Shown here: positions 1 through 64,000 of the stretch, piece after piece | Layout: each line of letters begins with the position of its first letter | Position numbering within the stretch: the first letter of the stretch is position 1 | Assembly: GCF_003052295.1 (NCBI RefSeq) | Contig: NZ_QBLC01000001.1 | Coordinates: forward strand, 124,001 to 188,000 | Direction: 5' to 3' | Length of the DNA: 64,000 bases | DNA from: Trichococcus paludicola | Lineage (GTDB): Bacteria > Bacillota > Bacilli > Lactobacillales > Aerococcaceae | Notes under the pieces: generated by a model | Told to the model about the DNA's origin: nothing | The model's database searches: none | The model's input: only the letters and a program-made list of their open reading frames with translations | Program-made: the position numbers and the translations under genes

Positions 1-510
1 AAAAAAGATTTCCGGTATGCCAGCGACCTGGTCAAATTCATCAGGCAATACGGTGATTTTTCCATCAGCGGCGCCTGTTACCCGGAATGTCACACGGAGT
101 CCAAGAACAAAGTCGAGGACATTGCCCATCTGAAGGAAAAGGTGGACAGCGGGGTGCAGCATCTGATTTCCCAGCTCTTTTTCGACAATAATGCCTTCTA
201 TTCCTTCCAGGAACATATCCAGATCGCAGGCATGCATGTGCCGGTTGAGGCGGGCATCATGCCTGTCATCAACAAAGCCCAGATCGAAAGGATGGTGACG
301 CTCTGCGGTGCCTCCTTGCCGGAAAAGTTTTCCAGAGTGATGCACAAATACGAAGACAACAAAGAGGCACTTTTCGATGCTGGTATGGCCTACGCGATCA
401 ATCAAATTGTCGATCTACTGGCGCACGATGTCGACGGCATCCACATCTATACGATGAACAATCCAATCGTCGCAAAAAGGATCTGCGACGGGATCAAGAA
501 TCTGATTTGA
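1..510 (+). CDS. metF: Methylenetetrahydrofolate reductase, C-terminal part (5' end outside window)
   Basis: The reading frame is open from base 1 and ends with TGA at 508-510, so only the last 169 codons are present. The enzyme reduces 5,10-methylenetetrahydrofolate to 5-methyltetrahydrofolate with FAD and supplies methyl groups for methionine synthesis. The visible part carries the family block with GACYPECH followed by a DIAHLKEKVDSG segment, then ISQLFFDN, the VPVEAGIMPV strand and the terminal GIHIYTMNNP motif typical of MetF barrels. The cytosolic barrel appears intact to its normal C-terminus. No neighbour upstream can be seen; downstream lies a repeat-rich noncoding element. Confidence 0.93.
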   Translation, partial: KKDFRYASDLVKFIRQYGDFSISGACYPECHTESKNKVEDIAHLKEKVDSGVQHLISQLFFDNNAFYSFQEHIQIAGMHVPVEAGIMPVINKAQIERMVTLCGASLPEKFSRVMHKYEDNKEALFDAGMAYAINQIVDLLAHDVDGIHIYTMNNPIVAKRICDGIKNLI

Positions 511-548
511 ATGCGAATTCGTCGGGGCGTCGCTTATCGGAGCAGGGC

Positions 549-955
549 GAAGCCAACCTTTGTCGGAGTTGGTGCTTTCCTCCGGTGAGCGTCGTTCTCA
601 ACGGAGTTGCGGTTCCCGGTAATAGCTCTCCTCCTGCGAGCGAATGCTGGCCGGAGCTGAGTGCGCGGCCGGAGACTGTCCTCCGTCGAACGAGGGCTCG
701 TCGGAGGAGCGGATTTTACGCACGCGTCAGCTCCGGTGAAGCCACCCCTGATCGAAGCTGGTGCTTTCCTCCAGCGAGCGCCCCTCTCAACGGAGTAGCG
801 GTTCCCGGTAATAGCTCTCCTCCCGCGGGCGAATGTTGGCCGGAGCTGAGTGGGCGGACGGAGGCTGTCCTCCGTCGAACGAGGGCTCGTCGGAGGAGCG
901 GCTTTTGCGCACGCGTCAACTCCGGCGAAGCCTCCGTTCACCGGAGGAAAACCGC
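549..955. repeat. GC-rich intergenic tandem repeat, about two 189-bp units plus a partial third
   Basis: The block GGTGCTTTCCTCC starts at 571 and again with small changes at 760, giving a period of 189 bp. Shared segments include CGGTTCCCGGTAATAGCTCT, GGCCGGAGCTGAGTG and CGAACGAGGGCTCGTCGGAG. A third, partial unit ends near CGTTCACCGGAGG at 955. The unit is rich in inverted CTCCG/CGGAG pieces and could fold strongly. Open frames run on both strands, but they have opposed, composition-driven Arg/Ser/Pro-rich translations and no convincing ribosome site, so I read this as noncoding. It fills the 520-base gap between metF and the helicase. A related element lies in the opposite orientation near 27.6 kb. 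Confidence 0.85.
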
Positions 956-988
956 TCATTCCGCTTCTCTCATCAGATTTTTTCAGAA

Positions 989-1025
989 AAAAGAGCTCCA
1001 GCCAAAAAATGGCGGGAGCTCTTTT
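989..1025 (-). terminator. Intrinsic terminator of the helicase gene
   Basis: A GAGCTCC/GGGAGCTC stem is flanked by an A-run on the left and a T-run on the right, so it can act on both strands. On the minus strand it lies just after the helicase stop codon. Confidence 0.8.
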
Positions 1026-1033
1026 GTGTGTTA

Positions 1034-2317
1034 TCAGTTACTTTGTGTATTTTTTTTGGTCTGGAAACGCGGTCTTTGTGCGGCTTTTTGGCCGCCTCTT
1101 GGACCTTGTTGGTTTTTGACGCGGGTTCCGTTACTGCGCGCGGCAACCGGTTTTTTCGGTTGCGGTGCAGCTGCCTTCGTGCCTTCTTTCAACATAAAAG
1201 GCTGATCTGTTACGACCGGAACTTTTCTCTGGATAAGTTTTTCGATGTCACGCAACAAGGATGCTTCTGTTTCATCACAGAAAGAGATGGCTTTTCCGCC
1301 GCGTCCTGCGCGTCCTGTACGGCCGATACGGTGAACATAGGTTTCCGGAACTTCAGGCAGATCAAACAGAATGACATGCGAAAGTTCAGGCACATCGATG
1401 CCACGGGCTGCGATATCTGTCGCTACAAGAACGCTGGTTTTTTTGGTCTTGAAGTTTTCCAAAGCTCGTTGACGCGCGGTCTGGGATTTGTTTCCGTGGA
1501 TCGCTTCGGCTGAAAGGCCTGCTTGCAAAAGCTTTTTGACGATCTTGTTGGCGCCATGCTTCGTTCTTGAGAAGACAAGGGATCGCTCCATTGAATCTTC
1601 CTTCAACAGGTGGATAAGCAGGTCGGTTTTGTCGGTCTTGGCTACAGGGTAAACGCTCTGGTGGATGATTTCCACAGTCGAGGAAACCGGAGTGACTTCA
1701 ACCTTCACCGGATTTGACAAAATAGTGCCCGCAAGTTTTTCGATCTCATTCGGCATAGTGGCCGAGAAGAACATGCTTTGGCGTTTCTTAGGCAATTCGC
1801 GGATTATGCGGCGTACATCATGCAGCATCCCCATGTCCAACATCATATCCGCTTCATCCAAGACAAAGAAATCTACCTGGTTCAGTTTGATGTATCCTTG
1901 TCCGATCAGGTCCAACAATCTACCTGGTGTCGCGACAAGGATATCCGTTCCGCGTTTCAGCGCAGCTGTCTGAGGATTCTGGGAAACACCACCAAAAATG
2001 ACTTGGATCTTCAATGGAAGGTATTTAGCATAAATTTGGAAGCTTTCCCCGATTTGCAGGGCAAGTTCACGGGTAGGAGCAAGGATCAGCGCTTTGATGG
2101 CGCCTTTTCCAGCGGTTTCTTGGTCCGTTAAGTTCTGAAGAATCGGTAGAGCAAAGGCAGCGGTCTTACCGGTACCGGTTTGAGCACAACCCAACAAATC
2201 CTTGTTGTTCATCAGATGCGGAATAGCATCTTCTTGGATGGGCGTAGCTTTCGTGTAGCCAGCTTCTTTCAGTGCGCGCAACAGGTGTTGGTTCAATTCT
2301 AGTTCTTTAAATAACAA
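1034..2317 (-). CDS. DEAD-box ATP-dependent RNA helicase
   Basis: An RNA-unwinding ATPase, probably acting in RNA turnover or cold adaptation. The order of motifs is complete: Q motif (TPIQ), Walker A AQTGTGKT, PTRELA, DEAD, SAT, then the C-terminal helicase lobe with VATDIAARGID and HRIGRTGRAGR. A basic Gln/Arg/Lys-rich tail follows, typical of CshA/CshB-like proteins. The longest frame begins with ATG at 2335, but AAGGAGA sits inside that extension. The TTG at 2317 is six bases after it and gives the normal family N-terminus (LFKELELN), so I chose TTG, which yields 427 residues. It is monocistronic, with its own terminator. Whether it corresponds to CshA or CshB cannot be decided here. Confidence 0.93.
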   Translation of the reverse strand: MLFKELELNQHLLRALKEAGYTKATPIQEDAIPHLMNNKDLLGCAQTGTGKTAAFALPILQNLTDQETAGKGAIKALILAPTRELALQIGESFQIYAKYLPLKIQVIFGGVSQNPQTAALKRGTDILVATPGRLLDLIGQGYIKLNQVDFFVLDEADMMLDMGMLHDVRRIIRELPKKRQSMFFSATMPNEIEKLAGTILSNPVKVEVTPVSSTVEIIHQSVYPVAKTDKTDLLIHLLKEDSMERSLVFSRTKHGANKIVKKLLQAGLSAEAIHGNKSQTARQRALENFKTKKTSVLVATDIAARGIDVPELSHVILFDLPEVPETYVHRIGRTGRAGRGGKAISFCDETEASLLRDIEKLIQRKVPVVTDQPFMLKEGTKAAAPQPKKPVAARSNGTRVKNQQGPRGGQKAAQRPRFQTKKNTQSN

Positions 2318-2574
2318 ATGGTTCTCCTTCAGCATGTTCTACATGCATTTGATTTTAGTAAATATGTTTCGGGTCAGGCCAATTTGGGAAAGAGAATCGG
2401 ACTCTCGGTTTGCCAAATTCCTCACCGCGAAACGTTATATAGGTTCTCTGAGCAACAGCGTGACTGGTCTACTATATCACAAATGGAGGCAAAAGTCATA
2501 GAATTCCGCTTTTGGGTGGAATAATAAGGGTGCAAACAAGGCAAGGAAGCGTTGAGGAATCCGAAATAACCCGC

Positions 2575-2620
2575 AAAAAAAACCGCGCCGAAATGGATTC
2601 GTTCTTCCATTTCGATGCGG
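2575..2620 (-). terminator. Intrinsic terminator of the RpiB-like gene
   Basis: Read on the minus strand, a 15-bp imperfect stem (CCGCATCGAAATGGA with its partner) is followed by eight T residues. It lies 55 bases after the stop codon of the gene at 2675-3151. Confidence 0.8.
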
Positions 2621-2674
2621 CCTTGTTTTTGTGGAATTTGTACTTTGAATAGCGTACCGCCAGTTCATAAATGA

Positions 2675-3151
2675 CTAGTCCTGGATTTCATCCAATCTCT
2701 TCAGATGCTTCTCGGCAATCTTCTTCACTTTGTCGACGCGGTTGGTGTATCTTTCGATATCGCTGAGGTAGTCAGTCGTCATCCAAGCCGTCACGATTTC
2801 AAGCGCCAATGCCGAACCAATGATTTTTCCGCCAAGGCAGAGTACATTCGTGTCGGAGTGGGAACGCGCCAGTTTCGCGCAGAAAGGGTCTTGGCAAACC
2901 GCCGCATAGACGCCGTAGATTTTGTTGGCGATCATAGCGCTGCCGTAACCGACGCCATCGACAAAAATACCGCGGTCGGCTTTTCCTTCCGCCACAGCCA
3001 GTGAGGCAGGGTAAACATAATCGGACAGGTCACAAGGTTCTTCGTTGTAAGGTCCGAAGTCGAGCACTTCATGACCTTCCTTTTCGAGTAAAGCTTTGAC
3101 TTCTTCTTTCAATGCGAAGCCGGCATGGTCGCTGGAAACGGCAATTTTCAT
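2675..3151 (-). CDS. RpiB/LacA/LacB-family sugar-phosphate isomerase with altered catalytic position
   Basis: 158 residues, slightly longer than the usual 145-150. The family normally interconverts aldose and ketose phosphates such as ribose-5-phosphate and ribulose-5-phosphate. SSDHAGF at the N-terminus, ANKI at the phosphate site and the LARSHSDTNVLCLGGKIIG block identify the family. In E. coli-type RpiB the strand reads ILICGTGVG with the catalytic Cys; here it reads IFVDGVGYG, so Cys is replaced by Asp and Thr by Val. The mycobacterial type uses Glu a few residues later, which is also absent (Ser there). It may use a different sugar or a different base. It is monocistronic with a start at ATG and a GGAGG-type site upstream. 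Confidence 0.85.
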   Translation of the reverse strand: MKIAVSSDHAGFALKEEVKALLEKEGHEVLDFGPYNEEPCDLSDYVYPASLAVAEGKADRGIFVDGVGYGSAMIANKIYGVYAAVCQDPFCAKLARSHSDTNVLCLGGKIIGSALALEIVTAWMTTDYLSDIERYTNRVDKVKKIAEKHLKRLDEIQD

Positions 3152-3362
3152 TTAAATCCCTCCATTATCTGTCATCATTCAACCAAAGTATAAGCCAAAT
3201 GGCGGGAGTAGTACAGACTGAGTTTACAGATCAAGGCACCACCAAATTTTGAATAAATACATAATATGCATTTAGAGCATTTTTGTATATGTTTTTGATG
3301 TAGTTTTACAGATTTATTTTGATTATAGTAAGCGTATACTGAAAAACAAGGCGGGGAAACGC

Positions 3363-6110
3363 ATGGAAATCATGGATATAAAATTTAATGGCATTGTGGA
3401 ACCTATCGGATATCATTTTGAGCCATTGATTGTCAGTTGGGCGGTCGACAACGGGTTAGGGAAAATGCAAAAAGAGGCAAGCCTCCAGGTAGCTGCCGAT
3501 CACGAATTCAAGGATATTGTGCTTGAGAAAAATGGTGATCTGGACAGTTCAGGGGAAACGTTGACGCTTCAGTTGAAGCCCAGAACACGCTATTATGTGC
3601 AGATTCGTGCAACTGCTGAAGATGGTGAATTGGCTGAATCGACAAGCTTTTTTGAGACAGGAAAAATGGATGAAGCCTGGGACGCTGAGTGGATCGGGCC
3701 GAAGGTGCAGGAAGAAATCCATCCGATTCTGTTCAAGGATTTCGAACTGAGCCATCAAGTGAAGGAAGCCCGCCTGTATATCAGTGGGGTTGGGCTTTAC
3801 GAAGCAAGTTTGAACGGAGAGAAGATCGGAAATGATGTTCTGGCGCCGTTCGTCAACAACTACGAAGCTTTCATCCAAATCCAAACGTATGATGTCACCA
3901 ATCAATTAAAACAAAGCAATCAGCTGGCGATCATGTTGGGAAACGGCTGGTACAAAGGGAGATTCGGCCTAAGCGGTGAAAATGCTTATTTCGGGGACAA
4001 ATTTGCGGCAATCGCTGAACTGGTGGTGCGCTACGAAAACGGGACGGAAGAGCGGATCGTGACGGATCTCAGCTGGAAAGCGACGCTGAGCGATATCACG
4101 AACAGCGGCATCTACGATGGCGAAACAATCGACCGGACACTTGATAAAGCGGGTCGAAGCGACGAGGTGGCGATCAATGGCATTCCAAAAGAAAAATTGA
4201 AGGACCGCGTAAGCCCGGGGTTGAGCATTCATGAAGTAGTGCCTTTAAAGGAGGTCATCAAGACCCCGAATGGCGAGACGGTCCTTGATTTCGGGCAGAA
4301 CTTCGCAGGTTGGCTGGCGTTTGATGCCGATTTTCCGGAAGGGACCGAGGTGCACTTTGAGTTCGGGGAAATACTGCAGCAAGGCAATTTTTATAATGAG
4401 AATTACGGCACCGCCACAGCAGGCTTCCGTTACATTTCCAATGGAGAACCCGAAACGGTTCACCCGTATTTCACTTACTTTGGTTTCCGATATGCGCGTG
4501 TGACGGGCTGGCCGGCAGACAAGCAAATAGCCGTGCGCGGGTTGGCCATCTATTCCGATATGACAAGAACAGGCATCATCGAAACGGGCAATGCTAAAGT
4601 GAATCAACTGTATTCAAACTCGCTTTGGGGGCTCAAATCAAACTTCCTCGATATGCCGACCGATTGTCCGCAAAGGGCTGAGCGTTTGGGCTGGACCGGG
4701 GACGCGCAAGTATTTGCTCCGACAGCAAGTTATCATATGGACACGCGCGCTTTTTACCGTAAATATCTGATTGATATGCGGACGGAACAGGAAAAACTGT
4801 CGGGAAGCATCCCCAATTATATGCCGGCGATGGCTACGCAAGGCGGCGCAGCCGTATGGGGAGATGCAGCGACGTTCATTCCTAAGGCTTTATGGACTGC
4901 TTACGGGAATAAGGAAGAGGTCGGGCAGTACTACCCGCTGATGAAAGACTGGGTGGATTGGACCGGTGCTAAAATCGAAAAGGCGCATGGCTCGAAAACG
5001 GAGCTCAATGCCGGTGGATTCCAGTTCGGGGATTGGCTGGCTTTGGATGGCGCGACGCCTTCATCATTCAAAGGAAGCACTGACGATACGTTTATTGCTT
5101 CGGCTTATTATTATGAAAGTCTGTGCATCGTCGCGGAAGTCGCAGCTTTGATTGGGAATGAGTCTGACGCGGCCTATTATCGCGGACTCAGCGAACAAGT
5201 CCGGGAGCGGATTTTGTTCGAGTACGTGACGCCGTCTGGACGCTTGTCCATCGACACCCAATCGGGGTACATCATTGCTTTGAAGTTCAAACTATTCTGT
5301 GAGCGCGAAGTGGTCATTGAGCAGCTGAAAACCCGTTTGAAAAAAGATCTGTACAAAATAAAATCCGGTTTTGTGGGGACGCCGATTTTTTGCCAAGTGT
5401 TGTCGGAGAATGGCATGGTCGATCTGGCTTATGAGTTCTTGCTCAATGAAGGCTTCCCGGGCTGGTTGTATGCGGTGAATCTTGGCGCGACGACAATCTG
5501 GGAGCGCTGGAACAGCGTAATGCCGGATGGCACCATGAATCCTGCAGGCATGAATTCCCTGAACCACTACAGTTACGGATCCGTCATCGAGTTTGTCTAT
5601 AAATACGTAGTGGGCATCCAACCGTTGGAAGCTGGTTTCCGTACCGCAAGATTAGCGCCCAATCCAAATGTAAAATTGGGATACGCCCGCGGAAGCTATC
5701 AGTCAGCTGCCGGCAAATTCGTCAGCGAATGGAAGATACTTAAAAATGGCGAACTGAGCTGCTATTTCGAAGTGCCTTTTGGCGCGCAGGCTGAAATCGT
5801 GTTGCCGTACTCCGATCGGGAGCCGATCAAAGTGGCATCAGGCATTTACGAGTACACTTACCAACCGACAAAGGATCTGAGCGTGCTTTATGATTCGGAT
5901 ACACGCCTTTCGACCATCAAGAACGAGAACAAGGAGCTGTTCGAAGAAATTTTGGGCATCCATGAACGCATCAGAGGCTTCATGGCATTTGCCGATGAAG
6001 AACAGCAGAACCTCTCATTGAAGCAACTTTCAAAATTATTCTACACTGGCATAACTGCAGAGATGGTAGCCGAGGCCGAAGGTATAATGAAAAAATCAAA
6101 TCGCATCTGA
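3363..6110 (+). CDS. Alpha-L-rhamnosidase, glycoside hydrolase family 78 (first copy)
   Basis: 915 residues with no signal peptide, so it should cut rhamnosides inside the cell. Domain order fits GH78: an N-terminal fibronectin-like part, a carbohydrate-binding part with the LNGEKIG and GNGWYKGRFG motifs, a (alpha/alpha)6 barrel, and a C-terminal beta domain. The catalytic block DCPQRAERLGWTGDAQ has acidic residues D434, E440 and D447. The second acidic motif IWERW has E714. Both match the known acid and base residues of the family. A helical tail of about 60 residues follows the usual end. The start is ATG at 3363 after GGCGGGG. A TATACT box at 3335-3340 is a likely -10, but the -35 is weak. 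It heads the rhamnoside module and is followed by its own terminator. Confidence 0.93.
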   Translation: MEIMDIKFNGIVEPIGYHFEPLIVSWAVDNGLGKMQKEASLQVAADHEFKDIVLEKNGDLDSSGETLTLQLKPRTRYYVQIRATAEDGELAESTSFFETGKMDEAWDAEWIGPKVQEEIHPILFKDFELSHQVKEARLYISGVGLYEASLNGEKIGNDVLAPFVNNYEAFIQIQTYDVTNQLKQSNQLAIMLGNGWYKGRFGLSGENAYFGDKFAAIAELVVRYENGTEERIVTDLSWKATLSDITNSGIYDGETIDRTLDKAGRSDEVAINGIPKEKLKDRVSPGLSIHEVVPLKEVIKTPNGETVLDFGQNFAGWLAFDADFPEGTEVHFEFGEILQQGNFYNENYGTATAGFRYISNGEPETVHPYFTYFGFRYARVTGWPADKQIAVRGLAIYSDMTRTGIIETGNAKVNQLYSNSLWGLKSNFLDMPTDCPQRAERLGWTGDAQVFAPTASYHMDTRAFYRKYLIDMRTEQEKLSGSIPNYMPAMATQGGAAVWGDAATFIPKALWTAYGNKEEVGQYYPLMKDWVDWTGAKIEKAHGSKTELNAGGFQFGDWLALDGATPSSFKGSTDDTFIASAYYYESLCIVAEVAALIGNESDAAYYRGLSEQVRERILFEYVTPSGRLSIDTQSGYIIALKFKLFCEREVVIEQLKTRLKKDLYKIKSGFVGTPIFCQVLSENGMVDLAYEFLLNEGFPGWLYAVNLGATTIWERWNSVMPDGTMNPAGMNSLNHYSYGSVIEFVYKYVVGIQPLEAGFRTARLAPNPNVKLGYARGSYQSAAGKFVSEWKILKNGELSCYFEVPFGAQAEIVLPYSDREPIKVASGIYEYTYQPTKDLSVLYDSDTRLSTIKNENKELFEEILGIHERIRGFMAFADEEQQNLSLKQLSKLFYTGITAEMVAEAEGIMKKSNRI

Positions 6111-6113
6111 CAC

Positions 6114-6146
6114 AAAAAGCAAAGGCCCAAAAGCCTTTGCTTTTTT
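6114..6146 (+). terminator. Intrinsic terminator after the first rhamnosidase
   Basis: A perfect stem GCAAAGGC/GCCTTTGC with a short loop is followed by six T residues. It starts a few bases after the stop codon. Confidence 0.9.
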
Positions 6147-6192
6147 GGAGGGAGTTGATAAAATGGGCATGAAGAACAGAGGAGTGAAAAAA

Positions 6193-7191
6193 ATGTCCGC
6201 AGCACAAGATGTTCTGGAAAACTTGCTGAAAGAAACACCGCTTGAAGTTGAAATGAAAACAATGACGGCGGAACAAATAACCGCTAAATTCCAAAATCAA
6301 GCGGCAACAGCCGGCTATCTGCTTGATTTCCATTTGTCTGATGAGGATTTTTTTGTGGACCATCAAATCTTCATGAACCGGCATGCCCGCTATTTTGCCA
6401 TGCCCACCCATTCGCATGCATTTCTCGAGCTGAATTACCTTCTGCAAGGGCAATGCACCCAGTGGATCGGTCAGGAAAAAATCCAGATGAAGCAGGGCGA
6501 TTTGCTGATGATCGATCCGGGAACCGGCCATTCCATCGACAAACTCGGCGAACAGGACATCCTAATCAATATCTTGATCAAGTCCGATGCCATCAACACG
6601 AAGGTGCTCCAAAGGATGGCCCAGCGGCACAGTTTGATCACTGATTTTTTATTGACCGTAGGCAAAAAAAATAGCCGTCACCGACCGTATCTACATTTCA
6701 GTACCGCCGATAATCAACGGATCAGCACGTGTTTGTCCTATTTGCTTGCCGATTATTTTGGAGGAGAATCGCCTAAATTTGAGAAAGTGGAACTTTGGTT
6801 ATTGGTTATTCTGGCTGAACTGGAGGATATCATGTCAAGCGAAGCCGGGGAACTCCCTTTCAACAAGAAGGTGATCGATGCGCTGGCGATCATCGACAGT
6901 GAATACGCCAGCATCACACTGGAAGGCCTGGGGAAAAAGTTGAATTTCAACAAAAATTACCTCAGTAATCTGCTGAAGCAAGAGACGGGTCTGACCTTCA
7001 AAGAGTGGGTCACGAAACGAAGACTGCAAAAGGCCTATGATCTGCTGATCGGGACCGACAAGCCGATCGAAAAAATCGTTGCAGAGCTTGGCATCACCAG
7101 CCCGAGTTATTTCTTCAAGATATTCAAGAATGAGTACGGAGAGACACCAAATCAGTTAAGGAAAAAAATGCACCGAAACAAAAAGCTATGA
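6193..7191 (+). CDS. AraC-family transcriptional regulator with N-terminal cupin domain (first copy)
   Basis: About 332 residues. The N-terminal half is a cupin sensor with MPTHSHAFLELNYLLQG and a GDLLMIDPGTGHSI turn. The C-terminal 100 residues hold two helix-turn-helix units, with SLTLEGLGKKLNFNKNYLSNLLK-like and SPSYFFKIFKNEYG-like segments. It most likely senses a sugar and controls the neighbouring rhamnosidase genes. Upstream in-frame starts exist at TTG 6145 and ATG 6163; I prefer ATG 6193 because GAGGAG sits eight bases before it, while 6163 also has GGAGGG ten bases away. It is a clear paralogue of the regulator at 9805-10809, sharing LELNY, ENDILIN/EQDILIN and NFNKNYL. Confidence 0.88.
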   Translation: MSAAQDVLENLLKETPLEVEMKTMTAEQITAKFQNQAATAGYLLDFHLSDEDFFVDHQIFMNRHARYFAMPTHSHAFLELNYLLQGQCTQWIGQEKIQMKQGDLLMIDPGTGHSIDKLGEQDILINILIKSDAINTKVLQRMAQRHSLITDFLLTVGKKNSRHRPYLHFSTADNQRISTCLSYLLADYFGGESPKFEKVELWLLVILAELEDIMSSEAGELPFNKKVIDALAIIDSEYASITLEGLGKKLNFNKNYLSNLLKQETGLTFKEWVTKRRLQKAYDLLIGTDKPIEKIVAELGITSPSYFFKIFKNEYGETPNQLRKKMHRNKKL

Positions 7192-7209
7192 AAATTCATA
7201 GCTTTTTTT
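7181..7209 (+). terminator. Intrinsic terminator overlapping the regulator's stop codon
   Basis: A stem AGCTATGA/TCATAGCT contains the TGA stop and is followed by seven T residues. Confidence 0.85.
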
Positions 7210-7361
7210 GATTGCCTAAATTCGTCGGGAGATTTTTTAATAGGCAATCAGGTACACACCTGTGATTTGGACAGTAGCCGCTTTAGTTCTGCCATTGTTC
7301 GGAATGCTCCGATTCGGTAGGATGAAGGTGTAAACTAGGATTCTTCGAATGGAGCAGACAA

Positions 7362-8045
7362 ATGAGCGAAATAAAAGGATTGGTATTTGATTTGGACGGT
7401 GTCATCACCGATACAGCGGAACGGCATTACTTGGCATGGAAAAGGATAGCGGATCGATTGGGGATCGCAATCGACCGTGAATGGAACGAGCGCCTCAAAG
7501 GCATCAGCAGAAAGGAATCCTTGGAACTGATATTGGCTGAAAAGCCAGGCCGTCTCCTTAATGCGGAAGAAAAAGAACAGCTTTTGAAAGAAAAAAATGC
7601 GCATTACCTGGAGTTGATCGCTGAGATTACGGCAGCGGACATCCTGCCCGGGATTCCGGAACTTCTGGGAGAGGCAAAAAGCGGAGGGTACCGCATGGCG
7701 ATTGCCTCCGCCAGTAAAAATGCGCCCCTCATTCTGGAAAGACTGGGTCTCTCGGCTGCGTTCGATGCAGTCGTCGACCCGGAATCTTTGACCTACAACA
7801 AGCCACATCCGGAGATTTTCGAAAGGGCGACGCAGGCTTTGGGGCTGGAAACCCACGCATGCATCGGCTTCGAAGATTCGTTGGCGGGCATTGAAGGGAT
7901 CAAACGTGCTGGTATGCCTGCCGTCGCCATCGGCATCCCAGCTTTTGGCGAGTGGCTCCCCGACATTGAAGTGACGGCTACAAAAGAATTAAACCTGAAA
8001 GAAATTGTGCGCGAAGTGACGATGAAGGAGCGTGTTGAAGGATGA
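7362..8045 (+). CDS. pgmB: Beta-phosphoglucomutase, HAD superfamily
   Basis: 227 residues, close to the 220 usual for the family. The enzyme converts beta-D-glucose-1-phosphate to glucose-6-phosphate through a bisphosphate. The nucleophile D10 and general acid D12 lie in VFDLDGVITDTAERH, whose His is the hinge residue of characterised enzymes. LKGISRKES, SASKNAP and the acidic GFEDSLAGI motif are also conserved. The gene overlaps the next (GH3) start by four bases as ATGA, so the two are translationally coupled. This implies that the GH3 step or a nearby reaction produces a sugar phosphate or glucose that needs this enzyme. No classical disaccharide phosphorylase (GH65, GH94) is visible in the window. 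Confidence 0.92.
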   Translation: MSEIKGLVFDLDGVITDTAERHYLAWKRIADRLGIAIDREWNERLKGISRKESLELILAEKPGRLLNAEEKEQLLKEKNAHYLELIAEITAADILPGIPELLGEAKSGGYRMAIASASKNAPLILERLGLSAAFDAVVDPESLTYNKPHPEIFERATQALGLETHACIGFEDSLAGIEGIKRAGMPAVAIGIPAFGEWLPDIEVTATKELNLKEIVREVTMKERVEG

Positions 8046-9721
8046 TCGATTTGAAGGGGAATCCTTTTTATCTGAAGGATGAACAAATAGCATGGGTGAA
8101 CCGGACGTTGGCAAGCTTGACGTTGGATGAAAAAGTGGGGCAGCTGTTCTGCCCAATCGGCATGTTCACGGATGAAAAGGCGCTGTTTGACTTGGCTGTG
8201 AACAAAAAAATCGGCGGCTTGCTGTTCCGTCCTGGAAAAGGCGAAGAAGTGCAGGAAGCGCACCGCTATCTGCAACAACAGGCCAAGATTCCTTTGCTGA
8301 TTGCAGCCAACTTGGAAGCGGGGGGTACAGGAAGCGCCGTTGACGGTACGCGCATCGGCAATCCGATGTTGTTGGCGGCTGGTCAGGATGCCGAATTTGG
8401 GCACCATCTCGGTGAAGTCTGCGCCAAGGAAGGTTCGGCGGTGGGCGTGAACTGGGCCTTCGCGCCGGTCGTGGACATCGATTACAATTTCCACAACCCG
8501 ATCACGAATATACGCACGTACGGCAGCGATCCCGATACCGTCCTGAACTATGCGCAAGGATTCGTTGAAGGCGTGCAGAAAAACGGGGTGGCGGCTTCAA
8601 TCAAGCACTTCCCCGGTGACGGCATCGACTTCCGCGATCAGCATCTGGTGACTACTGTCAACTCTTTGCCGCTTAAGGAATGGCGGAATACATACGGGAA
8701 AGTCTACTCGGGCCTGATTGAAGCAGGTGCTCTTTCGGTTATGATCGGCCATATCGCCTTGCCTGCTGTACAGAAATCAGAAGAAGATGCTTTTCTGCCG
8801 GCCACCTTGTCTCCAGCCATTATGCAGGAGTTGTTGCGCAAAGAACTCGGATTCAATGGCCTTATCACAAGCGATGCAACGCCGATGGTCGGATTTTGCG
8901 CGGCGATGGAGCGGCGTTTGGCCGTCCCGACGGCGATTGCTGCCGGGTGCGATATCTTCTTGTTCAACAAAGACTTGGAGGAGGACATCCGTTTCATGAA
9001 GGAAGGGATTGCGAACGGCATCCTGACATCAGAACGCATCGATGAAGCCGTCACCCGCATTCTGGCGATGAAGGCAGCCTTGCGCTTGCCAGAAAAACAA
9101 GCGGAAGCAAGGTTGGTTCCGGAAAAAGAGGAACTGGCTGTCCTGCAGGCGGAACAACACGTCCAGTGGGCTACAGAATCCGCCGACAAAGGCATCACCC
9201 TAGTTAAGGATACAGCCGGCAACCTGCCATTGCGCCCAGAAGCGACACCGCGTCTGTTGCTGCAACTGATCGGTCCATATGAAGAGTCGAACCGCCAGAT
9301 CTTTTTAAAAGTGCTGCCACTTTTGGAAAAAGAAGGCTTCATTGTGACGCTTTATCAGCCGGAAGATTTCACGACCGGATTCGAGACCGTTTCCCAGTTC
9401 CGTTCAAAATATGATGCTGTCCTCTATCTGGCCAATGTCGAAAACCGCAGCAACGCCACAACGACAAGAATCAACTGGTACACCTTCTTCGGTCTGGGAA
9501 ACAATATCCCGTGGTTTGTCGATGAAGTACCGACCATATTCGCTAGCCTGGCCAATCCCTACCATCTGATGGATGTGCCGATGGTGAAGACCTACATCAA
9601 TGCCTACGACAATCACCAGGTGGTCATCGAAGCGCTCGTAGCCAAGCTTCTGGGCAAGAGCGATTTCAAGGGTGTGAGTCCGATCGATCCTTATTGCGGG
9701 CTGATGGATGCCCGCAGATAG
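8042..9721 (+). CDS. Glycoside hydrolase family 3 (NagZ-like subtype)
   Basis: 559 residues without a signal peptide, so cytosolic. The GH3 barrel fills roughly residues 20-350. The motif KHFPGDGIDFRDQH (K188 to H201) resembles the NagZ KH-F-PGHG-D-H signature with the second His changed to Asp. The DQH pair D199/H201 would be the His/Asp acid-base dyad. The nucleophile is probably D278 in LITSDATPM. A C-terminal alpha/beta domain of about 190 residues follows. NagZ-type enzymes act on beta-N-acetylhexosaminides, and some GH3 proteins with this dyad have been reported as phosphorylases. Here coupling to pgmB and two rhamnosidases suggests a glucoside or hexosaminide substrate. Substrate and true reaction are inference. 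Confidence 0.85.
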   Translation: MIDLKGNPFYLKDEQIAWVNRTLASLTLDEKVGQLFCPIGMFTDEKALFDLAVNKKIGGLLFRPGKGEEVQEAHRYLQQQAKIPLLIAANLEAGGTGSAVDGTRIGNPMLLAAGQDAEFGHHLGEVCAKEGSAVGVNWAFAPVVDIDYNFHNPITNIRTYGSDPDTVLNYAQGFVEGVQKNGVAASIKHFPGDGIDFRDQHLVTTVNSLPLKEWRNTYGKVYSGLIEAGALSVMIGHIALPAVQKSEEDAFLPATLSPAIMQELLRKELGFNGLITSDATPMVGFCAAMERRLAVPTAIAAGCDIFLFNKDLEEDIRFMKEGIANGILTSERIDEAVTRILAMKAALRLPEKQAEARLVPEKEELAVLQAEQHVQWATESADKGITLVKDTAGNLPLRPEATPRLLLQLIGPYEESNRQIFLKVLPLLEKEGFIVTLYQPEDFTTGFETVSQFRSKYDAVLYLANVENRSNATTTRINWYTFFGLGNNIPWFVDEVPTIFASLANPYHLMDVPMVKTYINAYDNHQVVIEALVAKLLGKSDFKGVSPIDPYCGLMDARR

Positions 9722-9732
9722 ATTTTTTAGCG

Positions 9733-9761
9733 CCCAACCAGATGAGTCCGGTTGGGTTTTT
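9733..9761 (+). terminator. Intrinsic terminator after the GH3 gene
   Basis: A CCCAACC/GGTTGGG stem with a 10-base loop is followed by five T residues. A TATAAT box at 9765-9770 just after it probably starts the next regulator gene. Confidence 0.88.
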
Positions 9762-9804
9762 CTGTATAATGGTGGGTGAGATAATATTAGAGAGGAGCGA
9801 CAAA

Positions 9805-10809
9805 ATGTTTGAACTGGACCGTTTTTTAAGGGAAGAAACCAAAGTCGAAAAAGAGCAGCGGAAGTCCGGGTTCAATGTGACCGATCCGGATATCCTCGAC
9901 GAACTGATTTTGAGTGGGAGTAAGTTCCGCTTGGATGGCGATTTCCTTCTGAGTGAGGAAATGTTCTTCAAAAAAGGCGACGTCAATATCCGTAAGCATA
10001 ATCGCTATTCCGATATGCCCTTGCACCACCATCAGTTCTTGGAATTGAACTATATGTATTCCGGATCTTGCACCCAGGAAGTCAGCGGTGAAAAAATCGT
10101 CCTCAACGAAGGGGACATCATCATGCTGGATCGGGGCAGTTCGCACTCCTTCCAAGCGTTGGGAGAAAACGACATCCTCATCAATGTCCTGTTGAAAGTG
10201 GAGACGATCAATACAAAAATCCTTCAGCAACTCGTGCGTAAACGCGGTGTATTGACTGAGTTTCTGGTGTTGGCAAGCCAACGCACCCATGAAGAGAATC
10301 AGTTTTTGGTCTTCCGGACGGGAGAAAATACAAAAGTCCAAACCTTCATGCATTACATCCTGGAGGAATACTACGGCGGAGCTGAACCGAAGATAGAAGT
10401 GATCCACCTCTATCTTCCGTTGCTGTTCATGGAACTGGCGCGCACGTTCGAAGAAGAGACAAAAGGGCAGCAACGCCACCAGAATCAGGTTGTAACGGAA
10501 GCACTGGCGATCATCGAAAAGGATTATCGCACGCTTTCTTTGGAAATGCTGGCGCAACAATTGGGATTCAACAAAAATTATCTGGGGAATCTAATCAAAA
10601 AAGAGACGGGGGACACTTTCAAGCAATTGCTGCAGCGCCAACGCATGCTGCACGCGCATCATCTGCTGGTCTTTTCAAATTATTCGATGGAGGAAATATC
10701 CGAGGAAATCGGCTACCTGGACACGAGCTATTTCTTCCGGTCCTTCAAAAAAACGCACGGCAAGACGCCGGGGCAGGTCCGCGAGGAAGCGTTGCATCGG
10801 GACCTGTAG
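9805..10809 (+). CDS. AraC-family transcriptional regulator with cupin domain (second copy)
   Basis: 334 residues from ATG 9805, preceded by GAGGAG seven bases away; an in-frame extension to 9694 runs back through the terminator and is rejected. The cupin half has MPLHHHQFLELNYMYSG and GDIIMLDRGSSHSF. The C-terminal half carries the double helix-turn-helix, including LGFNKNYLGNLIKKETG and TSYFFRSFKKTHGKTPGQ. It is paralogous to the regulator at 6193. It sits immediately before the GPH transporter and second rhamnosidase, so it probably activates them in response to an imported glycoside. Confidence 0.9.
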   Translation: MFELDRFLREETKVEKEQRKSGFNVTDPDILDELILSGSKFRLDGDFLLSEEMFFKKGDVNIRKHNRYSDMPLHHHQFLELNYMYSGSCTQEVSGEKIVLNEGDIIMLDRGSSHSFQALGENDILINVLLKVETINTKILQQLVRKRGVLTEFLVLASQRTHEENQFLVFRTGENTKVQTFMHYILEEYYGGAEPKIEVIHLYLPLLFMELARTFEEETKGQQRHQNQVVTEALAIIEKDYRTLSLEMLAQQLGFNKNYLGNLIKKETGDTFKQLLQRQRMLHAHHLLVFSNYSMEEISEEIGYLDTSYFFRSFKKTHGKTPGQVREEALHRDL

Positions 10810-10817
10810 TTTGACCA

Positions 10818-10893
10818 CTTTGTTCTGTTCATGCGACATTGTAAGCCTTTGCCGAAAGCGGTTTAATAAGAGTGTAAACAAAGCAGAACAAAG
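10818..10893 (+). promoter_or_regulatory. Putative promoter, cre-like site and flanking inverted repeat before the sugar transporter
   Basis: A promoter TTGTAA (10839-10844), 17-bp spacer, TTTAAT (10862-10867) is visible. A 12-of-14 match to the catabolite response element consensus lies at 10853-10866, overlapping the -10. Outside them, CTTTGTTCTG (10818-10827) and its perfect complement CAGAACAAAG (10884-10893) form a 10-bp inverted repeat whose right arm runs into the AAAGGAG ribosome site. The repeat could be an operator for the AraC protein or a stem covering the ribosome site. Assignment is by inspection only. Confidence 0.5.
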
Positions 10894-10905
10894 GAGAGAA
10901 TAATT

Positions 10906-12282
10906 ATGGCAACTGAAACAAGAATTTTGGACCAAGCAGATGAAAATAAGCTGCCGCTGAGCGAGAAGCTGACGTTCGGTTTTGGGAATCTGGCGGCCAA
11001 TCTGATGCTTACGACGGCCAGTTCCTTCATCACTTATTACTATACCGATGTGGTCGGCCTGAGCGCAGTCATCGTCGGGAACATCCTCTTGTGGGCGCGA
11101 ATTTTTGATGGCGCTTCTGATTTGGCGATGGGTGCGATCGTCGACAAGACGCGTTCGAAACACGGAAAAGCCAGGCCTTGGATTTTATGGATGGCGATCC
11201 CTTATGCGTTTGCAATGATACTCTTATTCACTTCTCCGGATTTCCTGGGATCGACTGGTAAAGCCATCTATGCTTTTGTTACTTATGTGATTGCTTTGGC
11301 CGGTGTCTACACGGCGACGATGGTTCCCTATAACGCAATGATCGGTACTACGACCTCGAACCCTGTCGATCGCGGCAACCTATCGACATCCCGGACCCTG
11401 GCTGGATTTGTGGGGGCGATGGGAGTGACTGCAGTAGTTCTTCCGGTCGTCAACTTCTTTGGTGGTGATAAGCAGGCTTGGACGTGGATGGCAGCTGTTT
11501 TCGGTGTGATCTCGACAGTGCTGTTGCTGATCCTGTTCAAAAATTCGAAGGAACGCGTCATCGAGTCTACTGTAGCTTTCGAAAAGGTGCCGTTGAAAAC
11601 AAACATCCAGGCGTTGTTGCAGAATAAATACTGGATAATCATGATCTTGTATATGCTGTTCAGTTTCATCAGTTCCGGTTTGCAAGGCATCAACATTTTC
11701 TATGCCCAATGGATTTTGGGGGATCCTGCGAAGGTGGCGGTGATCGGAATTCTGTCCTTCATGCCAATTGCGGTAGGGGCAGTATTCATGCCGATACTGC
11801 TGAGCAAATTCAGCAAAAAGACGATTACTTTGGCCGGAGGCATCGTGATGATGGTTGGCTTACTGATTATCGCGGCGTTCCCGGAAAACTTTACGATGAT
11901 CATGGTTGGTTTGATTATCCGCGGACTCGGCATCGCGCCGGGAGCTGTTGCAGGCTTCGCCATGCTGGGTGACGTTGCCGATTACGGCGAATGGAAAACG
12001 GGCATCCGCAGTGAAGGCTTGATTTTCTCGGCAGGAACGTTTGCCGAAAAAGTCGGCTCCGGAGTGGGCGGTCTGATTCTGGGTGTCGTTCTGGGACTTG
12101 GCGGTTATGTGTCACAAGGGGCAATGCAATCCGCGGAAGCTTTATTCGCAATCAAGGCGATCTTCGCATACATACCGATCGCGTTCACAGCAATCTGCAT
12201 TTTGTTGATCCTGTTCTATGACTTGGACAAAAAACTTCCTGAAATTGCGGAAGACTTGAAAGCGAAACGAGTGAACGGATAA
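10906..12282 (+). CDS. GPH-family (MelB/YicJ-like) glycoside:cation symporter
   Basis: 458 residues with about 12 membrane helices and no C-terminal PTS EIIA domain. The N-terminal LTFGFGNLAANLM segment, WARIFDGASDLAMGAIVDKTRSKHGKARPWILW loop region and YNAMIG motif are characteristic of glycoside-pentoside-hexuronide symporters. It should import an unphosphorylated glycoside together with a cation. It lies between its likely AraC regulator and a rhamnosidase, which fits uptake of a rhamnose-containing disaccharide or glycoside that is then split inside the cell. A good AAAGGAGAG ribosome site precedes ATG 10906. Confidence 0.9.
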   Translation: MATETRILDQADENKLPLSEKLTFGFGNLAANLMLTTASSFITYYYTDVVGLSAVIVGNILLWARIFDGASDLAMGAIVDKTRSKHGKARPWILWMAIPYAFAMILLFTSPDFLGSTGKAIYAFVTYVIALAGVYTATMVPYNAMIGTTTSNPVDRGNLSTSRTLAGFVGAMGVTAVVLPVVNFFGGDKQAWTWMAAVFGVISTVLLLILFKNSKERVIESTVAFEKVPLKTNIQALLQNKYWIIMILYMLFSFISSGLQGINIFYAQWILGDPAKVAVIGILSFMPIAVGAVFMPILLSKFSKKTITLAGGIVMMVGLLIIAAFPENFTMIMVGLIIRGLGIAPGAVAGFAMLGDVADYGEWKTGIRSEGLIFSAGTFAEKVGSGVGGLILGVVLGLGGYVSQGAMQSAEALFAIKAIFAYIPIAFTAICILLILFYDLDKKLPEIAEDLKAKRVNG

Positions 12283-12288
12283 TGTTAC

Positions 12289-12319
12289 AGGCTGCCGTAT
12301 CATAGGCAGCCTATTTTTT
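12289..12319 (+). terminator. Intrinsic terminator after the GPH symporter
   Basis: A perfect AGGCTGCC/GGCAGCCT stem is followed by ATTTTTTAA. It lies only about 20 bases before the next start, so partial readthrough to the second rhamnosidase is likely. Confidence 0.88.
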
Positions 12320-12337
12320 AAGACAGGAGCACACACA

Positions 12338-15202
12338 ATGAATATATATAATCTGAAAACCAATCACATCCTGAATCCCATCGGCTTTTTGATGGACACA
12401 GTGACATTATCGTGGATAATTGACGCACCGTTTGAGGAAGAACTGCAGGGGACCCGTGTCCTCATCGCGCTGGATGAGAACTTTGGAGGAGTCATCCATG
12501 ACAGTGGGACACAAACCGATTTGGATCCGCTATGCTATCAACCGAAAATCAATCTTCTGCCGCGCACACGCTACTTCTGGAAAGTGACCGTGAAGAACGC
12601 TGTCGGAGCTGAACATTCTTCTGCAGTCCAGTACTTCGAGACAGCGAAGGAAGAGGAACAATGGACCGGGAAATGGATCGAACCTGCCCGTCAGTTGGAA
12701 CGGATGCCGCTTGTGCGGAAACTGTTCCGCCTGCCTGCAAAACCGATCCGCAAGGCGCGCATTTATGCGACAGGATTGGGCATTTATGAACTGTACCTGA
12801 ACGGAGAAAAAATCGGCGACGAATATTTGGCTCCCGGCTTCCATTCCTATGATTTTTGGCAGCAATACCAGACGTACGATGTGACTGCTGCCCTCCAAGC
12901 GGACGGCAACGCCATCGGCTTCATGCTAGGTGACGGATGGTACAAAGGCCGCTTCGGTTTCGACGGCGGATACGAAGATCTTTACGGGGACCAGTTCCGT
13001 TTGATTGCGGAATGCATCGTCACCTACGAGGACGGAACGGAAGAAATCATTGCCAGCGATGATACCTGGGAAGTCGCGGAGGGACCGCTCGTTTCCAGCA
13101 GCATCTACGACGGGGAAGTCTATGATGCGAATCTGAAAATCGAAGGATGGAACAAATGCATTGAAGCAGAATCAGACGCCCGTTGGGAAGCGATGCAACT
13201 GAGCGACGCAAACACGGAAAAACTTCAGGCACGCCTGAGTGTCCCTGTCAAAATCGTGGATGCCTTCGTTCCGGAACTGATCCTGACGCCGGCAGGGGAA
13301 CAGGTCCTGGACTTCAAACAGAACATGACCGGTTGGATCACTTTCACCGCGGATGTGCCAAAAGGGACTGTCATTACCTATGAGGTCGGCGAAGTGCTGC
13401 AGGAAGATAACTTCTACCGCGATAATCTGCGCACAGCGGAAGCGAAATTCACCTATATCAGCAACGGAAAGACGGCAGAAGTGCGTCCGTATTTCACTTT
13501 CTACGGCTTCCGTTACGCCAAAATAACCGGTATTGATCTTTTGAAACAGGATTTCGGCTTCAAAGGATACGTGCTGCAGAGCGAACTGGAAGAGACGAGC
13601 GGCATGATCACAGCCAATCCGGATGTGAACCAATTGCTGAAGAATGCGCTTTGGGGGCAAAAAGGCAATTTCCTGGATGTGCCGACGGATTGCCCGCAAC
13701 GGGATGAGCGCATGGGCTGGACAGGCGATGCGCAGATTTTTGCCCGCACAGCCAGCTATAATATGTACACTCCGGCTTTCTACAAAAAATTCATGCACGA
13801 TCTGCGTCTAGAGCAAAAAGCGCTCAATGGATCCGTTCCATTTGTGGTTCCGCAGATCAAACCGAAAGATGATGCCGGTTTTGTGACCGGTGCCGGAGCC
13901 GCGGCCTGGTCGGATGCGGCGACGGTCATTCCATGGGTACTCTATGAGCAGTACGGGGATCGTTCCTTGCTGAAGGAACAATATCAAACCATGAAGGATT
14001 GGGTGGACTATATCGTTCGCGAAGATATGAAATCCGGAGGCAAACGCCTTTGGACGACCGGCTTCCAGTTCGGCGACTGGTTGGCGTTGGACGGGGACAA
14101 TCCGCACTCGCCGATGGGGGGCACTGATACGTCGCTGGTTGCATCCGTGTACTACTATCATTCGGCTTCCTTGCTGGCACGGGCCGCTGAGGTTTTGGGA
14201 AATGCGCATGATGCGTTGGCGTACACCAAATTGGCCTTGGAAGTGAAACAAGCCATCCAAAACGAATACTTGACCACGACGGGACGCTTGGCGGTAACGA
14301 CCCAGACTGCCTACATCCTGTTCCACTATTTTGATCTCTGCCCTGAGACGTTCAAAGAGCGGATGACGAAAGACTTCTATGATAAAGTCATTTCCAGCGG
14401 CGTCCACCTGCAGACCGGGTTCGTCGGGACGCCGTATTTTGCGGAAGCCTTGAGCAAGAACGGGATGAACGAATTGGCGTATGGGTTGTTGCTGAATGAG
14501 GACTATCCGAGCTGGTTGTTCGCGGTGAAAATGGGTGCGACTACCATCTGGGAACGCTGGAATTCGATACTGCCGGACGGGAAAATCTCCGGAACGGACA
14601 TGAATTCTTTGAACCACTATGCTTATGGATCGATTGTTGAGTGGTTGTACCGTTGTGTCCTGGGCATCCAGGCGGACAGTGAGCGGCCAGGATACAAACA
14701 TTTCTTCCTGACGCCGCAACCAAGTGCGCAGTTGGGCAAAGCGGAAGGCTATTACCACTCCGTTTCCGGCCGTATCGAAAGCGCGTGGGAACTATTGGCG
14801 GACGGACAATTGGATTTAGTTTTCCGCGTGCCTTTCGGAACGACCGCAACCATCACCCTGCCGGAACTATCGCTTGCAGAAGCGCAGAAAACGAAGTGGC
14901 TCGAAGCTGCGAACGTTGCTGAGGATGGTGTAACAGTAACTGTCATAGCAGGTGAATACCGCGTCACGTACATGCCGACCCGGAACTATCGCCCTGAAGT
15001 CACAACCGAGTTGTCTTTCCGCGAGTTGCTGGAGTACACACCGGCCCGAAAAGTGATCTTCGAACAGTTGCCGATGATGCGCAACAACGATATCGCCTTG
15101 CAGTATCTGGATGTGCCGTTGGAGACATTTAAGGAGTTGCCGATCCTTTCCAATTTTGTCAGCGAACAAGCGTTGGAACGGATGAATGCGTCTTTTGCCT
15201 GA
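12338..15202 (+). CDS. Alpha-L-rhamnosidase, glycoside hydrolase family 78 (second copy)
   Basis: 954 residues, intracellular, same domain order as the enzyme at 3363-6110. The catalytic block DCPQRDERMGWTGDAQ supplies D451, E457 and D464; the later IWERW supplies E739. LNGEKIG and GDGWYKGRFG are present in the carbohydrate-binding part. It also has the same type of helical tail after the usual C-terminal domain, with acidic and hydrophobic residues, so the two genes are paralogues that share an uncommon extension. The ribosome site is AGGAG ten bases before ATG. It probably works with the GPH symporter just upstream. Differences between the copies may reflect different aglycones. Confidence 0.93.
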   Translation: MNIYNLKTNHILNPIGFLMDTVTLSWIIDAPFEEELQGTRVLIALDENFGGVIHDSGTQTDLDPLCYQPKINLLPRTRYFWKVTVKNAVGAEHSSAVQYFETAKEEEQWTGKWIEPARQLERMPLVRKLFRLPAKPIRKARIYATGLGIYELYLNGEKIGDEYLAPGFHSYDFWQQYQTYDVTAALQADGNAIGFMLGDGWYKGRFGFDGGYEDLYGDQFRLIAECIVTYEDGTEEIIASDDTWEVAEGPLVSSSIYDGEVYDANLKIEGWNKCIEAESDARWEAMQLSDANTEKLQARLSVPVKIVDAFVPELILTPAGEQVLDFKQNMTGWITFTADVPKGTVITYEVGEVLQEDNFYRDNLRTAEAKFTYISNGKTAEVRPYFTFYGFRYAKITGIDLLKQDFGFKGYVLQSELEETSGMITANPDVNQLLKNALWGQKGNFLDVPTDCPQRDERMGWTGDAQIFARTASYNMYTPAFYKKFMHDLRLEQKALNGSVPFVVPQIKPKDDAGFVTGAGAAAWSDAATVIPWVLYEQYGDRSLLKEQYQTMKDWVDYIVREDMKSGGKRLWTTGFQFGDWLALDGDNPHSPMGGTDTSLVASVYYYHSASLLARAAEVLGNAHDALAYTKLALEVKQAIQNEYLTTTGRLAVTTQTAYILFHYFDLCPETFKERMTKDFYDKVISSGVHLQTGFVGTPYFAEALSKNGMNELAYGLLLNEDYPSWLFAVKMGATTIWERWNSILPDGKISGTDMNSLNHYAYGSIVEWLYRCVLGIQADSERPGYKHFFLTPQPSAQLGKAEGYYHSVSGRIESAWELLADGQLDLVFRVPFGTTATITLPELSLAEAQKTKWLEAANVAEDGVTVTVIAGEYRVTYMPTRNYRPEVTTELSFRELLEYTPARKVIFEQLPMMRNNDIALQYLDVPLETFKELPILSNFVSEQALERMNASFA

Positions 15203-15270
15203 ATGCTCGGATAGTTTGGAAGCACAAAATTTTTACTGATTATAGATGATTTGCAGGGTGTTTAATTGAA

Positions 15271-15309
15271 AAGAAGAGGCCATCTGATTAAACCGAGGTG
15301 GCCTCTTTT
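15271..15309 (+). terminator. Intrinsic terminator after the second rhamnosidase
   Basis: AAGAGGCCATC pairs with GGTGGCCTCTT with one bulge, followed by a short T-run. Confidence 0.82.
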
Positions 15310-15410
15310 GTCGCGTACATAAGCGTGAGTAAATCTGACATGAACATTCAATCGAAGACAAAGGTGATTAACATGTGTGAGGTTTCCTTACTCAAAAGGA
15401 TAGGAGAAGT

Positions 15411-15439
15411 TTGAATTTCTGGAAAAACTGCTCTAATAT
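15411..15439 (+). promoter_or_regulatory. Putative sigma-A promoter for the hydroxyacid dehydrogenase
   Basis: TTGAAT at 15411-15416, 17-bp spacer, TAATAT at 15434-15439. It lies about 80 bases before the start codon. Confidence 0.6.
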
Positions 15440-15521
15440 TCATTTATAGCAAATTTAATGTTAGAAGTTTTCACAAAAAGTTATTCAAGTGTGGAACTTT
15501 ATCAATAAAGGAGGAAAACAA

Positions 15522-16526
15522 ATGAAGGCAGTCATACTTCAAAACTGGCGTCCGGATTCTTCGAACTATAATTTCCAAAATCTTTTGAATGCGTGGGAAG
15601 GGATAACCGATATACCGGAGATAACCAGCTATCGGGTCGAAATCGTCCATGATTCTTCCTTCGAGTCGTATGACCAGGCCATCGGCGATGCCGAAATCGT
15701 CATCGGCTTTTTCATCACCGAAGAGAATTTCAATGAGGAATTATTCGTCCGCCATCCAAATATCCGCTACTTGGCTACGTTGTCCCACGGCTATGCCGAG
15801 ATGGATAAGGCTTTGACGCAGAAGTATGGTGTGACCGTGACGAATACCATCTATGGTGCGGAAGCGATAGCCGAATTCACGTTAGGGCTATTGTTCGATA
15901 TCTGCAAAAATGTTCAAACGAACAGCGACATCGTTAAAAATTCAGATTGGACGGATCCGCAGCCCGGCAGTTGGTTCATTCCCGCCACAAGGCAACTGGA
16001 AATCAGCGGCAAAACGATCGGCATTATCGGATTGGGGAACATCGGCTTCCAGTTGGCCCGCAAGTCCGATGCTTTGGGGATGCATGTCCTCGGCTACAGC
16101 CGCACTTATAAAGAAGGTCTGGCGTATCAGTTCATTGAGCAAGTTTCCCTGGAACAGTTGTTGGAGGAGTCGGACATCATATCGATCAACACGCCTTTGA
16201 CAGGCCAAACCTATCATTTGATCGATTCTGCGGCTATCGATCAGATGAAGCATGGTGTGATCCTTTTGAACACGGCCCGCGGAGAGATCATCGACGAGTT
16301 GGCGTTGACCGAAGCGTTGAAATCAGGAAAAATCTATGCGGCCGGCTTGGATGTCCTCTCGGAAGAACCGCCCACAAAAAATATCGAACTGTTCCAGTTG
16401 GATAACGTCAAGATCACCCAACATATCGCATGGGGTTCGCAGGAAACCAACTTGCGTGCCATCGAGATTGCCTTGGAAAATCTGGTCAACTACCTTGAGG
16501 ATCAACCGACGAGCGTCATCAGCTGA
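15522..16526 (+). CDS. NAD-dependent D-2-hydroxyacid dehydrogenase family protein
   Basis: 334 residues. The family reduces 2-keto acids to D-2-hydroxy acids, or the reverse, with NAD(H). The Rossmann motif GIIGLGNIGFQLA lies in the middle. The catalytic triad residues are present in NTARGEIID (Arg), DVLSEEPP (Glu) and QHIAWGS (His). The start is ATG 15522 with AAAGGAGG seven bases upstream; an earlier in-frame GTG at 15489 has no ribosome site. It follows the rhamnoside module but has its own promoter and terminator. The substrate cannot be told; D-lactate, glycerate or glyoxylate-type acids are possible. Confidence 0.88.
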   Translation: MKAVILQNWRPDSSNYNFQNLLNAWEGITDIPEITSYRVEIVHDSSFESYDQAIGDAEIVIGFFITEENFNEELFVRHPNIRYLATLSHGYAEMDKALTQKYGVTVTNTIYGAEAIAEFTLGLLFDICKNVQTNSDIVKNSDWTDPQPGSWFIPATRQLEISGKTIGIIGLGNIGFQLARKSDALGMHVLGYSRTYKEGLAYQFIEQVSLEQLLEESDIISINTPLTGQTYHLIDSAAIDQMKHGVILLNTARGEIIDELALTEALKSGKIYAAGLDVLSEEPPTKNIELFQLDNVKITQHIAWGSQETNLRAIEIALENLVNYLEDQPTSVIS

Positions 16527-16542
16527 ATCGGTAAAATTTTGG

Positions 16543-16582
16543 AAAAAGTTCTTTCCGGCAGGATTTGGAAAGAACTTTTTTT
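16543..16582 (+). terminator. Intrinsic terminator after the dehydrogenase
   Basis: A long stem, AAAAAGTTCTTTCC with GGAAAGAACTTTTT, followed by T residues. Confidence 0.9.
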
Positions 16583-16605
16583 GCAATTCAAAGCTATCTT
16601 GTGAT

Positions 16606-16634
16606 TTGATTCTGGTTAAAGAATTGGATACTAT
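16606..16634 (+). promoter_or_regulatory. Putative sigma-A promoter for the amidohydrolase
   Basis: TTGATT, 17-bp spacer, TACTAT, lying 60 bases before the start codon and just after the preceding terminator. Confidence 0.65.
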
Positions 16635-16694
16635 TAAGTTGGGGACGCACTGACTAAATGCTAGCGCCGACCAAAAGAGGAGGCTAAAAAATAT

Positions 16695-17450
16695 ATGGAT
16701 ATATTTGATGCGCATTTTCATATTATCGATCCTAGATTCCCATTATTTGCAAATGAAGGCTTTTTGCCGGATCCTTATCGTTTTTCTGATTATGAAGCCA
16801 GCCTGACTTCGTTAGACATCAACTGCGTAGGCGGCGCCATTGTTTCCGGATCTTTCCAAGGCTATGATCAAAGCTATCTGATTGAGACACTGAAGAATAT
16901 CCCAGACAGCTTTGTAGGCGTTGCACAAGTCCCAGCAGTCATTTCTGACATGGAACTGGATTATCTAAATGAACAAAGAGTGCGTGCTGTTCGCTTTAAT
17001 CTCTTTAGAGGAATGGCGGGTCAAAACTTCGATGAAATGTTGGTGCTTTCGAAGCGGGTTTTCGAGAACTTTGGCTGGCATACAGAAATTTATATGGATG
17101 CCAGAAATATTGAAGACCTTTACCCATTCCTAAGCAGAATTCCCAAGCTCGTAATCGATCATCTAGGAATGAACCAGGTTGAAAGCGATAAAATTCGATT
17201 ACTGGTCGAGACCGGGACAATTTTTAAGGCAACCGGCTTTGGCAGAATCAATATGGACCCTATTCCTGTCATGAAAGAAATGCTTGCAATCAATCCGGGA
17301 AGTGTCATCTTTGGGACCGACCTTCCAGGAACGCGGGCAAGAAGGCCTATTTTGCGTTCGGATATTGAGTTGATTGAATCCAATTTTACAGAAAAAGAGA
17401 GCCAGCTGATTTTTAAGGAAACTGCTGAAAAACTTTACCTTCATCACTGA
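16695..17450 (+). CDS. Amidohydrolase-2 family metal-dependent hydrolase (TIM barrel)
   Basis: 251 residues, short for the family. DAHFHI at the N-terminus supplies the first metal ligands, KLVIDHLGM carries the strand-6 type His, and IFGTDLPG the terminal Asp. Members hydrolyse lactones or decarboxylate aromatic acids, for example 2-pyrone-4,6-dicarboxylate lactonases and sugar lactonases. The GAGGAGG ribosome site lies just before ATG 16695. It has its own promoter. Proximity to the dehydrogenase might mean a shared organic-acid or lactone route, but that is only inference. Confidence 0.82.
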   Translation: MDIFDAHFHIIDPRFPLFANEGFLPDPYRFSDYEASLTSLDINCVGGAIVSGSFQGYDQSYLIETLKNIPDSFVGVAQVPAVISDMELDYLNEQRVRAVRFNLFRGMAGQNFDEMLVLSKRVFENFGWHTEIYMDARNIEDLYPFLSRIPKLVIDHLGMNQVESDKIRLLVETGTIFKATGFGRINMDPIPVMKEMLAINPGSVIFGTDLPGTRARRPILRSDIELIESNFTEKESQLIFKETAEKLYLHH

Positions 17451-17554
17451 ATGTCAAAACATAACAAAAGGCCTTGTGCTGATATAATGGAACTGTAGAG
17501 AAATTCGTTGCTGACGCGCTGGAATGCTTTTTCTGAACGGATGGGGGATGCGAT

Positions 17555-18295
17555 ATGCAAGTCGATTGGGCCACAATGAGCGGCAACTATGCGAATTTTG
17601 CCGGGATACTTGCCGGGTTTGTGTTCAGCGGCATTTTCTTGCTTCTTGAGGACGAGAAAAGGGACGCATCCGAGGTCATCAGCATCCTTTTTGTCGGATT
17701 TTTTGGGCTGGTGCTCACAGCCTTTTTGTTTTCGAACATCAGCGGGATGGAAGCGGAGGCGCTTGATCAAGACCGAATACGGATGGTGAGCTTTCATATG
17801 GTGATAGCCAGCATCATCTTCTCGATCGCGATCATGCAAATGTTCCTGAGCCTTGTTTTCATATTCATCCTTTATCAACTGCCGGAGCAGGTCATCAGTC
17901 TGGGGAAAACGATCTATTACGGCTCTTCCCTTATCGCAACGATGTTTGTGATCAGAACGATCCCGGCTCTGTATACTGACGAGACTATCTTGTCAACGCT
18001 ACCCCGAAATTTGTATCTTGCGGTAGCTATTACAGCGGTATTTTCGTTTATCCTCAGCAGACTTTTCAGGAGGAAACTGGATGCCCTGTTCGAACGCTAC
18101 TTCATCATGATCATTACCGCCACTTTTCTGTTCATGCTGCTGCTCGTTGTCCTTTATAATACGCAAATCCATCTGAGGGACATTCCTATTATCGTTGATC
18201 AGGTTATCATGGGGATGTTCACCGTCAATATGATGATCAACAACTTCAGCATCGACCATGAATACCGGATGATGCAGTTGCACAACAAAAAATGA
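17555..18295 (+). CDS. Unknown polytopic membrane protein
   Basis: 246 residues with about seven hydrophobic segments (roughly 14-31, 41-62, 78-105, 114-135, 146-166, 180-202 and 210-230). No named domain is recognised. Short charged loops separate the helices and there is no signal peptide. The start ATG 17555 follows a GGGGGATG-type sequence. It stands alone between the amidohydrolase and the DeoR gene on the same strand. No function is proposed. Confidence 0.75.
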   Translation: MQVDWATMSGNYANFAGILAGFVFSGIFLLLEDEKRDASEVISILFVGFFGLVLTAFLFSNISGMEAEALDQDRIRMVSFHMVIASIIFSIAIMQMFLSLVFIFILYQLPEQVISLGKTIYYGSSLIATMFVIRTIPALYTDETILSTLPRNLYLAVAITAVFSFILSRLFRRKLDALFERYFIMIITATFLFMLLLVVLYNTQIHLRDIPIIVDQVIMGMFTVNMMINNFSIDHEYRMMQLHNKK

Positions 18296-18325
18296 GCGTT
18301 TTATGTCCGTTTTGTGAATTTTATT

Positions 18326-18353
18326 TTGATTTTCCGATTGTTTCAAGTACAAT
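18326..18353 (+). promoter_or_regulatory. Putative promoter of the DeoR-family gene
   Basis: TTGATT, 16-bp spacer, TACAAT, about 25 bases before the ATG at 18379. Confidence 0.6.
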
Positions 18354-18378
18354 ATAAGGAAAGGAACGGGGTGAATGC

Positions 18379-19185
18379 ATGAAGTCTAGTCAAGGGATCG
18401 TTTACAAGAGAAGGCAGCACATCCTGAAGGCCCTTCAGGAAAAGAAAGTTGTATTAGTGGAAGATTTGGCGAAAGAACTGGCTGTCTCGGAAATCACCGT
18501 CAGACGTGATCTGCAGAGTTTCGACGACCAGCATCTGATTGAGCGTTTTTATGGAGGCGCCCGTTTGTTGGAGGGATCTTTTCAAAAAGAAGAGTACCCG
18601 GCTGTCAAGCCGCATCGTTCGAAAAAGCAAGAAATCGCGAAGTTGGCTGCTACTCTGGTCAACGATCATGATATGATCTTCATCAATTCGGGATCTACAG
18701 CATTCCTCTTGCTCAACTATTTATCGGACCGGAATGTCACCATCATAACGAACAACGGCCGGGCCATTTTCAGGAATCCGTCCTCGAAAGCGGAAATTGT
18801 GCTTTCGGGCGGGGAAATATACGAAAAGAAAAAATCGCTCGTTGGGGATTTCGCCTTGTACACTTTCTCCAAAGTGACGGCGAATATCTGCTTTCTGGGT
18901 GTCGGCGGCATCAGTGAAAAAGGGATCACGACCTATGCCTTGCCAGAAACAGCTGTCAATCGGCTGATTCTGGAACGGACGAACGGGCCGCGCATCGTAG
19001 TGGCGGAAGGCAGCAAAGTGGGACGGGAACAAAATTTTTCCACCGCCAGCATCAGCCTCATCACGCATCTGGTCACTGACCGCTCTGCGGATCAGGAAGA
19101 AATCCAGAAGATTGAAGCCAAGGGTGTCAAGGTACTTTACGTTACCGACGTCAATGACGAAGATGAGATCATAATAGAAGATTAA
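18379..19185 (+). CDS. DeoR-family transcriptional regulator, probable repressor of the ascorbate operon
   Basis: 268 residues. The N-terminal winged helix reads VLVEDLAKELAVSEITVRRDLQ, the standard DeoR signature, and is followed by an effector domain of the DeoR C-terminal sensor type with INSGSTAFLL and a GGEIYEKKKSLVG segment. Such proteins are repressors that respond to a sugar phosphate. Position directly before ulaG makes it the likely counterpart of UlaR, although homology to UlaR specifically was not tested. It has its own promoter and terminator, so it is not co-transcribed with the operon by default. Confidence 0.88.
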   Translation: MKSSQGIVYKRRQHILKALQEKKVVLVEDLAKELAVSEITVRRDLQSFDDQHLIERFYGGARLLEGSFQKEEYPAVKPHRSKKQEIAKLAATLVNDHDMIFINSGSTAFLLLNYLSDRNVTIITNNGRAIFRNPSSKAEIVLSGGEIYEKKKSLVGDFALYTFSKVTANICFLGVGGISEKGITTYALPETAVNRLILERTNGPRIVVAEGSKVGREQNFSTASISLITHLVTDRSADQEEIQKIEAKGVKVLYVTDVNDEDEIIIED

Positions 19186-19209
19186 ATAAATAATAACAGA
19201 ATACAGATC

Positions 19210-19257
19210 AAAGCGACAAAGCGCGACGGGTGACCCGTCAGTGTTTTGCCGCTTTTT
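19210..19257 (+). terminator. Intrinsic terminator after the DeoR gene
   Basis: A long imperfect hairpin, AAAGCG through GACGGGT pairing with ACCCGTC through CGCTTT, followed by six T residues. Confidence 0.78.
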
Positions 19258-19379
19258 TGTTGGAATCAGGCTGACCGATGTTCTTAAAGCAATCATAAAG
19301 AAGAATATTGGCTTGCGAATCGTTCATAACCAGTGAAACGATCATAAAAATAAGCTAAAGATTGTTTGTTTTGGACCTA

Positions 19380-19408
19380 TTGCGACTGAAAGCGTTTTAT
19401 TGTATGAT
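19380..19408 (+). promoter_or_regulatory. Putative ula operon promoter overlapped by a cre site
   Basis: TTGCGA, 17-bp spacer, TATGAT. A catabolite response element-like sequence TGAAAGCGTTTTAT (19387-19400, 12 of 14 consensus positions) lies wholly in the spacer, a position that would let CcpA block the promoter when better sugars are present. Confidence 0.65.
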
Positions 19409-19426
19409 TAATTCATCGAAAGAAAT

Positions 19427-19441
19427 GTTCATTATATGAAC
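19427..19441. promoter_or_regulatory. Candidate operator palindrome downstream of the ula promoter
   Basis: GTTCATTATATGAAC has perfect six-base arms. Three related half-sites of the form G(T/A)TCATAA occur nearby at 19322, 19340 and 19477. They are plausible binding sites for the DeoR-family protein. Confidence 0.5.
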
Positions 19442-19509
19442 GTTTTAAGATCGGTGTGCAAATAATAAGAAAAAGTGATCATAACGATTACGCAGAAGGA
19501 GAATGACGA

Positions 19510-20574
19510 ATGGCTAATGTTAATGAGATTACAAAAGAATCTTGGGTATTGAGCACCTTTCCTGAATGGGGCACTTGGCTGAATGAAGAAATCGAAGACA
19601 CAATGGTTGCTGAAAATACATTCGCAATGTGGTGGCTAGGCTGTACAGGCATTTGGTTGAAATCACATGAATCGACTAACATCCTTTGTGATTTGTGGTG
19701 TGGTACAGGCAAACAATCACACGGTAGCGGCAAGATGAAGGACGGCCACCAAATGCAGCGCATGAGCGGCGTTCAAAATATGCAACCTAACCTTAGAGCA
19801 CAGCCTTTTGTCATTGATCCTTTCGCAGTGAAGAACGTGGATGCATTGGTCGTTACGCATATCCATTCCGATCACTTGGACATCAACACAGCAGCGGCTG
19901 TTCTGAAAAACTCGAGCGACGCGGTTAAATTCGTAGGCCCGCAAGCGGTTGTGGATACTTGGATCGGCTGGGGAGTTCCTGAAGAGAAATGCGTAGTCGT
20001 GAAACCGGGAGACAGCGTAAAAATCAAAGACATCGAGATTGTCGCGCTGGAAGCATTCGACCGCACAGCTTTGGTTACGGCTTCTGAAGGAGAAGTTTTA
20101 AGAGGGAAGATGCCACAGGACATGGATTTGATTGCAGTGAACTACTTGTTCAAAACTTCAGGCGGGAACTTGTATCACGCAGGCGATTCTCATTACTGCA
20201 ACTATTTCGCAAAACACGGAAACGATCACCAAGTGGATGTTTGCTTAGGGGCATTCGGCGAAAACCCACGCGGAATCACCGATAAGGTCACTTCAGTGGA
20301 TATGCTGAGAATGGCGGAATCTTTGAATGCGAAAGTAGTCATCCCGGTCCACTACGACATCTGGTCGAACTTCCAGGCGGATCCTAAAGAACTGATCGAA
20401 CTGTGGAAATTCAAAAAAGATCGTCTTCAATACGGATTCAAGCCATACATCTGGCAAGTCGGCGGCAAATTCGTCTATCCGAATGACAAAGACAAAATGG
20501 AGTTCAATTTCAACCGCGGATTTGACGATGTGTTCAGCGTCGAAAATGATTTGCCTTTCACTTCATTCCTATAA
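19510..20574 (+). CDS. ulaG: L-ascorbate-6-phosphate lactonase
   Basis: 354 residues. A cytosolic metallo-beta-lactamase-fold enzyme that opens the lactone ring of L-ascorbate-6-phosphate to give 3-keto-L-gulonate-6-phosphate. The metal motif HIHSDH is at residues 117-122, and later His residues sit in [12 protein letters not shown] and VIPVHYDIW. The N-terminal [13 protein letters not shown] and [13 protein letters not shown] segments match UlaG proteins closely. It is the first gene of the ula operon, with AGAAGGAG just before ATG. A shorter homologue of the same fold lies at 34520. Confidence 0.95.
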
Positions 20575-20601
20575 GAACAAGCACCTAAGAGGAGAGATCA
20601 T

Positions 20602-21069
20602 ATGTTAGATGAAGTCATCAAAAATCAAAGGTATTCTTTCCACGAGGGATTCGATAGTTGGCAAGACAGCATCCGTGCTGCTTGTCAACCACTTATCGAA
20701 GAAGGCGCCATCGAGAGCGCTTATCCCGAGTACATCATCGAAAACGTAAACGAATTCGGACCTTACATCGTCATCGCGCCGGATATCTGCATCCCGCATG
20801 CACAAGAAGGCAAGGGCGTAAATGAAACCGCTATCTGCTTCATGCGGACGAAAGTGCCAGTGAACTTCGGGCCGGCAGCCGAGTACGAAGCGCGCATCTT
20901 CTTCGTACTGGCATCGACAGACAACGAGAAACATCTGGCCAACCTATCCACACTTGTGACATTGCTGTCCGACGAAAGTGTCGTGGACGCCTTTATACAA
21001 GCCAACTCAGTCGCTGATTTAGAAAAAATTATGGAAATCGAGGGTGAATATCTTGGAACTACTAATTAG
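20602..21069 (+). CDS. ulaC: PTS ascorbate-specific EIIA component
   Basis: 155 residues, mannitol/fructose-type EIIA fold. The phosphorylated His is H66 in CIPHAQEGKGV. It receives phosphate from HPr and passes it to the EIIB protein encoded at 22581. The gene lies 27 bases after ulaG with a good AGGAG site, and its last bases overlap the start of ulaA. The order G-C-A-B differs from the E. coli order ula-A-B-C. Confidence 0.92.
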   Translation: MLDEVIKNQRYSFHEGFDSWQDSIRAACQPLIEEGAIESAYPEYIIENVNEFGPYIVIAPDICIPHAQEGKGVNETAICFMRTKVPVNFGPAAEYEARIFFVLASTDNEKHLANLSTLVTLLSDESVVDAFIQANSVADLEKIMEIEGEYLGTTN

Positions 21070-22537
21070 TGTATGGACATTCTTTCAAGTTAATATCTTA
21101 ACGCAACCTGCTTTTTTCCTCGGTATTATCGTATTCGTCGGCTATCTATTGCTGGGCAGACCCATATATGACGCTCTTGCCGGATTCATCAAGGCTACTG
21201 TCGGATATCTGGTACTGAATGTAGCGGCTGGCGGTTTGGTCGGAAATTTCCGTCCGATCCTGGCAGGGTTGAAAGAAAGATTCAACCTTTCGGCAGTCGT
21301 AATCGATCCATATTTTGGACAAACAGCTGCACAACAAGCAATCGAAGGTGCAGGACGTTCCTTCAGCCTTATGGTTATCGTTTTGCTTATCGCTTTCATG
21401 GTGAATATTGTTTTAGTCATTTTCCGTAAATATACTAAAGTCCGGACCGTGTTCATCACCGGCCACATCATGGTGCAACAGTCTTCCACTGCTTTATGGC
21501 TTGTCTTGTTCGCTTTTCCTGAATTGCAGGATGCGGGCGTCATCATCATGTTGGGCCTTTTGTTGGGAACGTATTGGTCAGTCTTCTCTAATCTGACAGT
21601 TGAAGCAACGCAAGACTTGACTGAAGGCGGCGGATTTGCCATCGGCCATCAACAAATGTTCGGTGTCTGGTTGACCGATAAATTTGCAGGTAAATTCAGC
21701 AAAAATAGCAAAAAATTGGAAGACGTCACGCTGCCAGGGTTCCTTTCCATCTTCAAAGAAAGCGTCGTTTCTACAAGTATTCTGATGTTCCTGTTCTTCG
21801 GAATCATCATGGGTATCCTCGGGAAAGATCTGATGATGACCATTGACCTAGCCTATACAGGTGAGCGTAACTACATATTCTACATCCTTGAAAAATCGTT
21901 GTACTTCGCAGTCTATCTGCAAATTTTACAACTGGGTGTCCGCATGTTCGTATCAGAATTAACAGAATCCTTCCAAGGGATCTCCAACAAACTGTTACCT
22001 GGTTCTATGCCGGCAATCGACTGTGCAGCAACTTATGGATTCGGTCCAGGAAATGCCGTAACATTCGGATTCTTGTTCGGAGCTTTGGGTCAATTCTTGG
22101 CGATCATCGGCTTGGTTGTATTCAAGAGCCCTGTGTTGGTCATCACCGGATTCGTTCCAGTATTCTTTGATAATGCAACCTTCGCTGTATATGCAAACCA
22201 TAAAGGCGGCATGAAAGCAGCGATGATCATCCCATTCATTTCAGGTGTCATTCAAGTAATCGGCGGCGGCTTGGCTGCCTACATCTTCCAGCTTTCCCAA
22301 TTCGGCGGCTGGCATGGTAACTTCGACTGGGATACTCTGTGGTTAGGATATGGAGTCATCATGAAATACGGCGGTTATGCCGGTGTCGCTGCACTTGTAA
22401 TCGGGATGCTGTTGATACCACAGATTCAATACCGCAAAAACAAAAAACACTACTTCATGATCGCGGAAGATTATGAACAATACAAAGAAGAAATCGAAGC
22501 TGAAAACCAAACTGAATTCAGCACTGAAGTAGCCTAA
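21053..22537 (+). CDS. ulaA: PTS ascorbate-specific EIIC permease
   Basis: About 494 residues with 10-11 membrane helices. The motifs GHIMVQQSS, GFAIGHQQMFGVWL, RMFVSELTESFQGISNKLLPGSMPAIDCAA and NATFAVYANHKGG match UlaA. It takes up L-ascorbate as part of the phosphotransferase system. Starts at GTG 21044 and TTG 21053 are possible. I chose TTG because GAGGG lies at proper spacing before it and the resulting MELLISV start aligns with the E. coli MEILYN start. The gene overlaps ulaC by 17 bases, so translation is coupled. Confidence 0.93.
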   Translation: MELLISVWTFFQVNILTQPAFFLGIIVFVGYLLLGRPIYDALAGFIKATVGYLVLNVAAGGLVGNFRPILAGLKERFNLSAVVIDPYFGQTAAQQAIEGAGRSFSLMVIVLLIAFMVNIVLVIFRKYTKVRTVFITGHIMVQQSSTALWLVLFAFPELQDAGVIIMLGLLLGTYWSVFSNLTVEATQDLTEGGGFAIGHQQMFGVWLTDKFAGKFSKNSKKLEDVTLPGFLSIFKESVVSTSILMFLFFGIIMGILGKDLMMTIDLAYTGERNYIFYILEKSLYFAVYLQILQLGVRMFVSELTESFQGISNKLLPGSMPAIDCAATYGFGPGNAVTFGFLFGALGQFLAIIGLVVFKSPVLVITGFVPVFFDNATFAVYANHKGGMKAAMIIPFISGVIQVIGGGLAAYIFQLSQFGGWHGNFDWDTLWLGYGVIMKYGGYAGVAALVIGMLLIPQIQYRKNKKHYFMIAEDYEQYKEEIEAENQTEFSTEVA

Positions 22538-22580
22538 ACGAAAAACCAAGATCAGGATAGATAACTAGGAGGAATTAATT

Positions 22581-22868
22581 ATGAAAGTACTAGCTGCATG
22601 TGGAAGTGGAATGGGTTCAAGCCAAATCATCAAAATGAAAATTACGAATGTCTTCAAAAAATTGGACATTCCTTTGGAAATCCACCATTGCGCGGTTTCT
22701 GAAGCAAAAACACTGGCTCCGAGCTATGATGTGGTCGTTTGCTCGAATTCTCTCTTGGATGTATTCAAAAATGTGGACCAAAGCAAAACGAAAATCATCG
22801 GGTTGAAGAATCTCTTGTCCGAAAAAGAGATCGAAGAAAAAGTCCGCGAAATCGTCTTGGGCGAATAG
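22581..22868 (+). CDS. ulaB: PTS ascorbate-specific EIIB component
   Basis: 95 residues. The phosphorylated Cys is C7 in [12 protein letters not shown], the classic lactose-type EIIB P-loop. It passes phosphate from EIIA to the sugar carried by UlaA. AGGAGG stands before ATG 22581, 43 bases after ulaA. Confidence 0.93.
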
Positions 22869-22879
22869 GCGGTGCTCCC

Positions 22880-23608
22880 ATGACATACACTGAATTGAAA
22901 AAAAGGGTGCTGGAAGCTAACCTGCAGTTACCCGAATACGGGTTGGTGAAATTCACCTGGGGCAATGTTTCCGAAATAGACCGTGAAAAGCAAATCATCG
23001 CAATCAAGCCATCCGGGGTCGAGTATGCGGATATGACTGTTGAAGACATCGTTATCGTCGATATGGACGGGAAGGTAGTGGAAGGCAGCCTGAAACCATC
23101 TTCGGATTTGGATACGCATCTTGAACTCTACAGGAACTTCAAGAATATCGGCGGTGTGGTCCATACGCATTCACCATGGGCAACCACTTTGGCGCAAGGG
23201 GGAGCAGAGATTCCGGCCTACGGGACGACGCAAGGGGATTACTTCTACGGGACGATCCCTTGCACCCGCCGGATGACGAGCGAAGAAATCGCGGGATCCT
23301 ATGAACTGGAAACCGGAAAAGTAATCGTCGAGACATTTGAAGCTATCGATGAAGACCAAGTTCCGGGCGTGTTGGTCCACAGCCATGGCCCTTTTGCTTG
23401 GGGAAAGGATGCCTTCGAAGCGGTCCACAATATGGTCGTCATGGAAGAAGTTGCAATGATGTCCTGGCGCAACCGCGTTATGAATCCAGGGATCGAAAGC
23501 ATGCAGCAAGAACTGTTGGACAAACATTTTCTTCGAAAACACGGTCCGGGAGCCTATTATGGACAGGTCAAGGAGGAGAAAGATGACTTACACGTTAGGA
23601 ATCTATGA
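22880..23608 (+). CDS. ulaF: L-ribulose-5-phosphate 4-epimerase
   Basis: 242 residues, class II aldolase/epimerase fold. It converts L-ribulose-5-phosphate to D-xylulose-5-phosphate, the last step of ascorbate breakdown before the pentose phosphate pathway. The zinc ligands appear in [13 protein letters not shown] and [10 protein letters not shown]; the phosphate and substrate segments [10 protein letters not shown] and KPSGVEY are present. The start is ATG 22880, eleven bases after the ulaB stop, with a weak GGCGG site. It overlaps the next gene by 26 bases. AraD paralogues are similar; context decides for UlaF. Confidence 0.92.
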
Positions 23609-24425
23609 AAAATCGATGCCGGGCAATCTGAGTTGGAAAGAAAAACTGTCGATTGCGAAAAATACCGGCTATGATTTTTTGGAAATGAGTGTCGATGAAA
23701 CAGACGAGAAGCTGGCACGCATCGAATGGAGCAAGCAAGAGCGGAAAGAACTGCTGGACGCCATGTACGAAGTCGGGCTGCCGATCCGCTCCATGTGCCT
23801 CAGCGGACATCGCAAATATCCACTAGGTTCGCATGATCCGCTCATCCGTGAAAAAAGCTTGGAGATCATGGAAAAAGCCATCGATCTGGCGGATGATCTG
23901 GGAATCCGCATCATCCAATTGGCAGGCTACGATGTCTATTATGAAGACGGTGATCAGCAGACTAAGGAATACTTTATCGAAAATCTGCAGAAAGCCGTAG
24001 ATATGGCAAGCAAAAAAGGCATTCTGTTGGGGTTCGAGACGATGGAAACGCCGTTCATGAACACCGTTGAGAAGGCGATGGAATATGTACATATCATCCA
24101 ATCGCCGTATCTGCAAGTCTATCCGGATACAGGGAACTTGAAGAACGCTTCCTTGTCCTGCACGAACTCCGTTTATGAAGATATCCAAACGGGCAGGGGA
24201 CATATGGTTGCAGCGCATCTGAAGGAAACGATTCCGGGGCATTTCCGTGAAATCCCCTTCGGTACGGGACACGTATCTTTCGAAGAAACGATCAAAACGA
24301 TGTGGAAAGAAGGCGTCCGCCGTTTTGTTGCCGAATTCTGGTATACCGGTCAGGAAAATTGGCTGGAAGACATCCAGTTCGCCCACACTTTCTTAAGAGG
24401 GAAATTTCAAAAAGTTGGCCATTAA
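23583..24425 (+). CDS. ulaE: L-ribulose-5-phosphate 3-epimerase (L-xylulose-5-phosphate epimerase)
   Basis: 280 residues, xylose-isomerase-like TIM barrel. It interconverts L-xylulose-5-phosphate and L-ribulose-5-phosphate. [39 protein letters not shown] and the metal-binding GFETMET and YPDTGNL segments match UlaE/SgbU. The strong AGGAGG at 23572-23577 sets ATG 23583 as the start, inside the end of ulaF. It is the last gene of the operon before a terminator. Confidence 0.94.
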
Positions 24426-24433
24426 TTGAGTTT

Positions 24434-24468
24434 GGTTGAAGGTCAAAAGACCTTCAACCATTTTTTAG
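24434..24468 (+). terminator. Intrinsic terminator after ulaE
   Basis: A perfect 11-bp stem GGTTGAAGGTC/GACCTTCAACC with an AAAA loop is followed by ATTTTTT. Transketolase starts only 22 bases later, so partial readthrough is probably meant. Confidence 0.92.
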
Positions 24469-24489
24469 GAAGAGAGGATAAATGGAAAT

Positions 24490-26502
24490 ATGCAAAATAC
24501 ATTTGATCAAATCGACGAGCTGGCGGTAAATACCGTCCGCACATTAAGCATTGAGGCTGTACAGAAAGCCAATTCAGGGCACCCCGGGTTACCGATGGGA
24601 GCGGCGCCAATGGCTTATGCTTTATGGACAAAGCATCTGAAAGTCAACCCTAAGAACAGTTTGTGGGCAGACCGTGATCGTTTCGTATTATCGGCTGGAC
24701 ACGGGTCCTCATTGTTGTACAGCTTGTTGCATTTATCCGGCTTCAATGTAAGTCTGGACGACGTGAAAAACTTCCGTCAATTCGGCAGCAAAACACCTGG
24801 ACACCCGGAAGTGCATGATACGGACGGCGTGGAAGCGACAACCGGTCCTTTGGGACAAGGGATTGCGAATGCGGTCGGTTTCGCGATGGCGGAAGCGCAT
24901 TTAGCTGCTACCTACAACAAAGAAAACTTCCCGGTTGTGGATCACTATACCTACTTCCTGAATGGCGACGGCGATTTGATGGAAGGTATCTCCCATGAAG
25001 CAGCCAGCTTGGCAGGGCACCTGAAATTGGGCAAACTGATTGGTTTGTATGACTCCAACGACATTTCCCTTGACGGCCCGACATCCAAATCCTTTACGGA
25101 AGATGTAGCTGCCCGTTTCGAAGCGTACGGCTGGCAACATATCTTGGTGAAGGATGGCAATGATCTGGAAGCCATCTCGAAAGCCATTGAAGAAGCGAAA
25201 GCAGAAACTGAAAAACCGACTTTGATCGAAATCAAAACCATCATCGGCTTTGGTGCTCCTGACGCTGGAACGCACAAAGTGCATGGCGCTCCATTAGGAG
25301 CGGAAGGCGTTGCTTTTGCTAAAGCGGCATACGGATGTGTGGATGAAGCTTTCTGCGTACCGGCTGAAGTCACAGCGCGATTCAATGAAAAAATGGTTAC
25401 TGAAGGCCAACAGTCTGAAGCAGCATGGACAGCCATGTTCAACGACTACAAAGCGGCTTATCCGGAATTGGCGCAACAATTTGAAGCTGCCATCGCCGGT
25501 AAATTGCCTGAAGGCTGGCAAGACAAGTTACCTACTTATGAAGTGGGCAGCGCAGCCAAAGCAAGCCGTGTGACCAGCGCAGAATCCATCCAAGCATTGG
25601 GTGAAGCTGTACCATACTTCTGGGGCGGTTCTGCGGACCTATCGTCATCAAACAACACAATGATCAAAGCAGCATCCGACTTTGAGCCGGGCAACTATGC
25701 CGGCCGCAATATCTGGTACGGCGTGCGCGAATTCGCGATGGCCGCTATCATGAACGGCATCGTATTGCATGGCGGAACCAGAACGTATGTAGGGACATTC
25801 TTCGTCTTCACAGATTATCTGCGTCCAGCGATGCGTTTGGCTGCCATTTCGCACTTGCCTGGCACTTACGTGATGACGCATGACTCGATCGCAGTCGGCG
25901 AAGACGGCCCGACACACGAGCCGGTTGAACACTTGTCCAGCTACCGCGGAATGCCAAACTTGACGGTTCTGCGTCCGGCTGACGGCAACGAAGTCAGCGC
26001 AGCATGGGAAATCGCCGTGTCTTCAACAGACAAACCAACGATGTTGGTGCTGACGCGCCAAAACTTGCCTGTCCTTGAAGGAACGCCAACGTTGGCACGC
26101 GAAGGCGTGAAGAAAGGTGCTTACGTACTTTCTCCACAACAAGGCGAAACGCCTGCCGGCATCCTGATTGCAACCGGTTCGGAAGTGAGCCTGGCTATGG
26201 AAGCGCAGCAACAATTGCGTGAAGCCGGAGTGGACGTCTCTGTCGTCTCCATGCCGAGTTTCGATCTGTTCGAAGCGCAGGATGCAGCCTACAAAGAAAC
26301 AGTCTTGCCTGGCGCAGTCCGCAACCGCATGTCCATCGAAATGGGCGCGACCTTCGGTTGGGAACGTTATGTCGGCCTGGATGGCCTAGCTTACGGCATC
26401 GATACTTACGGCGCAAGCGGTAACGGCCACGTGGTGATGGATGAGTTCGGCTTTACGACCGAAAAAGTGGTTGCGGCCTATCAAGCGAAGTTCGGAAAGT
26501 AA
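24490..26502 (+). CDS. tkt: Transketolase
   Basis: 670 residues, full length. A thiamine-diphosphate enzyme that moves two-carbon units between sugar phosphates. The N-terminal [30 protein letters not shown] and the GDGDLMEG cofactor motif are present, as are the [10 protein letters not shown] and [11 protein letters not shown] blocks. No promoter separates it from ulaE, only a terminator, and it would consume the D-xylulose-5-phosphate made by UlaF. It may be an operon-dedicated copy beside a housekeeping one elsewhere, which cannot be checked here. Confidence 0.95.
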
Positions 26503-26552
26503 GCCGAGTAAAGCGATACGTATGCGAGGCTAATGATGAAGGGAGCACATTA

Positions 26553-27584
26553 ATGATGAAAATAACCAAGAAGAAATTGGATGATATGTACCGAAGCTAT
26601 TGCGCCAGCTACATCACGATCGGTGGCGAAACGTGCGCGCTAATCGCTAGCGAAGAGGAAGGCTACCCTTGCTATATGTATTCGGGCAAGAACTTCGAAA
26701 AAAAAGAAACCGTTTGGGAAAAGGGTGGTGGCTGCATGTCCATCATCCCTATTCCGAATAAAAGCAATGAATTTCTGGCCATCGTCGATTTTTATCTGAA
26801 GGTCAGCCCAAGCAAATCGAAAGTTGTCTGGGGCAAGTATGATGCCGAGACCGGCTGGGAAATCAAGGATGTGCTTTACCTGCCTTATCTGCACCGTTTC
26901 GACATCTATGATGTGGATGGCGTGAATTACTTTGTCGGCGCCACGATAGCGGATGACAAAAATTTCAAGGATGATTGGTCGAGATCAGGCAGCATCTATT
27001 ATGGTGAACTGCCGGAGGACCCTACCGAAGGCGTCGAGCTTAAGGTTTTAGGGAATGGCTATTTCCGCAACCACGGTTACTACAAGGATTATGAAGGCGA
27101 CAAACCGGTCGGCTATTTCACCAGCGACCAAGGCATCATAAAAGTGACGCCTTTTGCTGATAAAGCATGGGAAATCGAGCAGATTTTAGACACCCCAATA
27201 GGCGAAGTTGCTCTTTTCGACATCGACTCGGATGGCACGAAAGAAATGATCACAATCGAACCTTTCCATGGCGACAGCATCAAAATCTACAAAAAGACGG
27301 CATCCGGATACGAAGCGGTCTATGAATATCCGCATAAAATCGATTTCGCCCATACATTGGTGGGCACCACGCTCAGGGGTGTACCGAGCTTTGTCGGCGG
27401 CATCCGCCGCGAAAACTGCGACCTGTTCTACATTCAATATGTGGACGGCGAATTCAAGACGGAAATCGTCGACAAAGGCTGCGGCCCATCCAATATCATG
27501 GTTGTGAACGAGGCGGATCGGGACATCATCGTAGCCGCCAACCATACAGGCAACGAAGCGGCTATCTACATAGTGGAAGATTGA
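26553..27584 (+). CDS. Unknown protein, probable beta-propeller with one calcium-type DxDxDG motif
   Basis: 343 residues, no signal peptide and no membrane helix. The chain alternates short beta-strand-like segments with turns, and one segment, FDIDSDGTKEMI, resembles the Asp-rich loop of FG-GAP/VCBS propeller blades. Cys residues are few and scattered. It follows transketolase by 50 bases on the same strand with GGGAG before ATG, so it may be co-transcribed with the ascorbate genes. A role as an accessory sugar-acid or lactone enzyme is possible but unsupported. I do not recognise a named family with confidence. Confidence 0.7.
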   Translation: MMKITKKKLDDMYRSYCASYITIGGETCALIASEEEGYPCYMYSGKNFEKKETVWEKGGGCMSIIPIPNKSNEFLAIVDFYLKVSPSKSKVVWGKYDAETGWEIKDVLYLPYLHRFDIYDVDGVNYFVGATIADDKNFKDDWSRSGSIYYGELPEDPTEGVELKVLGNGYFRNHGYYKDYEGDKPVGYFTSDQGIIKVTPFADKAWEIEQILDTPIGEVALFDIDSDGTKEMITIEPFHGDSIKIYKKTASGYEAVYEYPHKIDFAHTLVGTTLRGVPSFVGGIRRENCDLFYIQYVDGEFKTEIVDKGCGPSNIMVVNEADRDIIVAANHTGNEAAIYIVED

Positions 27585-27591
27585 TGCGACG

Positions 27592-27802
27592 AAAAATTTC
27601 CGTTTGGAGGGCGACTGACTGTGGTGTTCTCCTCCGGTGAACGGAGGCTTCGCCGAAGTTCGGCACATTCTTGGTTGTGATCTCCGGCGAGTTCGGCTTC
27701 GCAGGAGGTGCGGTCGGTTCCGAACAGTGTCCTCCGTCCGGCAGCCACCTCGCCGGAGCTGAGGACCAGTAACCAGTATTTCCCCCGACTAACGGACACC
27801 GC
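27592..27802. repeat. GC-rich intergenic element related to the 0.55-0.96 kb repeat
   Basis: CTCCGGTGAACGGAGGCTTCGCCG at about 27631-27654 is the reverse complement, with one change, of the sequence ending the repeat near 955. GCCGGAGCTGAG and repeated CTCCGTCCGG-like pieces also recur. The copy is diverged and inverted relative to the first. The frames across it give Arg/Ser/Pro-rich shadows on both strands and no ribosome site. It lies between convergent genes, just before a shared terminator. Confidence 0.75.
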
Positions 27803-27832
27803 AAATCTCTTTCACTAATAAAATACAATCAC

Positions 27833-27877
27833 AAAAAGAATGTCCGGCCCCTTTTTCAAGGCCGGACATTCTTTTTT
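27833..27877. terminator. Bidirectional intrinsic terminator
   Basis: A 15-bp perfect stem AAAGAATGTCCGGCC with its complement, bordered by A and T runs, between the convergent genes at 26553 and 27884. Confidence 0.93.
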
Positions 27878-27883
27878 GTGCAC

Positions 27884-28297
27884 TTATTGATGAAGCGCCT
27901 CATAAAACTCATCGGAAACAGCTTCCAGCCATTCCGGCTTTCCTGCAGTGATGGCGATGTGCTCGAACCAGCTGTCCTTGGCGGCACCGTGCCAATGTTT
28001 CACGCCGTCATGCGTAACGATGACATCCCCAGGCTTCAATGATTGGGCGGGTTTTCCGTCTTCCTGATACCAACCCTCTCCGCCGGTGACCAACAGGATT
28101 TGGTAGCCGTCGTGATGGATATGCCAGTTGTTGCGGCAACCCGGTTCAAAGGTCACATTGCCGACGCCGACAGCCACTTCGGGATCGGCAACCAGTGCAT
28201 TAAAATAGCTTTGACCGACAAAGTACTGCGCGTAAGCTGTGTTTTCATCCCCGATCGGGAAAATGACGCCTTTTTTTACTTCTTCGTTTTTTGACAT
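27884..28297 (-). CDS. Cupin-2 domain protein
   Basis: 137 residues forming one cupin barrel. The metal motif is WHIHHDGYQILLV followed by a Glu in GGEGWYQEDG, and the second motif contains HDGVKHWHG. Such proteins often pair with a carboxymuconolactone decarboxylase-like protein, exactly as here, and occur in quinone, aldehyde or redox-stress operons. It is 20 bases downstream of the CMD gene and shares its MerR-type promoter. The chemical substrate is unknown. Confidence 0.87.
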   Translation of the reverse strand: MSKNEEVKKGVIFPIGDENTAYAQYFVGQSYFNALVADPEVAVGVGNVTFEPGCRNNWHIHHDGYQILLVTGGEGWYQEDGKPAQSLKPGDVIVTHDGVKHWHGAAKDSWFEHIAITAGKPEWLEAVSDEFYEALHQ

Positions 28298-28316
28298 AAA
28301 TTATTCCTCCTCTAAA

Positions 28317-28634
28317 TCAGTCTTTGTATATTTCTTTTGAGATATTGAATGCGGACCATGCTTTTGGCCAGCCGACATAGAAGGCGAGCTGGGTGATGAT
28401 TTCTACTATCTCCTCTTTTGTAATGCCGTTGTCCTTCGCTTTGTTCAAGTGGAACGGAAGCTGCTCGAAGTTTCCGCCCGTGATCAATGCGGTGACGGTG
28501 ACGATGGAACGATCTCGCGGCGCGAATTCCTTTTCCCGCGACCAGACTTGCCCGAACAGGACATCGTCATTCAATTCAGCAAATTTCGGTGCAAAATCGC
28601 CTAATAAATCTCTTCCTGCTGTAACTTTTGCCAT
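28317..28634 (-). CDS. Carboxymuconolactone decarboxylase family protein (AhpD-like fold, no CxxC)
   Basis: 105 residues. The helical CMD core is visible, with REKEFAPRDRSIVTVTALI and EQLPFHLNKAKDNGITKEEI. The CxxC pair of peroxidase-type AhpD is missing, so a thiol peroxidase role is not supported. It is the first gene of the minus-strand pair CMD-cupin. AAGGAGAT lies before ATG 28634. Confidence 0.88.
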   Translation of the reverse strand: MAKVTAGRDLLGDFAPKFAELNDDVLFGQVWSREKEFAPRDRSIVTVTALITGGNFEQLPFHLNKAKDNGITKEEIVEIITQLAFYVGWPKAWSAFNISKEIYKD

Positions 28635-28663
28635 AAAATCATCTCCTTAGGAATGTTAGACTC

Positions 28664-28694
28664 AGCATACTACCTAGAGTGCACTTTAAGTCAA
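28664..28694 (-). promoter_or_regulatory. MerR-type promoter with 19-bp spacer for the CMD-cupin operon
   Basis: Read on the minus strand: TTGACT, a 19-bp spacer, TATGCT. The spacer holds the near-palindrome CTTAAAGTGCACTCTAG. An over-long spacer with a central dyad is the hallmark of promoters twisted open by MerR-family activators. The intact merR-like gene is at 30840. Confidence 0.72.
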
Positions 28695-28726
28695 GGGCGA
28701 GTCCAACATTTTTGGTCCGTTCTCAA

Positions 28727-28860
28727 AATAGCGTGCTATAGTAACTGTTGAAAATGGAGGTGGACGTGCGGCCTATTTAATTGGAGAGGTCTCAGAAATG
28801 GTAGGCATCTCTACGTCTGCGCTTCATTACTAGGAGAATCACCTAAAAGGGGAAAAATAA
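28727..28860 (+). pseudogene. Remnant of a MerR-family regulator gene
   Basis: In the frame starting at 28768 the translation contains YLIGEVSEMVGISTSALHY, then TAG at 28831-28833, then ENHLK. This matches residues 3-27 of the MerR protein at 30840 (YSIGEFSKMIGLPVSTLRY, then YEN). The stop stands where Tyr is expected, the start codon is lost, and the rest of the gene is absent. The upstream bases GTGCTATAGTA and ATGGAGGTGG are also shared with the leader of the intact gene. It fills most of the gap between the CMD promoter and the next membrane gene. Confidence 0.8.
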
Positions 28861-28961
28861 GCCTTTATCCTCAAATCGAATCAACACCATTTGACAGGAA
28901 GCCGAGTTGCTCATTAGTTATCTAAAATTAGGATATAATGTATTTATTGAGGAGGGGATAT

Positions 28962-29768
28962 ATGTTTACATTGGGAAGAAAGATGGATTTTAGTTATAAA
29001 ACAAATCAGATGATAGTGCTATCGTCAGTATTAGCTGCTGCTACAGGCTGGATGTTAACCAGCAATGTTTTATCGGGGGTTTATATAGGCTTTGGCGTTT
29101 TTTTAACGTGGGCACTCGTCAGAGAACTGGATCCAAACCATGAGTATTCAGCATTTCTAGCTGCTGCCTTTTCACTTTTAAATTTACTTTATTATGAAAG
29201 TGTCCATCTATTAGTGGTTGTTTGGATACTTTTACTTATGAGGATCGTAAATGGAATTACAGGAAAAGAGCTGACTACGTTTGATATATTTTCAGTGCTA
29301 GGACTTACTATCTACCTATCATTCAATAACGGAAACAGTATCTATTTAATGATAGTTGTTTTAGCTATGGTCTTTAGCATAAAAACGGGAGAAAAAACGA
29401 GAGAAGCATGGGTAGCTATTGCAATCAGTATAGGAATTGTTGCAGTAGATCGGGTGTTTACAAACTATTTATCATTCAACAGTATAGATTATTCAAATGC
29501 TATAACCCTATTTGTAAATGCTGTATTAGGTTTATCGCTTATATTATTTTGGTTTTTACCAAAAGATGAAACCAAAGATGATAGAGGGAATAGCGTGAAC
29601 AGATTTAAACGAGTAGCAAGTCAAATTTTGTATAGTGCAACGGTTTTTTTGCTGTTTGTCTTTGGGGGTGTAAGTCTAAATAATTTAGTTATCTACTTGT
29701 CAGCTGTATTAGGTGCAACCATTTACTTTATTGGAGGTAAGATCCTAACGAGAACGCGTTCCAATTAA
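28962..29768 (+). CDS. Unknown membrane protein in an AT-rich block
   Basis: 268 residues with about eight hydrophobic helices, some as pairs between residues 18 and 165 and again from 180 to 260. No domain is recognised. GAGGAGGGG stands before ATG 28962, and a perfect TATAAT lies at 28933-28938. Base composition is visibly more AT-rich than the surrounding genes, and codons favour A/T-ending forms. It lies between the MerR remnant and the intact merR, which suggests acquisition together with the next gene. Confidence 0.72.
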   Translation: MFTLGRKMDFSYKTNQMIVLSSVLAAATGWMLTSNVLSGVYIGFGVFLTWALVRELDPNHEYSAFLAAAFSLLNLLYYESVHLLVVVWILLLMRIVNGITGKELTTFDIFSVLGLTIYLSFNNGNSIYLMIVVLAMVFSIKTGEKTREAWVAIAISIGIVAVDRVFTNYLSFNSIDYSNAITLFVNAVLGLSLILFWFLPKDETKDDRGNSVNRFKRVASQILYSATVFLLFVFGGVSLNNLVIYLSAVLGATIYFIGGKILTRTRSN

Positions 29769-29927
29769 AAGGATAAAAAATTCGGGCTGCATTTTAAAGC
29801 TTTGATTCGATTGCTTATTATATATTAGTGTATAATGAGAGTAGCACATTTTATTGATAGAACTAGCTAAATTTTTTTGCTTTTTTGGGGTAGGGTACGA
29901 TGTATAAAAATTTGAAAGAGGTGGAAT

Positions 29928-30803
29928 ATGGATAAGAAAAGGATTGTAATTTATACGCTATTATTTATAGCAACGTTAGCAATAGCGACGCAAGGATTCA
30001 CGAATATAGGTTTAGATGGACTACTTGTCCCATTAATTTTTACCTTTGTTTATTTTACGATAATCTTTATTATCGCAACAGTAATTAAAAACAATTCAAT
30101 TGTCGATATTGGTTGGGGGATGGGGTTTGTTGTGGGGAGCTGGCTTACACTGCTTGTGACTGAAAATCCCACAGTTTTATCGTATGCTATTGTTGGATTT
30201 ATTAGTGTGTGGGGCCTTAGGTTATCACTCCGTTTATTAAAAAGAAATTATGGGAAACCCGAAGATTTCAGATACGCACAGTGGCGTAAAGAATGGGGTG
30301 ATAAAGTAGTCGTCACCGCCTTTTTTAGAGTGTTTGTGGTTCAAGGTATCATTAACTTTATCGTTGGATCTGCGAGCTATGTGGTAATCAAATACAACGA
30401 ATTTAGTTTTGATTCAGCTCACCGCTATTTTGTTTATGCTGCATTATTCATTGCGCTGGTAGGACTGTTCTTTGAAGTGGTGGGTGATGAACAACTAAGA
30501 CAACACATCAATAAAAAAACACATTCACTTCTGCAATCAGGATTATGGTCCGTCACACGTCATCCAAACTATTTTGGTGAAATCTTAATTTGGATTGGAT
30601 TATATGCTAGTGGCATTACGTTGTTCTTTACTGATTCCATCAACCCTTATTATTATTTATTATTAGTGATCTCACCTATTTTGATGAGTACCGTATTAAT
30701 CAAAGTATCAACTCCATTACTGGAGAAAAATATGGAGAAATACGATGGATGGGAAGAGTACACCAAAAGAGTTCCAATGCTTTTTCCTTTCACTAAAAAA
30801 TAG
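29928..30803 (+). CDS. DUF1295 family membrane protein (steroid 5-alpha-reductase/ICMT-like fold)
   Basis: 291 residues with about six to seven membrane helices. The C-terminal signature GLWSVTRHPNYFGEILIWIGLY and the YTKRVPMLFPF end are typical of DUF1295, a family related in fold to isoprenylcysteine methyltransferases and 5-alpha-reductases. RYAQWRKEWG in the middle is also typical. The reaction in bacteria is unsettled. It shares the AT-rich composition of the preceding gene. A TATAAT box at about 29832 lies upstream. The stop TAG at 30801-30803 lies right at the start of the sequence duplicated in the MerR remnant. Confidence 0.85.
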   Translation: MDKKRIVIYTLLFIATLAIATQGFTNIGLDGLLVPLIFTFVYFTIIFIIATVIKNNSIVDIGWGMGFVVGSWLTLLVTENPTVLSYAIVGFISVWGLRLSLRLLKRNYGKPEDFRYAQWRKEWGDKVVVTAFFRVFVVQGIINFIVGSASYVVIKYNEFSFDSAHRYFVYAALFIALVGLFFEVVGDEQLRQHINKKTHSLLQSGLWSVTRHPNYFGEILIWIGLYASGITLFFTDSINPYYYLLLVISPILMSTVLIKVSTPLLEKNMEKYDGWEEYTKRVPMLFPFTKK

Positions 30804-30839
30804 TGCTATAGTATGCGTAATAAATGGAGGTGGGATTGC

Positions 30840-31253
30840 ATGTCCTATTCAATCGGAGAATTTTCGAAAATGATCGGTTTGCCTGTGTCGACGCTGCGCT
30901 ATTATGAAAATGAAGGTCTGCTGAAACCGGATCGCGATGAGAATAACCTGCGTGTCTACACCGATCAGGACTTGAAATGGGTAACTTTTCTCCTGCATCT
31001 CAAAGGCACCGGCATGTCGATGGCGGAACTGAAGCAATACACCATTTGGCGTGCTGAAGGGGATGCGACGATGCTGGAACGGATGCAACTCTTGGAGAAG
31101 CGGCGAGGTTTGTTGGAAAAAGATATCCAAGTATTGATGCACAATCTTGAAGTGATCGAAAACAAAATCGATTTCTATGAAGAGCGCCTTGAAGGGGAAA
31201 CCGTTAACTTCAGCCCCCAACCGGAAGCCGAGAAGGAAAAAAGCACCAAATAA
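30840..31253 (+). CDS. MerR-family transcriptional regulator
   Basis: 137 residues. The N-terminal winged helix reads YSIGEFSKMIGLPVSTLRYYENEGLLKP, followed by LRVYTDQDLKWVTFLLHLKGTGMS, and then a long coiled-coil (residues 80-125) for dimerisation. No Cys-rich metal site is present, so it resembles the AdhR/YdfL-like members that respond to aldehydes or electrophiles. I chose ATG 30840 with GGAGGTG before it over the ATG at 30813. Two promoters with 19-bp spacers (28664 and 31297) are likely targets. Confidence 0.9.
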   Translation: MSYSIGEFSKMIGLPVSTLRYYENEGLLKPDRDENNLRVYTDQDLKWVTFLLHLKGTGMSMAELKQYTIWRAEGDATMLERMQLLEKRRGLLEKDIQVLMHNLEVIENKIDFYEERLEGETVNFSPQPEAEKEKSTK

Positions 31254-31258
31254 GCATG

Positions 31259-31293
31259 AAATAAGCCCGCCGCTTGGTGGGCTTATTTTTTTC
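31259..31293 (+). terminator. Intrinsic terminator after merR
   Basis: AATAAGCCCGCC pairs with GGTGGGCTTATT around a GCTT loop, followed by a T-run. Confidence 0.92.
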
Positions 31294-31296
31294 CGC

Positions 31297-31327
31297 TTGA
31301 CTTAACGTCAAGGTTAAGGTGTACGCT
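31297..31327 (+). promoter_or_regulatory. MerR-type promoter with 19-bp spacer for the DUF3737 operon
   Basis: TTGACT, 19-bp spacer, TACGCT. CTTAAC and GTTAAG form a dyad across the spacer. The architecture matches the CMD-cupin promoter at 28664-28694. Confidence 0.7.
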
Positions 31328-31356
31328 CTTGTTGTATAAGAGAGGGGTCAAGAAAT

Positions 31357-32220
31357 ATGGAACATCTAAATCAACAGCTATTCGCCGGGGAGCGGGCCCT
31401 GTTCAAAGCAGCAGACCTGCAGATCAGCCATTCAGTTTTTGCGGACGGGGAGTCCCCTTTGAAGGAAAGCAGCAACATCGTACTCGACAACACGATTTTC
31501 CGCTGGAAATATCCATTGTGGTATGCGCGGAATATCCAGGCAAATGACATCACTTTAGTGGAAACTGCGCGTTCCGGCATTTGGTATACCAATGGCATCA
31601 TCATCACCGACAGCATGATCCAAGCGCCCAAGACATTCAGAAGAGCAACAGATATTACACTGGAACGTGTGGAACTGCCAAATGCCCAAGAGACGTTGTG
31701 GAACTGCAACGATATCACGCTGAAACACGTAAACGCAGCAGGCGACTATTTTGCGATGAACAGCGAAAACATCCAGATCGAGCACTTTACGTTGTCAGGC
31801 AACTACGCCTTTGACGGTGCCAAGAATATCGAGATTTCACATGCCAAATTGCTTTCAAAAGATGCTTTCTGGAACTGCGAGAATGTGGTCGTAAGGGATT
31901 CGACGATCATCGGTGAATATCTGGGCTGGAATTCGAAAAACATCACCTTCATCGACTGCATCATCGAGAGCAACCAAGGCATGTGCTACATGAAAAACGT
32001 GAAGATGGAGAATTGCACGCTCATCAACACCGATCTGGCGTTCGAATATTCGACGGTCGACATTCAAGCGAACAGCCGTATCGACAGCATCAAAAATCCG
32101 ATCAGCGGTACGATAACCGCTACTGGAATCGGGGAGCTGATCGTTGACGATACGGAAATCGCCGCCGAGAATACCAAATACCAGCTTGCGGAGGACCGGG
32201 AATATGCCATTCGATTTTGA
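31357..32220 (+). CDS. DUF3737 family protein, right-handed beta-helix
   Basis: 287 residues. Short repeats with Asn, Ile and aromatic residues (IVLDNTIFRWKYPLW, ITLVETARSGIWY, VVVRDSTIIGEYLGW) are spaced by about 20 residues, which fits a pectate-lyase-like beta-helix. Members are often found beside MerR regulators and aminotransferases in Lactobacillales; the activity is unknown. No signal peptide is present. The gene overlaps the next by 17 bases. Confidence 0.87.
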   Translation: MEHLNQQLFAGERALFKAADLQISHSVFADGESPLKESSNIVLDNTIFRWKYPLWYARNIQANDITLVETARSGIWYTNGIIITDSMIQAPKTFRRATDITLERVELPNAQETLWNCNDITLKHVNAAGDYFAMNSENIQIEHFTLSGNYAFDGAKNIEISHAKLLSKDAFWNCENVVVRDSTIIGEYLGWNSKNITFIDCIIESNQGMCYMKNVKMENCTLINTDLAFEYSTVDIQANSRIDSIKNPISGTITATGIGELIVDDTEIAAENTKYQLAEDREYAIRF

Positions 32221-33379
32221 TCAGGTCATCGATAGACGGAATACCAACTCATACAAGTGGGAAGTCAAAGCGGGTGAATTGCCGATGTGGGTGGCGGACA
32301 TGGACTTCGGGACGGCGCCGGCTGTTGTCGACGCCATCGAAAAACGCCTGAAGCAAGGCGCTTTCGGCTATAACACCGTCCCGGACAGTTTCCGGGAAAG
32401 CATCATCAGGTGGTGGCAGAGGCGGCATCAGTTCACCATGGAAAAAGAATGGATCCTCTATTGCACAGGCGTCGTCCCGGCCATCTCTTCGCTTGTTAGG
32501 AAAATGACGGAAATAGGCGATGACATCGTTGTGCTTTCGCCGGTCTACAACATTTTCTACAATTCCATCCTGAACAATGGGAGGAAAGTCTTGGCAAGCG
32601 AACTGCACTATGGAGATGGAAGCTATGCCATCGATTTCGCGGATCTTGAAGAAAAACTATCCCGCAGTACGACTGCGCTGTTCATTTTCTGCAATCCGCA
32701 CAATCCGATCGGCAAAGTCTGGGACCGGCCGACGCTGGAACGGATCGCCGAACTGTGCATCAAGCATGATGTGCTGGTTGTGAGCGACGAAATCCATTGC
32801 GATCTGACGCATATCGACCATGCGTACATCCCTTTCGCCTCCGTTTCCGAGGAAATTGCTGATCGGACAATCACCTGCGTTGCTCCGACGAAAGCGTTCA
32901 ATCTTGCCGGGCTGCAGACAGCGGCGATCGTCATCCCGAATCCTGAAATCCGAAAACTGGTGGACAGAGGGATCAACACGGATGAAGTGGCGGAGCCCAA
33001 TACATTCGCGATCCAAGCGGCTGAAGCGGCTTTCGACGAAGGGGAAGAATGGCTGGAGGAATTGCAGGACTATCTGGAAGAGAACCGAATATTTCTGATC
33101 AGTTCATTGAAACAACTTGTGCCCGAAGTATATGTGGTCGAGGCTGAGGCAACTTATCTGGCTTGGATCGATTGCGCAACGATAACGGAGGACACGAAGA
33201 AACTTTGCGCATTCATCCGGGAGAAAACCGGATTGTACCTTTCCGAAGGGGATATCTTTGGCGGGAATGGCTCGCGTTTTGTCCGCTGGAATTATGCCTG
33301 CCCGAAGGCGCTTCTGGAGGATGGGATTCAGCGCTTCGTCGAAGGCGTGGAATTGTACAAAAAAGAATATTCAGGGTAA
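32204..33379 (+). CDS. PatB/MalY-type pyridoxal-phosphate C-S lyase (cystathionine beta-lyase like)
   Basis: 391 residues, fold type I. PMWVADMDFGTAP, FCNPHNPIGKVW, VVSDEIHCDL and the Schiff-base Lys in APTKAFNLAGLQ mark the MalY/PatB group, which cleaves C-S bonds of cystathionine and related amino acids. The start is ATG 32204, after GGAGG, inside the end of DUF3737. Translation is therefore coupled, and both genes follow the MerR-type promoter. A redox or sulfur-amino-acid role is plausible; the exact substrate is not shown. Confidence 0.9.
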   Translation: MPFDFDQVIDRRNTNSYKWEVKAGELPMWVADMDFGTAPAVVDAIEKRLKQGAFGYNTVPDSFRESIIRWWQRRHQFTMEKEWILYCTGVVPAISSLVRKMTEIGDDIVVLSPVYNIFYNSILNNGRKVLASELHYGDGSYAIDFADLEEKLSRSTTALFIFCNPHNPIGKVWDRPTLERIAELCIKHDVLVVSDEIHCDLTHIDHAYIPFASVSEEIADRTITCVAPTKAFNLAGLQTAAIVIPNPEIRKLVDRGINTDEVAEPNTFAIQAAEAAFDEGEEWLEELQDYLEENRIFLISSLKQLVPEVYVVEAEATYLAWIDCATITEDTKKLCAFIREKTGLYLSEGDIFGGNGSRFVRWNYACPKALLEDGIQRFVEGVELYKKEYSG

Positions 33380-33387
33380 TGGGAAAC

Positions 33388-33428
33388 GCTGCAGAGTCGC
33401 GCTATGGATGCGATTCTGCAGCTTTTTT
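33388..33428 (+). terminator. Intrinsic terminator after the PatB-like gene
   Basis: GCTGCAGAGTCGC pairs with GCGATTCTGCAGC, followed by six T residues. Confidence 0.93.
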
Positions 33429-33528
33429 CTGACAGATGTTCCCGCTTGTCGGATTGGGGTACTTGTGTCATCATGGAAGTGTGAACGCCTTCACTGGCGA
33501 AATAATCAGTAAATGGAGCACGGTAATT

Positions 33529-34410
33529 ATGGAATTAAGGGTCATGCATTATTTTTTGACGGTTGTTTATGAGGAGAACATCACCAGCGCTGCCGAGAAA
33601 CTGCACATCACGCAGCCGACGTTGTCCCGGCAGATGATGCAACTGGAGGAGGAATTGGGCGTCCAGTTATTCCGACGCGGAAAAAGGAAAATCGCTTTGA
33701 CGAGCGAGGGCCTGCTCCTGAAGCGCAGGGCGGAAGAAATCCTGGATTTGACGAATCGGACCGAGAAAGAACTGAAGCAGCAGAAGCCGCTCATGAACGG
33801 TGAAATTGCGATTGGTGGTGGCGAAACGCAATTCATGCGGCTGCTAGCCGAGCATATCAAGCGATTCAGTCTGGATTATCCGCAGGTCACCTACAAGTTT
33901 TATAGTGCGGATGCCGACGAAATCAAGGACCGTGCCAATAAAGGACTGCTGGACATCTGTCTGTTGACGGAACCGGTGGACGTCGAAAAGTTCGACTTCC
34001 TTAGGATTCCGCAAAAAGAAAAATGGGGCGTTCTCATGAGAAAAGACAGTCCGCTGGCGCAAAACGCGGAAATCAATCCGGATGATCTTTTGCCTTATCC
34101 GATTTTGGTCGCGGGCAGATCGATTGTCCGCAATGAATTGGTGAACTGGTTCGGGGACGTATTCGATCGAATGAACATCATCGGCAGCTATAATCTGATC
34201 TATAACGCAGCCCTCATGGTGGAGGCGGACCTGGGATATGCGCTTTGTCTGGAAAAGCTTATTCCGGACAGCGAGGACGGTCCGCTTTGCTTCAGATTGT
34301 TGGATCCCGTATTGGAAACGGGTGTCGTGATCGTTTGGAAAAAATACCAGACTTTCCCGCCGGTCGTTGCGAAGTTCATCGAGGAGTTAAAGAATGCCTT
34401 CAAGGCATGA
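33529..34410 (+). CDS. LysR-family transcriptional regulator
   Basis: 293 residues from ATG 33529. The helix-turn-helix MHYFLTVVYEENITSAAEKLHITQPTLSRQ is standard LysR. The ligand-binding domain follows with the usual hinge (GEIAIGGGETQF). Earlier in-frame starts back to 33436 give an atypical N-terminus and are rejected. GGAG lies 11 bases upstream. It precedes the MBL-fold hydrolase and the aldo/keto reductase on the same strand, and may control them. Confidence 0.9.
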   Translation: MELRVMHYFLTVVYEENITSAAEKLHITQPTLSRQMMQLEEELGVQLFRRGKRKIALTSEGLLLKRRAEEILDLTNRTEKELKQQKPLMNGEIAIGGGETQFMRLLAEHIKRFSLDYPQVTYKFYSADADEIKDRANKGLLDICLLTEPVDVEKFDFLRIPQKEKWGVLMRKDSPLAQNAEINPDDLLPYPILVAGRSIVRNELVNWFGDVFDRMNIIGSYNLIYNAALMVEADLGYALCLEKLIPDSEDGPLCFRLLDPVLETGVVIVWKKYQTFPPVVAKFIEELKNAFKA

Positions 34411-34519
34411 TTAAGGATACGAAACAACTATTGGCATTGGCGCTCAAACAGGGTTAAGATAACACTATAAGATAGTCTGCAGCGGTTCGGATTGACCGGG
34501 CCAGAAGGAGGAAAAGCAA

Positions 34520-35323
34520 ATGGCAACACCCAAACAAGCCGTTCCACCACCTACCGTGTTTTTTGGAGAAGAAGCTTTTCAACCGATCGACCACACGGAA
34601 GTCCGCTGGCTGGGCAGCGGCGGGATGTTCGTGAACACCCGCGGCACTTGCATCATGATGGATCCGATGCTGAAGGACTTCGATATGCCGCTTTTGATCG
34701 ACATGCCGATTGCGCCTGAAAAGGTTCCGCATCTGGATGCGGTCTTGATCACGCATTGCGACAATGACCATTACAGCGTGCCGTCGCTGCACGCGATGGA
34801 GCATGTTTCCAAGGCATTCCACGGACCGCATTATGTGGCTGAATTGATGCAAGCGGAAGGTTTTCCGGCAGAAGGGCATGATATCGGGGACACGTTCGAA
34901 ATCGGTCCGGCCAAAATAATGCTGACGCCGGCGGACCATGCCTGGCAGAATGAAAAAGCGAAATACAACTACCGGGTATTCCGGTTGGAGGATTACTGCG
35001 GCTTTTGGATTGAAACGCCTGATGGCATCATCTGGGCACCGGGCGATTCCCGCCTGATGAAGGAGCACCTGGAGATGCCGCAGCCGGATGCGATCCTCTT
35101 CGATTTTTCCGACAACGAATGGCATATCGGCTTGGAAGGGGCCATCCAAATGGCGAACACCTACCCTGATGCGCATCTGATCCTTTGCCATTGGGGCACG
35201 GTGGATGCGCCGGAAATGAACGTATTCAACGCCGATCCGCAATCTTTGTACCGCAGTGTAGTGAACCCGGAACGGATCCACGCCAACGCACCGGGACAGC
35301 CATTCACTTTGAGAAAAGGGTAA
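34520..35323 (+). CDS. MBL-fold metal-dependent hydrolase, UlaG-like
   Basis: 267 residues. THCDNDHYS supplies the HxxxDH-type metal motif, with the first His displaced to Cys relative to the HxHxDH form (T-H-C-D-N-D-H). Further ligand candidates are in LTPADHAW, APGDSRLM and LCHWGTVDAP. It is shorter than UlaG and lacks the ascorbate-specific N-terminal part. It may open lactones or cleave phosphoesters. AGAAGGAGG precedes ATG, and the aldo/keto reductase follows 19 bases later, so they form an operon. Confidence 0.85.
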   Translation: MATPKQAVPPPTVFFGEEAFQPIDHTEVRWLGSGGMFVNTRGTCIMMDPMLKDFDMPLLIDMPIAPEKVPHLDAVLITHCDNDHYSVPSLHAMEHVSKAFHGPHYVAELMQAEGFPAEGHDIGDTFEIGPAKIMLTPADHAWQNEKAKYNYRVFRLEDYCGFWIETPDGIIWAPGDSRLMKEHLEMPQPDAILFDFSDNEWHIGLEGAIQMANTYPDAHLILCHWGTVDAPEMNVFNADPQSLYRSVVNPERIHANAPGQPFTLRKG

Positions 35324-35342
35324 GCAAAGGAGGAACTTAGTT

Positions 35343-36323
35343 ATGGAGTATGTGAAATTCGGCAACACAGGGATGGACGTATCCAGGATCTGCTTGGGCT
35401 GCATGAGCTTCGGGGATCCGGATACGTGGCTGCATAAATGGGCGCTAAAGGAAGAGGAAAGCAGACCGATTATCAAGCGCGCTTTGGAGTTGGGTATCAA
35501 TTTCTTTGATACCGCCAATGTCTATTCCTTGGGAAGAAGCGAAGAAATTCTTGGACGCGCCATCAAGGACTTTGCGAAGCGTGACGAGGTGGTCATCGCG
35601 ACGAAGGTCCACGGCAAGATGCACGAGGGCCCGAACGGTTCTGGGCTGTCCCGCAAGTCCATCCTTAGCGAAATCGACAATAGTCTGAAACGCTTGGATA
35701 TGGATTATGTGGACCTCTACATCATCCACCGTTGGGACTACAATACACCGATCGAGGAAACGATGGAAGCCCTGCACGATGTTGTCAAATCCGGTAAGGC
35801 CCGATACATCGGAGCTTCCGCAATGTATGCGTGGCAGTTCCAAAAAGCCCTGCATGTAGCGGAAAAGAACTGCTGGACGCGCTTCGTGTCGATGCAGGAC
35901 CATCTGAACCTGCTTTACCGCGAAGAGGAACGGGAAATGCTGCCGCTTTGCCGGGAAGAAAAAATTGCCATCACCCCGTACAGCCCGATGGCATCCGGCC
36001 GCCTGACGCGCGACTGGTCGGAGACGTCCAAACGGATGGAGACGGACAATGTAGCGCGTTCGAAGTACGATGCCACTGCCGATAAGGACAGGATCATCGT
36101 CGAACGGTTGGCTCAGATAGCCGCCGACAGAGGTGTTTCCCGCGTCGAAATCGCCTTGGCTTGGCTCCTGCAGAAGGAACCGGTCGTAGCGCCCATCATC
36201 GGAGCCACCAAACTGGAGCATTTGGATAAACCGATGGAAGCCGTATCGCTCAAGCTGACCGATGATGAAGTCGCTTTTTTGGAAGAACCGTATGTCCCGC
36301 ATTTGATTGTCGGGCATAATTGA
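35343..36323 (+). CDS. Aldo/keto reductase
   Basis: 326 residues, TIM barrel using NADPH. The catalytic set is visible: Asp and Tyr in FFDTANVYSLGRSEE, Lys in VIATKVHG and His in LYIIHRWDY. The SPMASGRLTRDW block and the LAWLLQKEPVVAPIIGATK phosphate-binding region match AKR subgroups acting on aldehydes or sugars. AAAGGAGG lies before ATG 35343. It sits in an operon with the MBL hydrolase. Confidence 0.93.
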   Translation: MEYVKFGNTGMDVSRICLGCMSFGDPDTWLHKWALKEEESRPIIKRALELGINFFDTANVYSLGRSEEILGRAIKDFAKRDEVVIATKVHGKMHEGPNGSGLSRKSILSEIDNSLKRLDMDYVDLYIIHRWDYNTPIEETMEALHDVVKSGKARYIGASAMYAWQFQKALHVAEKNCWTRFVSMQDHLNLLYREEEREMLPLCREEKIAITPYSPMASGRLTRDWSETSKRMETDNVARSKYDATADKDRIIVERLAQIAADRGVSRVEIALAWLLQKEPVVAPIIGATKLEHLDKPMEAVSLKLTDDEVAFLEEPYVPHLIVGHN

Positions 36324-36473
36324 TGCATTTTGGCAGGCGGAAAAATCATCCTTGAGACTGATTCATATACTTTAAATAAGCAGTATACTTTGTTCACGAT
36401 AACCAGACGAGGCATAGCGTTATGTGTGTCTTAGGAAAGGTTGTCCAAATCAATCAGCAAAGGAAAATGCATA

Positions 36474-36755
36474 ATGAAAGTAAAAAAGAAAATCAGTCTG
36501 ACACCTTTTAGCAAAGTTAAGTCACTTATCCTTTCCCTGTTCGATTCCAAAGTCGACGGCAAGAAAAAATGGCTGGTGTTGGGGATCATTCTTTACATCA
36601 TCAGTCCGATCGACCTCATCCCGGATTTTATCCCGATGGCCGGTTATGCGGATGACGTGCTCTTGCCGATCCTGTTTTTGGTCGCTGAAAAATTATTGAG
36701 CGACGGAGCGATTGAAGGAAATGAACGCCCAATCAAAGAAGCCAAAAAAATATAA
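36474..36755 (+). CDS. DUF1232 (YkvA-like) small membrane protein
   Basis: 93 residues from ATG 36474. The signature LYIISPIDLIPDFIPMAGYADD is the defining DUF1232 motif, and the membrane helix lies around residues 35-55. Function is unknown. AAAGGA nine bases before the start favours this ATG over the longer frame from 36441. Confidence 0.88.
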   Translation: MKVKKKISLTPFSKVKSLILSLFDSKVDGKKKWLVLGIILYIISPIDLIPDFIPMAGYADDVLLPILFLVAEKLLSDGAIEGNERPIKEAKKI

Positions 36756-36811
36756 TCTCCAGCAAAACCATTCAGCCAATTGGATTTCAACTTCAATGCT
36801 TTGAACGATAC

Positions 36812-36854
36812 AGTCCCAATCTTAGCTTTTGCGGCTAAAGACTGGGACTTTTTT
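36812..36854 (+). terminator. Intrinsic terminator after the DUF1232 gene
   Basis: AGTCCCA/TGGGACT ends a longer imperfect stem, with a T-run after it. Confidence 0.85.
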
Positions 36855-36963
36855 CTTGCTCAGAATGCTGTGCCTTGATCCGTTTGGATGGACGTGGATT
36901 TTGGATTCCTTTAGAATGAGCATATGGATTCAATATAAGCTATCTTGAAGGTGAGGAAAATAA

Positions 36964-37713
36964 ATGAATGAAACAATCGAGCGCATCCTAGCGCATCGCA
37001 CGGTAAGGGATTTTGAAGACAGGGCTTTGAGCCCGGAACAGATAGAAACGATCGTCCGTAGCGCCCAAGCGGCTTCCACCTCGAGTTTTGTGCAGGCCTA
37101 TTCCATCATCGGAGTCACGGATCCCGACAAAAAACGCGAATTGGCGAAAATCGCGCGCAACCAGCATTTCGTTGCCGAGAATGGCCATTTCTTTGTGTTT
37201 TGCGCGGATCTGCATCGCCACGATATGATCGGAAAGATGGAAGGGAAGGACGTTGCAGCCTCGCTCGAGAGCACCGAGAAATTCATGGTCAGCGTGGTTG
37301 ATGCATCCCTGGCTGCACAGAATGCATCCCTGGCTGCTGAAGCGATGGGCCTCGGGATCTGTTATGTCGGCGGTTTGCGGAATGACCTCGAAAAAGTCAG
37401 CGAACTCCTGAAGATTCCTGCTAAAGTGCTGCCGCTCTTTGGACTGGCGGTTGGTTATCCGGTCAGCATCAACGATCAGAAGCCACGTCTGCCTTTCGAA
37501 CATATTTATCATGAGAACGAGTATCAACAGAATAATGCAGTCTATGAAGAACAACTTGAACAGTACAACGAAGAGATCCAAGAGTACTATCAAGCGCGGA
37601 CCGAAGGCGAACGTTGCGACACGTGGACCGGGCAGATGGCAGAGATGTTCTCCCATCCGCAACGCATGTACATGCATGACTTCGTCGAAAAGCAAGGGAT
37701 GAACAAGAACTGA
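36964..37713 (+). CDS. NfsA-type oxygen-insensitive NAD(P)H nitroreductase
   Basis: 249 residues, an FMN flavoprotein. HRTVRDFEDRALSPEQIETIVRSAQAASTSSF binds FMN, and GLGICYVGGLRN and LFGLAVGYP are standard. The direct ASLAAQNASLAAEA segment is a family feature. The C-terminal TWTGQMAEMFSHPQRMYMHDFVEKQG helix resembles NfsA/FRP proteins. It reduces nitroaromatics, quinones or flavins. The start ATG 36964 follows GGTGAGG. Confidence 0.92.
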   Translation: MNETIERILAHRTVRDFEDRALSPEQIETIVRSAQAASTSSFVQAYSIIGVTDPDKKRELAKIARNQHFVAENGHFFVFCADLHRHDMIGKMEGKDVAASLESTEKFMVSVVDASLAAQNASLAAEAMGLGICYVGGLRNDLEKVSELLKIPAKVLPLFGLAVGYPVSINDQKPRLPFEHIYHENEYQQNNAVYEEQLEQYNEEIQEYYQARTEGERCDTWTGQMAEMFSHPQRMYMHDFVEKQGMNKN

Positions 37714-37731
37714 TTCAGGAAATCTTTCCTC

Positions 37732-37760
37732 TTGCATCGAACGGATATTCGTGTTATAGT
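37732..37760 (+). promoter_or_regulatory. Putative sigma-A promoter of a structured leader
   Basis: TTGCAT, 17-bp spacer, TATAGT. No ORF with a ribosome site starts for the next 280 bases, so the transcript has a long untranslated start. Confidence 0.65.
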
Positions 37761-37766
37761 TACCTT

Positions 37767-38024
37767 TCAACGTCCAAGAACATATGCAACTGATATGTAT
37801 GGAACCATGGCTTTTCTCTATTCTGCAGCGGATGCTGCAGGCAAACGGAACCAAAAATAAGCGAAGTTAAATTTATATGTAGCGCCACACTGTGGTGCCC
37901 GCAACATGAATTTCCAAGATTTAGATTTGATAGTGAAAAAGCCGCGATTCCTGTACAGGAATACCTTTTTCTTTCTTATGATAATAAGTAGAGACGGAAA
38001 GGTACTCGATTGAGTGCCTTTTTG
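37767..38024 (+). ncRNA. Candidate structured RNA or 5' leader, class unknown
   Basis: The stretch has at least five hairpins: ACATAT/ATATGT near 37780-37798, CTGCAG/CTGCAG near 37824-37841, CGCCACA/TGTGGTG near 37883-37898 inside an outer AAATT/AATTT stem, ATTCCTGTACAGGAAT near 37947-37962 before a T-run, and AGGTACTC/GAGTGCCT near 38000-38020 before five T residues. The last two look like terminators. A 205-260 base transcript from the promoter at 37732 is therefore likely. It could be a free small RNA or an attenuator for the 43-residue ORF downstream. I could not match it to 6S RNA, T-box or a known riboswitch by eye. Confidence 0.45.
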
Positions 38025-38116
38025 ATTTCTCTGAGTACAGAAAAAAAGGATATATGAGGGGGTTGAAAGATAGTAGCGTACGCATATGGTTACGCTAAAG
38101 AAGGAGCAAGAAATAT

Positions 38117-38248
38117 ATGAAGAACATCGTCTATACGAATTCGCAGAACGTGACTATTGAAATATCATGGGAAGCGTATTACAAAGAGATCGACATGCGC
38201 AAACAAGAGCGTTTGAAGAAAAAACAAGCGCAAACAAGCGGCAAATAA
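38117..38248 (+). CDS. Unknown 43-residue protein
   Basis: The ORF begins MKNIVYTNSQNVTIEIS and ends in a Lys/Gln-rich tail KKKQAQTSGK. AAGGAG sits ten bases before ATG, and a TAGCGTA/TACGCTA hairpin (38074-38097) lies just upstream of that site. The protein is basic and has no membrane helix. It stands between the structured leader and a strong terminator, so it looks like a real single-gene unit. I do not recognise the family. Confidence 0.6.
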   Translation: MKNIVYTNSQNVTIEISWEAYYKEIDMRKQERLKKKQAQTSGK

Positions 38249-38287
38249 GGTCCAAGCGGCTTCCCATGAACGGATAGCCGCAAATCA

Positions 38288-38345
38288 AAAAGCTCGGAAT
38301 CCCTGACTCACAATTGATGAGGCAGCGGCTTCCGGGCTTTTTTTT
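38288..38345 (+). terminator. Intrinsic terminator after the 43-residue ORF
   Basis: AAAGCTCGGAATCC pairs imperfectly with GGCTTCCGGGCTTT, followed by more T residues. Confidence 0.85.
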
Positions 38346-38510
38346 GGCATGGGTCCGTTTCATGAAAGATTTGACTTTCTATATCCAAATGTTGCGTTCG
38401 ATTCAGACAATAACTTCCAGATATTCCTATCGGTTTCATGGTATCATCATTGGAAGATGCCTTACTAGAGGCGCAGTGAAAAATATCAGATTAGAAGAAG
38501 GAATATAACA

Positions 38511-39728
38511 ATGGATGAAAAGAAATCAGCGGTTTATCAAGAAATACTGTTTTACGGAATTGCGGCAATCCTGATGGGTATTCTGGTGGGGGCCTTGGAT
38601 GCTTTGTTTGGCGAAGTCCTCATTCTGATCACTCAGTTCCGCGGGCGGCACATCGCAGGATTGTTGCCGTTCCTCGCAATTGCTGGCTTGGTGATCGTCT
38701 ATGTCTACCAAAAATTCGGCAAAAACAGCAACAAGGGAATGGGGTTAATCTTTTCCGCGGGGAACAAGCAGGATGAAGAAATACCGAAACGGCTGATTCC
38801 ACTAGTCATTGGTGGCACTTGGCTGACCCATCTATTCGGCGGTAGCGCTGGCCGAGAGGGTGTAGCCGTGCAGATCGGTGCGACCGTCGGCTATAACTTC
38901 GGGAAAAAATTCCTTTTCCAAGATTCAAAAAAAATCCTATTGGTTGCTGGGATGGCGGCCGGGTTTGCGGGCTTGTTCCAGACACCGATTGCGGCGACCT
39001 TTTTCGCTTTGGAGGTGCTGATGGTCGGCATGATCGAATACCGCGCGCTTTTCCCAGCAGCGTTAAGCGCCTTTGTGGCTTCCTATACCTCGCATTTGCT
39101 CGGGTTGGAAAAATTTTCGGTGGACTTGAATGTAGCGGTCCCGGTGGATTTCTTGTTCGCTGGCAAGGTTATCCTCTTGGGCATCGTCTTCGGCGCTGTC
39201 GGCGGGTTGTTCGCCAAATTGCTGAAGGGCACGAAAGGCTGGCTTGCGCAAAAGATAGCTGATCCTTATAGAAGGATTTTTGTGGTGGGCATTCTGCTGA
39301 CCATTGTGTTGTTTGCGTTGCATATGGGGCGCTACTCGGGATTGGGCACCAATCTGATCAGCGCCAGTTTTCAGGAGGGCACAATCTATGGTTACGACTG
39401 GGTATTGAAGTTGATGCTGACGATCGTTACTCTGGCAGCAGGTTTTCAGGGCGGGGAAGTCACGCCGTTGTTCTCTATAGGTGCAAGTTTGGGCTATTGG
39501 CTGGCACCATGGTTCGGTTTGCCGCCGGAATTTGTAGCCGCGTTGGGCTACGCAAGCGTCTTCGCCTCCGCGACGAACACCTTCATAGCGCCCGTATTCA
39601 TAGGCGTCGAAGTCTTCGGATATGATACATTGCCGTATTTTTTTGCGAGTGTGTCCGTCGCCTACGTATTCAACAGCGGGTATTCCATCTATGCGCAGGA
39701 AAAAGCCAAGAGCGATTATTTGCAATAG
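38511..39728 (+). CDS. CLC-family channel/antiporter, possibly fluoride type
   Basis: 405 residues with about 11 membrane helices and no CBS domains. GGSAGREGVAVQIG is the CLC GREG motif with the gating Glu. The first selectivity segment reads GMGLI instead of the chloride-type GSGIP; a Met at this place is known from fluoride/proton antiporters of the CLC-F clade. On that basis fluoride export is a reasonable inference, but no fluoride riboswitch is visible upstream. AGAAGG precedes ATG 38511. Confidence 0.87.
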   Translation: MDEKKSAVYQEILFYGIAAILMGILVGALDALFGEVLILITQFRGRHIAGLLPFLAIAGLVIVYVYQKFGKNSNKGMGLIFSAGNKQDEEIPKRLIPLVIGGTWLTHLFGGSAGREGVAVQIGATVGYNFGKKFLFQDSKKILLVAGMAAGFAGLFQTPIAATFFALEVLMVGMIEYRALFPAALSAFVASYTSHLLGLEKFSVDLNVAVPVDFLFAGKVILLGIVFGAVGGLFAKLLKGTKGWLAQKIADPYRRIFVVGILLTIVLFALHMGRYSGLGTNLISASFQEGTIYGYDWVLKLMLTIVTLAAGFQGGEVTPLFSIGASLGYWLAPWFGLPPEFVAALGYASVFASATNTFIAPVFIGVEVFGYDTLPYFFASVSVAYVFNSGYSIYAQEKAKSDYLQ

Positions 39729-39769
39729 TCATTCTGAGAAAACAGGATAACTTATACTTTCGATGCAGG

Positions 39770-39796
39770 CTGTCTCTAAATGGGGCAGTTTTTTTG
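39770..39796 (+). terminator. Weak intrinsic terminator after the CLC gene
   Basis: CTGTCTC pairs with GGGGCAG using wobble pairs, followed by nine T residues. Confidence 0.65.
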
Positions 39797-40036
39797 CTGT
39801 GTGTTGGTAACGCGTAAGTTTGGCGAAGAGGGAATCCGGGTATCCGGCCGAGCCGCCCGTTTCAATCAAATAGAGTTGTTTGTTTCGCACACGCAATTTC
39901 AGTTTCTGAAAAATTCGGATGAACCGCTAAAATTAGCTTTTCGCATCCGACGAAATTATAATGGTCTATGAAGAGACGTACTTCAGAACGATCCGGATCA
40001 GAAGTAAAAAAATCCAAAACAGAATGGAGAATAAGC
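39797..40036. other. Intergenic remainder before the first VOC gene
   Basis: No supported ORF. A perfect TATAAT lies at about 39958-39963 and may be the -10 of the VOC gene pair. Nothing else stands out. Confidence 0.6.
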
Positions 40037-40408
40037 ATGGGTATCGGAGCATTTTCCCTCAGTTTGACGGTCAAGGACATACATGCATCAAAGGCATTTT
40101 ACGAGAAATTGGGCTTCAGCACATTCGGCGGGGACATCGATCAGAATTGGCTGATCATGAAGAACGAGGATTGCATCATCGGGCTGTTCCAAGGCATGTT
40201 CGAGAAAAACATGTTGACGTTCAATCCCGGTTGGAACAGCGACGCGGAAGAAGTGAATCCGTTCAAGGACGTCCGCCAGCTGCAGGAGGAATTGCGGGAA
40301 AAGGGCATCACTTTTGTTTCGGAAGCCGCACCGGATACTAAAGGGCCAGGCAGTTTTGTCATTGTGGATCCCGACGGCAATCCGATCCTCGTCGACCAAC
40401 ACAGATAA
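40037..40408 (+). CDS. VOC-superfamily (glyoxalase-like) protein
   Basis: 123 residues from ATG 40037 with GGAGA eight bases upstream; the frame extending to 39968 lacks a ribosome site. SLTVKDIHASKAFYEKLGF opens the first beta-alpha-beta-beta-beta unit and FVIVDPDGNPILVDQH closes the second, the normal VOC metal-edge motif. Such proteins include dioxygenases and resistance proteins. Substrate unknown. It forms a tandem with another VOC gene. Confidence 0.87.
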   Translation: MGIGAFSLSLTVKDIHASKAFYEKLGFSTFGGDIDQNWLIMKNEDCIIGLFQGMFEKNMLTFNPGWNSDAEEVNPFKDVRQLQEELREKGITFVSEAAPDTKGPGSFVIVDPDGNPILVDQHR

Positions 40409-40498
40409 CTATTTTTTTGCCGGAAAGACGCTGCCAATTGCAAGCTGCAAAAGCCATCCGCAGCAACTGTTTTTCGAAAAATAGGAGGTCATCGGATT

Positions 40499-40894
40499 AT
40501 GGGAAGAGTCATTCATTTTGAGATTCATGTGGACGATATGGAACGGGCTAAGCTTTTCTACGGAGCGGTTTTCGGATGGACATTCGAAGATTGGACCGCG
40601 TTTGCGGGCATGCCGTATTTCGGGGCGATCACAGGGGATGCGAGCGAACCCGGCGTCAACGGCGCTTTGATGCAGCGCCAAAGTGCTCCGCCCGTGGCAA
40701 ATCAAGGGTTGAACGCTTTTGTGTGCACAATGGGGACAGAAGATTACGATGCGACCGAAGCGCTGATCCTGGAGCATGGCGGCAAAGTCGCGATGCCGAA
40801 GAATGCGCTGGCCGGGATGGCTTGGCAAGGCTATTATTTCGATACGGAAGGGAATCTGTTCGGAATCCATCAACCGGACCTGAACGCAAAATAA
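40499..40894 (+). CDS. VOC-superfamily protein, PhnB/CFP-30B-like
   Basis: 131 residues. IHFEIHVDDMERAKLFYGAVFGWTFEDW is the typical start of the CFP-30-like VOC group, and GYYFDTEGNLFGIHQPD is its end motif with Glu and His. It is only distantly like the VOC protein upstream, so this is not a recent duplication. AGGAGGT lies before ATG. No partner enzyme is evident. Confidence 0.88.
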   Translation: MGRVIHFEIHVDDMERAKLFYGAVFGWTFEDWTAFAGMPYFGAITGDASEPGVNGALMQRQSAPPVANQGLNAFVCTMGTEDYDATEALILEHGGKVAMPKNALAGMAWQGYYFDTEGNLFGIHQPDLNAK

Positions 40895-40916
40895 CCATTA
40901 CCCATTACAATAAAAT

Positions 40917-40963
40917 AAGGAGCCGGGCATAGATCCAATTAGGATTTATGCCCGACTCCTTTT
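40917..40963. terminator. Bidirectional intrinsic terminator
   Basis: A 20-bp near-perfect stem around AATT, AAGGAGCCGGGCATAGATCC with its partner, between convergent genes. Confidence 0.93.
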
Positions 40964-40970
40964 CAATTCC

Positions 40971-41507
40971 TTATCTTGCAGTGATGTTCATTTTTTTCAG
41001 GATTGCCGACAACGGCAAGGAAATGGCGATCCCGACCGCGTTCTGGACGAGGTTTCCGAGGATCGAGGCGAACGGTGTGATGGCATTTCCGTAAAGGATC
41101 CATTCGCAAAAATAATAACCGACCAGCATGATGGGAACCGAAAGCAGCGTGGCCAAAAGATTCATGGCAAAGCTGTTCCCTTGGCGGCCCTTCGACCATG
41201 CCAATTTTCCGACCAGATAGCCTTGCAAGCCGCGGGTAATTAGCGTGAAGGGAGCCCAGAGCACCCAGCCGGCCATCAAATCGAAGATGGCCATGCCGAC
41301 TGCTCCGGCGATGGCGCCTTTTTTCGGACCGAATAAGATGGATGCGAGGAAGAGCATCGCAGTGCCGAGGTGGATCAATCCGCCGTTTGCCGTGATAGGC
41401 AATTTGATGTTCAGGAAGACCGTAGCGACGAATACGAGGGCAATCAGGATTGCCGTCAAAACCAAATCATAAGTGCGTGTGTTTGAATAACCTTGTGCTT
41501 TTTGCAT
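40971..41507 (-). CDS. ECF transporter S component
   Basis: 178 residues with six membrane helices. GGLIHLGTAMLFLASILFGPKKGAIAGAVG is characteristic of substrate-binding S components of energy-coupling-factor vitamin transporters (DUF1393-like group). It would use the shared EcfA/A'/T module encoded elsewhere. It lies 11 bases after the class V aminotransferase gene on the same strand, with GGAGGAT before ATG. The vitamin is not shown by sequence; context points to a B6 vitamer or related amine. Confidence 0.85.
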   Translation of the reverse strand: MQKAQGYSNTRTYDLVLTAILIALVFVATVFLNIKLPITANGGLIHLGTAMLFLASILFGPKKGAIAGAVGMAIFDLMAGWVLWAPFTLITRGLQGYLVGKLAWSKGRQGNSFAMNLLATLLSVPIMLVGYYFCEWILYGNAITPFASILGNLVQNAVGIAISLPLSAILKKMNITAR

Positions 41508-41518
41508 AGTGGATCCTC

Positions 41519-42670
41519 CTAATTGTTTTCTTTATAGCTTGCGATGAATAGCTGGGCCAAATCGCCTTTTCCCGCAAATCCGAGATCGCGCAGACCGTTG
41601 TCGATGATGGTCAAAACATAAACTAATTTGTCGAAGAAGGCATTTTCGCCCATATGGCCGACGCGCAGGATTACATCTGCATATTGTGCCAATGAAGTAG
41701 CGACAAGCAGATCGTAGGTTTCGCTGATTTGCTCCTGCAGGCGCAAGGCGCCGATCGCTTCCGGTATCCGGATGGCGGTGACGGTATTGGAACGGTTGGA
41801 GTTAAGGAACAGCTCCAATCCATACACTTGGACGGCTTCGCGCACTGCGGAAGCAATCCTGTCATGGCGTGCAAAAACGGTCTCGATGCCTTCCTCCAGG
41901 ATATTGTCCAAAGCGGCATCGAGCGCCGCAACATCGCCCGCAGAAGTCGTGTAAGGCAAGTATTCCTTTTCTGCGTACCCTTTGAAGACCTGCAGATTTG
42001 CATAGAAGGAAGCGATAGGCGTTTTGCGGTCGTCCATCGCTTTTTGGGCGTCTTCACTGACGGAAACGATGGCCAGTCCAACCGGGGCCGAAATGGCTTT
42101 TTGCGTTCCACCGCAACAGATATCGATTTTGTTTTCATCCACATTGATCGGCTCGCCGACCATTCCTGCGACGGAATCGACCACCGTCAGAATGTCATAT
42201 TCCTTCAGTAAAGGACATAACTCAGCCACGTTGTTCAGTACCGATGTCGGCGTGTCGCAATGGACCAGGGTGGCATATTTGAAATCGGAATCCTTCTCCA
42301 GATAGGCGCGGACCGCTTCTGTAGGGATGCCGCTGCGGTGATCGAAACTCAGGACGACCGGTACGCCGCCATAGATGCTGACGAAATCCTTGAAGCCTTC
42401 GCCATAGATGCCGTTGTCCAGCACGAGCACACGATCGCCGGGTTCTGTCAGACTTGCACAAGCGGCCTCGAGAGCCAAGATCCCTTCGCCGGCAAGCAGC
42501 AGGACCTCATTCGTGGTGCCCATGACTCGCCCCATTTTTTGGCTGACCTCGCGGTAATAGCGCACGAACGTTTTGTCAAAGTCGCTGTTATTGGTTCTTT
42601 TTGCGCGGGCCAAACGCACATTTTCGCGTACCTCTGTCGGACCCGGGGCGTAATTCGGTTTGTATCTCAT
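41519..42670 (-). CDS. Class V aminotransferase (serine-pyruvate/alanine-glyoxylate type, possible pyridoxamine-pyruvate aminotransferase)
   Basis: 383 residues, fold type I. APGPTEV at the start, LLLAGEGILALEAACASL, TVVDSVAGMVGEPI and the Lys in CCGGTQKAISAPVGLAIVSV mark the alanine-glyoxylate aminotransferase group. Pyridoxamine-pyruvate aminotransferase belongs to the same group and resembles it in length. It heads a two-gene operon with the ECF S component. AAGGAGG lies before ATG 42670. Substrate choice needs a phylogenetic placement that I cannot make here. Confidence 0.87.
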   Translation of the reverse strand: MRYKPNYAPGPTEVRENVRLARAKRTNNSDFDKTFVRYYREVSQKMGRVMGTTNEVLLLAGEGILALEAACASLTEPGDRVLVLDNGIYGEGFKDFVSIYGGVPVVLSFDHRSGIPTEAVRAYLEKDSDFKYATLVHCDTPTSVLNNVAELCPLLKEYDILTVVDSVAGMVGEPINVDENKIDICCGGTQKAISAPVGLAIVSVSEDAQKAMDDRKTPIASFYANLQVFKGYAEKEYLPYTTSAGDVAALDAALDNILEEGIETVFARHDRIASAVREAVQVYGLELFLNSNRSNTVTAIRIPEAIGALRLQEQISETYDLLVATSLAQYADVILRVGHMGENAFFDKLVYVLTIIDNGLRDLGFAGKGDLAQLFIASYKENN

Positions 42671-42974
42671 CAGGAAGTCCTCCTTATCGTTTCGTATATT
42701 GCTGATAAGTTTAGCAAATGAAAAGAGCTATGAAACCGTCCAATCCGACATAAAATGAGCGGTCCAATTTGGTCCGGAATGGCTTCTTGCATGCGTTTTA
42801 CAAATGTGAGCGCACCCAATTTCGGGATGCGTAAGTTTTCCCGCAAATATCTTGCTTTTTTTCGGGGATTGGCGGACTCCCTGAAGCCTATACTGTGGGA
42901 AAGGACAGGCAGACAGGCCTGTCGATCAGCTTACAGCAAACGCTGCGAAACCAAGTACAGTGAGGAGTACTCCG
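42671..42974. other. Divergent intergenic region of 304 bases
   Basis: It separates the minus-strand aminotransferase from the plus-strand traX-like gene. A TATACT box at about 42889-42894 may be the -10 for the latter. No ORF with a ribosome site, strong hairpin or repeat is seen. Confidence 0.6.
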
Positions 42975-43688
42975 ATGCAAGGCATTAGCGAGATTCAAAA
43001 AGACCTATCATCCTATACATTGAAGAACCTTGCCATATTCGCAATGTTTTTCGATCATATCTTTGCGGTATTTGTGCCGCAAGACAGCCTTGAAGGCGTG
43101 GCGCTGCGGATAGCGGGGCGGATTGCCGCACCGATCATGTGCTATATGATTGCGGAAGGCTACCATTACACATCCAATCTGAAAAAATATATCGTGCGGT
43201 TGATGTTGTTTGCCGCAGTCTCGCATTTTCCGTATGTCTGGTATTTTGGGCTCCCATGGTGGCAAGCCACAAGCGTCATCTGGGGCTTGGCGCTCGGATT
43301 GGTGGCATTGGCAGCGGCAAAACGGGAGGACTGGTCCCTTCCGCTTAAAGCAACAATCGTTTTGCTGTGCTGTCTGTTGGCGGTCCCAGCTGATTGGAAT
43401 TATGTAGCGGTCTTATGGATCCTGTTCTTTGGATTGTTCAGAGGACAAATCGAAAAGCAGCTGCTGAGTTTTGCAGTCATCGGGATTCTGTTCCACATCA
43501 TCCCTTCCATCAGCGAAAGCGGTTGGACGCAATCCTACCAAGTCGGCATTTTTCTGGCCGTCCCGCTGCTGCTGTTCTACAAAGGCCGTCAAGGAAAGAA
43601 ATCCAATGTGATGAAATGGGGCTTCTATGCTTTCTATCCGTTCCATCTGTTGCTGTTGGAACTAGTAAAAATGATCGTATCCGCGTAA
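42975..43688 (+). CDS. TraX family membrane protein
   Basis: 237 residues with seven to eight hydrophobic helices. SYTLKNLAIFAMFFDHI near the N-terminus and FYAFYPFHLLLLELVK at the end are typical of TraX-like acyltransferase membrane proteins; TraX itself acetylates F pilin. No conjugation gene is near, so the chromosomal role is unknown, perhaps acylation of a surface molecule. ATG 42975 with GAGGAG seven bases before it is chosen over GTG 42960. The lipoprotein gene follows after 17 bases. Confidence 0.88.
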   Translation: MQGISEIQKDLSSYTLKNLAIFAMFFDHIFAVFVPQDSLEGVALRIAGRIAAPIMCYMIAEGYHYTSNLKKYIVRLMLFAAVSHFPYVWYFGLPWWQATSVIWGLALGLVALAAAKREDWSLPLKATIVLLCCLLAVPADWNYVAVLWILFFGLFRGQIEKQLLSFAVIGILFHIIPSISESGWTQSYQVGIFLAVPLLLFYKGRQGKKSNVMKWGFYAFYPFHLLLLELVKMIVSA

Positions 43689-43705
43689 TGGAGGACTGCA
43701 TATAA

Positions 43706-44905
43706 ATGAGAATCATTAAAAATTGGCGCCGCGCTGTCATCGGCATCCTGACGGCTTTGGTGCTGTCTGCTTGCTCCGGCTCGGATGAACAGACGGAAAC
43801 CGAGGAGTCGGAGAGCGCTCCGGCGAGTTCGGCTGTCGAAGCGGTGACTTCAGAAGAAGATATATCAGTTGAAGATGACACAACGGTGGTCCATCCGGAA
43901 GAGCCGGAGCCGTTGGTGTATGAAGGGGACCTGGAACTTCCCGTCAACGGAGCGACCGGATATGCTTCGGTTCTGATGGATCTGAAGGCGACTGCCGCTG
44001 CCGGGTCCGAGTCGATCGCGACTTTGGAAGCGGGATCCGTTTTTGAAGTGGTGGAGGAAGTGGGCGATTGGTGGTATGTCCAGACCGAAACCGAGTCAGG
44101 CTGGGTGCAACATCTTTATTGTTTCATCAACCTTCCGGACGTGATCCCTTCCATCATCTATAACAACACCAACACGTACGCGTCCAAGTTCGTTTCTTCC
44201 GGAAAAGTGATCCCTGGCATAACCGGTCAGGCGCTTTATGACGGGAAAGCATACAATATGCGTCTGGGCAAAGTATCCGATATCGTACCGGTGCTCTACA
44301 GCATGTCAAAGAAAATCAATTCAGCGCAACAAGCCGCCTTGGCGGAAGGGAATTCCTTGGTAATCTATGAGGGCTATCGTCCATTTTCTGCCCAGAAGAT
44401 GACGGTGGATGCCTTGACGAATTTGGCTGCGACCGATCCGGAAGTGATGGCGGGTATCAACACCTATCCTTGGGACACCAACTGGTTCATCGCGACAAAC
44501 GTTTCGAATCATCAGATGGGCTATGCCATCGATGTCACACTGGCGAAAATAACGGAACAGCAGGAAATCATCGTCGGCGACTATGCCGCGACCGCCATTA
44601 CGGGCTACACGGAATACACGATGCCGACAACCATCCATGAATTGAGCATGGCTTCGGCTACGTTCACCGGACCGGTCAAATCCAGTTCCCCGACCGCGTG
44701 GCTTCAATCCACCTTGGCGGATACGATGAATGAGGCAGCTATCCTCCTGCAGCGCTACTGCACGGACGCCGGATTGACACCGCTGGCTTCGGAATGGTGG
44801 CATTTCAATGATCTCGATGCGCGTTTTGCCACTGAGGGGAACAGCAGCAAAGGCGAATATCTTTTGGATGCAACGATGAGCGAAGCCCCGGAAGCGGCCG
44901 AATGA
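43706..44905 (+). CDS. Lipoprotein with SH3 domain and M15-type (VanX/VanY-like) peptidase domain
   Basis: 399 residues. The signal peptide ends in the lipobox LSAC. An acidic Ser/Glu-rich linker (residues 25-70) leads to a bacterial SH3 domain (about 75-140; WWYVQTETESGWV), then a zinc peptidase domain. Peptidase motifs are EGYRPFSAQ, SNHQMGYAIDV (His/Asp ligands) and SEWWHF (catalytic Glu and last His), matching D-Ala-D-Ala dipeptidase/carboxypeptidase proteins. It should trim peptidoglycan stem peptides outside the membrane. It is probably co-transcribed with the traX-like gene. It need not mean glycopeptide resistance, since no VanH/VanA ligase is near. Confidence 0.88.
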   Translation: MRIIKNWRRAVIGILTALVLSACSGSDEQTETEESESAPASSAVEAVTSEEDISVEDDTTVVHPEEPEPLVYEGDLELPVNGATGYASVLMDLKATAAAGSESIATLEAGSVFEVVEEVGDWWYVQTETESGWVQHLYCFINLPDVIPSIIYNNTNTYASKFVSSGKVIPGITGQALYDGKAYNMRLGKVSDIVPVLYSMSKKINSAQQAALAEGNSLVIYEGYRPFSAQKMTVDALTNLAATDPEVMAGINTYPWDTNWFIATNVSNHQMGYAIDVTLAKITEQQEIIVGDYAATAITGYTEYTMPTTIHELSMASATFTGPVKSSSPTAWLQSTLADTMNEAAILLQRYCTDAGLTPLASEWWHFNDLDARFATEGNSSKGEYLLDATMSEAPEAAE

Positions 44906-44935
44906 TGAATAGGCAATGACCGAAATGAACACAAA

Positions 44936-44972
44936 AAGAAACACAATCGAATTTTTTCGATTGTGTCTCTTT
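44936..44972 (-). terminator. Intrinsic terminator of tRNA-Val, shared with the convergent gene
   Basis: A GAAACACAATCGA/TCGATTGTGTCTC stem. On the minus strand it is followed by TTTTTGTG, which suits the tRNA gene. Confidence 0.8.
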
Positions 44973-44998
44973 ACTTACTATTATGTGCTGAATCTTGA

Positions 44999-45070
44999 TG
45001 GTCCCTACTGGGATTGAACCAGCGACCCCTACCATGTCAAGGTAGTGCTCTCCCGCTGAGCTAAGGAACC
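44999..45070 (-). tRNA. tRNA-Val (GAC)
   Basis: The minus strand folds into a 72-base cloverleaf: acceptor GGTTCCT with AGGGACC, D arm GCTC/GAGC, anticodon stem CTACC/GGTAG with loop TTGACAT, and T arm GCTGG-TTCAATC-CCAGT. The anticodon is GAC. The discriminator A is followed by TCA, so the CCA end is not encoded and must be added. It is a solitary tRNA gene with its own terminator. Confidence 0.96.
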
Positions 45071-45233
45071 AATAAACAGATGAATCACCTGCTCGTATAT
45101 TTGATTATAACATATTTGCGTGATAAGTGAAGAGGGAAATTTAAAAAAAGAGAAACGAATAAGGCATGCATTCCATAGGACAACAGGGTATACTGGAAAA
45201 GGATAATTGAAAAGGAAAATTTGGAGGCTAATT

Positions 45234-45758
45234 ATGGATAACAATGATATATTGATCCGTCTGCGCTATGCGCTGGACATCAAGGATGCGGATATGGTCG
45301 AAGTATTCCGCTTGGGCGGACTCGAATTGACGAAGGAAGCAGTGCAAAAAATGCTCAAAAATCCAAAAAAGGATGAAGCGACGGATACTGCCGGAGCTGC
45401 AGCCCCATCGGAAGACGATCAACTGGCTTGCGACAATGCGACCTTGGAATCGTTCTTGAACGGACTCATCACTTCCCAACGCGGCAAAGCACAAGCGAAG
45501 CCCGGCGAAACGGAATCAAAACCGGAATTTACGCTGAACAACGGGAACGTCAACAATCTGCTGCTGAAGAAAGTCAAAATCGCGCTGACTTTGACAAACG
45601 AAGACATGCTTGAAATCCTGGAATCGGTTGGCGTTACCGTATCGAAAAGCGAATTGAGCGCGGTCCTCCGCAAAGAAGGGCACCGCAATTACAAACCTTG
45701 CGGCGACCGTTATGCACGGAATTTCCTGAAAGGCTTGGCGCTGCGCTACCGCGGATAG
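45234..45758 (+). CDS. DUF1456 family protein (YehS-like)
   Basis: 174 residues. Two copies of the DUF1456 helix bundle occur: NDILIRLRYALDIKDADMVEVF at the N-terminus and NNLLLKKVKIALTLTNEDMLEIL after an Ala/Glu-rich linker (residues 45-95). The terminal CGDRYARNFLKGLALRYR is typical. It is thought to be a cytosolic, possibly nucleic-acid-associated protein; the role is unknown. TTGGAGG precedes ATG 45234. Confidence 0.9.
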   Translation: MDNNDILIRLRYALDIKDADMVEVFRLGGLELTKEAVQKMLKNPKKDEATDTAGAAAPSEDDQLACDNATLESFLNGLITSQRGKAQAKPGETESKPEFTLNNGNVNNLLLKKVKIALTLTNEDMLEILESVGVTVSKSELSAVLRKEGHRNYKPCGDRYARNFLKGLALRYRG

Positions 45759-45830
45759 GCTGTATTTTAGCCCGCCAAACCGCTTTTGGCGATTTATTTC
45801 AGATGCATCGCGTCCGCAATAAATAAAAAT

Positions 45831-45869
45831 AAAAAACATGATTCGCCTTTGCGGGGAATCATGTTTTTT
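45831..45869. terminator. Bidirectional intrinsic terminator
   Basis: AAAAAACATGATTC pairs with GAATCATGTTTTTT between the convergent DUF1456 and rluA-type genes. Confidence 0.9.
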
Positions 45870-45870
45870 G

Positions 45871-46830
45871 TCATTTCGAATACAACAGGAAAGCTTTCGG
45901 CACCGGCGCGCTGAAGCGGACGAGTTCGCCGGTTGCAGGATGGAGGAATGCTAGTGTGGTAGCGTGCAGCCCCAAACGTTTCATGGGATTGGTGTGGGCA
46001 CCGTACTTCTTGTCTCCGGCAACCGGATGGCCCAAGGATTCCATGTGGACGCGGATCTGATTCTTCCGGCCGGTCTCCAATTGCACCTCCAAGAGCGAAT
46101 ATTCTTTGTTTGCTCGGATCTTGCGGTAATGGGTCACGGCATGTTGGCCGCCGTTGTCTTTCGGACTGGAATGGACCTTCATGGCCTTGCTCTCGGTCAG
46201 CCATGAGGAGATGGTGCCGGACTCATTCTTGATCTCGCCCTCGACAAGAGCGGTATAGATGCGTTCTTTGACGAGTTCCTTCCAACCATTTTGCAGCTTC
46301 TCTTTCAGCTCTTCGGATTTTGCGAAAAGCATGACGCCGGATGTGTCCCGGTCCAGGCGATGCACGACAAATATCCGGTTCGCTTTGTTGTCTTCTTTGA
46401 CGTAGTGGCTCAATTGGCGGTAAGCGGTCGGTTCTTTTGGATCGTCGGTTGCCATCGACAACAGGCCGGCATCCTTATTGATCACGATGATCGATTCGTC
46501 CTCAAACAGGATCTTGAGGCCGGACAGGGACGTTTTTTTGATGGCTTCCTTATTTGCCAAAATGCCGACAGTCTGTCCGGGTTCCAATGGGTGGTTGTGT
46601 TTGGTGATGGCCTTGCCGTCGACAGTCACTTGTCCGCGGGTAAGGATCGATTTGACCGAATTGCGGCTTTGCTTGCTGAGGATCTGCAGCAAAAAGGGCA
46701 ACAATTCGCTTGGTTCGGTCACTGGGTATTGCGTAACCCCTTTGGTGGATGGGTTTTTTTGGGGTTCTATCGCCTTGTCCTGGCGATTGCGTTTATTATT
46801 GATGGGTCTTTGCTGGTTTGTTTTTTTCAT
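45871..46830 (-). CDS. RluA-family RNA pseudouridine synthase
   Basis: 319 residues. An N-terminal S4-type RNA-binding part (NSVKSILTRGQVTVDGK) is followed by the synthase domain with HRLDRDTSG, catalytic Asp D160, and then LETGRKNQIRVHMESLGHPVAGDKKYG. It modifies uridines in rRNA or tRNA. A longer frame to 47040 would run through the divergent promoter region; ATG 46830 has AGGAG eight bases before it. It is divergently placed to the UvrA2-like gene. Confidence 0.93.
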   Translation of the reverse strand: MKKTNQQRPINNKRNRQDKAIEPQKNPSTKGVTQYPVTEPSELLPFLLQILSKQSRNSVKSILTRGQVTVDGKAITKHNHPLEPGQTVGILANKEAIKKTSLSGLKILFEDESIIVINKDAGLLSMATDDPKEPTAYRQLSHYVKEDNKANRIFVVHRLDRDTSGVMLFAKSEELKEKLQNGWKELVKERIYTALVEGEIKNESGTISSWLTESKAMKVHSSPKDNGGQHAVTHYRKIRANKEYSLLEVQLETGRKNQIRVHMESLGHPVAGDKKYGAHTNPMKRLGLHATTLAFLHPATGELVRFSAPVPKAFLLYSK

Positions 46831-46987
46831 ATCGTTCGCTCCTGACTCTGTTCGCCGCCTGATTGCCGCGGTCGTCTCTTTTGAAGTATAACAGAAAACA
46901 GGGCATCCATCCCGCATAATCAGGACAAAAACGCAGCAAGTGGCATATAATTGAAACAGAAGAATCAAAAGGAAGCGGGGAGCATGC

Positions 46988-49441
46988 ATGGACCATATCA
47001 GCATCATCGGCGCAAAGGAAGGGAATCTGAAGAACATCACCGTGGATTTGCCCCGGAATAAATGGATTGTCCTTACAGGGGTATCCGGTTCCGGGAAAAC
47101 GACGCTGGCGATGGATGTGCTCTATCAGGAATGCCAGCGCCAATATCTGGAAGCAATCGGCTACCAAGGAATCCGCAAACCGAACATTGATGCGATCCGC
47201 AATGTATCTCCCGCTATCCAAATTCAGCAACAGGACTACAATAAAAATCCGCGTTCGACGGTGGGGACGGTCACGGACATCTATACCGATCTGCGAATGC
47301 TGTTCGAGAAGCTAAGTTCCAGACACTGCCCGGCTTGCGGTAAGAAAATCAGTTCGGCCGATTGTCGTGAGGAAACCGAAAAGAGCGCCGATGACTTCAG
47401 GGTGTTCCAGTATTGCCCGCACTGCGATCAGCGGATAGAGAAGCTGACCCGCACCCATTTTTCCTACAATACCCGAGAAGGTGCTTGCGCAACTTGCCTG
47501 GGTTTGGGGGAAACGTTGACGATCGATGAGAAGCGGGTGCTCCATGAAGAACTTTCACTTGAAGAGGGTGCAGTCGTTTTTTGGGAAAAACGTTACCGGG
47601 ATTATCAGCTGGAGTCGTTCTATGCTGCATGTGACCATTACGGCATGCGGCTAAAGATAAATACACCAGTGAAAGACTTTATACCGGCGCAGCACGTACT
47701 GCTGCTGCAGGGGGCCGAGAGTGAAGAAATGCATCGGCTGTTCCCAGATGTGCCGGTGCCCCGAACGGTTGCGGAAGGCCGCTTTGAAGGGGTGTTGCCG
47801 AACCTTTGGCGCAGAATGGCGGAAAAAAAAGGGGCTTCGAAACTCCGGGAGAACTATTTTGAATCTGTCATCTGCCCGGAATGCCATGGGGAACGGCTGA
47901 ACGAGCTGAGCAGGAGCGTGACGGTTAACGGGACGCGCTTGCCTGAACTGTCCGGGTCATCATTGAAAGAGCTTATGGATTGGATCAGCGGACTTGATGC
48001 AAACCTGATGCATTCGGAACAACTGTTGGCGGGGGTCTATGTGACGGATCTGAAGACCAAACTGAAACGGATCCTGAAGCTGGGATTGGGCTACCTGTCG
48101 CTCGACAGGCAGACGATGACGCTTTCGGGAGGGGAAGCGCAACGGCTGCGCTTGGCGGCGGTCCTCGATTCGGATCTGACGGGTGTCATCTACATCCTGG
48201 ATGAACCGACAATCAGTCTGCATCCAAAAGATACAGAAGGGCTCCTGACTGTGCTGCGGTCGCTGAGGGATAAAGGGAATACGGTGCTCGTCATCGAACA
48301 TGACACAGCCGTCATGGAAGCCGCGGACTACCTCATCGATATCGGTCCGGGAGCGGGGAAATACGGGGGCGAAGTCATCGGGTCAGGAACGCTGCAGCAA
48401 ATCAAGGGACAAGCGACATCCGTCACCGGTGCTTATCTGAACAGCAAGCCGGAACCGCGCGAAATTTTCCGTAAAGGATCGGGTGCCTTCATCGAGGTGA
48501 GGCAAGCGGACAAGCATAACCTCCGGAATCTGACAGTCCGTTTCCCCGTCGGCAGCCTCATTTGTGTCACCGGTGTATCGGGTTCCGGGAAATCGACGCT
48601 CGTTTTCGATGTGCTGGCGAAAGGGGACACGGAAAAATCGCAGAATTTGAATCAGGTGAGCGGGACTGGCTCATTCGACCGGATCGTCATCGTGGAACAG
48701 GCACCCCTCACCCGAATGAAACGTTCGAATGTCGCGACCTACTCTGATGCCTATACGGAAATCCGGAAAATCTTCGGCCGGCAGCAGACGGCCGTTGAAA
48801 AAGGGATGACAGCCAATTATTTTTCCTTCAATGTGAAAGGGGGACGCTGCGATTACTGCGAAGGCTTGGGCGTCGTCACAAACAACCTGTTGTTTTTTGA
48901 AGATCAGGAAGTTCCTTGCCCTGTCTGTTCGGGCAGACGCTTCAAGGATGATGTTCTGTTCGTGACCTATCGTGGACATTCGATCACCGCTGTGCTGGGA
49001 ATGTCGGTGGAGGAAGGCGCGGAATTGTTTGCGGATTCCCCAAAAATCAGTGCCATCCTGAAGCTGCTGCAGGATGTCGGTCTCGGGTACCTTGAGCTCG
49101 GCCAGACGACAACGACTTTATCGGGCGGCGAAGCGCAACGGCTCAAGTTGGCCGTGGAACTCTTGGCAAATCAGGGGAAAAAGAATCTGTATCTGATTGA
49201 TGAACCGACTACCGGCCTGCATCCGCTCGATGTCGAGAAGTTCCTGGTATTATTGGATCGGATGGTCGATTCCGGCAGCACGGTGGTCGTTGTGGAACAC
49301 AATCAGCAAATCATCGGAGCCGCGGATTGGATCATCGACCTTGGTCCGGGGGGCGGAGATGACGGTGGTAGAATCATTGCGGAAGGAACGCCATCCGACC
49401 TCCGGAAAAACCCGAATTCGGTGACCGGAAAATTCATATGA
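46988..49441 (+). CDS. UvrA2-like ABC ATPase (class II UvrA homologue)
   Basis: 817 residues, about 120 shorter than housekeeping UvrA. Two ABC ATPase halves occur, with Walker A GVSGSGKTT and GVSGSGKST and two LSGGEAQRL signatures. Zinc-finger Cys pairs appear as CPAC, CPHC, CATC, CPEC, CDYC and CPVC. The shortfall is mainly in the N-terminal part where UvrB binds, as in UvrA2 and drug-resistance DrrC-type proteins. It may bind damaged or drug-loaded DNA, acting outside the standard repair route. ATG 46988 follows GGGGAG. Confidence 0.9.
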   Translation: MDHISIIGAKEGNLKNITVDLPRNKWIVLTGVSGSGKTTLAMDVLYQECQRQYLEAIGYQGIRKPNIDAIRNVSPAIQIQQQDYNKNPRSTVGTVTDIYTDLRMLFEKLSSRHCPACGKKISSADCREETEKSADDFRVFQYCPHCDQRIEKLTRTHFSYNTREGACATCLGLGETLTIDEKRVLHEELSLEEGAVVFWEKRYRDYQLESFYAACDHYGMRLKINTPVKDFIPAQHVLLLQGAESEEMHRLFPDVPVPRTVAEGRFEGVLPNLWRRMAEKKGASKLRENYFESVICPECHGERLNELSRSVTVNGTRLPELSGSSLKELMDWISGLDANLMHSEQLLAGVYVTDLKTKLKRILKLGLGYLSLDRQTMTLSGGEAQRLRLAAVLDSDLTGVIYILDEPTISLHPKDTEGLLTVLRSLRDKGNTVLVIEHDTAVMEAADYLIDIGPGAGKYGGEVIGSGTLQQIKGQATSVTGAYLNSKPEPREIFRKGSGAFIEVRQADKHNLRNLTVRFPVGSLICVTGVSGSGKSTLVFDVLAKGDTEKSQNLNQVSGTGSFDRIVIVEQAPLTRMKRSNVATYSDAYTEIRKIFGRQQTAVEKGMTANYFSFNVKGGRCDYCEGLGVVTNNLLFFEDQEVPCPVCSGRRFKDDVLFVTYRGHSITAVLGMSVEEGAELFADSPKISAILKLLQDVGLGYLELGQTTTTLSGGEAQRLKLAVELLANQGKKNLYLIDEPTTGLHPLDVEKFLVLLDRMVDSGSTVVVVEHNQQIIGAADWIIDLGPGGGDDGGRIIAEGTPSDLRKNPNSVTGKFI

Positions 49442-49461
49442 GGCCTAAAAAGTGAAAATGA

Positions 49462-49490
49462 TTGACAGATGCCGGGAAAATCGCTATCTT
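49462..49490 (+). promoter_or_regulatory. Strong sigma-A promoter for the leader-lysR unit
   Basis: TTGACA, 17-bp spacer, TATCTT. The expected start at about 49497 precedes the Cys-rich leader ORF by some 32 bases. Confidence 0.82.
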
Positions 49491-49528
49491 ATTAGAAAGC
49501 GATTAGGAAAAGAAGGGGAGGCAGAACC

Positions 49529-49630
49529 ATGCAGAAGATGATGTGTTGTATGTGCGGATGTAAGAAACATGCAGGAATATTCTTATCATCTTTTGATCTC
49601 CACAACCGGGCGTTTTTGCCCGCTCTGTAA
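49529..49630 (+). CDS. Cys-rich 33-residue leader peptide
   Basis: The ORF begins MQKMMCCMCGCKKHAG and ends FLPAL at TAA 49628-49630. GGGGAGG lies eight bases before ATG, as strong as at real genes here. Four of residues 6-11 are Cys and three of the first eight are Met. A terminator follows 66 bases after the stop, and a lysR gene after that. The bases TGCGGATG (49553-49560), covering a Cys and a Gly codon, are perfectly complementary to CATCCGCA at 49654-49661. This is the layout of a ribosome-mediated attenuator sensing cysteine. A metal-binding peptide is the alternative. Confidence 0.65.
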   Translation: MQKMMCCMCGCKKHAGIFLSSFDLHNRAFLPAL

Positions 49631-49695
49631 AGGGGATTATGGGGCAGATTGTGCATCCGCATCCAAGTGAAGCGCTGAAATGATGATGAATACTC

Positions 49696-49733
49696 GTGCA
49701 TGTGTGTTTTGTTGACGCGCATGCACTTTTTTT
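49696..49733 (+). terminator. Attenuator-type intrinsic terminator before lysR
   Basis: GTGCATGTG (49696-49704) pairs with CGCATGCAC (49718-49726), with one wobble, and is followed by seven T residues. It lies within the leader transcript, 49 bases before the lysR start, so transcription must read through it to reach the gene. Confidence 0.85.
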
Positions 49734-49781
49734 GTGGAAATGATGGGAACCCATCGGAAAATAGAGCGGGGTGGCAAAAAT

Positions 49782-50714
49782 ATGAATCTGCAACAATTGC
49801 GATATGTCATAACTGTGGCGAAATACGGCACTTTTCGGGAGGCCGCGAGGCAATTATATATGGCGCAATCCAGTCTGTCGTCAAGCATCAAAGATCTGGA
49901 GGAAGAATATGGCATTCAGATTTTCGAGCGTTCCAAAAAAGGGATTGAAATAACCAAAGAAGGGGCTATGCTTTTGGAATTCGCCGATCAGATCGTAGCC
50001 CAAGCGGACCAATTGGATTACCGTTATCTGTATGCGACCGAAAACAGGAGACTGTTTTCGGTTTCCAGTCAGCACTATGATTTTGCTTCGGAAGGGTTTG
50101 CCCGACTGGTTTCGGAAAAAAAGGAAGAATCGCTGAATTTCCGTTTCCTGGAGACGAGCACCTCGAAAGTGATGGAAGACGTGCGGGATGCCGTCAGCGA
50201 AGTCGGCTTCATCTATCTGAACGACTTCAATGGGAAAGTCATCAGGCAGCATCTCGACGCTTTTGACCTGAAATTCGATCCGCTGATCGCGTTCCAGCCG
50301 CATGTATTCCTCAGCGAGTTCCATCCGTTGGCGAAGCAGGAGAGAATTACGCAGGAGGAGCTCCATCCGTACCCCGTCATTTCATTCGATCAAAGTAAAA
50401 ATAGCACACTGCAACTGATGGAAGAGTCGATCCAAGTCGACCAAAATGCCCAGCGGATCAGTGCAAGCGACCGTGCGACCGTATTAAATCTGTTGTCAGT
50501 GACGAATGGATACTTGGTCGGTTCAGGTCTCTTGAAATCGAATACGCAGGATCATATTGTCGTGGTACCGATGGATGTCGATCAAAAAAACACCATCGGT
50601 TTCATCTATTCGAAAGTGCGGCCGCTCAGCACGATCTCCAAGCGCTACATGAAAATCGTAAGGGAATTGTTGGAGGGCGATCAACGTATTGAACTGACTT
50701 CTGCTGAAGAGTGA
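49782..50714 (+). CDS. LysR-family transcriptional regulator under a leader attenuator
   Basis: 310 residues. The N-terminus MNLQQLRYVITVAKYGTFREAARQLYMAQSSLSSSIKDLEEEYGIQIFERSKKG is close in style to streptococcal and lactococcal CmbR/MtaR-type sulfur regulators, which is inference from memory. The ligand domain follows with normal length. ATG 49782 is preceded by a weak GGGGTGG site; the frame back to 49734 starts inside the terminator and is rejected. Expression probably depends on the upstream leader. It has no obvious target operon next to it. Confidence 0.88.
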   Translation: MNLQQLRYVITVAKYGTFREAARQLYMAQSSLSSSIKDLEEEYGIQIFERSKKGIEITKEGAMLLEFADQIVAQADQLDYRYLYATENRRLFSVSSQHYDFASEGFARLVSEKKEESLNFRFLETSTSKVMEDVRDAVSEVGFIYLNDFNGKVIRQHLDAFDLKFDPLIAFQPHVFLSEFHPLAKQERITQEELHPYPVISFDQSKNSTLQLMEESIQVDQNAQRISASDRATVLNLLSVTNGYLVGSGLLKSNTQDHIVVVPMDVDQKNTIGFIYSKVRPLSTISKRYMKIVRELLEGDQRIELTSAEE

Positions 50715-50752
50715 ATCAAGAAATTTTATGACGTTTCTTGTTCAACCAATAT

Positions 50753-50806
50753 AAAAAATGGCTATCCACAACGAGCGTATGCGCCTGTTGTGGATAGCCA
50801 TTTTTT
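50753..50806. terminator. Bidirectional intrinsic terminator
   Basis: A 20-bp perfect stem AAAAAATGGCTATCCACAAC with its complement, between lysR and the convergent gene. Confidence 0.95.
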
Positions 50807-50846
50807 ATGGAAAACAACATTTCAAGCGCACACGTAAAAGTGAGTG

Positions 50847-51959
50847 TCACTCTGCGAAAAGATTATCGATATTCATCCGCAGCACGCGATCGATGCTCGG
50901 ATTGCCGTGGTCGCGATAAGGATACGCCCCGGATTCGAAGAGGATGTATAGGTGCTTTCCATCCACGACGACCTGTTCCATGTAGGAGGGCATGATGATT
51001 TCGGTGCTGGCATTCCTGTCCGTGAAATTCTCGTCTTCCTCCAGACGGTTGAAGGAAAGCAGGGTTGAGTCATGCTTTCTGCCGGAAGAGCGTGACAGCA
51101 TCAGCTTTTCCTGATGAAAAGCCAGTCCTTGGATCTCTTTGCCTATTTTATCGACATCGTCAGGAGAAGCTTCTTCCGTGCTTTTTCCGGTATCCAGTGC
51201 ATGGACTTTCTCTCCGTTGTCGTTTTCTGTTGTGGAGATCAGGTAGCGGTGCATAACACTCGTCTCTTCGTCATCGAAATGCGCCACGTAGAGATCATCG
51301 CCGTGGACCGTGATGGTTGAAGCACGCTTGATGTCGGGCAGGTTGATGCTATCGGTATATGCGATCGGTTCAGCGGAATCCGTGAAATCATAGGCTTCAA
51401 TGTCCTTCAAAGACAGAGTGATGACTTGAGCGGTGTCGCCTTTTTCCGAGGTGACCCAGAGCAACTCATGGTTGTTGTCAAAGGCGAGGCCGCCTACATG
51501 CGGGATGCCATCCAGGACGATTTCCTTGATGAAGGATCCGCTTTTTTTGTCCAACACATAGATGACGGAATTGTGCTTTTTGGTGTAGCAATAGGCCGAA
51601 ATAAACAGGTAATCTTGGTTCACGGCCAACCCTTGCGGCGTCATAGTGGTGCAGATGTCCGTTTCTTCGTGTTCATGATGGAGCGTCAATGTTTCATCCA
51701 TACCGGGGATGACATAAGTATTTTCTTCCGGGTCGACACCATGCTCTTCAAAAACCGCTTGGTACAGTTCAGGGTGTTTGGACAATTCATCTTTCAACGA
51801 CTTAAATGAACCGAGGCTGGCTTCCGTGTTCGTTTCTTCAGCGAAAGCTAACCGTTCGATTTTTCCGTTCTTTGTGAGGAGGCCGAGCGTGACCGCCCCT
51901 GTCATCATGCTGCCAATCAGTGCAAGGCTGATGAACTTCTTTCTCTTTTTCTTTTCCAT
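50847..51959 (-). CDS. Secreted protein with beta-propeller-like body, unknown function
   Basis: 370 residues. KKKRKKF and a hydrophobic stretch end at about residue 40 with a probable AFA/EE cleavage site, so it is exported; no lipobox Cys or LPxTG is seen. The body has repeated strands such as MTPQGLAVNQDYLFISAYCY, VIYVLDKKSGSFIKEIVLDG and GGLAFDNNHELLWVTS, reminiscent of six- or seven-blade propellers, for example strictosidine-synthase-like or lactonase-like folds. The ligand is unknown. It lies downstream of the FtsX permease on the same strand but with a gap of about 100 bases. Confidence 0.75.
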   Translation of the reverse strand: MEKKKRKKFISLALIGSMMTGAVTLGLLTKNGKIERLAFAEETNTEASLGSFKSLKDELSKHPELYQAVFEEHGVDPEENTYVIPGMDETLTLHHEHEETDICTTMTPQGLAVNQDYLFISAYCYTKKHNSVIYVLDKKSGSFIKEIVLDGIPHVGGLAFDNNHELLWVTSEKGDTAQVITLSLKDIEAYDFTDSAEPIAYTDSINLPDIKRASTITVHGDDLYVAHFDDEETSVMHRYLISTTENDNGEKVHALDTGKSTEEASPDDVDKIGKEIQGLAFHQEKLMLSRSSGRKHDSTLLSFNRLEEDENFTDRNASTEIIMPSYMEQVVVDGKHLYILFESGAYPYRDHGNPSIDRVLRMNIDNLFAE

Positions 51960-52036
51960 AGTATCACTTCCCGAATGAATATTTATACGAGGTCGTCCAG
52001 TTTTTATATTTTACTATAGAAGTCAGCGGCTAACTA

Positions 52037-52060
52037 ACAAAAAGCTTCCCGATAAGCTTA
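52037..52060 (-). terminator. Weak terminator after the ABC permease
   Basis: On the minus strand AAGCTT pairs with AAGCTT around ATCGGG and is followed by TTTTTG. It overlaps the last bases of the gene. Confidence 0.4.
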
Positions 52061-54406
52061 TTCCTGATAGGATTTGAGTACTTCCTGAAGTGGGATTTTG
52101 GCGATTTTTCGCCTGCTTATGTAGGTGCCGACGAAGAAGATGAGGACCAGGATCAACAATGTCTGCAGCAGGAAAATCGGTCTGTACTGCAGCGGCAGGA
52201 TGACGCCGTATTCCTCCGTGAAGAACCGCATCATCAGGTTCAGTATACCCAAGGCAATGGGAAGGCTGATCAGATAGGAAATCAAGGCATAAAAAAAATA
52301 GCTGTTCAAAATCATCGCATTGACTTCCCGGCGTTTGTAGCCCATCACTTTGAGCAACGAAATCACATAGTAATTTTTTTCTACGGTAAAGGAAGTGAGC
52401 ACGAACAGGATGCTCGCGGCGATGATTGCGGATCCACCGATCATGACGTTCGAGATGAACTGCGTGTAGTTGGACATCGCCTTCGATTGTTCGATGAGTC
52501 CCGACTTGCTGATGATTGTGCTGTAGTAGGCATCGGACGGCTTTTTGAGCGAATAGATGCCGCTGTACAGGCGCGAAGTGCTGTTTTCCGACAACATATT
52601 GCTGAGCTTTTCGATGTTCAGGTACACCTTGTCGGAAATGTATTCATCAGTCACGCCTTTGACAAGAAAGGGGAAAGTGTCGTCGTTCACTTCCAGGCGG
52701 ATGGTATCGCCTTCTACGACACCGAGCTTGATGCTGAGCCGTTTCGTGATCACGGCGCCGTTCTGGATATTTACGGTTATGTCATTGCCTTCCTCATCAT
52801 ACAGGCTGTAAAGTTTGTTGCGTGAAGACAGCCCTTGCAGCGATACAACGTTGCCGTCGAGGGAAGCAAAGGGATAGATGAGGAATTTTTCGTCGCCGGG
52901 CCGCGTTTCGGGCAGCCTTTGCGTGACATCGAGATAGGCCTCATATTCGTAGTCGACCTTATTCAGGTAGTCGACCGTCATCCGATCGACCATGCCGCCC
53001 ATCATGAAGGAAAAGCTCATCAGGATCGTCGAGAACATGATGCCCAGAAAGAAAATGAAGAAACTACCGGTGCTCTTGATGGCGTGCAGGTATTTGAATT
53101 TTGTGCTGCCTTTCGCCTTCGAAAGGACCCGGCTGAGGTACCTGCCGATCCGGTTGATCGACTTGCCCTCATGCGGCTTCAGCAGTTCCAGGGCATTCTC
53201 TCCGAGGATGCGGTAGATGATGATCCAGGAAACCAAGGAGAAGAACAGGAGCGGCACCAGGATCGCAGTGGCGAAGACGGTGAAGCTCTGGGCGATTTTG
53301 ACTTGGGGCAGGAGATAGAAATCCAGATACAATTTTTTCAACGGCTCGGAATAGAGCGTTCCGAGGAAGTAGCCAAGGATCAGCATAAGGGCGGCGAAGA
53401 CCATCATCGCGACGAAATAGGGCCGGGCTATTTCCGAACGGCGGTAGCCGAGCGCCTTGAGGATGCCAATCTGGCCTCTTTCGGCATGGAGCAGGTTGTA
53501 GATCAGGATCGATACGATGATGACGGCGATGGCCGCGATGAAGACACTGAGTCCCAAAGCCATGACTTTTCCTTGGGTCAGTTCATCATAGATGGCCCCG
53601 CTCCTCATGCTGGTCTGCGTATCCGTAATCTGGCTTACGAAAGGCAACGCATCTTTGTCGTAGGCGGTGTCTATGCTCTCCTCGGTCAGGTTCATGCCGG
53701 CTAAACGGAAACTCTCCTTGTCGTCGAAGTTCTCGTATTCTTTATCAGACATGAGCAGCAGCGTCTGCAGCCCGGTATCCAAGTTGAAGGTTTCATCGAA
53801 CATAGGAAGGGTGTAGTCCGGGAAAAGCACAAAGCCCGTCACTCGGTAGCTTTTGTTTTTGATGATGAGGGCGTCCCCGATGGTGAGGCCGTTCTTGTCG
53901 GCATAGACTTTGTTGACAGCGACTTCATCATCAGCTGAGGGTTTGCGGCCTTCCTCCATATAGGAAAGATTGATTTTTTCGCCATCCTTCACGAGGAGCG
54001 CTGTATGCGACTGTCCTTGGTACGTGTAGGAGGTGTTTTTGTATTCCCTCAGTTCGAGACTGACATCGCGGTAGCTCGCTTCAAACTCGGTGATCCTGTT
54101 TTCCATGAGCTTGTAGAAGGTGGCAGGTTCGACTTTCTTTATGTCGCTTAGCGAGTAGAAGCCTCTGGCAAGCAGCGCTGCTGCGATGGGGTAGGCCGCC
54201 TCTTCCAGCGTGACCCTATTCAGCATCTCAACGGCGAAGTCCTCTTGGTTGTGATCCGCCAAGTACGTTTCCGTGGGTTCTTCGATGCCGCTCAATCCGT
54301 AGAACATCATGGTGTAGGTGGCGGAGCTCAGGATGATGATGAAGCCGATGGCAACCAACTGCATCCATTTTTTTCGCAAGGTTTTGATGACATTTTTCAG
54401 CAGCAT
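52058..54406 (-). CDS. ABC transporter permease, FtsX/MacB type
   Basis: 782 residues from ATG 54406, which follows GGGGGAGG at eight bases; the GTG start at 54415 lies inside that site. It has an N-terminal membrane helix (about 14-35), a large outer domain, a first FtsX block near residues 290-410, a second outer domain, and a second FtsX block near 660-780, giving about 10 helices. It should pair with the ATPase encoded just upstream and with the HlyD/MacA-like adaptor encoded divergently. Such systems export peptides, lipids or drugs by a mechanotransmission cycle. Confidence 0.9.
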   Translation of the reverse strand: MLLKNVIKTLRKKWMQLVAIGFIIILSSATYTMMFYGLSGIEEPTETYLADHNQEDFAVEMLNRVTLEEAAYPIAAALLARGFYSLSDIKKVEPATFYKLMENRITEFEASYRDVSLELREYKNTSYTYQGQSHTALLVKDGEKINLSYMEEGRKPSADDEVAVNKVYADKNGLTIGDALIIKNKSYRVTGFVLFPDYTLPMFDETFNLDTGLQTLLLMSDKEYENFDDKESFRLAGMNLTEESIDTAYDKDALPFVSQITDTQTSMRSGAIYDELTQGKVMALGLSVFIAAIAVIIVSILIYNLLHAERGQIGILKALGYRRSEIARPYFVAMMVFAALMLILGYFLGTLYSEPLKKLYLDFYLLPQVKIAQSFTVFATAILVPLLFFSLVSWIIIYRILGENALELLKPHEGKSINRIGRYLSRVLSKAKGSTKFKYLHAIKSTGSFFIFFLGIMFSTILMSFSFMMGGMVDRMTVDYLNKVDYEYEAYLDVTQRLPETRPGDEKFLIYPFASLDGNVVSLQGLSSRNKLYSLYDEEGNDITVNIQNGAVITKRLSIKLGVVEGDTIRLEVNDDTFPFLVKGVTDEYISDKVYLNIEKLSNMLSENSTSRLYSGIYSLKKPSDAYYSTIISKSGLIEQSKAMSNYTQFISNVMIGGSAIIAASILFVLTSFTVEKNYYVISLLKVMGYKRREVNAMILNSYFFYALISYLISLPIALGILNLMMRFFTEEYGVILPLQYRPIFLLQTLLILVLIFFVGTYISRRKIAKIPLQEVLKSYQE

Positions 54407-54421
54407 GATTCGCACCTCCCC

Positions 54422-55120
54422 CTATCCCCAAGAGATGTCCTGGGCATTCTTTTTGACTTCGTTGAGGGTGACTTCCGTAATTTGACCGGAGTTCATCTTG
54501 ATGACCTTGTCCGCCATTTCGGCGATGCCCAAGTTATGGGTAATCACGATGATGGTTTTGTTGTAGTCCACATTCAGGTTCTGCAACAGCTGCAGAATCT
54601 TTTTCGAATTTTCTTCATCCAGCGAGCCGGTGGGTTCGTCGCAGAAGATGATGTCGGGATTCTTGGCCAGGCTCCTGACGATCGAAACACGTTGCTGCTC
54701 CCCTCCGGAGAGTTGACTGGGATATTTGTTGCGGGCTTTTTCCAGACCGACTTTTTCGAGCAGGTCGGTTATGTCGAGTGGAGCTGTCCCGATGTCCGAG
54801 CCGATTTGGATGTTCTCGTAGACGTTCAGATTCTGCAGCAGGTTGTATTGCTGGAAGATGAAGCCCAGATGTTTCCTTCTGAAAGCGGTCATCTCCTCTT
54901 CATCCAGGTTTGTCAGCGTTTCGCCCCGGAAGGTGATTTCACCCGAAGTGACGGTGTCCAAGCCGCTGATGACGTTCAGCAAGGTGCTCTTGCCGCTGCC
55001 ACTGGGTCCGAGGATGACGACAAATTCGCCCTCTTCGATGGTGAGGTTGACGTCTTTCAGGGCGTAGGTTTCCACATCACCGGTCTTGTAAGTTTTCGTC
55101 ACGTTGGTCATCGTTATCAC
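54422..55120 (-). CDS. ABC transporter ATP-binding protein, MacB/LolD type
   Basis: About 232 residues. Walker A GPSGSGKST, Q-loop FQQYNLL, signature LSGGEQQRVSIVR and Walker B IIFCDEPTGSLD are intact. The first start is uncertain: TTG 55150, GTG 55120 and ATG 55111 are in frame. GTG 55120 has GAGGG seven bases before it and gives the usual N-terminus. It lies 15 bases before the permease start, so the two are co-transcribed. The exporter is therefore a three-part MacAB-like set split over a divergent promoter region. Confidence 0.9.
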   Translation of the reverse strand: MITMTNVTKTYKTGDVETYALKDVNLTIEEGEFVVILGPSGSGKSTLLNVISGLDTVTSGEITFRGETLTNLDEEEMTAFRRKHLGFIFQQYNLLQNLNVYENIQIGSDIGTAPLDITDLLEKVGLEKARNKYPSQLSGGEQQRVSIVRSLAKNPDIIFCDEPTGSLDEENSKKILQLLQNLNVDYNKTIIVITHNLGIAEMADKVIKMNSGQITEVTLNEVKKNAQDISWG

Positions 55121-55369
55121 CGCATCCACCCTCTTTTGAGATTGCTTCAATCAGTTCAAGTATATTTGTGTCGGGATTTTTTGTCAAAAAATTGAGAATG
55201 GAAAATACTTTGCTGAAATAGGAGATACCCAAAAAGATGAATTATCCAGAATGGTTTTGTATACGCTGACAATATCTTCACGGATGCATCGGTCGATATG
55301 GTAAAATTGAGATACCGAAACGATGGAATCAACTGGATTATCCAAAAATTGCGCGAGGGGGTCTTCTTT

Positions 55370-57451
55370 ATGGGGAAATTGAAAGCTATCCTATTCAAAT
55401 CAAAAAAATCGATCATTGTCACGGCGGTCCTTCTGCTGACTTTGCTGGTGGGTGGAGGTACTGCTTACTGGTTGTATCAGAATGCCCAGGTCCAGGAAGT
55501 GTCGGTGCATACGGCCTGGAAAGGGCAATTGGCTAAGTATGTGCCGATAACCGGCGACATCGAAGCCAGCAGCAGGAGCAGCCTTTATCCCTCGCCCACA
55601 GCCAAGATTGTTGAAGTGTTGGCGGAGGAAGGGCAGGCAGTCAAGAAAGGCGATGTCCTGGCGAGGATTGATGCGACCGAGTACCGCACCCAAATGGATA
55701 AGCAGGTTATCAATCTTGCGAATGCAGAGGCGACGCTCGCCTATCTTTCCGGGAGCAGCGCAGAAATGGATAAGGCATCCTCCCAGAACGCGGTGAGCCA
55801 AGCGGGGATTGTGCTGGAAACTGCCCAATCAAATTATAGTGCGGCGCAAGGGAATCTGGATGACATCAATACGCTCAATGCGAATGCCATCAGCCAGGCT
55901 AACATAGCCCTGGAGAATGCTCAGTCGAATTATGCTGCGGCCAACTCCAATCTATCGGCGCGGGGGACGCTCTACGACAATGCTGTGAGCCAAGCTCAAA
56001 TAGTCTTGGAGAGTGCCCAATCGAATGCTGCCGCATTAGCGGATAAACTGCATAACGTCGAAATAGCCAACGCGAATGCGGTCGGCCAAGCCAAACTGAC
56101 TTTGGAAAATGCGAAGGCGCATTACTGGATCGCAAAAAAGAATTTGGATGATCTGGAAAATGCCCTGCATGAAGCCAAATGTGCGTTGGAAACAGCTAAA
56201 GCAACCTATGAGAGTGCAAAACTGAATCTGGATATCGTCAAAACCTTGTACGACGCCGATCCGATTCTGTACGCAGTGGACTATCAGTTGGCGCAACAGG
56301 CTGTCACCGCTGCCGAAACGGCGGTATGGAATGCGGAACTGACTTTTGATAGCGCTGAAATGGGCTATCAAGCCGGCTATGATACGGCGAAATTGGCGGT
56401 GATCGATGCGGAAACAGCTGTCCGTAGCGCAGAAATCGCTCTTTCGAATGCCGAAAACGCAGCCGACGCTGAATATGCTGCAGCCGCAAAAGCGGTTTCG
56501 GACAGCGAAGCTGCTGTGAGCAACGCGGAAATCGCTCTTTCGAACGCCGAAAGCGCGGGCTCTCTTGAATATGCTGCAGCTGAAAAAGCCGTCAGCGACA
56601 GCGAAGCCGCTGTCCGTAACGCGGAAATCAGCGTTTCAAATGCCAGAAGCGGCGCTGCCGTAAAGTACGAGGCGGCGATCAAGGCAATCAGCGATGGCGA
56701 AAAATCCGTCCGGAGCGCGGAAATCGCTCTCTCGAATCTGAACACCACGGCAACGTTTTCGAGCGCGACAGCGGAGGAAAGAATCTCCAATCAGGCCGAC
56801 CAGATTGCTCTCCTGAAAACAGACCTCGCCTACTTGAACAAAAAAATCGAGGAGAGCGATCTGAAGGCCAATGTCGACGGCATTGTGACGAAGATGGACG
56901 TCGTTGCGAATGAATATCCTCAGGTCGGCGATGCCATCATCGTCGATGGGGCGACCGAATATGTGATCAGCTTGGCTGTCAGCCAGTATGACAGCGTCAA
57001 TATGCGTGTAGGCCAGAAGGCGACCGTTAAGGTGAAAGGGGTCGCTGCGGAATATGATGGGGTTGTCTCGGAAATCGGCCAATCGGCGGAGAAATCCGCG
57101 ACCTCCGCGGATCAGGATGCGAAAGTTACGGTAAAAGTCACAATCACCGATCCTGACGAAAACATCAAGGTAGGCTACGAAGCCGATGCGGAAATCATCA
57201 CGGTCGAAAAGCTCGATGCCCTGCGCGTAAACTTTGAGGCTGTCCAAATCGATGTGGAATCGGGCAAGTCCTACGTGTACGTGGTGGACAGCGGGAACCG
57301 AGTCGAAAAAAGGTACATCGAAACCGGGCTGGAAACCGAATATGACATCGAGGTAGTGGATGGTTTGGTGGAAGGGGAGCGCTATGTCGCTGATCCGAAC
57401 AAGGAACTTGTGGCCGGTGTGAGGGTCAAGGACAGCGGTGACGCTGATTGA
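55370..57451 (+). CDS. MacA/HlyD-like adaptor with long repeat-built coiled-coil hairpin
   Basis: 693 residues, against roughly 370-400 for MacA. A membrane anchor (residues 12-36) is followed by a lipoyl-type half (VEVLAEEGQAVKKGDVLARID), a very long Ala/Asn/Glu-rich helical hairpin from about 95 to 490, the second lipoyl half (LKANVDGIVTKMDV), a beta-barrel (VSQYDSVNMRVGQKATVKV) and a membrane-proximal end. The hairpin is built of repeats of about 33 residues containing AVSDSEAAV and NAEIALSNAE, with several near-identical copies between 340 and 480, and related QANIALENAQ and QAQIVLESAQ copies earlier. ATG 55370 follows GAGGGG. It is divergent from its ATPase-permease pair. Confidence 0.88.
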   Translation: MGKLKAILFKSKKSIIVTAVLLLTLLVGGGTAYWLYQNAQVQEVSVHTAWKGQLAKYVPITGDIEASSRSSLYPSPTAKIVEVLAEEGQAVKKGDVLARIDATEYRTQMDKQVINLANAEATLAYLSGSSAEMDKASSQNAVSQAGIVLETAQSNYSAAQGNLDDINTLNANAISQANIALENAQSNYAAANSNLSARGTLYDNAVSQAQIVLESAQSNAAALADKLHNVEIANANAVGQAKLTLENAKAHYWIAKKNLDDLENALHEAKCALETAKATYESAKLNLDIVKTLYDADPILYAVDYQLAQQAVTAAETAVWNAELTFDSAEMGYQAGYDTAKLAVIDAETAVRSAEIALSNAENAADAEYAAAAKAVSDSEAAVSNAEIALSNAESAGSLEYAAAEKAVSDSEAAVRNAEISVSNARSGAAVKYEAAIKAISDGEKSVRSAEIALSNLNTTATFSSATAEERISNQADQIALLKTDLAYLNKKIEESDLKANVDGIVTKMDVVANEYPQVGDAIIVDGATEYVISLAVSQYDSVNMRVGQKATVKVKGVAAEYDGVVSEIGQSAEKSATSADQDAKVTVKVTITDPDENIKVGYEADAEIITVEKLDALRVNFEAVQIDVESGKSYVYVVDSGNRVEKRYIETGLETEYDIEVVDGLVEGERYVADPNKELVAGVRVKDSGDAD

Positions 57452-57484
57452 CGGACGCGTCCGAAGAAGGGTAGGCATTTTTGA

Positions 57485-57518
57485 GCAGGGGAGCAGATGT
57501 CGGGAGCTCCTCTGTTTT
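57485..57518 (+). terminator. Intrinsic terminator after the adaptor gene
   Basis: CAGGGGAGC pairs with GCTCCTCTG with one wobble, followed by TTTT. Confidence 0.75.
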
Positions 57519-57537
57519 GCGTACTTTGGACAATACC

Positions 57538-57566
57538 TTTTCACTACAATGCAGATAGCGTATAAT
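57538..57566 (+). promoter_or_regulatory. Putative promoter of the 166-residue unknown gene
   Basis: TTTTCA, 17-bp spacer, perfect TATAAT at 57561-57566. Confidence 0.55.
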
Positions 57567-57649
57567 GGAAGAACGGAATCAGGCAAAGCGCAATCGGCCT
57601 GAGGAATGGATCAACACTAATAAATAATGATCAGAAAGAGGATTTTCCC

Positions 57650-58150
57650 ATGTCGAAGTTAGGTTTGCAGCTCAGCCCAGCAGACAGCGAAAGCAAATGT
57701 TGGGTGGCGGAAATTACCGGTGCGGACGAGGTATACATTTTAAAAAGGGACTTCATCCCAGCCGAACCGGAAGGCGGATGGATCCTCTATGATGGCTGGT
57801 ACCAACTGAACGGTGCGGTGCCCGGCGTCACGGAATTCAAAAAAGAATATATCCGCATCAAGGACGGAAAAGTCAGAAGGAACCTTCCATTCCGGGAACT
57901 CGTCGAAAGCCTGGATGAAATAAAAGCCGGTGAAGGCCCGCGCGTCGAGAGGATGCGCAAGGAAATCATCGCCATTTTGGATGAAATAAAAGAAGCTGCC
58001 TATTGTGAGCAGGTGGTTGAAGGCATCGAAAAGCAAAAGGAAGACCTGGATATGGCGGATGAGCCGGATCAGATCAAAAATGCGCTCTACATGCTGAAAA
58101 AACAAAAGCAATCCTATATCGAGCAGTACCGAAAGATGTTCAACCTATAA
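57650..58150 (+). CDS. Unknown protein, 166 residues
   Basis: No signal peptide or membrane helix. The first half is beta-rich (WVAEITGADEVYILKRDFI, GWILYDGWYQLNG) and the second half is helical and charged (residues 85-165, VERMRKEIIAILDEIKEAAYCEQ), possibly a coiled coil. AGAAAGAGG lies before ATG. It is a single-gene unit with a good promoter. No family is recognised. Confidence 0.72.
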   Translation: MSKLGLQLSPADSESKCWVAEITGADEVYILKRDFIPAEPEGGWILYDGWYQLNGAVPGVTEFKKEYIRIKDGKVRRNLPFRELVESLDEIKAGEGPRVERMRKEIIAILDEIKEAAYCEQVVEGIEKQKEDLDMADEPDQIKNALYMLKKQKQSYIEQYRKMFNL

Positions 58151-58247
58151 GAATCCAGATTATCCGGAATGAAAAACAATAGAAATGCATGAAACCGACC
58201 ATGTTTCCGGTATAATCCGAATAGAGAAAAAGAAAGGCGGTGGAGCA

Positions 58248-58748
58248 ATGATCAGAAAAGCAACGCCAACGGATCTTCCCGCAATCATGGAAATCATCAA
58301 TGAGGCGAAAGTCACGCTAAAGGCGTCCGGCATCGATCAATGGCAAAAAGGGTATCCGAACGAAGCAGTCATTCTTCAGGATATCAATGGAGGATACAGC
58401 TATATCTACCTGCGGGATGGCGTTCCCGGGGCAACTTTTGCATTTTTTTACGGCGAGGACCCTACCTATAAAGTCATCACCGAGGGCCAATGGTTGACGG
58501 ATAATCCTTACAGTGTCATCCATCGCATCACGATCAAAGACGCTTTCCGTGGACAAGGCGTCCTTGGGGAAATCGTCGAATGGGCTGCGGATGAATCGCG
58601 TAAAAAAGGCTATTCCAGCATGCGTATCGATACGCATCCAGATAACAAAAGCATGCAGCGTGCCTTGCAGAAGTCAGGGTATGCCTACTGCGGACATATC
58701 CTGACAAGTATCAGCGATATGCGATGGGCATATGAGAAAGTGCTGTAA
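58248..58748 (+). CDS. GNAT-family N-acetyltransferase
   Basis: 166 residues from ATG 58248, with GGTGGAG just before. IRKATPTDLPAIMEIINEAK opens the fold, and the acetyl-CoA motif is IKDAFRGQGVLGEIVEWA. The acceptor is unknown; the IDQWQKGYPN segment is common to a subgroup of small-molecule acetyltransferases. The frame to 58185 lacks a ribosome site. Confidence 0.9.
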   Translation: MIRKATPTDLPAIMEIINEAKVTLKASGIDQWQKGYPNEAVILQDINGGYSYIYLRDGVPGATFAFFYGEDPTYKVITEGQWLTDNPYSVIHRITIKDAFRGQGVLGEIVEWAADESRKKGYSSMRIDTHPDNKSMQRALQKSGYAYCGHILTSISDMRWAYEKVL

Positions 58749-58761
58749 AATAATTATGGAT

Positions 58762-58809
58762 ATGCGAGAAGGATTGCGCCCGAACCTAGCGGTGCAATCC
58801 TTTTCGCAT
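58762..58809 (+). terminator. Hairpin between the two acetyltransferase genes, probable terminator
   Basis: ATGCGAGAAGGATTGC pairs with GCAATCCTTTTCGCAT with a single mismatch. The T-run lies inside the stem rather than after it, so its strength is uncertain. Confidence 0.55.
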
Positions 58810-58853
58810 GGAATCAAGCATATGATTGATAAACCCGAAGGAGCGAAGAAATA

Positions 58854-59387
58854 ATGGACTTGCAACTAAAAAATTTAGCTTTGAACGAGGAACTGATCCA
58901 GACGATACTCCGTTGGGAAAATGACCTGGCTATTTCGCCGTTCATCACCCCGCACTATGATGAAGAAAGCAAATTGCCTTTGGGGACGGAAGAGGGTGTC
59001 CGCGAGAGCCTGTCCAATCCGGACAAGCGGACTTATTTCATTTGCGTGGATGACAAGCCGGTCGGAATCGCGTCGATCATCCGCGACTTTCCTGCCCTGC
59101 TCAAGAAGGACGGAAATACAGCCTGGCTGGGCATCTACATCGGCGATCCGGATTGGCGCAGCAAAGGCATCGGCAAAACGGTCATGGCACTGTATGAAGA
59201 AGAATGCCGAAGACTCGGCTATCAGCGCATCGAGCTGGGGGTCTTTTCCCACAATGCCGGCGCAATCAGCCTGTACGAAAGATCCGGCTTCACACAAATA
59301 GGCGTGATCCCTCACTTCACCTATTCACAAGGCGAATGGCGCGACGATATCCGGATGGAGAAAATACTCGGTTCCGTTCTAGGGTAA
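58854..59387 (+). CDS. GNAT-family N-acetyltransferase, RimJ/RimL-like
   Basis: 177 residues. The acetyl-CoA loop is GDPDWRSKGIGKTVMAL, and LGVFSHNAGAISLYERSGFTQIG is the normal C-terminal block. The LILQ-like start NEELIQTILRWENDLAISPFI resembles acetyltransferases acting on protein N-termini, antibiotics or amino sugars. Substrate unknown. It is not a close paralogue of the preceding gene. AGGAG precedes ATG. Confidence 0.9.
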   Translation: MDLQLKNLALNEELIQTILRWENDLAISPFITPHYDEESKLPLGTEEGVRESLSNPDKRTYFICVDDKPVGIASIIRDFPALLKKDGNTAWLGIYIGDPDWRSKGIGKTVMALYEEECRRLGYQRIELGVFSHNAGAISLYERSGFTQIGVIPHFTYSQGEWRDDIRMEKILGSVLG

Positions 59388-59427
59388 ACCCCATGCGGAA
59401 ATTTTTTGGAGGGAGGGAAAACAACGG

Positions 59428-60549
59428 ATGAAAAAAGGATTGTTGGTCAGGAAAAAAGCGATATTCTTGACCTTATTTGCGGCATTTTTGGGGTTTTTGA
59501 CGCTGTTCAGCTACCATAACTACGCGTGGTACGAAGAACCAATCGCCAAAATCATTGCAGCGGAAGCCATTGGAACCAATGAAACGATCGGCGCCAATCG
59601 GGAAAGCTATCACGTATACAACCAAAAACTGACGGCTGTACTGATGAACGGGGAGTCGAAAGGGGCGCAGGTCATGATAGAAAACAACTATTCCGACTCA
59701 CTTGCCTATAGCCAGATGTACCGTTCAGGCGATGAAGTTTTCCTTTCTCTTAGCGAGAGTGCTTCGGATGCAGTGACAGGCAAAATAATCGGAGTAAAGC
59801 GGGATAAATATGTTGCCCTTTTGGGTGCCTTGTTTCTTTTCGTGCTTGTGGCGGTAGCGGGGAAAAAAGGCCTGCTTTCCCTCGTCAGCATAGCGGGGAA
59901 CATTTTTCTGTTCAGCCTAGCTCTGGACAGTTATGAAATTGCGGATAACGCCCAACTATTATGGATCAGCAGTGCTGCAGTGATCGGTTGGACCATCCTG
60001 ACGCTGTTCTTGGTCAGCGGGAAAAACAGAAAGACTTACGCAGCCATCCTTTCCACTTTGATCGGAACATTCATGACTTTAATCATCGCTTACGGGGTCA
60101 TTGCCTTGACGAACGGGCAGGGCCTGCGTTATGAGGAAATGCAGTTTGTGACGCATTACCCGCGGCGCATCTTCCTGTCGAGCATTTTGATTGGCTCGCT
60201 GGGTGCGGTGATGGATGTCGCCATCACAATGACCGCAGCCATCCAGGAACTGTACGAAAAAGACCCTGCGATATCCGCCGGAGCCTTATTGCAGTCCGGA
60301 CGCGAAATCGGCAAGGACATCATGGGGACGATGGCGAATGTGCTGCTTTTTGCCTATGTCAGCGGAGCGATTCCCACACTCGTTTTTTATCTGGAGAACG
60401 GCTCCGATGTGTTCCATACCTTTTCGATGCAATTATCTTTGGAAATTACCCGGGCCTTGGCAGGCAGTATCGGCATTGTTTTGACGGTTCCGCTGGCTAT
60501 GTTCACAGCCGTCCGTCTGATTCCTAAGAAAGCGGGTGATCAACAATGA
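59428..60549 (+). CDS. YibE/F family membrane protein (larger member)
   Basis: 373 residues. An N-terminal helix is followed by an outer segment of about 95 residues, then seven to eight helices. SSILIGSLGAVMDVAITMTAAIQEL and GREIGKDIMGTMANVLLFAYVSGAIP are the family signatures. The gene overlaps the next YibE/F gene by four bases as ATGA, so the two likely form a complex. A transport role is suspected in the literature but the substrate is not established. GGAGGGAGG precedes ATG. Confidence 0.9.
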   Translation: MKKGLLVRKKAIFLTLFAAFLGFLTLFSYHNYAWYEEPIAKIIAAEAIGTNETIGANRESYHVYNQKLTAVLMNGESKGAQVMIENNYSDSLAYSQMYRSGDEVFLSLSESASDAVTGKIIGVKRDKYVALLGALFLFVLVAVAGKKGLLSLVSIAGNIFLFSLALDSYEIADNAQLLWISSAAVIGWTILTLFLVSGKNRKTYAAILSTLIGTFMTLIIAYGVIALTNGQGLRYEEMQFVTHYPRRIFLSSILIGSLGAVMDVAITMTAAIQELYEKDPAISAGALLQSGREIGKDIMGTMANVLLFAYVSGAIPTLVFYLENGSDVFHTFSMQLSLEITRALAGSIGIVLTVPLAMFTAVRLIPKKAGDQQ

Positions 60550-61307
60550 GCGTGCAGTTGGTATTGGCTCTCTTGCTTTTGCTGATGATGGGGGCGGTGG
60601 GCGGCAGACGAGGGGTTTCTTCGTTCCTGTCGTTGTTTTTCAACTTTGCGGTCCTCTATATATTGGTGCTGCTATTGATCAATGGCTTTCCTGCTCTTTT
60701 TGTGACCCTGCTGGCTTGTTCGGTGGTAGGGTACATCAATTTATTCTACATAAACGGCGTGAACATCAAAACCAAGGCGGCTTTTATCGCCACGATTGTC
60801 ACAACGTTTTTCTTGCTGTTGTTGATCATTGTCGTGCATCGGTTTGCGATGATACAGGGCTTCGGTCCTGAGGAAGTGGAAGAGTACACCACGCTTTCCT
60901 TTTTTGTGAATGTGGATTTTGTTCAAATCGGTATTTGCACGATGATTACAGGAACGATAGCGGCCATCACGGATACGGCTATTTCCATCTCATCCTCGTT
61001 GCATGAAGTCCATCACCGCAACCCACAGTTGGGCGAGAGGGAATTATTCCGGTCAGGGATGACGATCGGCAAGGATATCATCGGAACGACAACGAATACG
61101 CTGTATTTTTCATTCATCGGCGGTTACCTCGCTCTTTTCCTATGGTTCAGGGATCTGTCCTATTCTTTTGGGGAGGCACTGAACGCAAAGGTGCTTGTCT
61201 CGGAAGTGCTCTCCATGTTTGTCATCGGCATCGGAGTGACCGGAATCATCCCGCTCACTGCCTGGGTCACAGCGCGCATGCTGTTGAACCAATCACCGCG
61301 GGCTTAA
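60546..61307 (+). CDS. YibE/F family membrane protein (smaller member)
   Basis: 253 residues with about seven helices and no large outer domain. TGTIAAITDTAISISSSLHEVHHRNPQLGERELFRSGMTIGKDIIGTTTNTLYFSFIGG repeats the signature of the larger partner, so the pair arose by duplication. The start overlaps the preceding stop by four bases. No terminator is obvious before the next promoter at 61316. Confidence 0.9.
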   Translation: MSVQLVLALLLLLMMGAVGGRRGVSSFLSLFFNFAVLYILVLLLINGFPALFVTLLACSVVGYINLFYINGVNIKTKAAFIATIVTTFFLLLLIIVVHRFAMIQGFGPEEVEEYTTLSFFVNVDFVQIGICTMITGTIAAITDTAISISSSLHEVHHRNPQLGERELFRSGMTIGKDIIGTTTNTLYFSFIGGYLALFLWFRDLSYSFGEALNAKVLVSEVLSMFVIGIGVTGIIPLTAWVTARMLLNQSPRA

Positions 61308-61315
61308 AATACGTA

Positions 61316-61393
61316 TTGCCAATCAAAGAAAATACTCTATAATTGTTAGAGTTGAAATCAAAACGTTACGGACGAGTCAGCTGACGCGTAACG
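61316..61393 (+). promoter_or_regulatory. Promoter and leader inverted repeat of the DUF1846 gene
   Basis: TTGCCA (61316-61321), 16-bp spacer, TATAAT (61338-61343). In the leader, CGTTACG (61364-61370) and CGTAACG (61387-61393) form an inverted repeat around a GTCAGCTGAC palindrome. It could be an operator or a leader hairpin. Confidence 0.65.
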
Positions 61394-61435
61394 GCAAGTA
61401 CACAGACACACAATTCAGATATTGGAGGAAAACAG

Positions 61436-62944
61436 ATGAAAAAAATCGGCTTTGATCCGCAAAAATACATTGAAGAACAATCGAAATATATCCTGGAACG
61501 GGTCAACAATTACGATAAATTGTATCTTGAGTTCGGAGGGAAACTGATCGGTGACAAGCATGCGAAACGCGTTTTGCCTGGGTTCGACGAAGATGCCAAA
61601 ATCAAGTTGCTGCAGAAATTGAAGGACCAAGCGGAGATCCTGATCTGTGTGTATGCAGGGGATATCGAACGCAACAAAATCCGTGGCGACTACGGCATCA
61701 CCTATGACATGGACGTCTTCCGTCTGATCGATGAGCTAAGGGAATACGGATTGGCCGTCAACAGTGTCGTCATCACGCGCTACAACGGACAGCCGGCCAC
61801 AAAAGTGTTCATCAACAAACTCGAAAAACGCGATATCAAAGTCTATACCCATGGCGCCATCGAAGGCTATCCTTCCAATATCGAAACGATCGTCAGCGAA
61901 GAAGGCTTCGGCCAGAACACGTACATTCCGACGACGAAACCGATTGTCGTCGTGACCGCTCCAGGCCCCGGCAGCGGCAAGTTGGCGACCTGCCTGAACC
62001 AGCTGTATCACGAACGCCGTCAAGGGCGCGCAGCCGGCTATTCCAAGTTCGAGACTTTCCCGGTATGGAACGTTCCGTTGAAGCACCCGCTGAACATCGC
62101 CTATGAAGCCGCAACTGTCGATCTGAAGGACGTCAACATGATGGACAACTATCATTTTGAGACCTACAACGAAGTGGCGGTCAACTACAACCGCGATTTG
62201 GAGACTTTCCCGGTCATCAAACGCATCATCGAGCGCATCACCGGCAAGGAATCCGTCTACCAATCACCGACTGACATGGGCGTCAATCGGGTCGGATTCG
62301 GCATCACCGACGATGAAGCGATCCGGGAAGCGTCCAAGCAGGAAATCATCCGCCGCAGCTTCGACACGGAATGCGACTACAAGAAAGGCCTGAGCGATGA
62401 AGAGACGCGTAACCATATGCGCCTGATCATGGAAGAGGTCGAATTGAAGCAAGAAGACCGGGCTCCCGTGAAGCCTGCTCGCGAATATGCGAAGCGTTTG
62501 ATGAAACGCGCGGTCGACAACGAGATTCCGGCTGTCATCGCTTTTGAGTTGAACGACGGACGGATCATCACCGGCAGAACTTCCGATCTGATGGATGCGT
62601 GTTCTTCCGCCATCGTGAACGCAATCAAAGCCTTAGCGAACATTTCTGACGACATCCTGTTGCTGTCCCCGGTCATTCTGGAGCCGATCAAAAAGCTGAA
62701 GAGCGAAGGTCTGCATAAACGCATTCCGACCTTGACCGCGAATGAGATCCTGATCGCCTTATCCATTTCAGCGGTCACCAATCCGACCGCTCAGCTGGCC
62801 TACGATAAACTTTCCGAACTGAAGGATGTGCAGGCACACTCGACTGTCATCCTGAACAAAGACGATGATCAGATCCTTCGGAATCTTGGCCTCGATATCA
62901 CTTGCGATCCGGTATATCCATCCGAAAATCTATATTACGTATAA
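61436..62944 (+). CDS. DUF1846 family protein
   Basis: 502 residues, the standard length for this widespread Firmicutes family. It opens [20 protein letters not shown] and carries a P-loop-like [20 protein letters not shown] near residue 175 and a [16 protein letters not shown] segment. A nucleotide-linked role is likely but the reaction is not settled. GGAGG stands just before ATG. It is monocistronic with its own promoter and terminator. Confidence 0.93.
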
Positions 62945-62990
62945 GAGAGTTTGATGATTTGCGATTAATCGTCAGAAACTACTTTCAAAG

Positions 62991-63032
62991 ACTATCCGCT
63001 CCCTGTCTTTTTCGGGAACGGATAGTTTTTTA
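62991..63032 (+). terminator. Intrinsic terminator after the DUF1846 gene
   Basis: ACTATCCG/CGGATAGT with an inner CTCCC/GGGA extension, followed by five T residues; convergent with the Lrp gene. Confidence 0.88.
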
Positions 63033-63048
63033 GCATAGATTAGAATCA

Positions 63049-63489
63049 TTAGTGGTCCTCAAAATGGATGCCCCTGGGACCAACCGAGGTGGAGAAGACG
63101 ACCTGGGTGTAGGTCTTGCCGAACTGCTGCAGTTCCCCGATAAAAGTGTCCAATTCATTCGTCGTCGGAAAGGCGACTTTCAGCAGCATCGAGAATTCTC
63201 CTGTCACGCAGTTGCATTCCAACACATTCGGGATGCTGTCCACGAAAGGATAAAATACCGGTTTTTGCTTTGGATCGACCTCCAGATTGATGAAAGCTTT
63301 GATATTGTAGCCCAGCGTCTGCAGGTTCACATGGGCGCCGTAATCCGTGATGATGCCGTTCCTTTCCAGCTGGGCGATTCTTGCTGAAATCGCCGGAGAA
63401 GACAAAAAGGTGGCCTCGCCGATTTCCTTCAGGGAAGCTCGTGCATTAGTCTGCAAAATGTTCAAAATTTGCTTGTCGATTTTATCCAT
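63049..63489 (-). CDS. Lrp/AsnC-family transcriptional regulator
   Basis: 146 residues. The helix-turn-helix ASLKEIGEATFLSSPAISARIAQLERNGII is followed by the RAM effector domain (AFINLEVDP, VTGEFSMLLKVAF). It probably binds an amino acid. It is divergent from the aspartase gene by about 250 bases, so aspartate or ammonia metabolism could be its target; this is a guess from position. Confidence 0.92.
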   Translation of the reverse strand: MDKIDKQILNILQTNARASLKEIGEATFLSSPAISARIAQLERNGIITDYGAHVNLQTLGYNIKAFINLEVDPKQKPVFYPFVDSIPNVLECNCVTGEFSMLLKVAFPTTNELDTFIGELQQFGKTYTQVVFSTSVGPRGIHFEDH

Positions 63490-63741
63490 CAGAGGCTCCT
63501 TCCCAAGTTCTTGCTTGCTTTGTATTCTTAAGATTCTATATCAGACCTACCAAGGGAAGCAAACGAATGCTGACATGACTTAAGAAAATAAAGTTACATG
63601 GGAAATAGCGTGTGATTCTTCTGCGGAAATGTCGAATATGCAGGTTTTGTTCGCAACTTCCTTTGAGCTGTTTCATTCAGTTTGCAGGGGTGGTATTGTT
63701 TGGACTATGAATTATAGAAAAATTTCAGGGGGCAAACAGAG

Positions 63742-64000
63742 ATGAACATGAGAATTGAAGCAGACTCGATCGGAACGTTAGCAGTACCCACAGAAGCGTA
63801 TTATGGTGTGCAATCGTCGCGTGCAAAGGAAAATTTCTCCATCACGGGCACGAAGCTGCATCCGGAATTGATCAGCAATCTGGCGCGAATCAAGAAAGCC
63901 GCAGCTGTTGTGAATGCTCAGTCGGGTAACCTGGCAGTCGGAAAAAAGGATGCGATCGTCCAAGCCTGCGACGAAATTGTGGCGGGATATTTTCATGAAG
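63742..64000 (+). CDS. aspA: Aspartate ammonia-lyase, N-terminal part (gene continues beyond window)
   Basis: 86 codons are present. MRIEADSIGTLAVPTEAYYGVQSSRAKENFSITG is the start of the aspartase/fumarase superfamily, and the ENFSITG plus LARIKKAAAVVN segments favour aspartase, which splits L-aspartate into fumarate and ammonia. Fumarase C is the alternative and cannot be excluded from this much sequence. GGGGG precedes ATG 63742 at nine bases; ATG 63748 is another possible start. Confidence 0.85.
   Translation, partial: MNMRIEADSIGTLAVPTEAYYGVQSSRAKENFSITGTKLHPELISNLARIKKAAAVVNAQSGNLAVGKKDAIVQACDEIVAGYFHE

Follow-up and report, generated by a model that had tools for sequence, protein, structure and literature searches.

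Upstream of a LysR-family regulator gene of Trichococcus paludicola, a short cysteine-rich ORF is followed by an intrinsic terminator, and the question arises whether this leader couples the transcription of lysR to the supply of cysteine. The locus is part of the window, a stretch of 64,000 nucleotides analyzed as a whole, from a genome assembly that is 63% complete. An earlier note on this DNA had described a promoter TTGACA-17-TATCTT, a 33-codon ORF starting with MQKMMCCMCGC behind a strong ribosome binding site, and an intrinsic terminator with seven T residues ahead of lysR. All three could be confirmed and belong to the following features:

49462-49490, + strand: sigma-70-type promoter TTGACA-17-TATCTT (TTGACA at 49462-49467, TATCTT at 49485-49490)
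49514-49521, + strand: Shine-Dalgarno (SD) sequence AGGGGAGG of the leader ORF (from the sequence)
49529-49630, + strand: leader peptide ORF of 33 codons, MQKMMCCMCGCKKHAGIFLSSFDLHNRAFLPAL, opening with MQKMMCCMCGCKKHAG (ORF list, alignment)
49544-49561, + strand: candidate Cys control codons C C M C G C, codons 6-11 (alignment, folding with a modelled ribosome)
49532-49553, + strand: region 1, pairing with region 2 to an anti-antiterminator that encloses the Cys codons (folds)
49567-49595, + strand: region 2, ACAUGCAGGAAUAUUCUUAUCAUCUUUUG, pairing with region 1 in the anti-antiterminator and with region 3 in the antiterminator (folds)
49682-49703, + strand: region 3, GAUGAUGAAUA...UGCAUGU, antiterminator partner of region 2 (folds)
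49696-49733, + strand: intrinsic terminator with a 13 bp stem, a 5 nt loop and seven U (scan, folds, alignment)
49782-50714, + strand: LysR-family regulator gene (Pfam HTH_1 and LysR_substrate)

The terminator consists of a stem-loop at 49696-49726 followed by TTTTTTT at 49727-49733, and the lysR start codon (ATG, 49782) is located 48 nt past the T run. The start codon of the leader ORF lies 39 nt downstream of the -10 hexamer, with the SD sequence in between. Four Cys residues within codons 2-11 are expected by chance with a probability of about 7e-7 (Cys frequency 0.77%, from 38 long ORFs of the window), and the fold of the leader RNA is better than that of dinucleotide shuffles (z -2.5, 3 of 200 equally good). 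Consensus scans showed no excess over shuffled sequences, neither for promoters (5 found, mean 3.0, sd 1.9) nor for terminators (1 found, mean 3.0, sd 1.9). As these scans alone are non-significant, the promoter and the terminator are regarded as credible because of their conservation.

The lysR gene is present in 12 of the 13 Trichococcus genomes compared, the exception being an assembly of 51% completeness. The window LysR is 94-98% identical to its named orthologues, which come from Trichococcus species, and 79% identical to that of T. palustris; one further orthologue record, with 97% identity, is labelled Sedimentibacter sp. SX930. A comparison of the leader among relatives, named in the earlier note as a check, revealed that the Cys-rich head of the ORF is kept in all 12 loci, together with the purine-rich SD sequence and the terminator. 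The heads of the 12 orthologues contain 3-6 Cys codons each. According to the alignment, inspected by eye, the promoter hexamers are identical in 11 of the 12 loci, T. palustris excepted, and the SD sequence GGGGAGG is found in the same number, with GGGGAAG in T. palustris. The 11 main-type leaders, whose species are close relatives of each other, share the head M(Q/R)(K/M)MMCCM(C/G)GCKKHA with Cys codons at positions 6, 7, 9 and 11, of which codon 9 is Gly in one leader (T. collinsii). The pattern TGYTGYATGTGYNNNTGY, which misses the leaders of T. collinsii and T. palustris, has 14 matches in the 13 Trichococcus genomes; ten of these are the lysR leader and four lie out of frame within what, judged by eye, is a permease-like reading frame.

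The leader of T. palustris has diverged: MKKMMCCMCCMMC, reading MKKMMCCMCCMMCYVKHICTSV..., carries an in-frame insertion of 9 nt and a synonymous TGT-to-TGC change and has six Cys codons among the first 19. Its first nine codons are identical to those of the window at 24 of 27 positions when the insertion is left out, and at 67% when it is counted. Identity amounts to 75% in the 3' part of region 2, 54% in region 3 and the terminator, and 37% in the spacer.

The part of the ORF past codon 16 is poorly kept, and frameshifts lead to ORFs of 50 and 51 codons in T. patagoniensis and T. ilyis. As the head is conserved and the tail frameshifted, selection appears to preserve the head codons and the RNA rather than the whole peptide. 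This bears on a different explanation, namely a functional Cys-rich mini-protein (e.g., metal-binding) or an arrest peptide responding to metal or thiol stress, with the terminator ending its own transcript. The runs CCMCGC and CMCHH could conceivably bind metal. However, beyond codon 16 the sequence is not kept as a protein in these two of the 12 leaders, the leader ORF has no Pfam match up to an E value of 1, and the competing RNA folds described below would be left unexplained, so this explanation is considered most improbable. An overlapping ORF in the +1 frame (MQEYSYHLL...CPLCKGDYGADC...) was considered as a frameshifted zinc ribbon; it has no Pfam match up to E 1 and was dropped because indels break its frame in some relatives (alignment, by eye).

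Another genus of the family has a separate leader of this kind. In its genome G023, the LysR is 39% identical to that of the window, and the leader MANELISINEYAVAANMMCMCHHVLWRVIR (..NMMCMCHH..) forms a hairpin, AACAUGAUG...CAUCAUGUU, that encloses the Cys codons, plus an antiterminator-like helix. The terminator is GACUCGAUAA-UUUAU-UUAUCGGGUC followed by UUUUUG, and the antiterminator shares few bases with it. In G283, a genome of the genus of G023, a leader-like remnant adjoins the same M20 hydrolase gene with no LysR gene beside it; the LysR of this genome, 82% identical to that of G023, is encoded elsewhere and has no leader.

For a wider survey, 395 genomes of the order were searched with the leader-like pattern ATGATGTGYATGTGYCAYCAY, allowing up to two mismatches. 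In total, 15 genomes matched, G023 and G283 being the two with exact matches; at the other 13 loci no Cys leader ahead of a LysR gene was seen by eye. One of the LysR homologue searches feeding the survey had matches in 185 of the 395 genomes. Among 60 LysR-family loci, selected as higher-scoring homologues, a Cys-run leader was present in three (L001, L012, L017) and absent in 57, the LysR gene of G283 among them; the ten other main-type Trichococcus leaders are covered by the comparison within the genus. Four other Cys-containing short ORFs (L124, L122, L117, L027) were rejected for want of the leader anatomy, that of L124 being located within the upstream gene. The sequences preceding 20 paralogues and weaker homologues showed no such leader, and those preceding 11 cysK genes no Cys leader by eye.

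The window LysR contains the Pfam domains HTH_1 and LysR_substrate. No NCBIfam equivalog above its cut-off was among the matches listed (25 families), and a search against solved structures returned general LysR-type proteins only. In T. palustris, lysR is directly followed by cysK (TIGR01139, 438.5 bits, cut-off 350.95), the only such neighbour among 72 LysR loci compared. In G019, whose LysR is 46% identical, a cystathionine gamma-synthase-like (CGS-like) gene, with its best matches below the cut-offs, is located upstream, and downstream lies a gene of the sodium:dicarboxylate symporter family, the product of which we take to resemble a cystine symporter. A CGS-like and/or symporter-family gene lies within about 1.5 kb in 8 of the 72 loci (L013, L024, L086, L087, L091, L092, L093, L094), 6 of which come from a subset of 40. 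Genus g8, among the nearest relatives (LysR identity 46-50%), contributes 10 loci, and 6 of these are among the eight. Around the 11 main-type Trichococcus loci, neither cysK nor a CGS-like or symporter-family gene was found within about 1.5 kb. Because of these neighbours beside some of its relatives, the window LysR likely acts in sulphur metabolism and is probably a regulator of sulphur or cysteine metabolism. Three LysR regulons of lactic acid bacteria, CmbR, MtaR and HomR, are described as governing cysteine and methionine metabolism (PMC3616900).

Folding of the unmasked window leader resulted in pairing of region 1 (CAGAAGAUGAUG, UUGUAUGU) with region 2 (UAUCAUCUUUUG, ACAUGCAG), via 49532-49543 x 49584-49595 and 49546-49553 x 49567-49574, plus the 13 bp terminator. 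The competing antiterminator consists of ACAUGCA (49567-49573) x UGCAUGU (49697-49703), extended by UAUUCUUAUCAUC x GAUGAUGAAUA (49578-49590 x 49682-49692); just the 3' part of region 3 is contained in the left arm of the terminator. Minimum free energy folds of the RNA before the right arm were computed for six of the 12 Trichococcus leaders. With the 5' part removed, i.e., the RNA through 12 nt beyond the start of the first Cys codon, 20-26 antiterminator pairs formed in all six. With the 5' part kept, five of the six had no antiterminator pairs and 20-26 pairs between regions 1 and 2, and in L006 (T. collinsii) the antiterminator formed even then. In the complete transcript, the terminator formed in every leader folded, and the outer part of the antiterminator was found beside it, with 12-16 pairs in the main type and 7 in T. 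palustris. As UAUUCUUAUCAUC x GAUGAUGAAUA coexists with the terminator, only the 7 bp of ACAUGCA x UGCAUGU are exclusive in the main type. Since the terminator forms once the transcript is completed, antitermination would have to be kinetic and settled during transcription, as in classical attenuators.

The earlier note had also named co-varying stems as a check, and the antiterminator shows them: 96.8% of 216 cells are paired, with two pairs changed in a compensatory manner, a result as high in 1 of 500 shuffles; slid controls were paired to 7-49%. Both changes, GC to AU and CG to UA in the register of the window, are adjacent and confined to the lineage of T. palustris, whose best antiterminator duplex runs over 14 uninterrupted pairs in a shifted register. 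For the off-state structure (32 pairs, 384 cells), 97.4% of the cells are paired, but there is no double change, and each of the shuffles scores equally well. Duplexes between regions 2 and 3 were matched in strength by 0-15 of 500 dinucleotide shuffles in 13 of 13 leaders, and those between regions 1 and 2 by 0-12 of 500 in 12 of 13, T. ilyis reaching 83 of 500; for both tests the regions were picked after the folds had been seen.

The switch between a terminator and a readthrough form that the earlier note had proposed is supported by the competing folds and the kept Cys head, but the stems are different ones. The first proposed pairing, GTGCAT (49651-49656) with ATGCAC in the terminator's right arm, is present in the window, but complete in only 7 of the 12 Trichococcus leaders, with 5 of 6 pairs in three leaders and 4 of 6 in the remaining two, T. 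ilyis and T. palustris. Furthermore, a hairpin built with the right arm of the terminator would be followed by the U tract all the same, an unusual arrangement for an antiterminator. The second, TGCGGATG (49553-49560) with CATCCGCA (49654-49661), is complete in 9 of the 12 leaders and therefore fairly well kept within the genus (7 of 8 pairs in two leaders, 6 of 8 in T. palustris), but it does not appear in any of the four fold states of the five leaders covered by this check, L006 being excluded. ACAUGCA x UGCAUGU together with UAUUCUUAUCAUC x GAUGAUGAAUA is the better-supported antiterminator.

The effect of a translating ribosome was modelled by forbidding pairing beneath its footprint, with edges at +12, +15 and +18, and codons were called permissive at an antiterminator probability threshold of 0.6. 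In the window leader, this probability was 0.78-0.80 with the A-site at codons 2-9, 0.66 at codon 10, 0.32 at codon 11 and at most 0.02 at codons 12-24; past region 2 it was 0.79 at codons 27-28. Without a ribosome, the values were 0.70 for L006, 0.65 for the G023 leader, 0.55 for the window leader and 0.00-0.01 for L007, L011 and L012. A ribosome at the stop codon gave 0.53 for L006, 0.42 for the window leader and 0 for the remaining four of these leaders. For the window leader, folding alone yields no clean off state. The G023 leader stayed at 0.62-0.71 through codons 2-17, reached 0.78-0.79 at codons 18-20 (M, C, M) and then fell to 0.64 at Cys 21, 0.17 at codon 23 and 0 from codon 24.

The antiterminator formed with the modelled ribosome on at least two Cys codons in 11 of the 12 Trichococcus leaders. 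Cys 6 and 7 were permissive at all three edges in ten main-type leaders, T. ilyis excepted. In T. palustris the permissive Cys codons were 9 and 10 at +12, 7, 9 and 10 at +15, and 6, 7, 9 and 10 at +18; in the G023 leader they were 19 and 21 at +12 and +15 and 19 alone at +18. In T. ilyis (L011), no Cys codon was permissive at any edge, and among the first 20 codons only 2 and 3 were. At the +15 edge, the permissive stretch stops just after the Cys codons, and this placement at its end would fit the attenuator model. Most of the codons that precede the Cys run are likewise permissive, starting at codon 2 in Trichococcus and spanning codons 2-21 in the G023 leader; therefore, folding alone does not single out Cys as the signal.

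The same attenuator could instead sense methionine, or both sulphur amino acids, by stalling at the Met codons 4, 5 and 8. The heads contain Met as often as Cys (MQKMMCCM, MKKMMCCMCCMM, NMMCMC), all but one of the 12 Trichococcus leaders are permissive at codons 4 and 5 (+15 edge), and the CGS-like genes that adjoin LysR relatives belong to methionine or transsulphuration pathways. However, the tandem AUGAUG is part of stem 1 in either type of leader and may serve pairing, the insertion in T. palustris brings Cys besides Met, the neighbour in that species is cysK, and Met is a common residue (2.5%) whereas Cys is rare (0.8%). A methionine signal, alone or together with cysteine, is hence judged improbable, and cysteine is the likeliest one.

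Without any switch, the leader would be an ordinary 5' UTR in which a Cys-rich ORF occurs by chance and a terminator reduces lysR expression, all kept only through the closeness of the species. The relatedness of 11 of the 12 Trichococcus sequences, the non-significant promoter and terminator scans and the antiterminator favoured without a ribosome in some leaders would agree with this, but the diverged T. palustris retains the head and the pairings even though its spacer is 37% identical. The separate leader of the second genus, the chance level of four Cys in codons 2-11, and the duplexes and covariation that beat shuffles argue in the same direction, and such a passive leader appears very unlikely.

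Known RNA sensors were also considered for the lysR leader and rejected: at the gathering threshold, there is no match to the T-box model RF00230 in the window, and none in the leader to SAM or other riboswitches of Rfam 15. The only Rfam match across the window at this threshold is a tRNA at 44999-45070. The genome of the window has 19 T-box matches, of which 8 are above the cut-off and none is near 173.5 kb of the window's contig; given this number, the leader peptide represents a local alternative. In another family, the locus L024 (LysR 35% identical) has a T-box match of 92.2 bits (gathering threshold 93), and a co-directional CGS-like gene follows. T-boxes bind tRNA themselves and need no translated ORF, in contrast to the mechanism proposed for the Trichococcus leader. 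Lactobacilli are described as using Met and Cys T-boxes for sulphur genes, and these Lactobacillales T-boxes make transcription termination at sulphur amino acid genes depend on tRNA charging (PMC6004538), as the Trichococcus leader would.

Taken together, the leader is probably a ribosome-mediated transcription attenuator which monitors tRNA-Cys charging and thereby controls the amount of the LysR-type regulator. RNA polymerase would start at the promoter 49462-49490 and produce a leader carrying a well-translated ORF. With plentiful Cys-tRNA, the ribosome would pass codon 11, and region 2 would be covered or re-paired with region 1; with region 2 unavailable, the terminator at 49696-49733 would form and lysR would be off. 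If Cys-tRNA is short, the ribosome would pause on codons 6-9, mask region 1 and free region 2, which would pair with region 3, including the left arm of the terminator, before the right arm is synthesized, and readthrough into lysR would follow. The cysteine-codon attenuator of a Lactobacillales LysR gene put forward in the earlier note is in this form supported by the kept head, the version in a second genus, the competing folds and the sulphur-related neighbours of some LysR relatives, with the originally proposed pairings replaced by better ones.

Like trp/his-type attenuators, the Trichococcus leader has an SD-led ORF with candidate control codons, alternative 1:2, 2:3 and 3:4 pairings and an intrinsic terminator. 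The short ORF, conserved in its head in 12 of 12 loci, is predicted to be translated, the terminator precedes lysR, and the antiterminator, using the left arm of the terminator, is mutually exclusive with it (7 bp in the main type). The control codons here would be Cys codons, and the target would be a transcription regulator instead of a biosynthetic operon or a synthetase. Mycobacterial polycysteine sORFs, reportedly treated by Canestrari in 2020, are leaderless, unlike the Trichococcus ORF with its SD sequence and its start 39 nt past the -10 hexamer. Both are Cys-codon leader peptides, the mycobacterial ones being located before cysteine genes (PMC1262725, PMC13236596). The actinobacterial Cys leaders are described with Cys runs near the stop codon and without a conserved terminator hairpin (PMC1262725), and the polycysteine leader of M. 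smegmatis is described as translation attenuation (PMC13236596). In the whiB7 uORF attenuator of mycobacteria, ribosome stalling at a uORF likewise controls a transcription factor gene; it drives intrinsic antibiotic-resistance factors and is not described there as a Cys-codon leader (PMC13236596). The uORFC-8-2 motif, which precedes cysS in Rhodobacterales, resembles the Trichococcus leader in its tandem Cys codons in the first stem, its intrinsic terminator and the presumed stalling at scarce Cys-tRNA (PMC8632094). By its description, it differs in belonging to Alphaproteobacteria, in controlling a cysteinyl-tRNA synthetase gene and in the place of its Cys pair, in most cases positions 14 and 15 (PMC8632094).

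Attenuators of the trp/his type are described from Proteobacteria and Actinobacteria, with a predicted His leader in bacilli, and in the view given in 2010 no leader-peptide system had been shown beyond these two phyla except the ermC leader (PMC2965389). An ilv leader of S. aureus and predicted branched-chain leaders of Lactococcus and Streptococcus are also described (PMC5794164). Among the open-access papers listed by the literature searches, no Cys leader was seen, either from Lactobacillales or upstream of a LysR gene.

The mechanism, ribosome-mediated attenuation, is thus known, and the new aspect would be a Cys leader acting on a regulator gene in Lactobacillales. The chances appear about even that this is a Cys-specific attenuator in Firmicutes controlling the sulphur regulator itself, which has separately arisen or been rebuilt in two genera of one family, in a lineage that elsewhere relies on T-boxes for such sensing. 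It would establish a two-tier cascade, in which tRNA charging sets the dose of LysR and LysR then acts on its targets. If this is true, the level of the regulator would be tied to translation itself. The locus would also allow one to ask, in a natural setting, why a ribosome is employed by some leaders and a tRNA-binding RNA by others; the related LysR gene of another family (L024) carries a T-box match instead.

A co-directional UvrA-like gene is located immediately 5′ of the leader, and an ORF in the +1 frame overlaps the leader ORF.

Window 46988-49441, same strand as the leader: UvrA-like protein of 817 residues (TIGR00630, 857 bits vs. a cut-off of 729.8)
Window 49569-49670: +1 ORF overlapping the leader ORF, encoding CPLC and more Cys codons

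The best stretch of the TIGR00630 match starts only at model position ~240. The +1 ORF probably arose by chance, since a Pfam search with it gave no match and its frame is disrupted by indels in some relatives.

In G283, a genome from a second genus of the same family, a leader-like remnant (MMCMCHHAL) accompanied by a terminator-like sequence, as judged by eye, adjoins an M20 hydrolase gene, with no LysR gene at that place. The LysR gene of this genome is located at G283:C1:495969-496865 and has no leader.

L054 (G283:C1:444409-444429) and L081: remnant and LysR gene of G283
L012 (LysR locus) and G009:C20:106189-107115: two cysK copies of T. palustris

The proteins encoded by these cysK copies are 98% identical, and one copy is located immediately 3′ of the LysR gene. 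In the remaining Trichococcus genomes carrying the LysR gene, the cysK matches are found away from its locus.

A related LysR gene in another bacterial family (L024 in G042, 35% identical) has a T-box leader match of 92.2 bits, slightly under the gathering threshold of 93, and is followed downstream by a co-directional cystathionine gamma-synthase-like gene.

L024, 2447-2698 (minus strand): T-box (RF00230 match)
L024, 357-1418: cystathionine gamma-synthase-like gene

Read by eye, the T-box specifier looks like AUG (Met).
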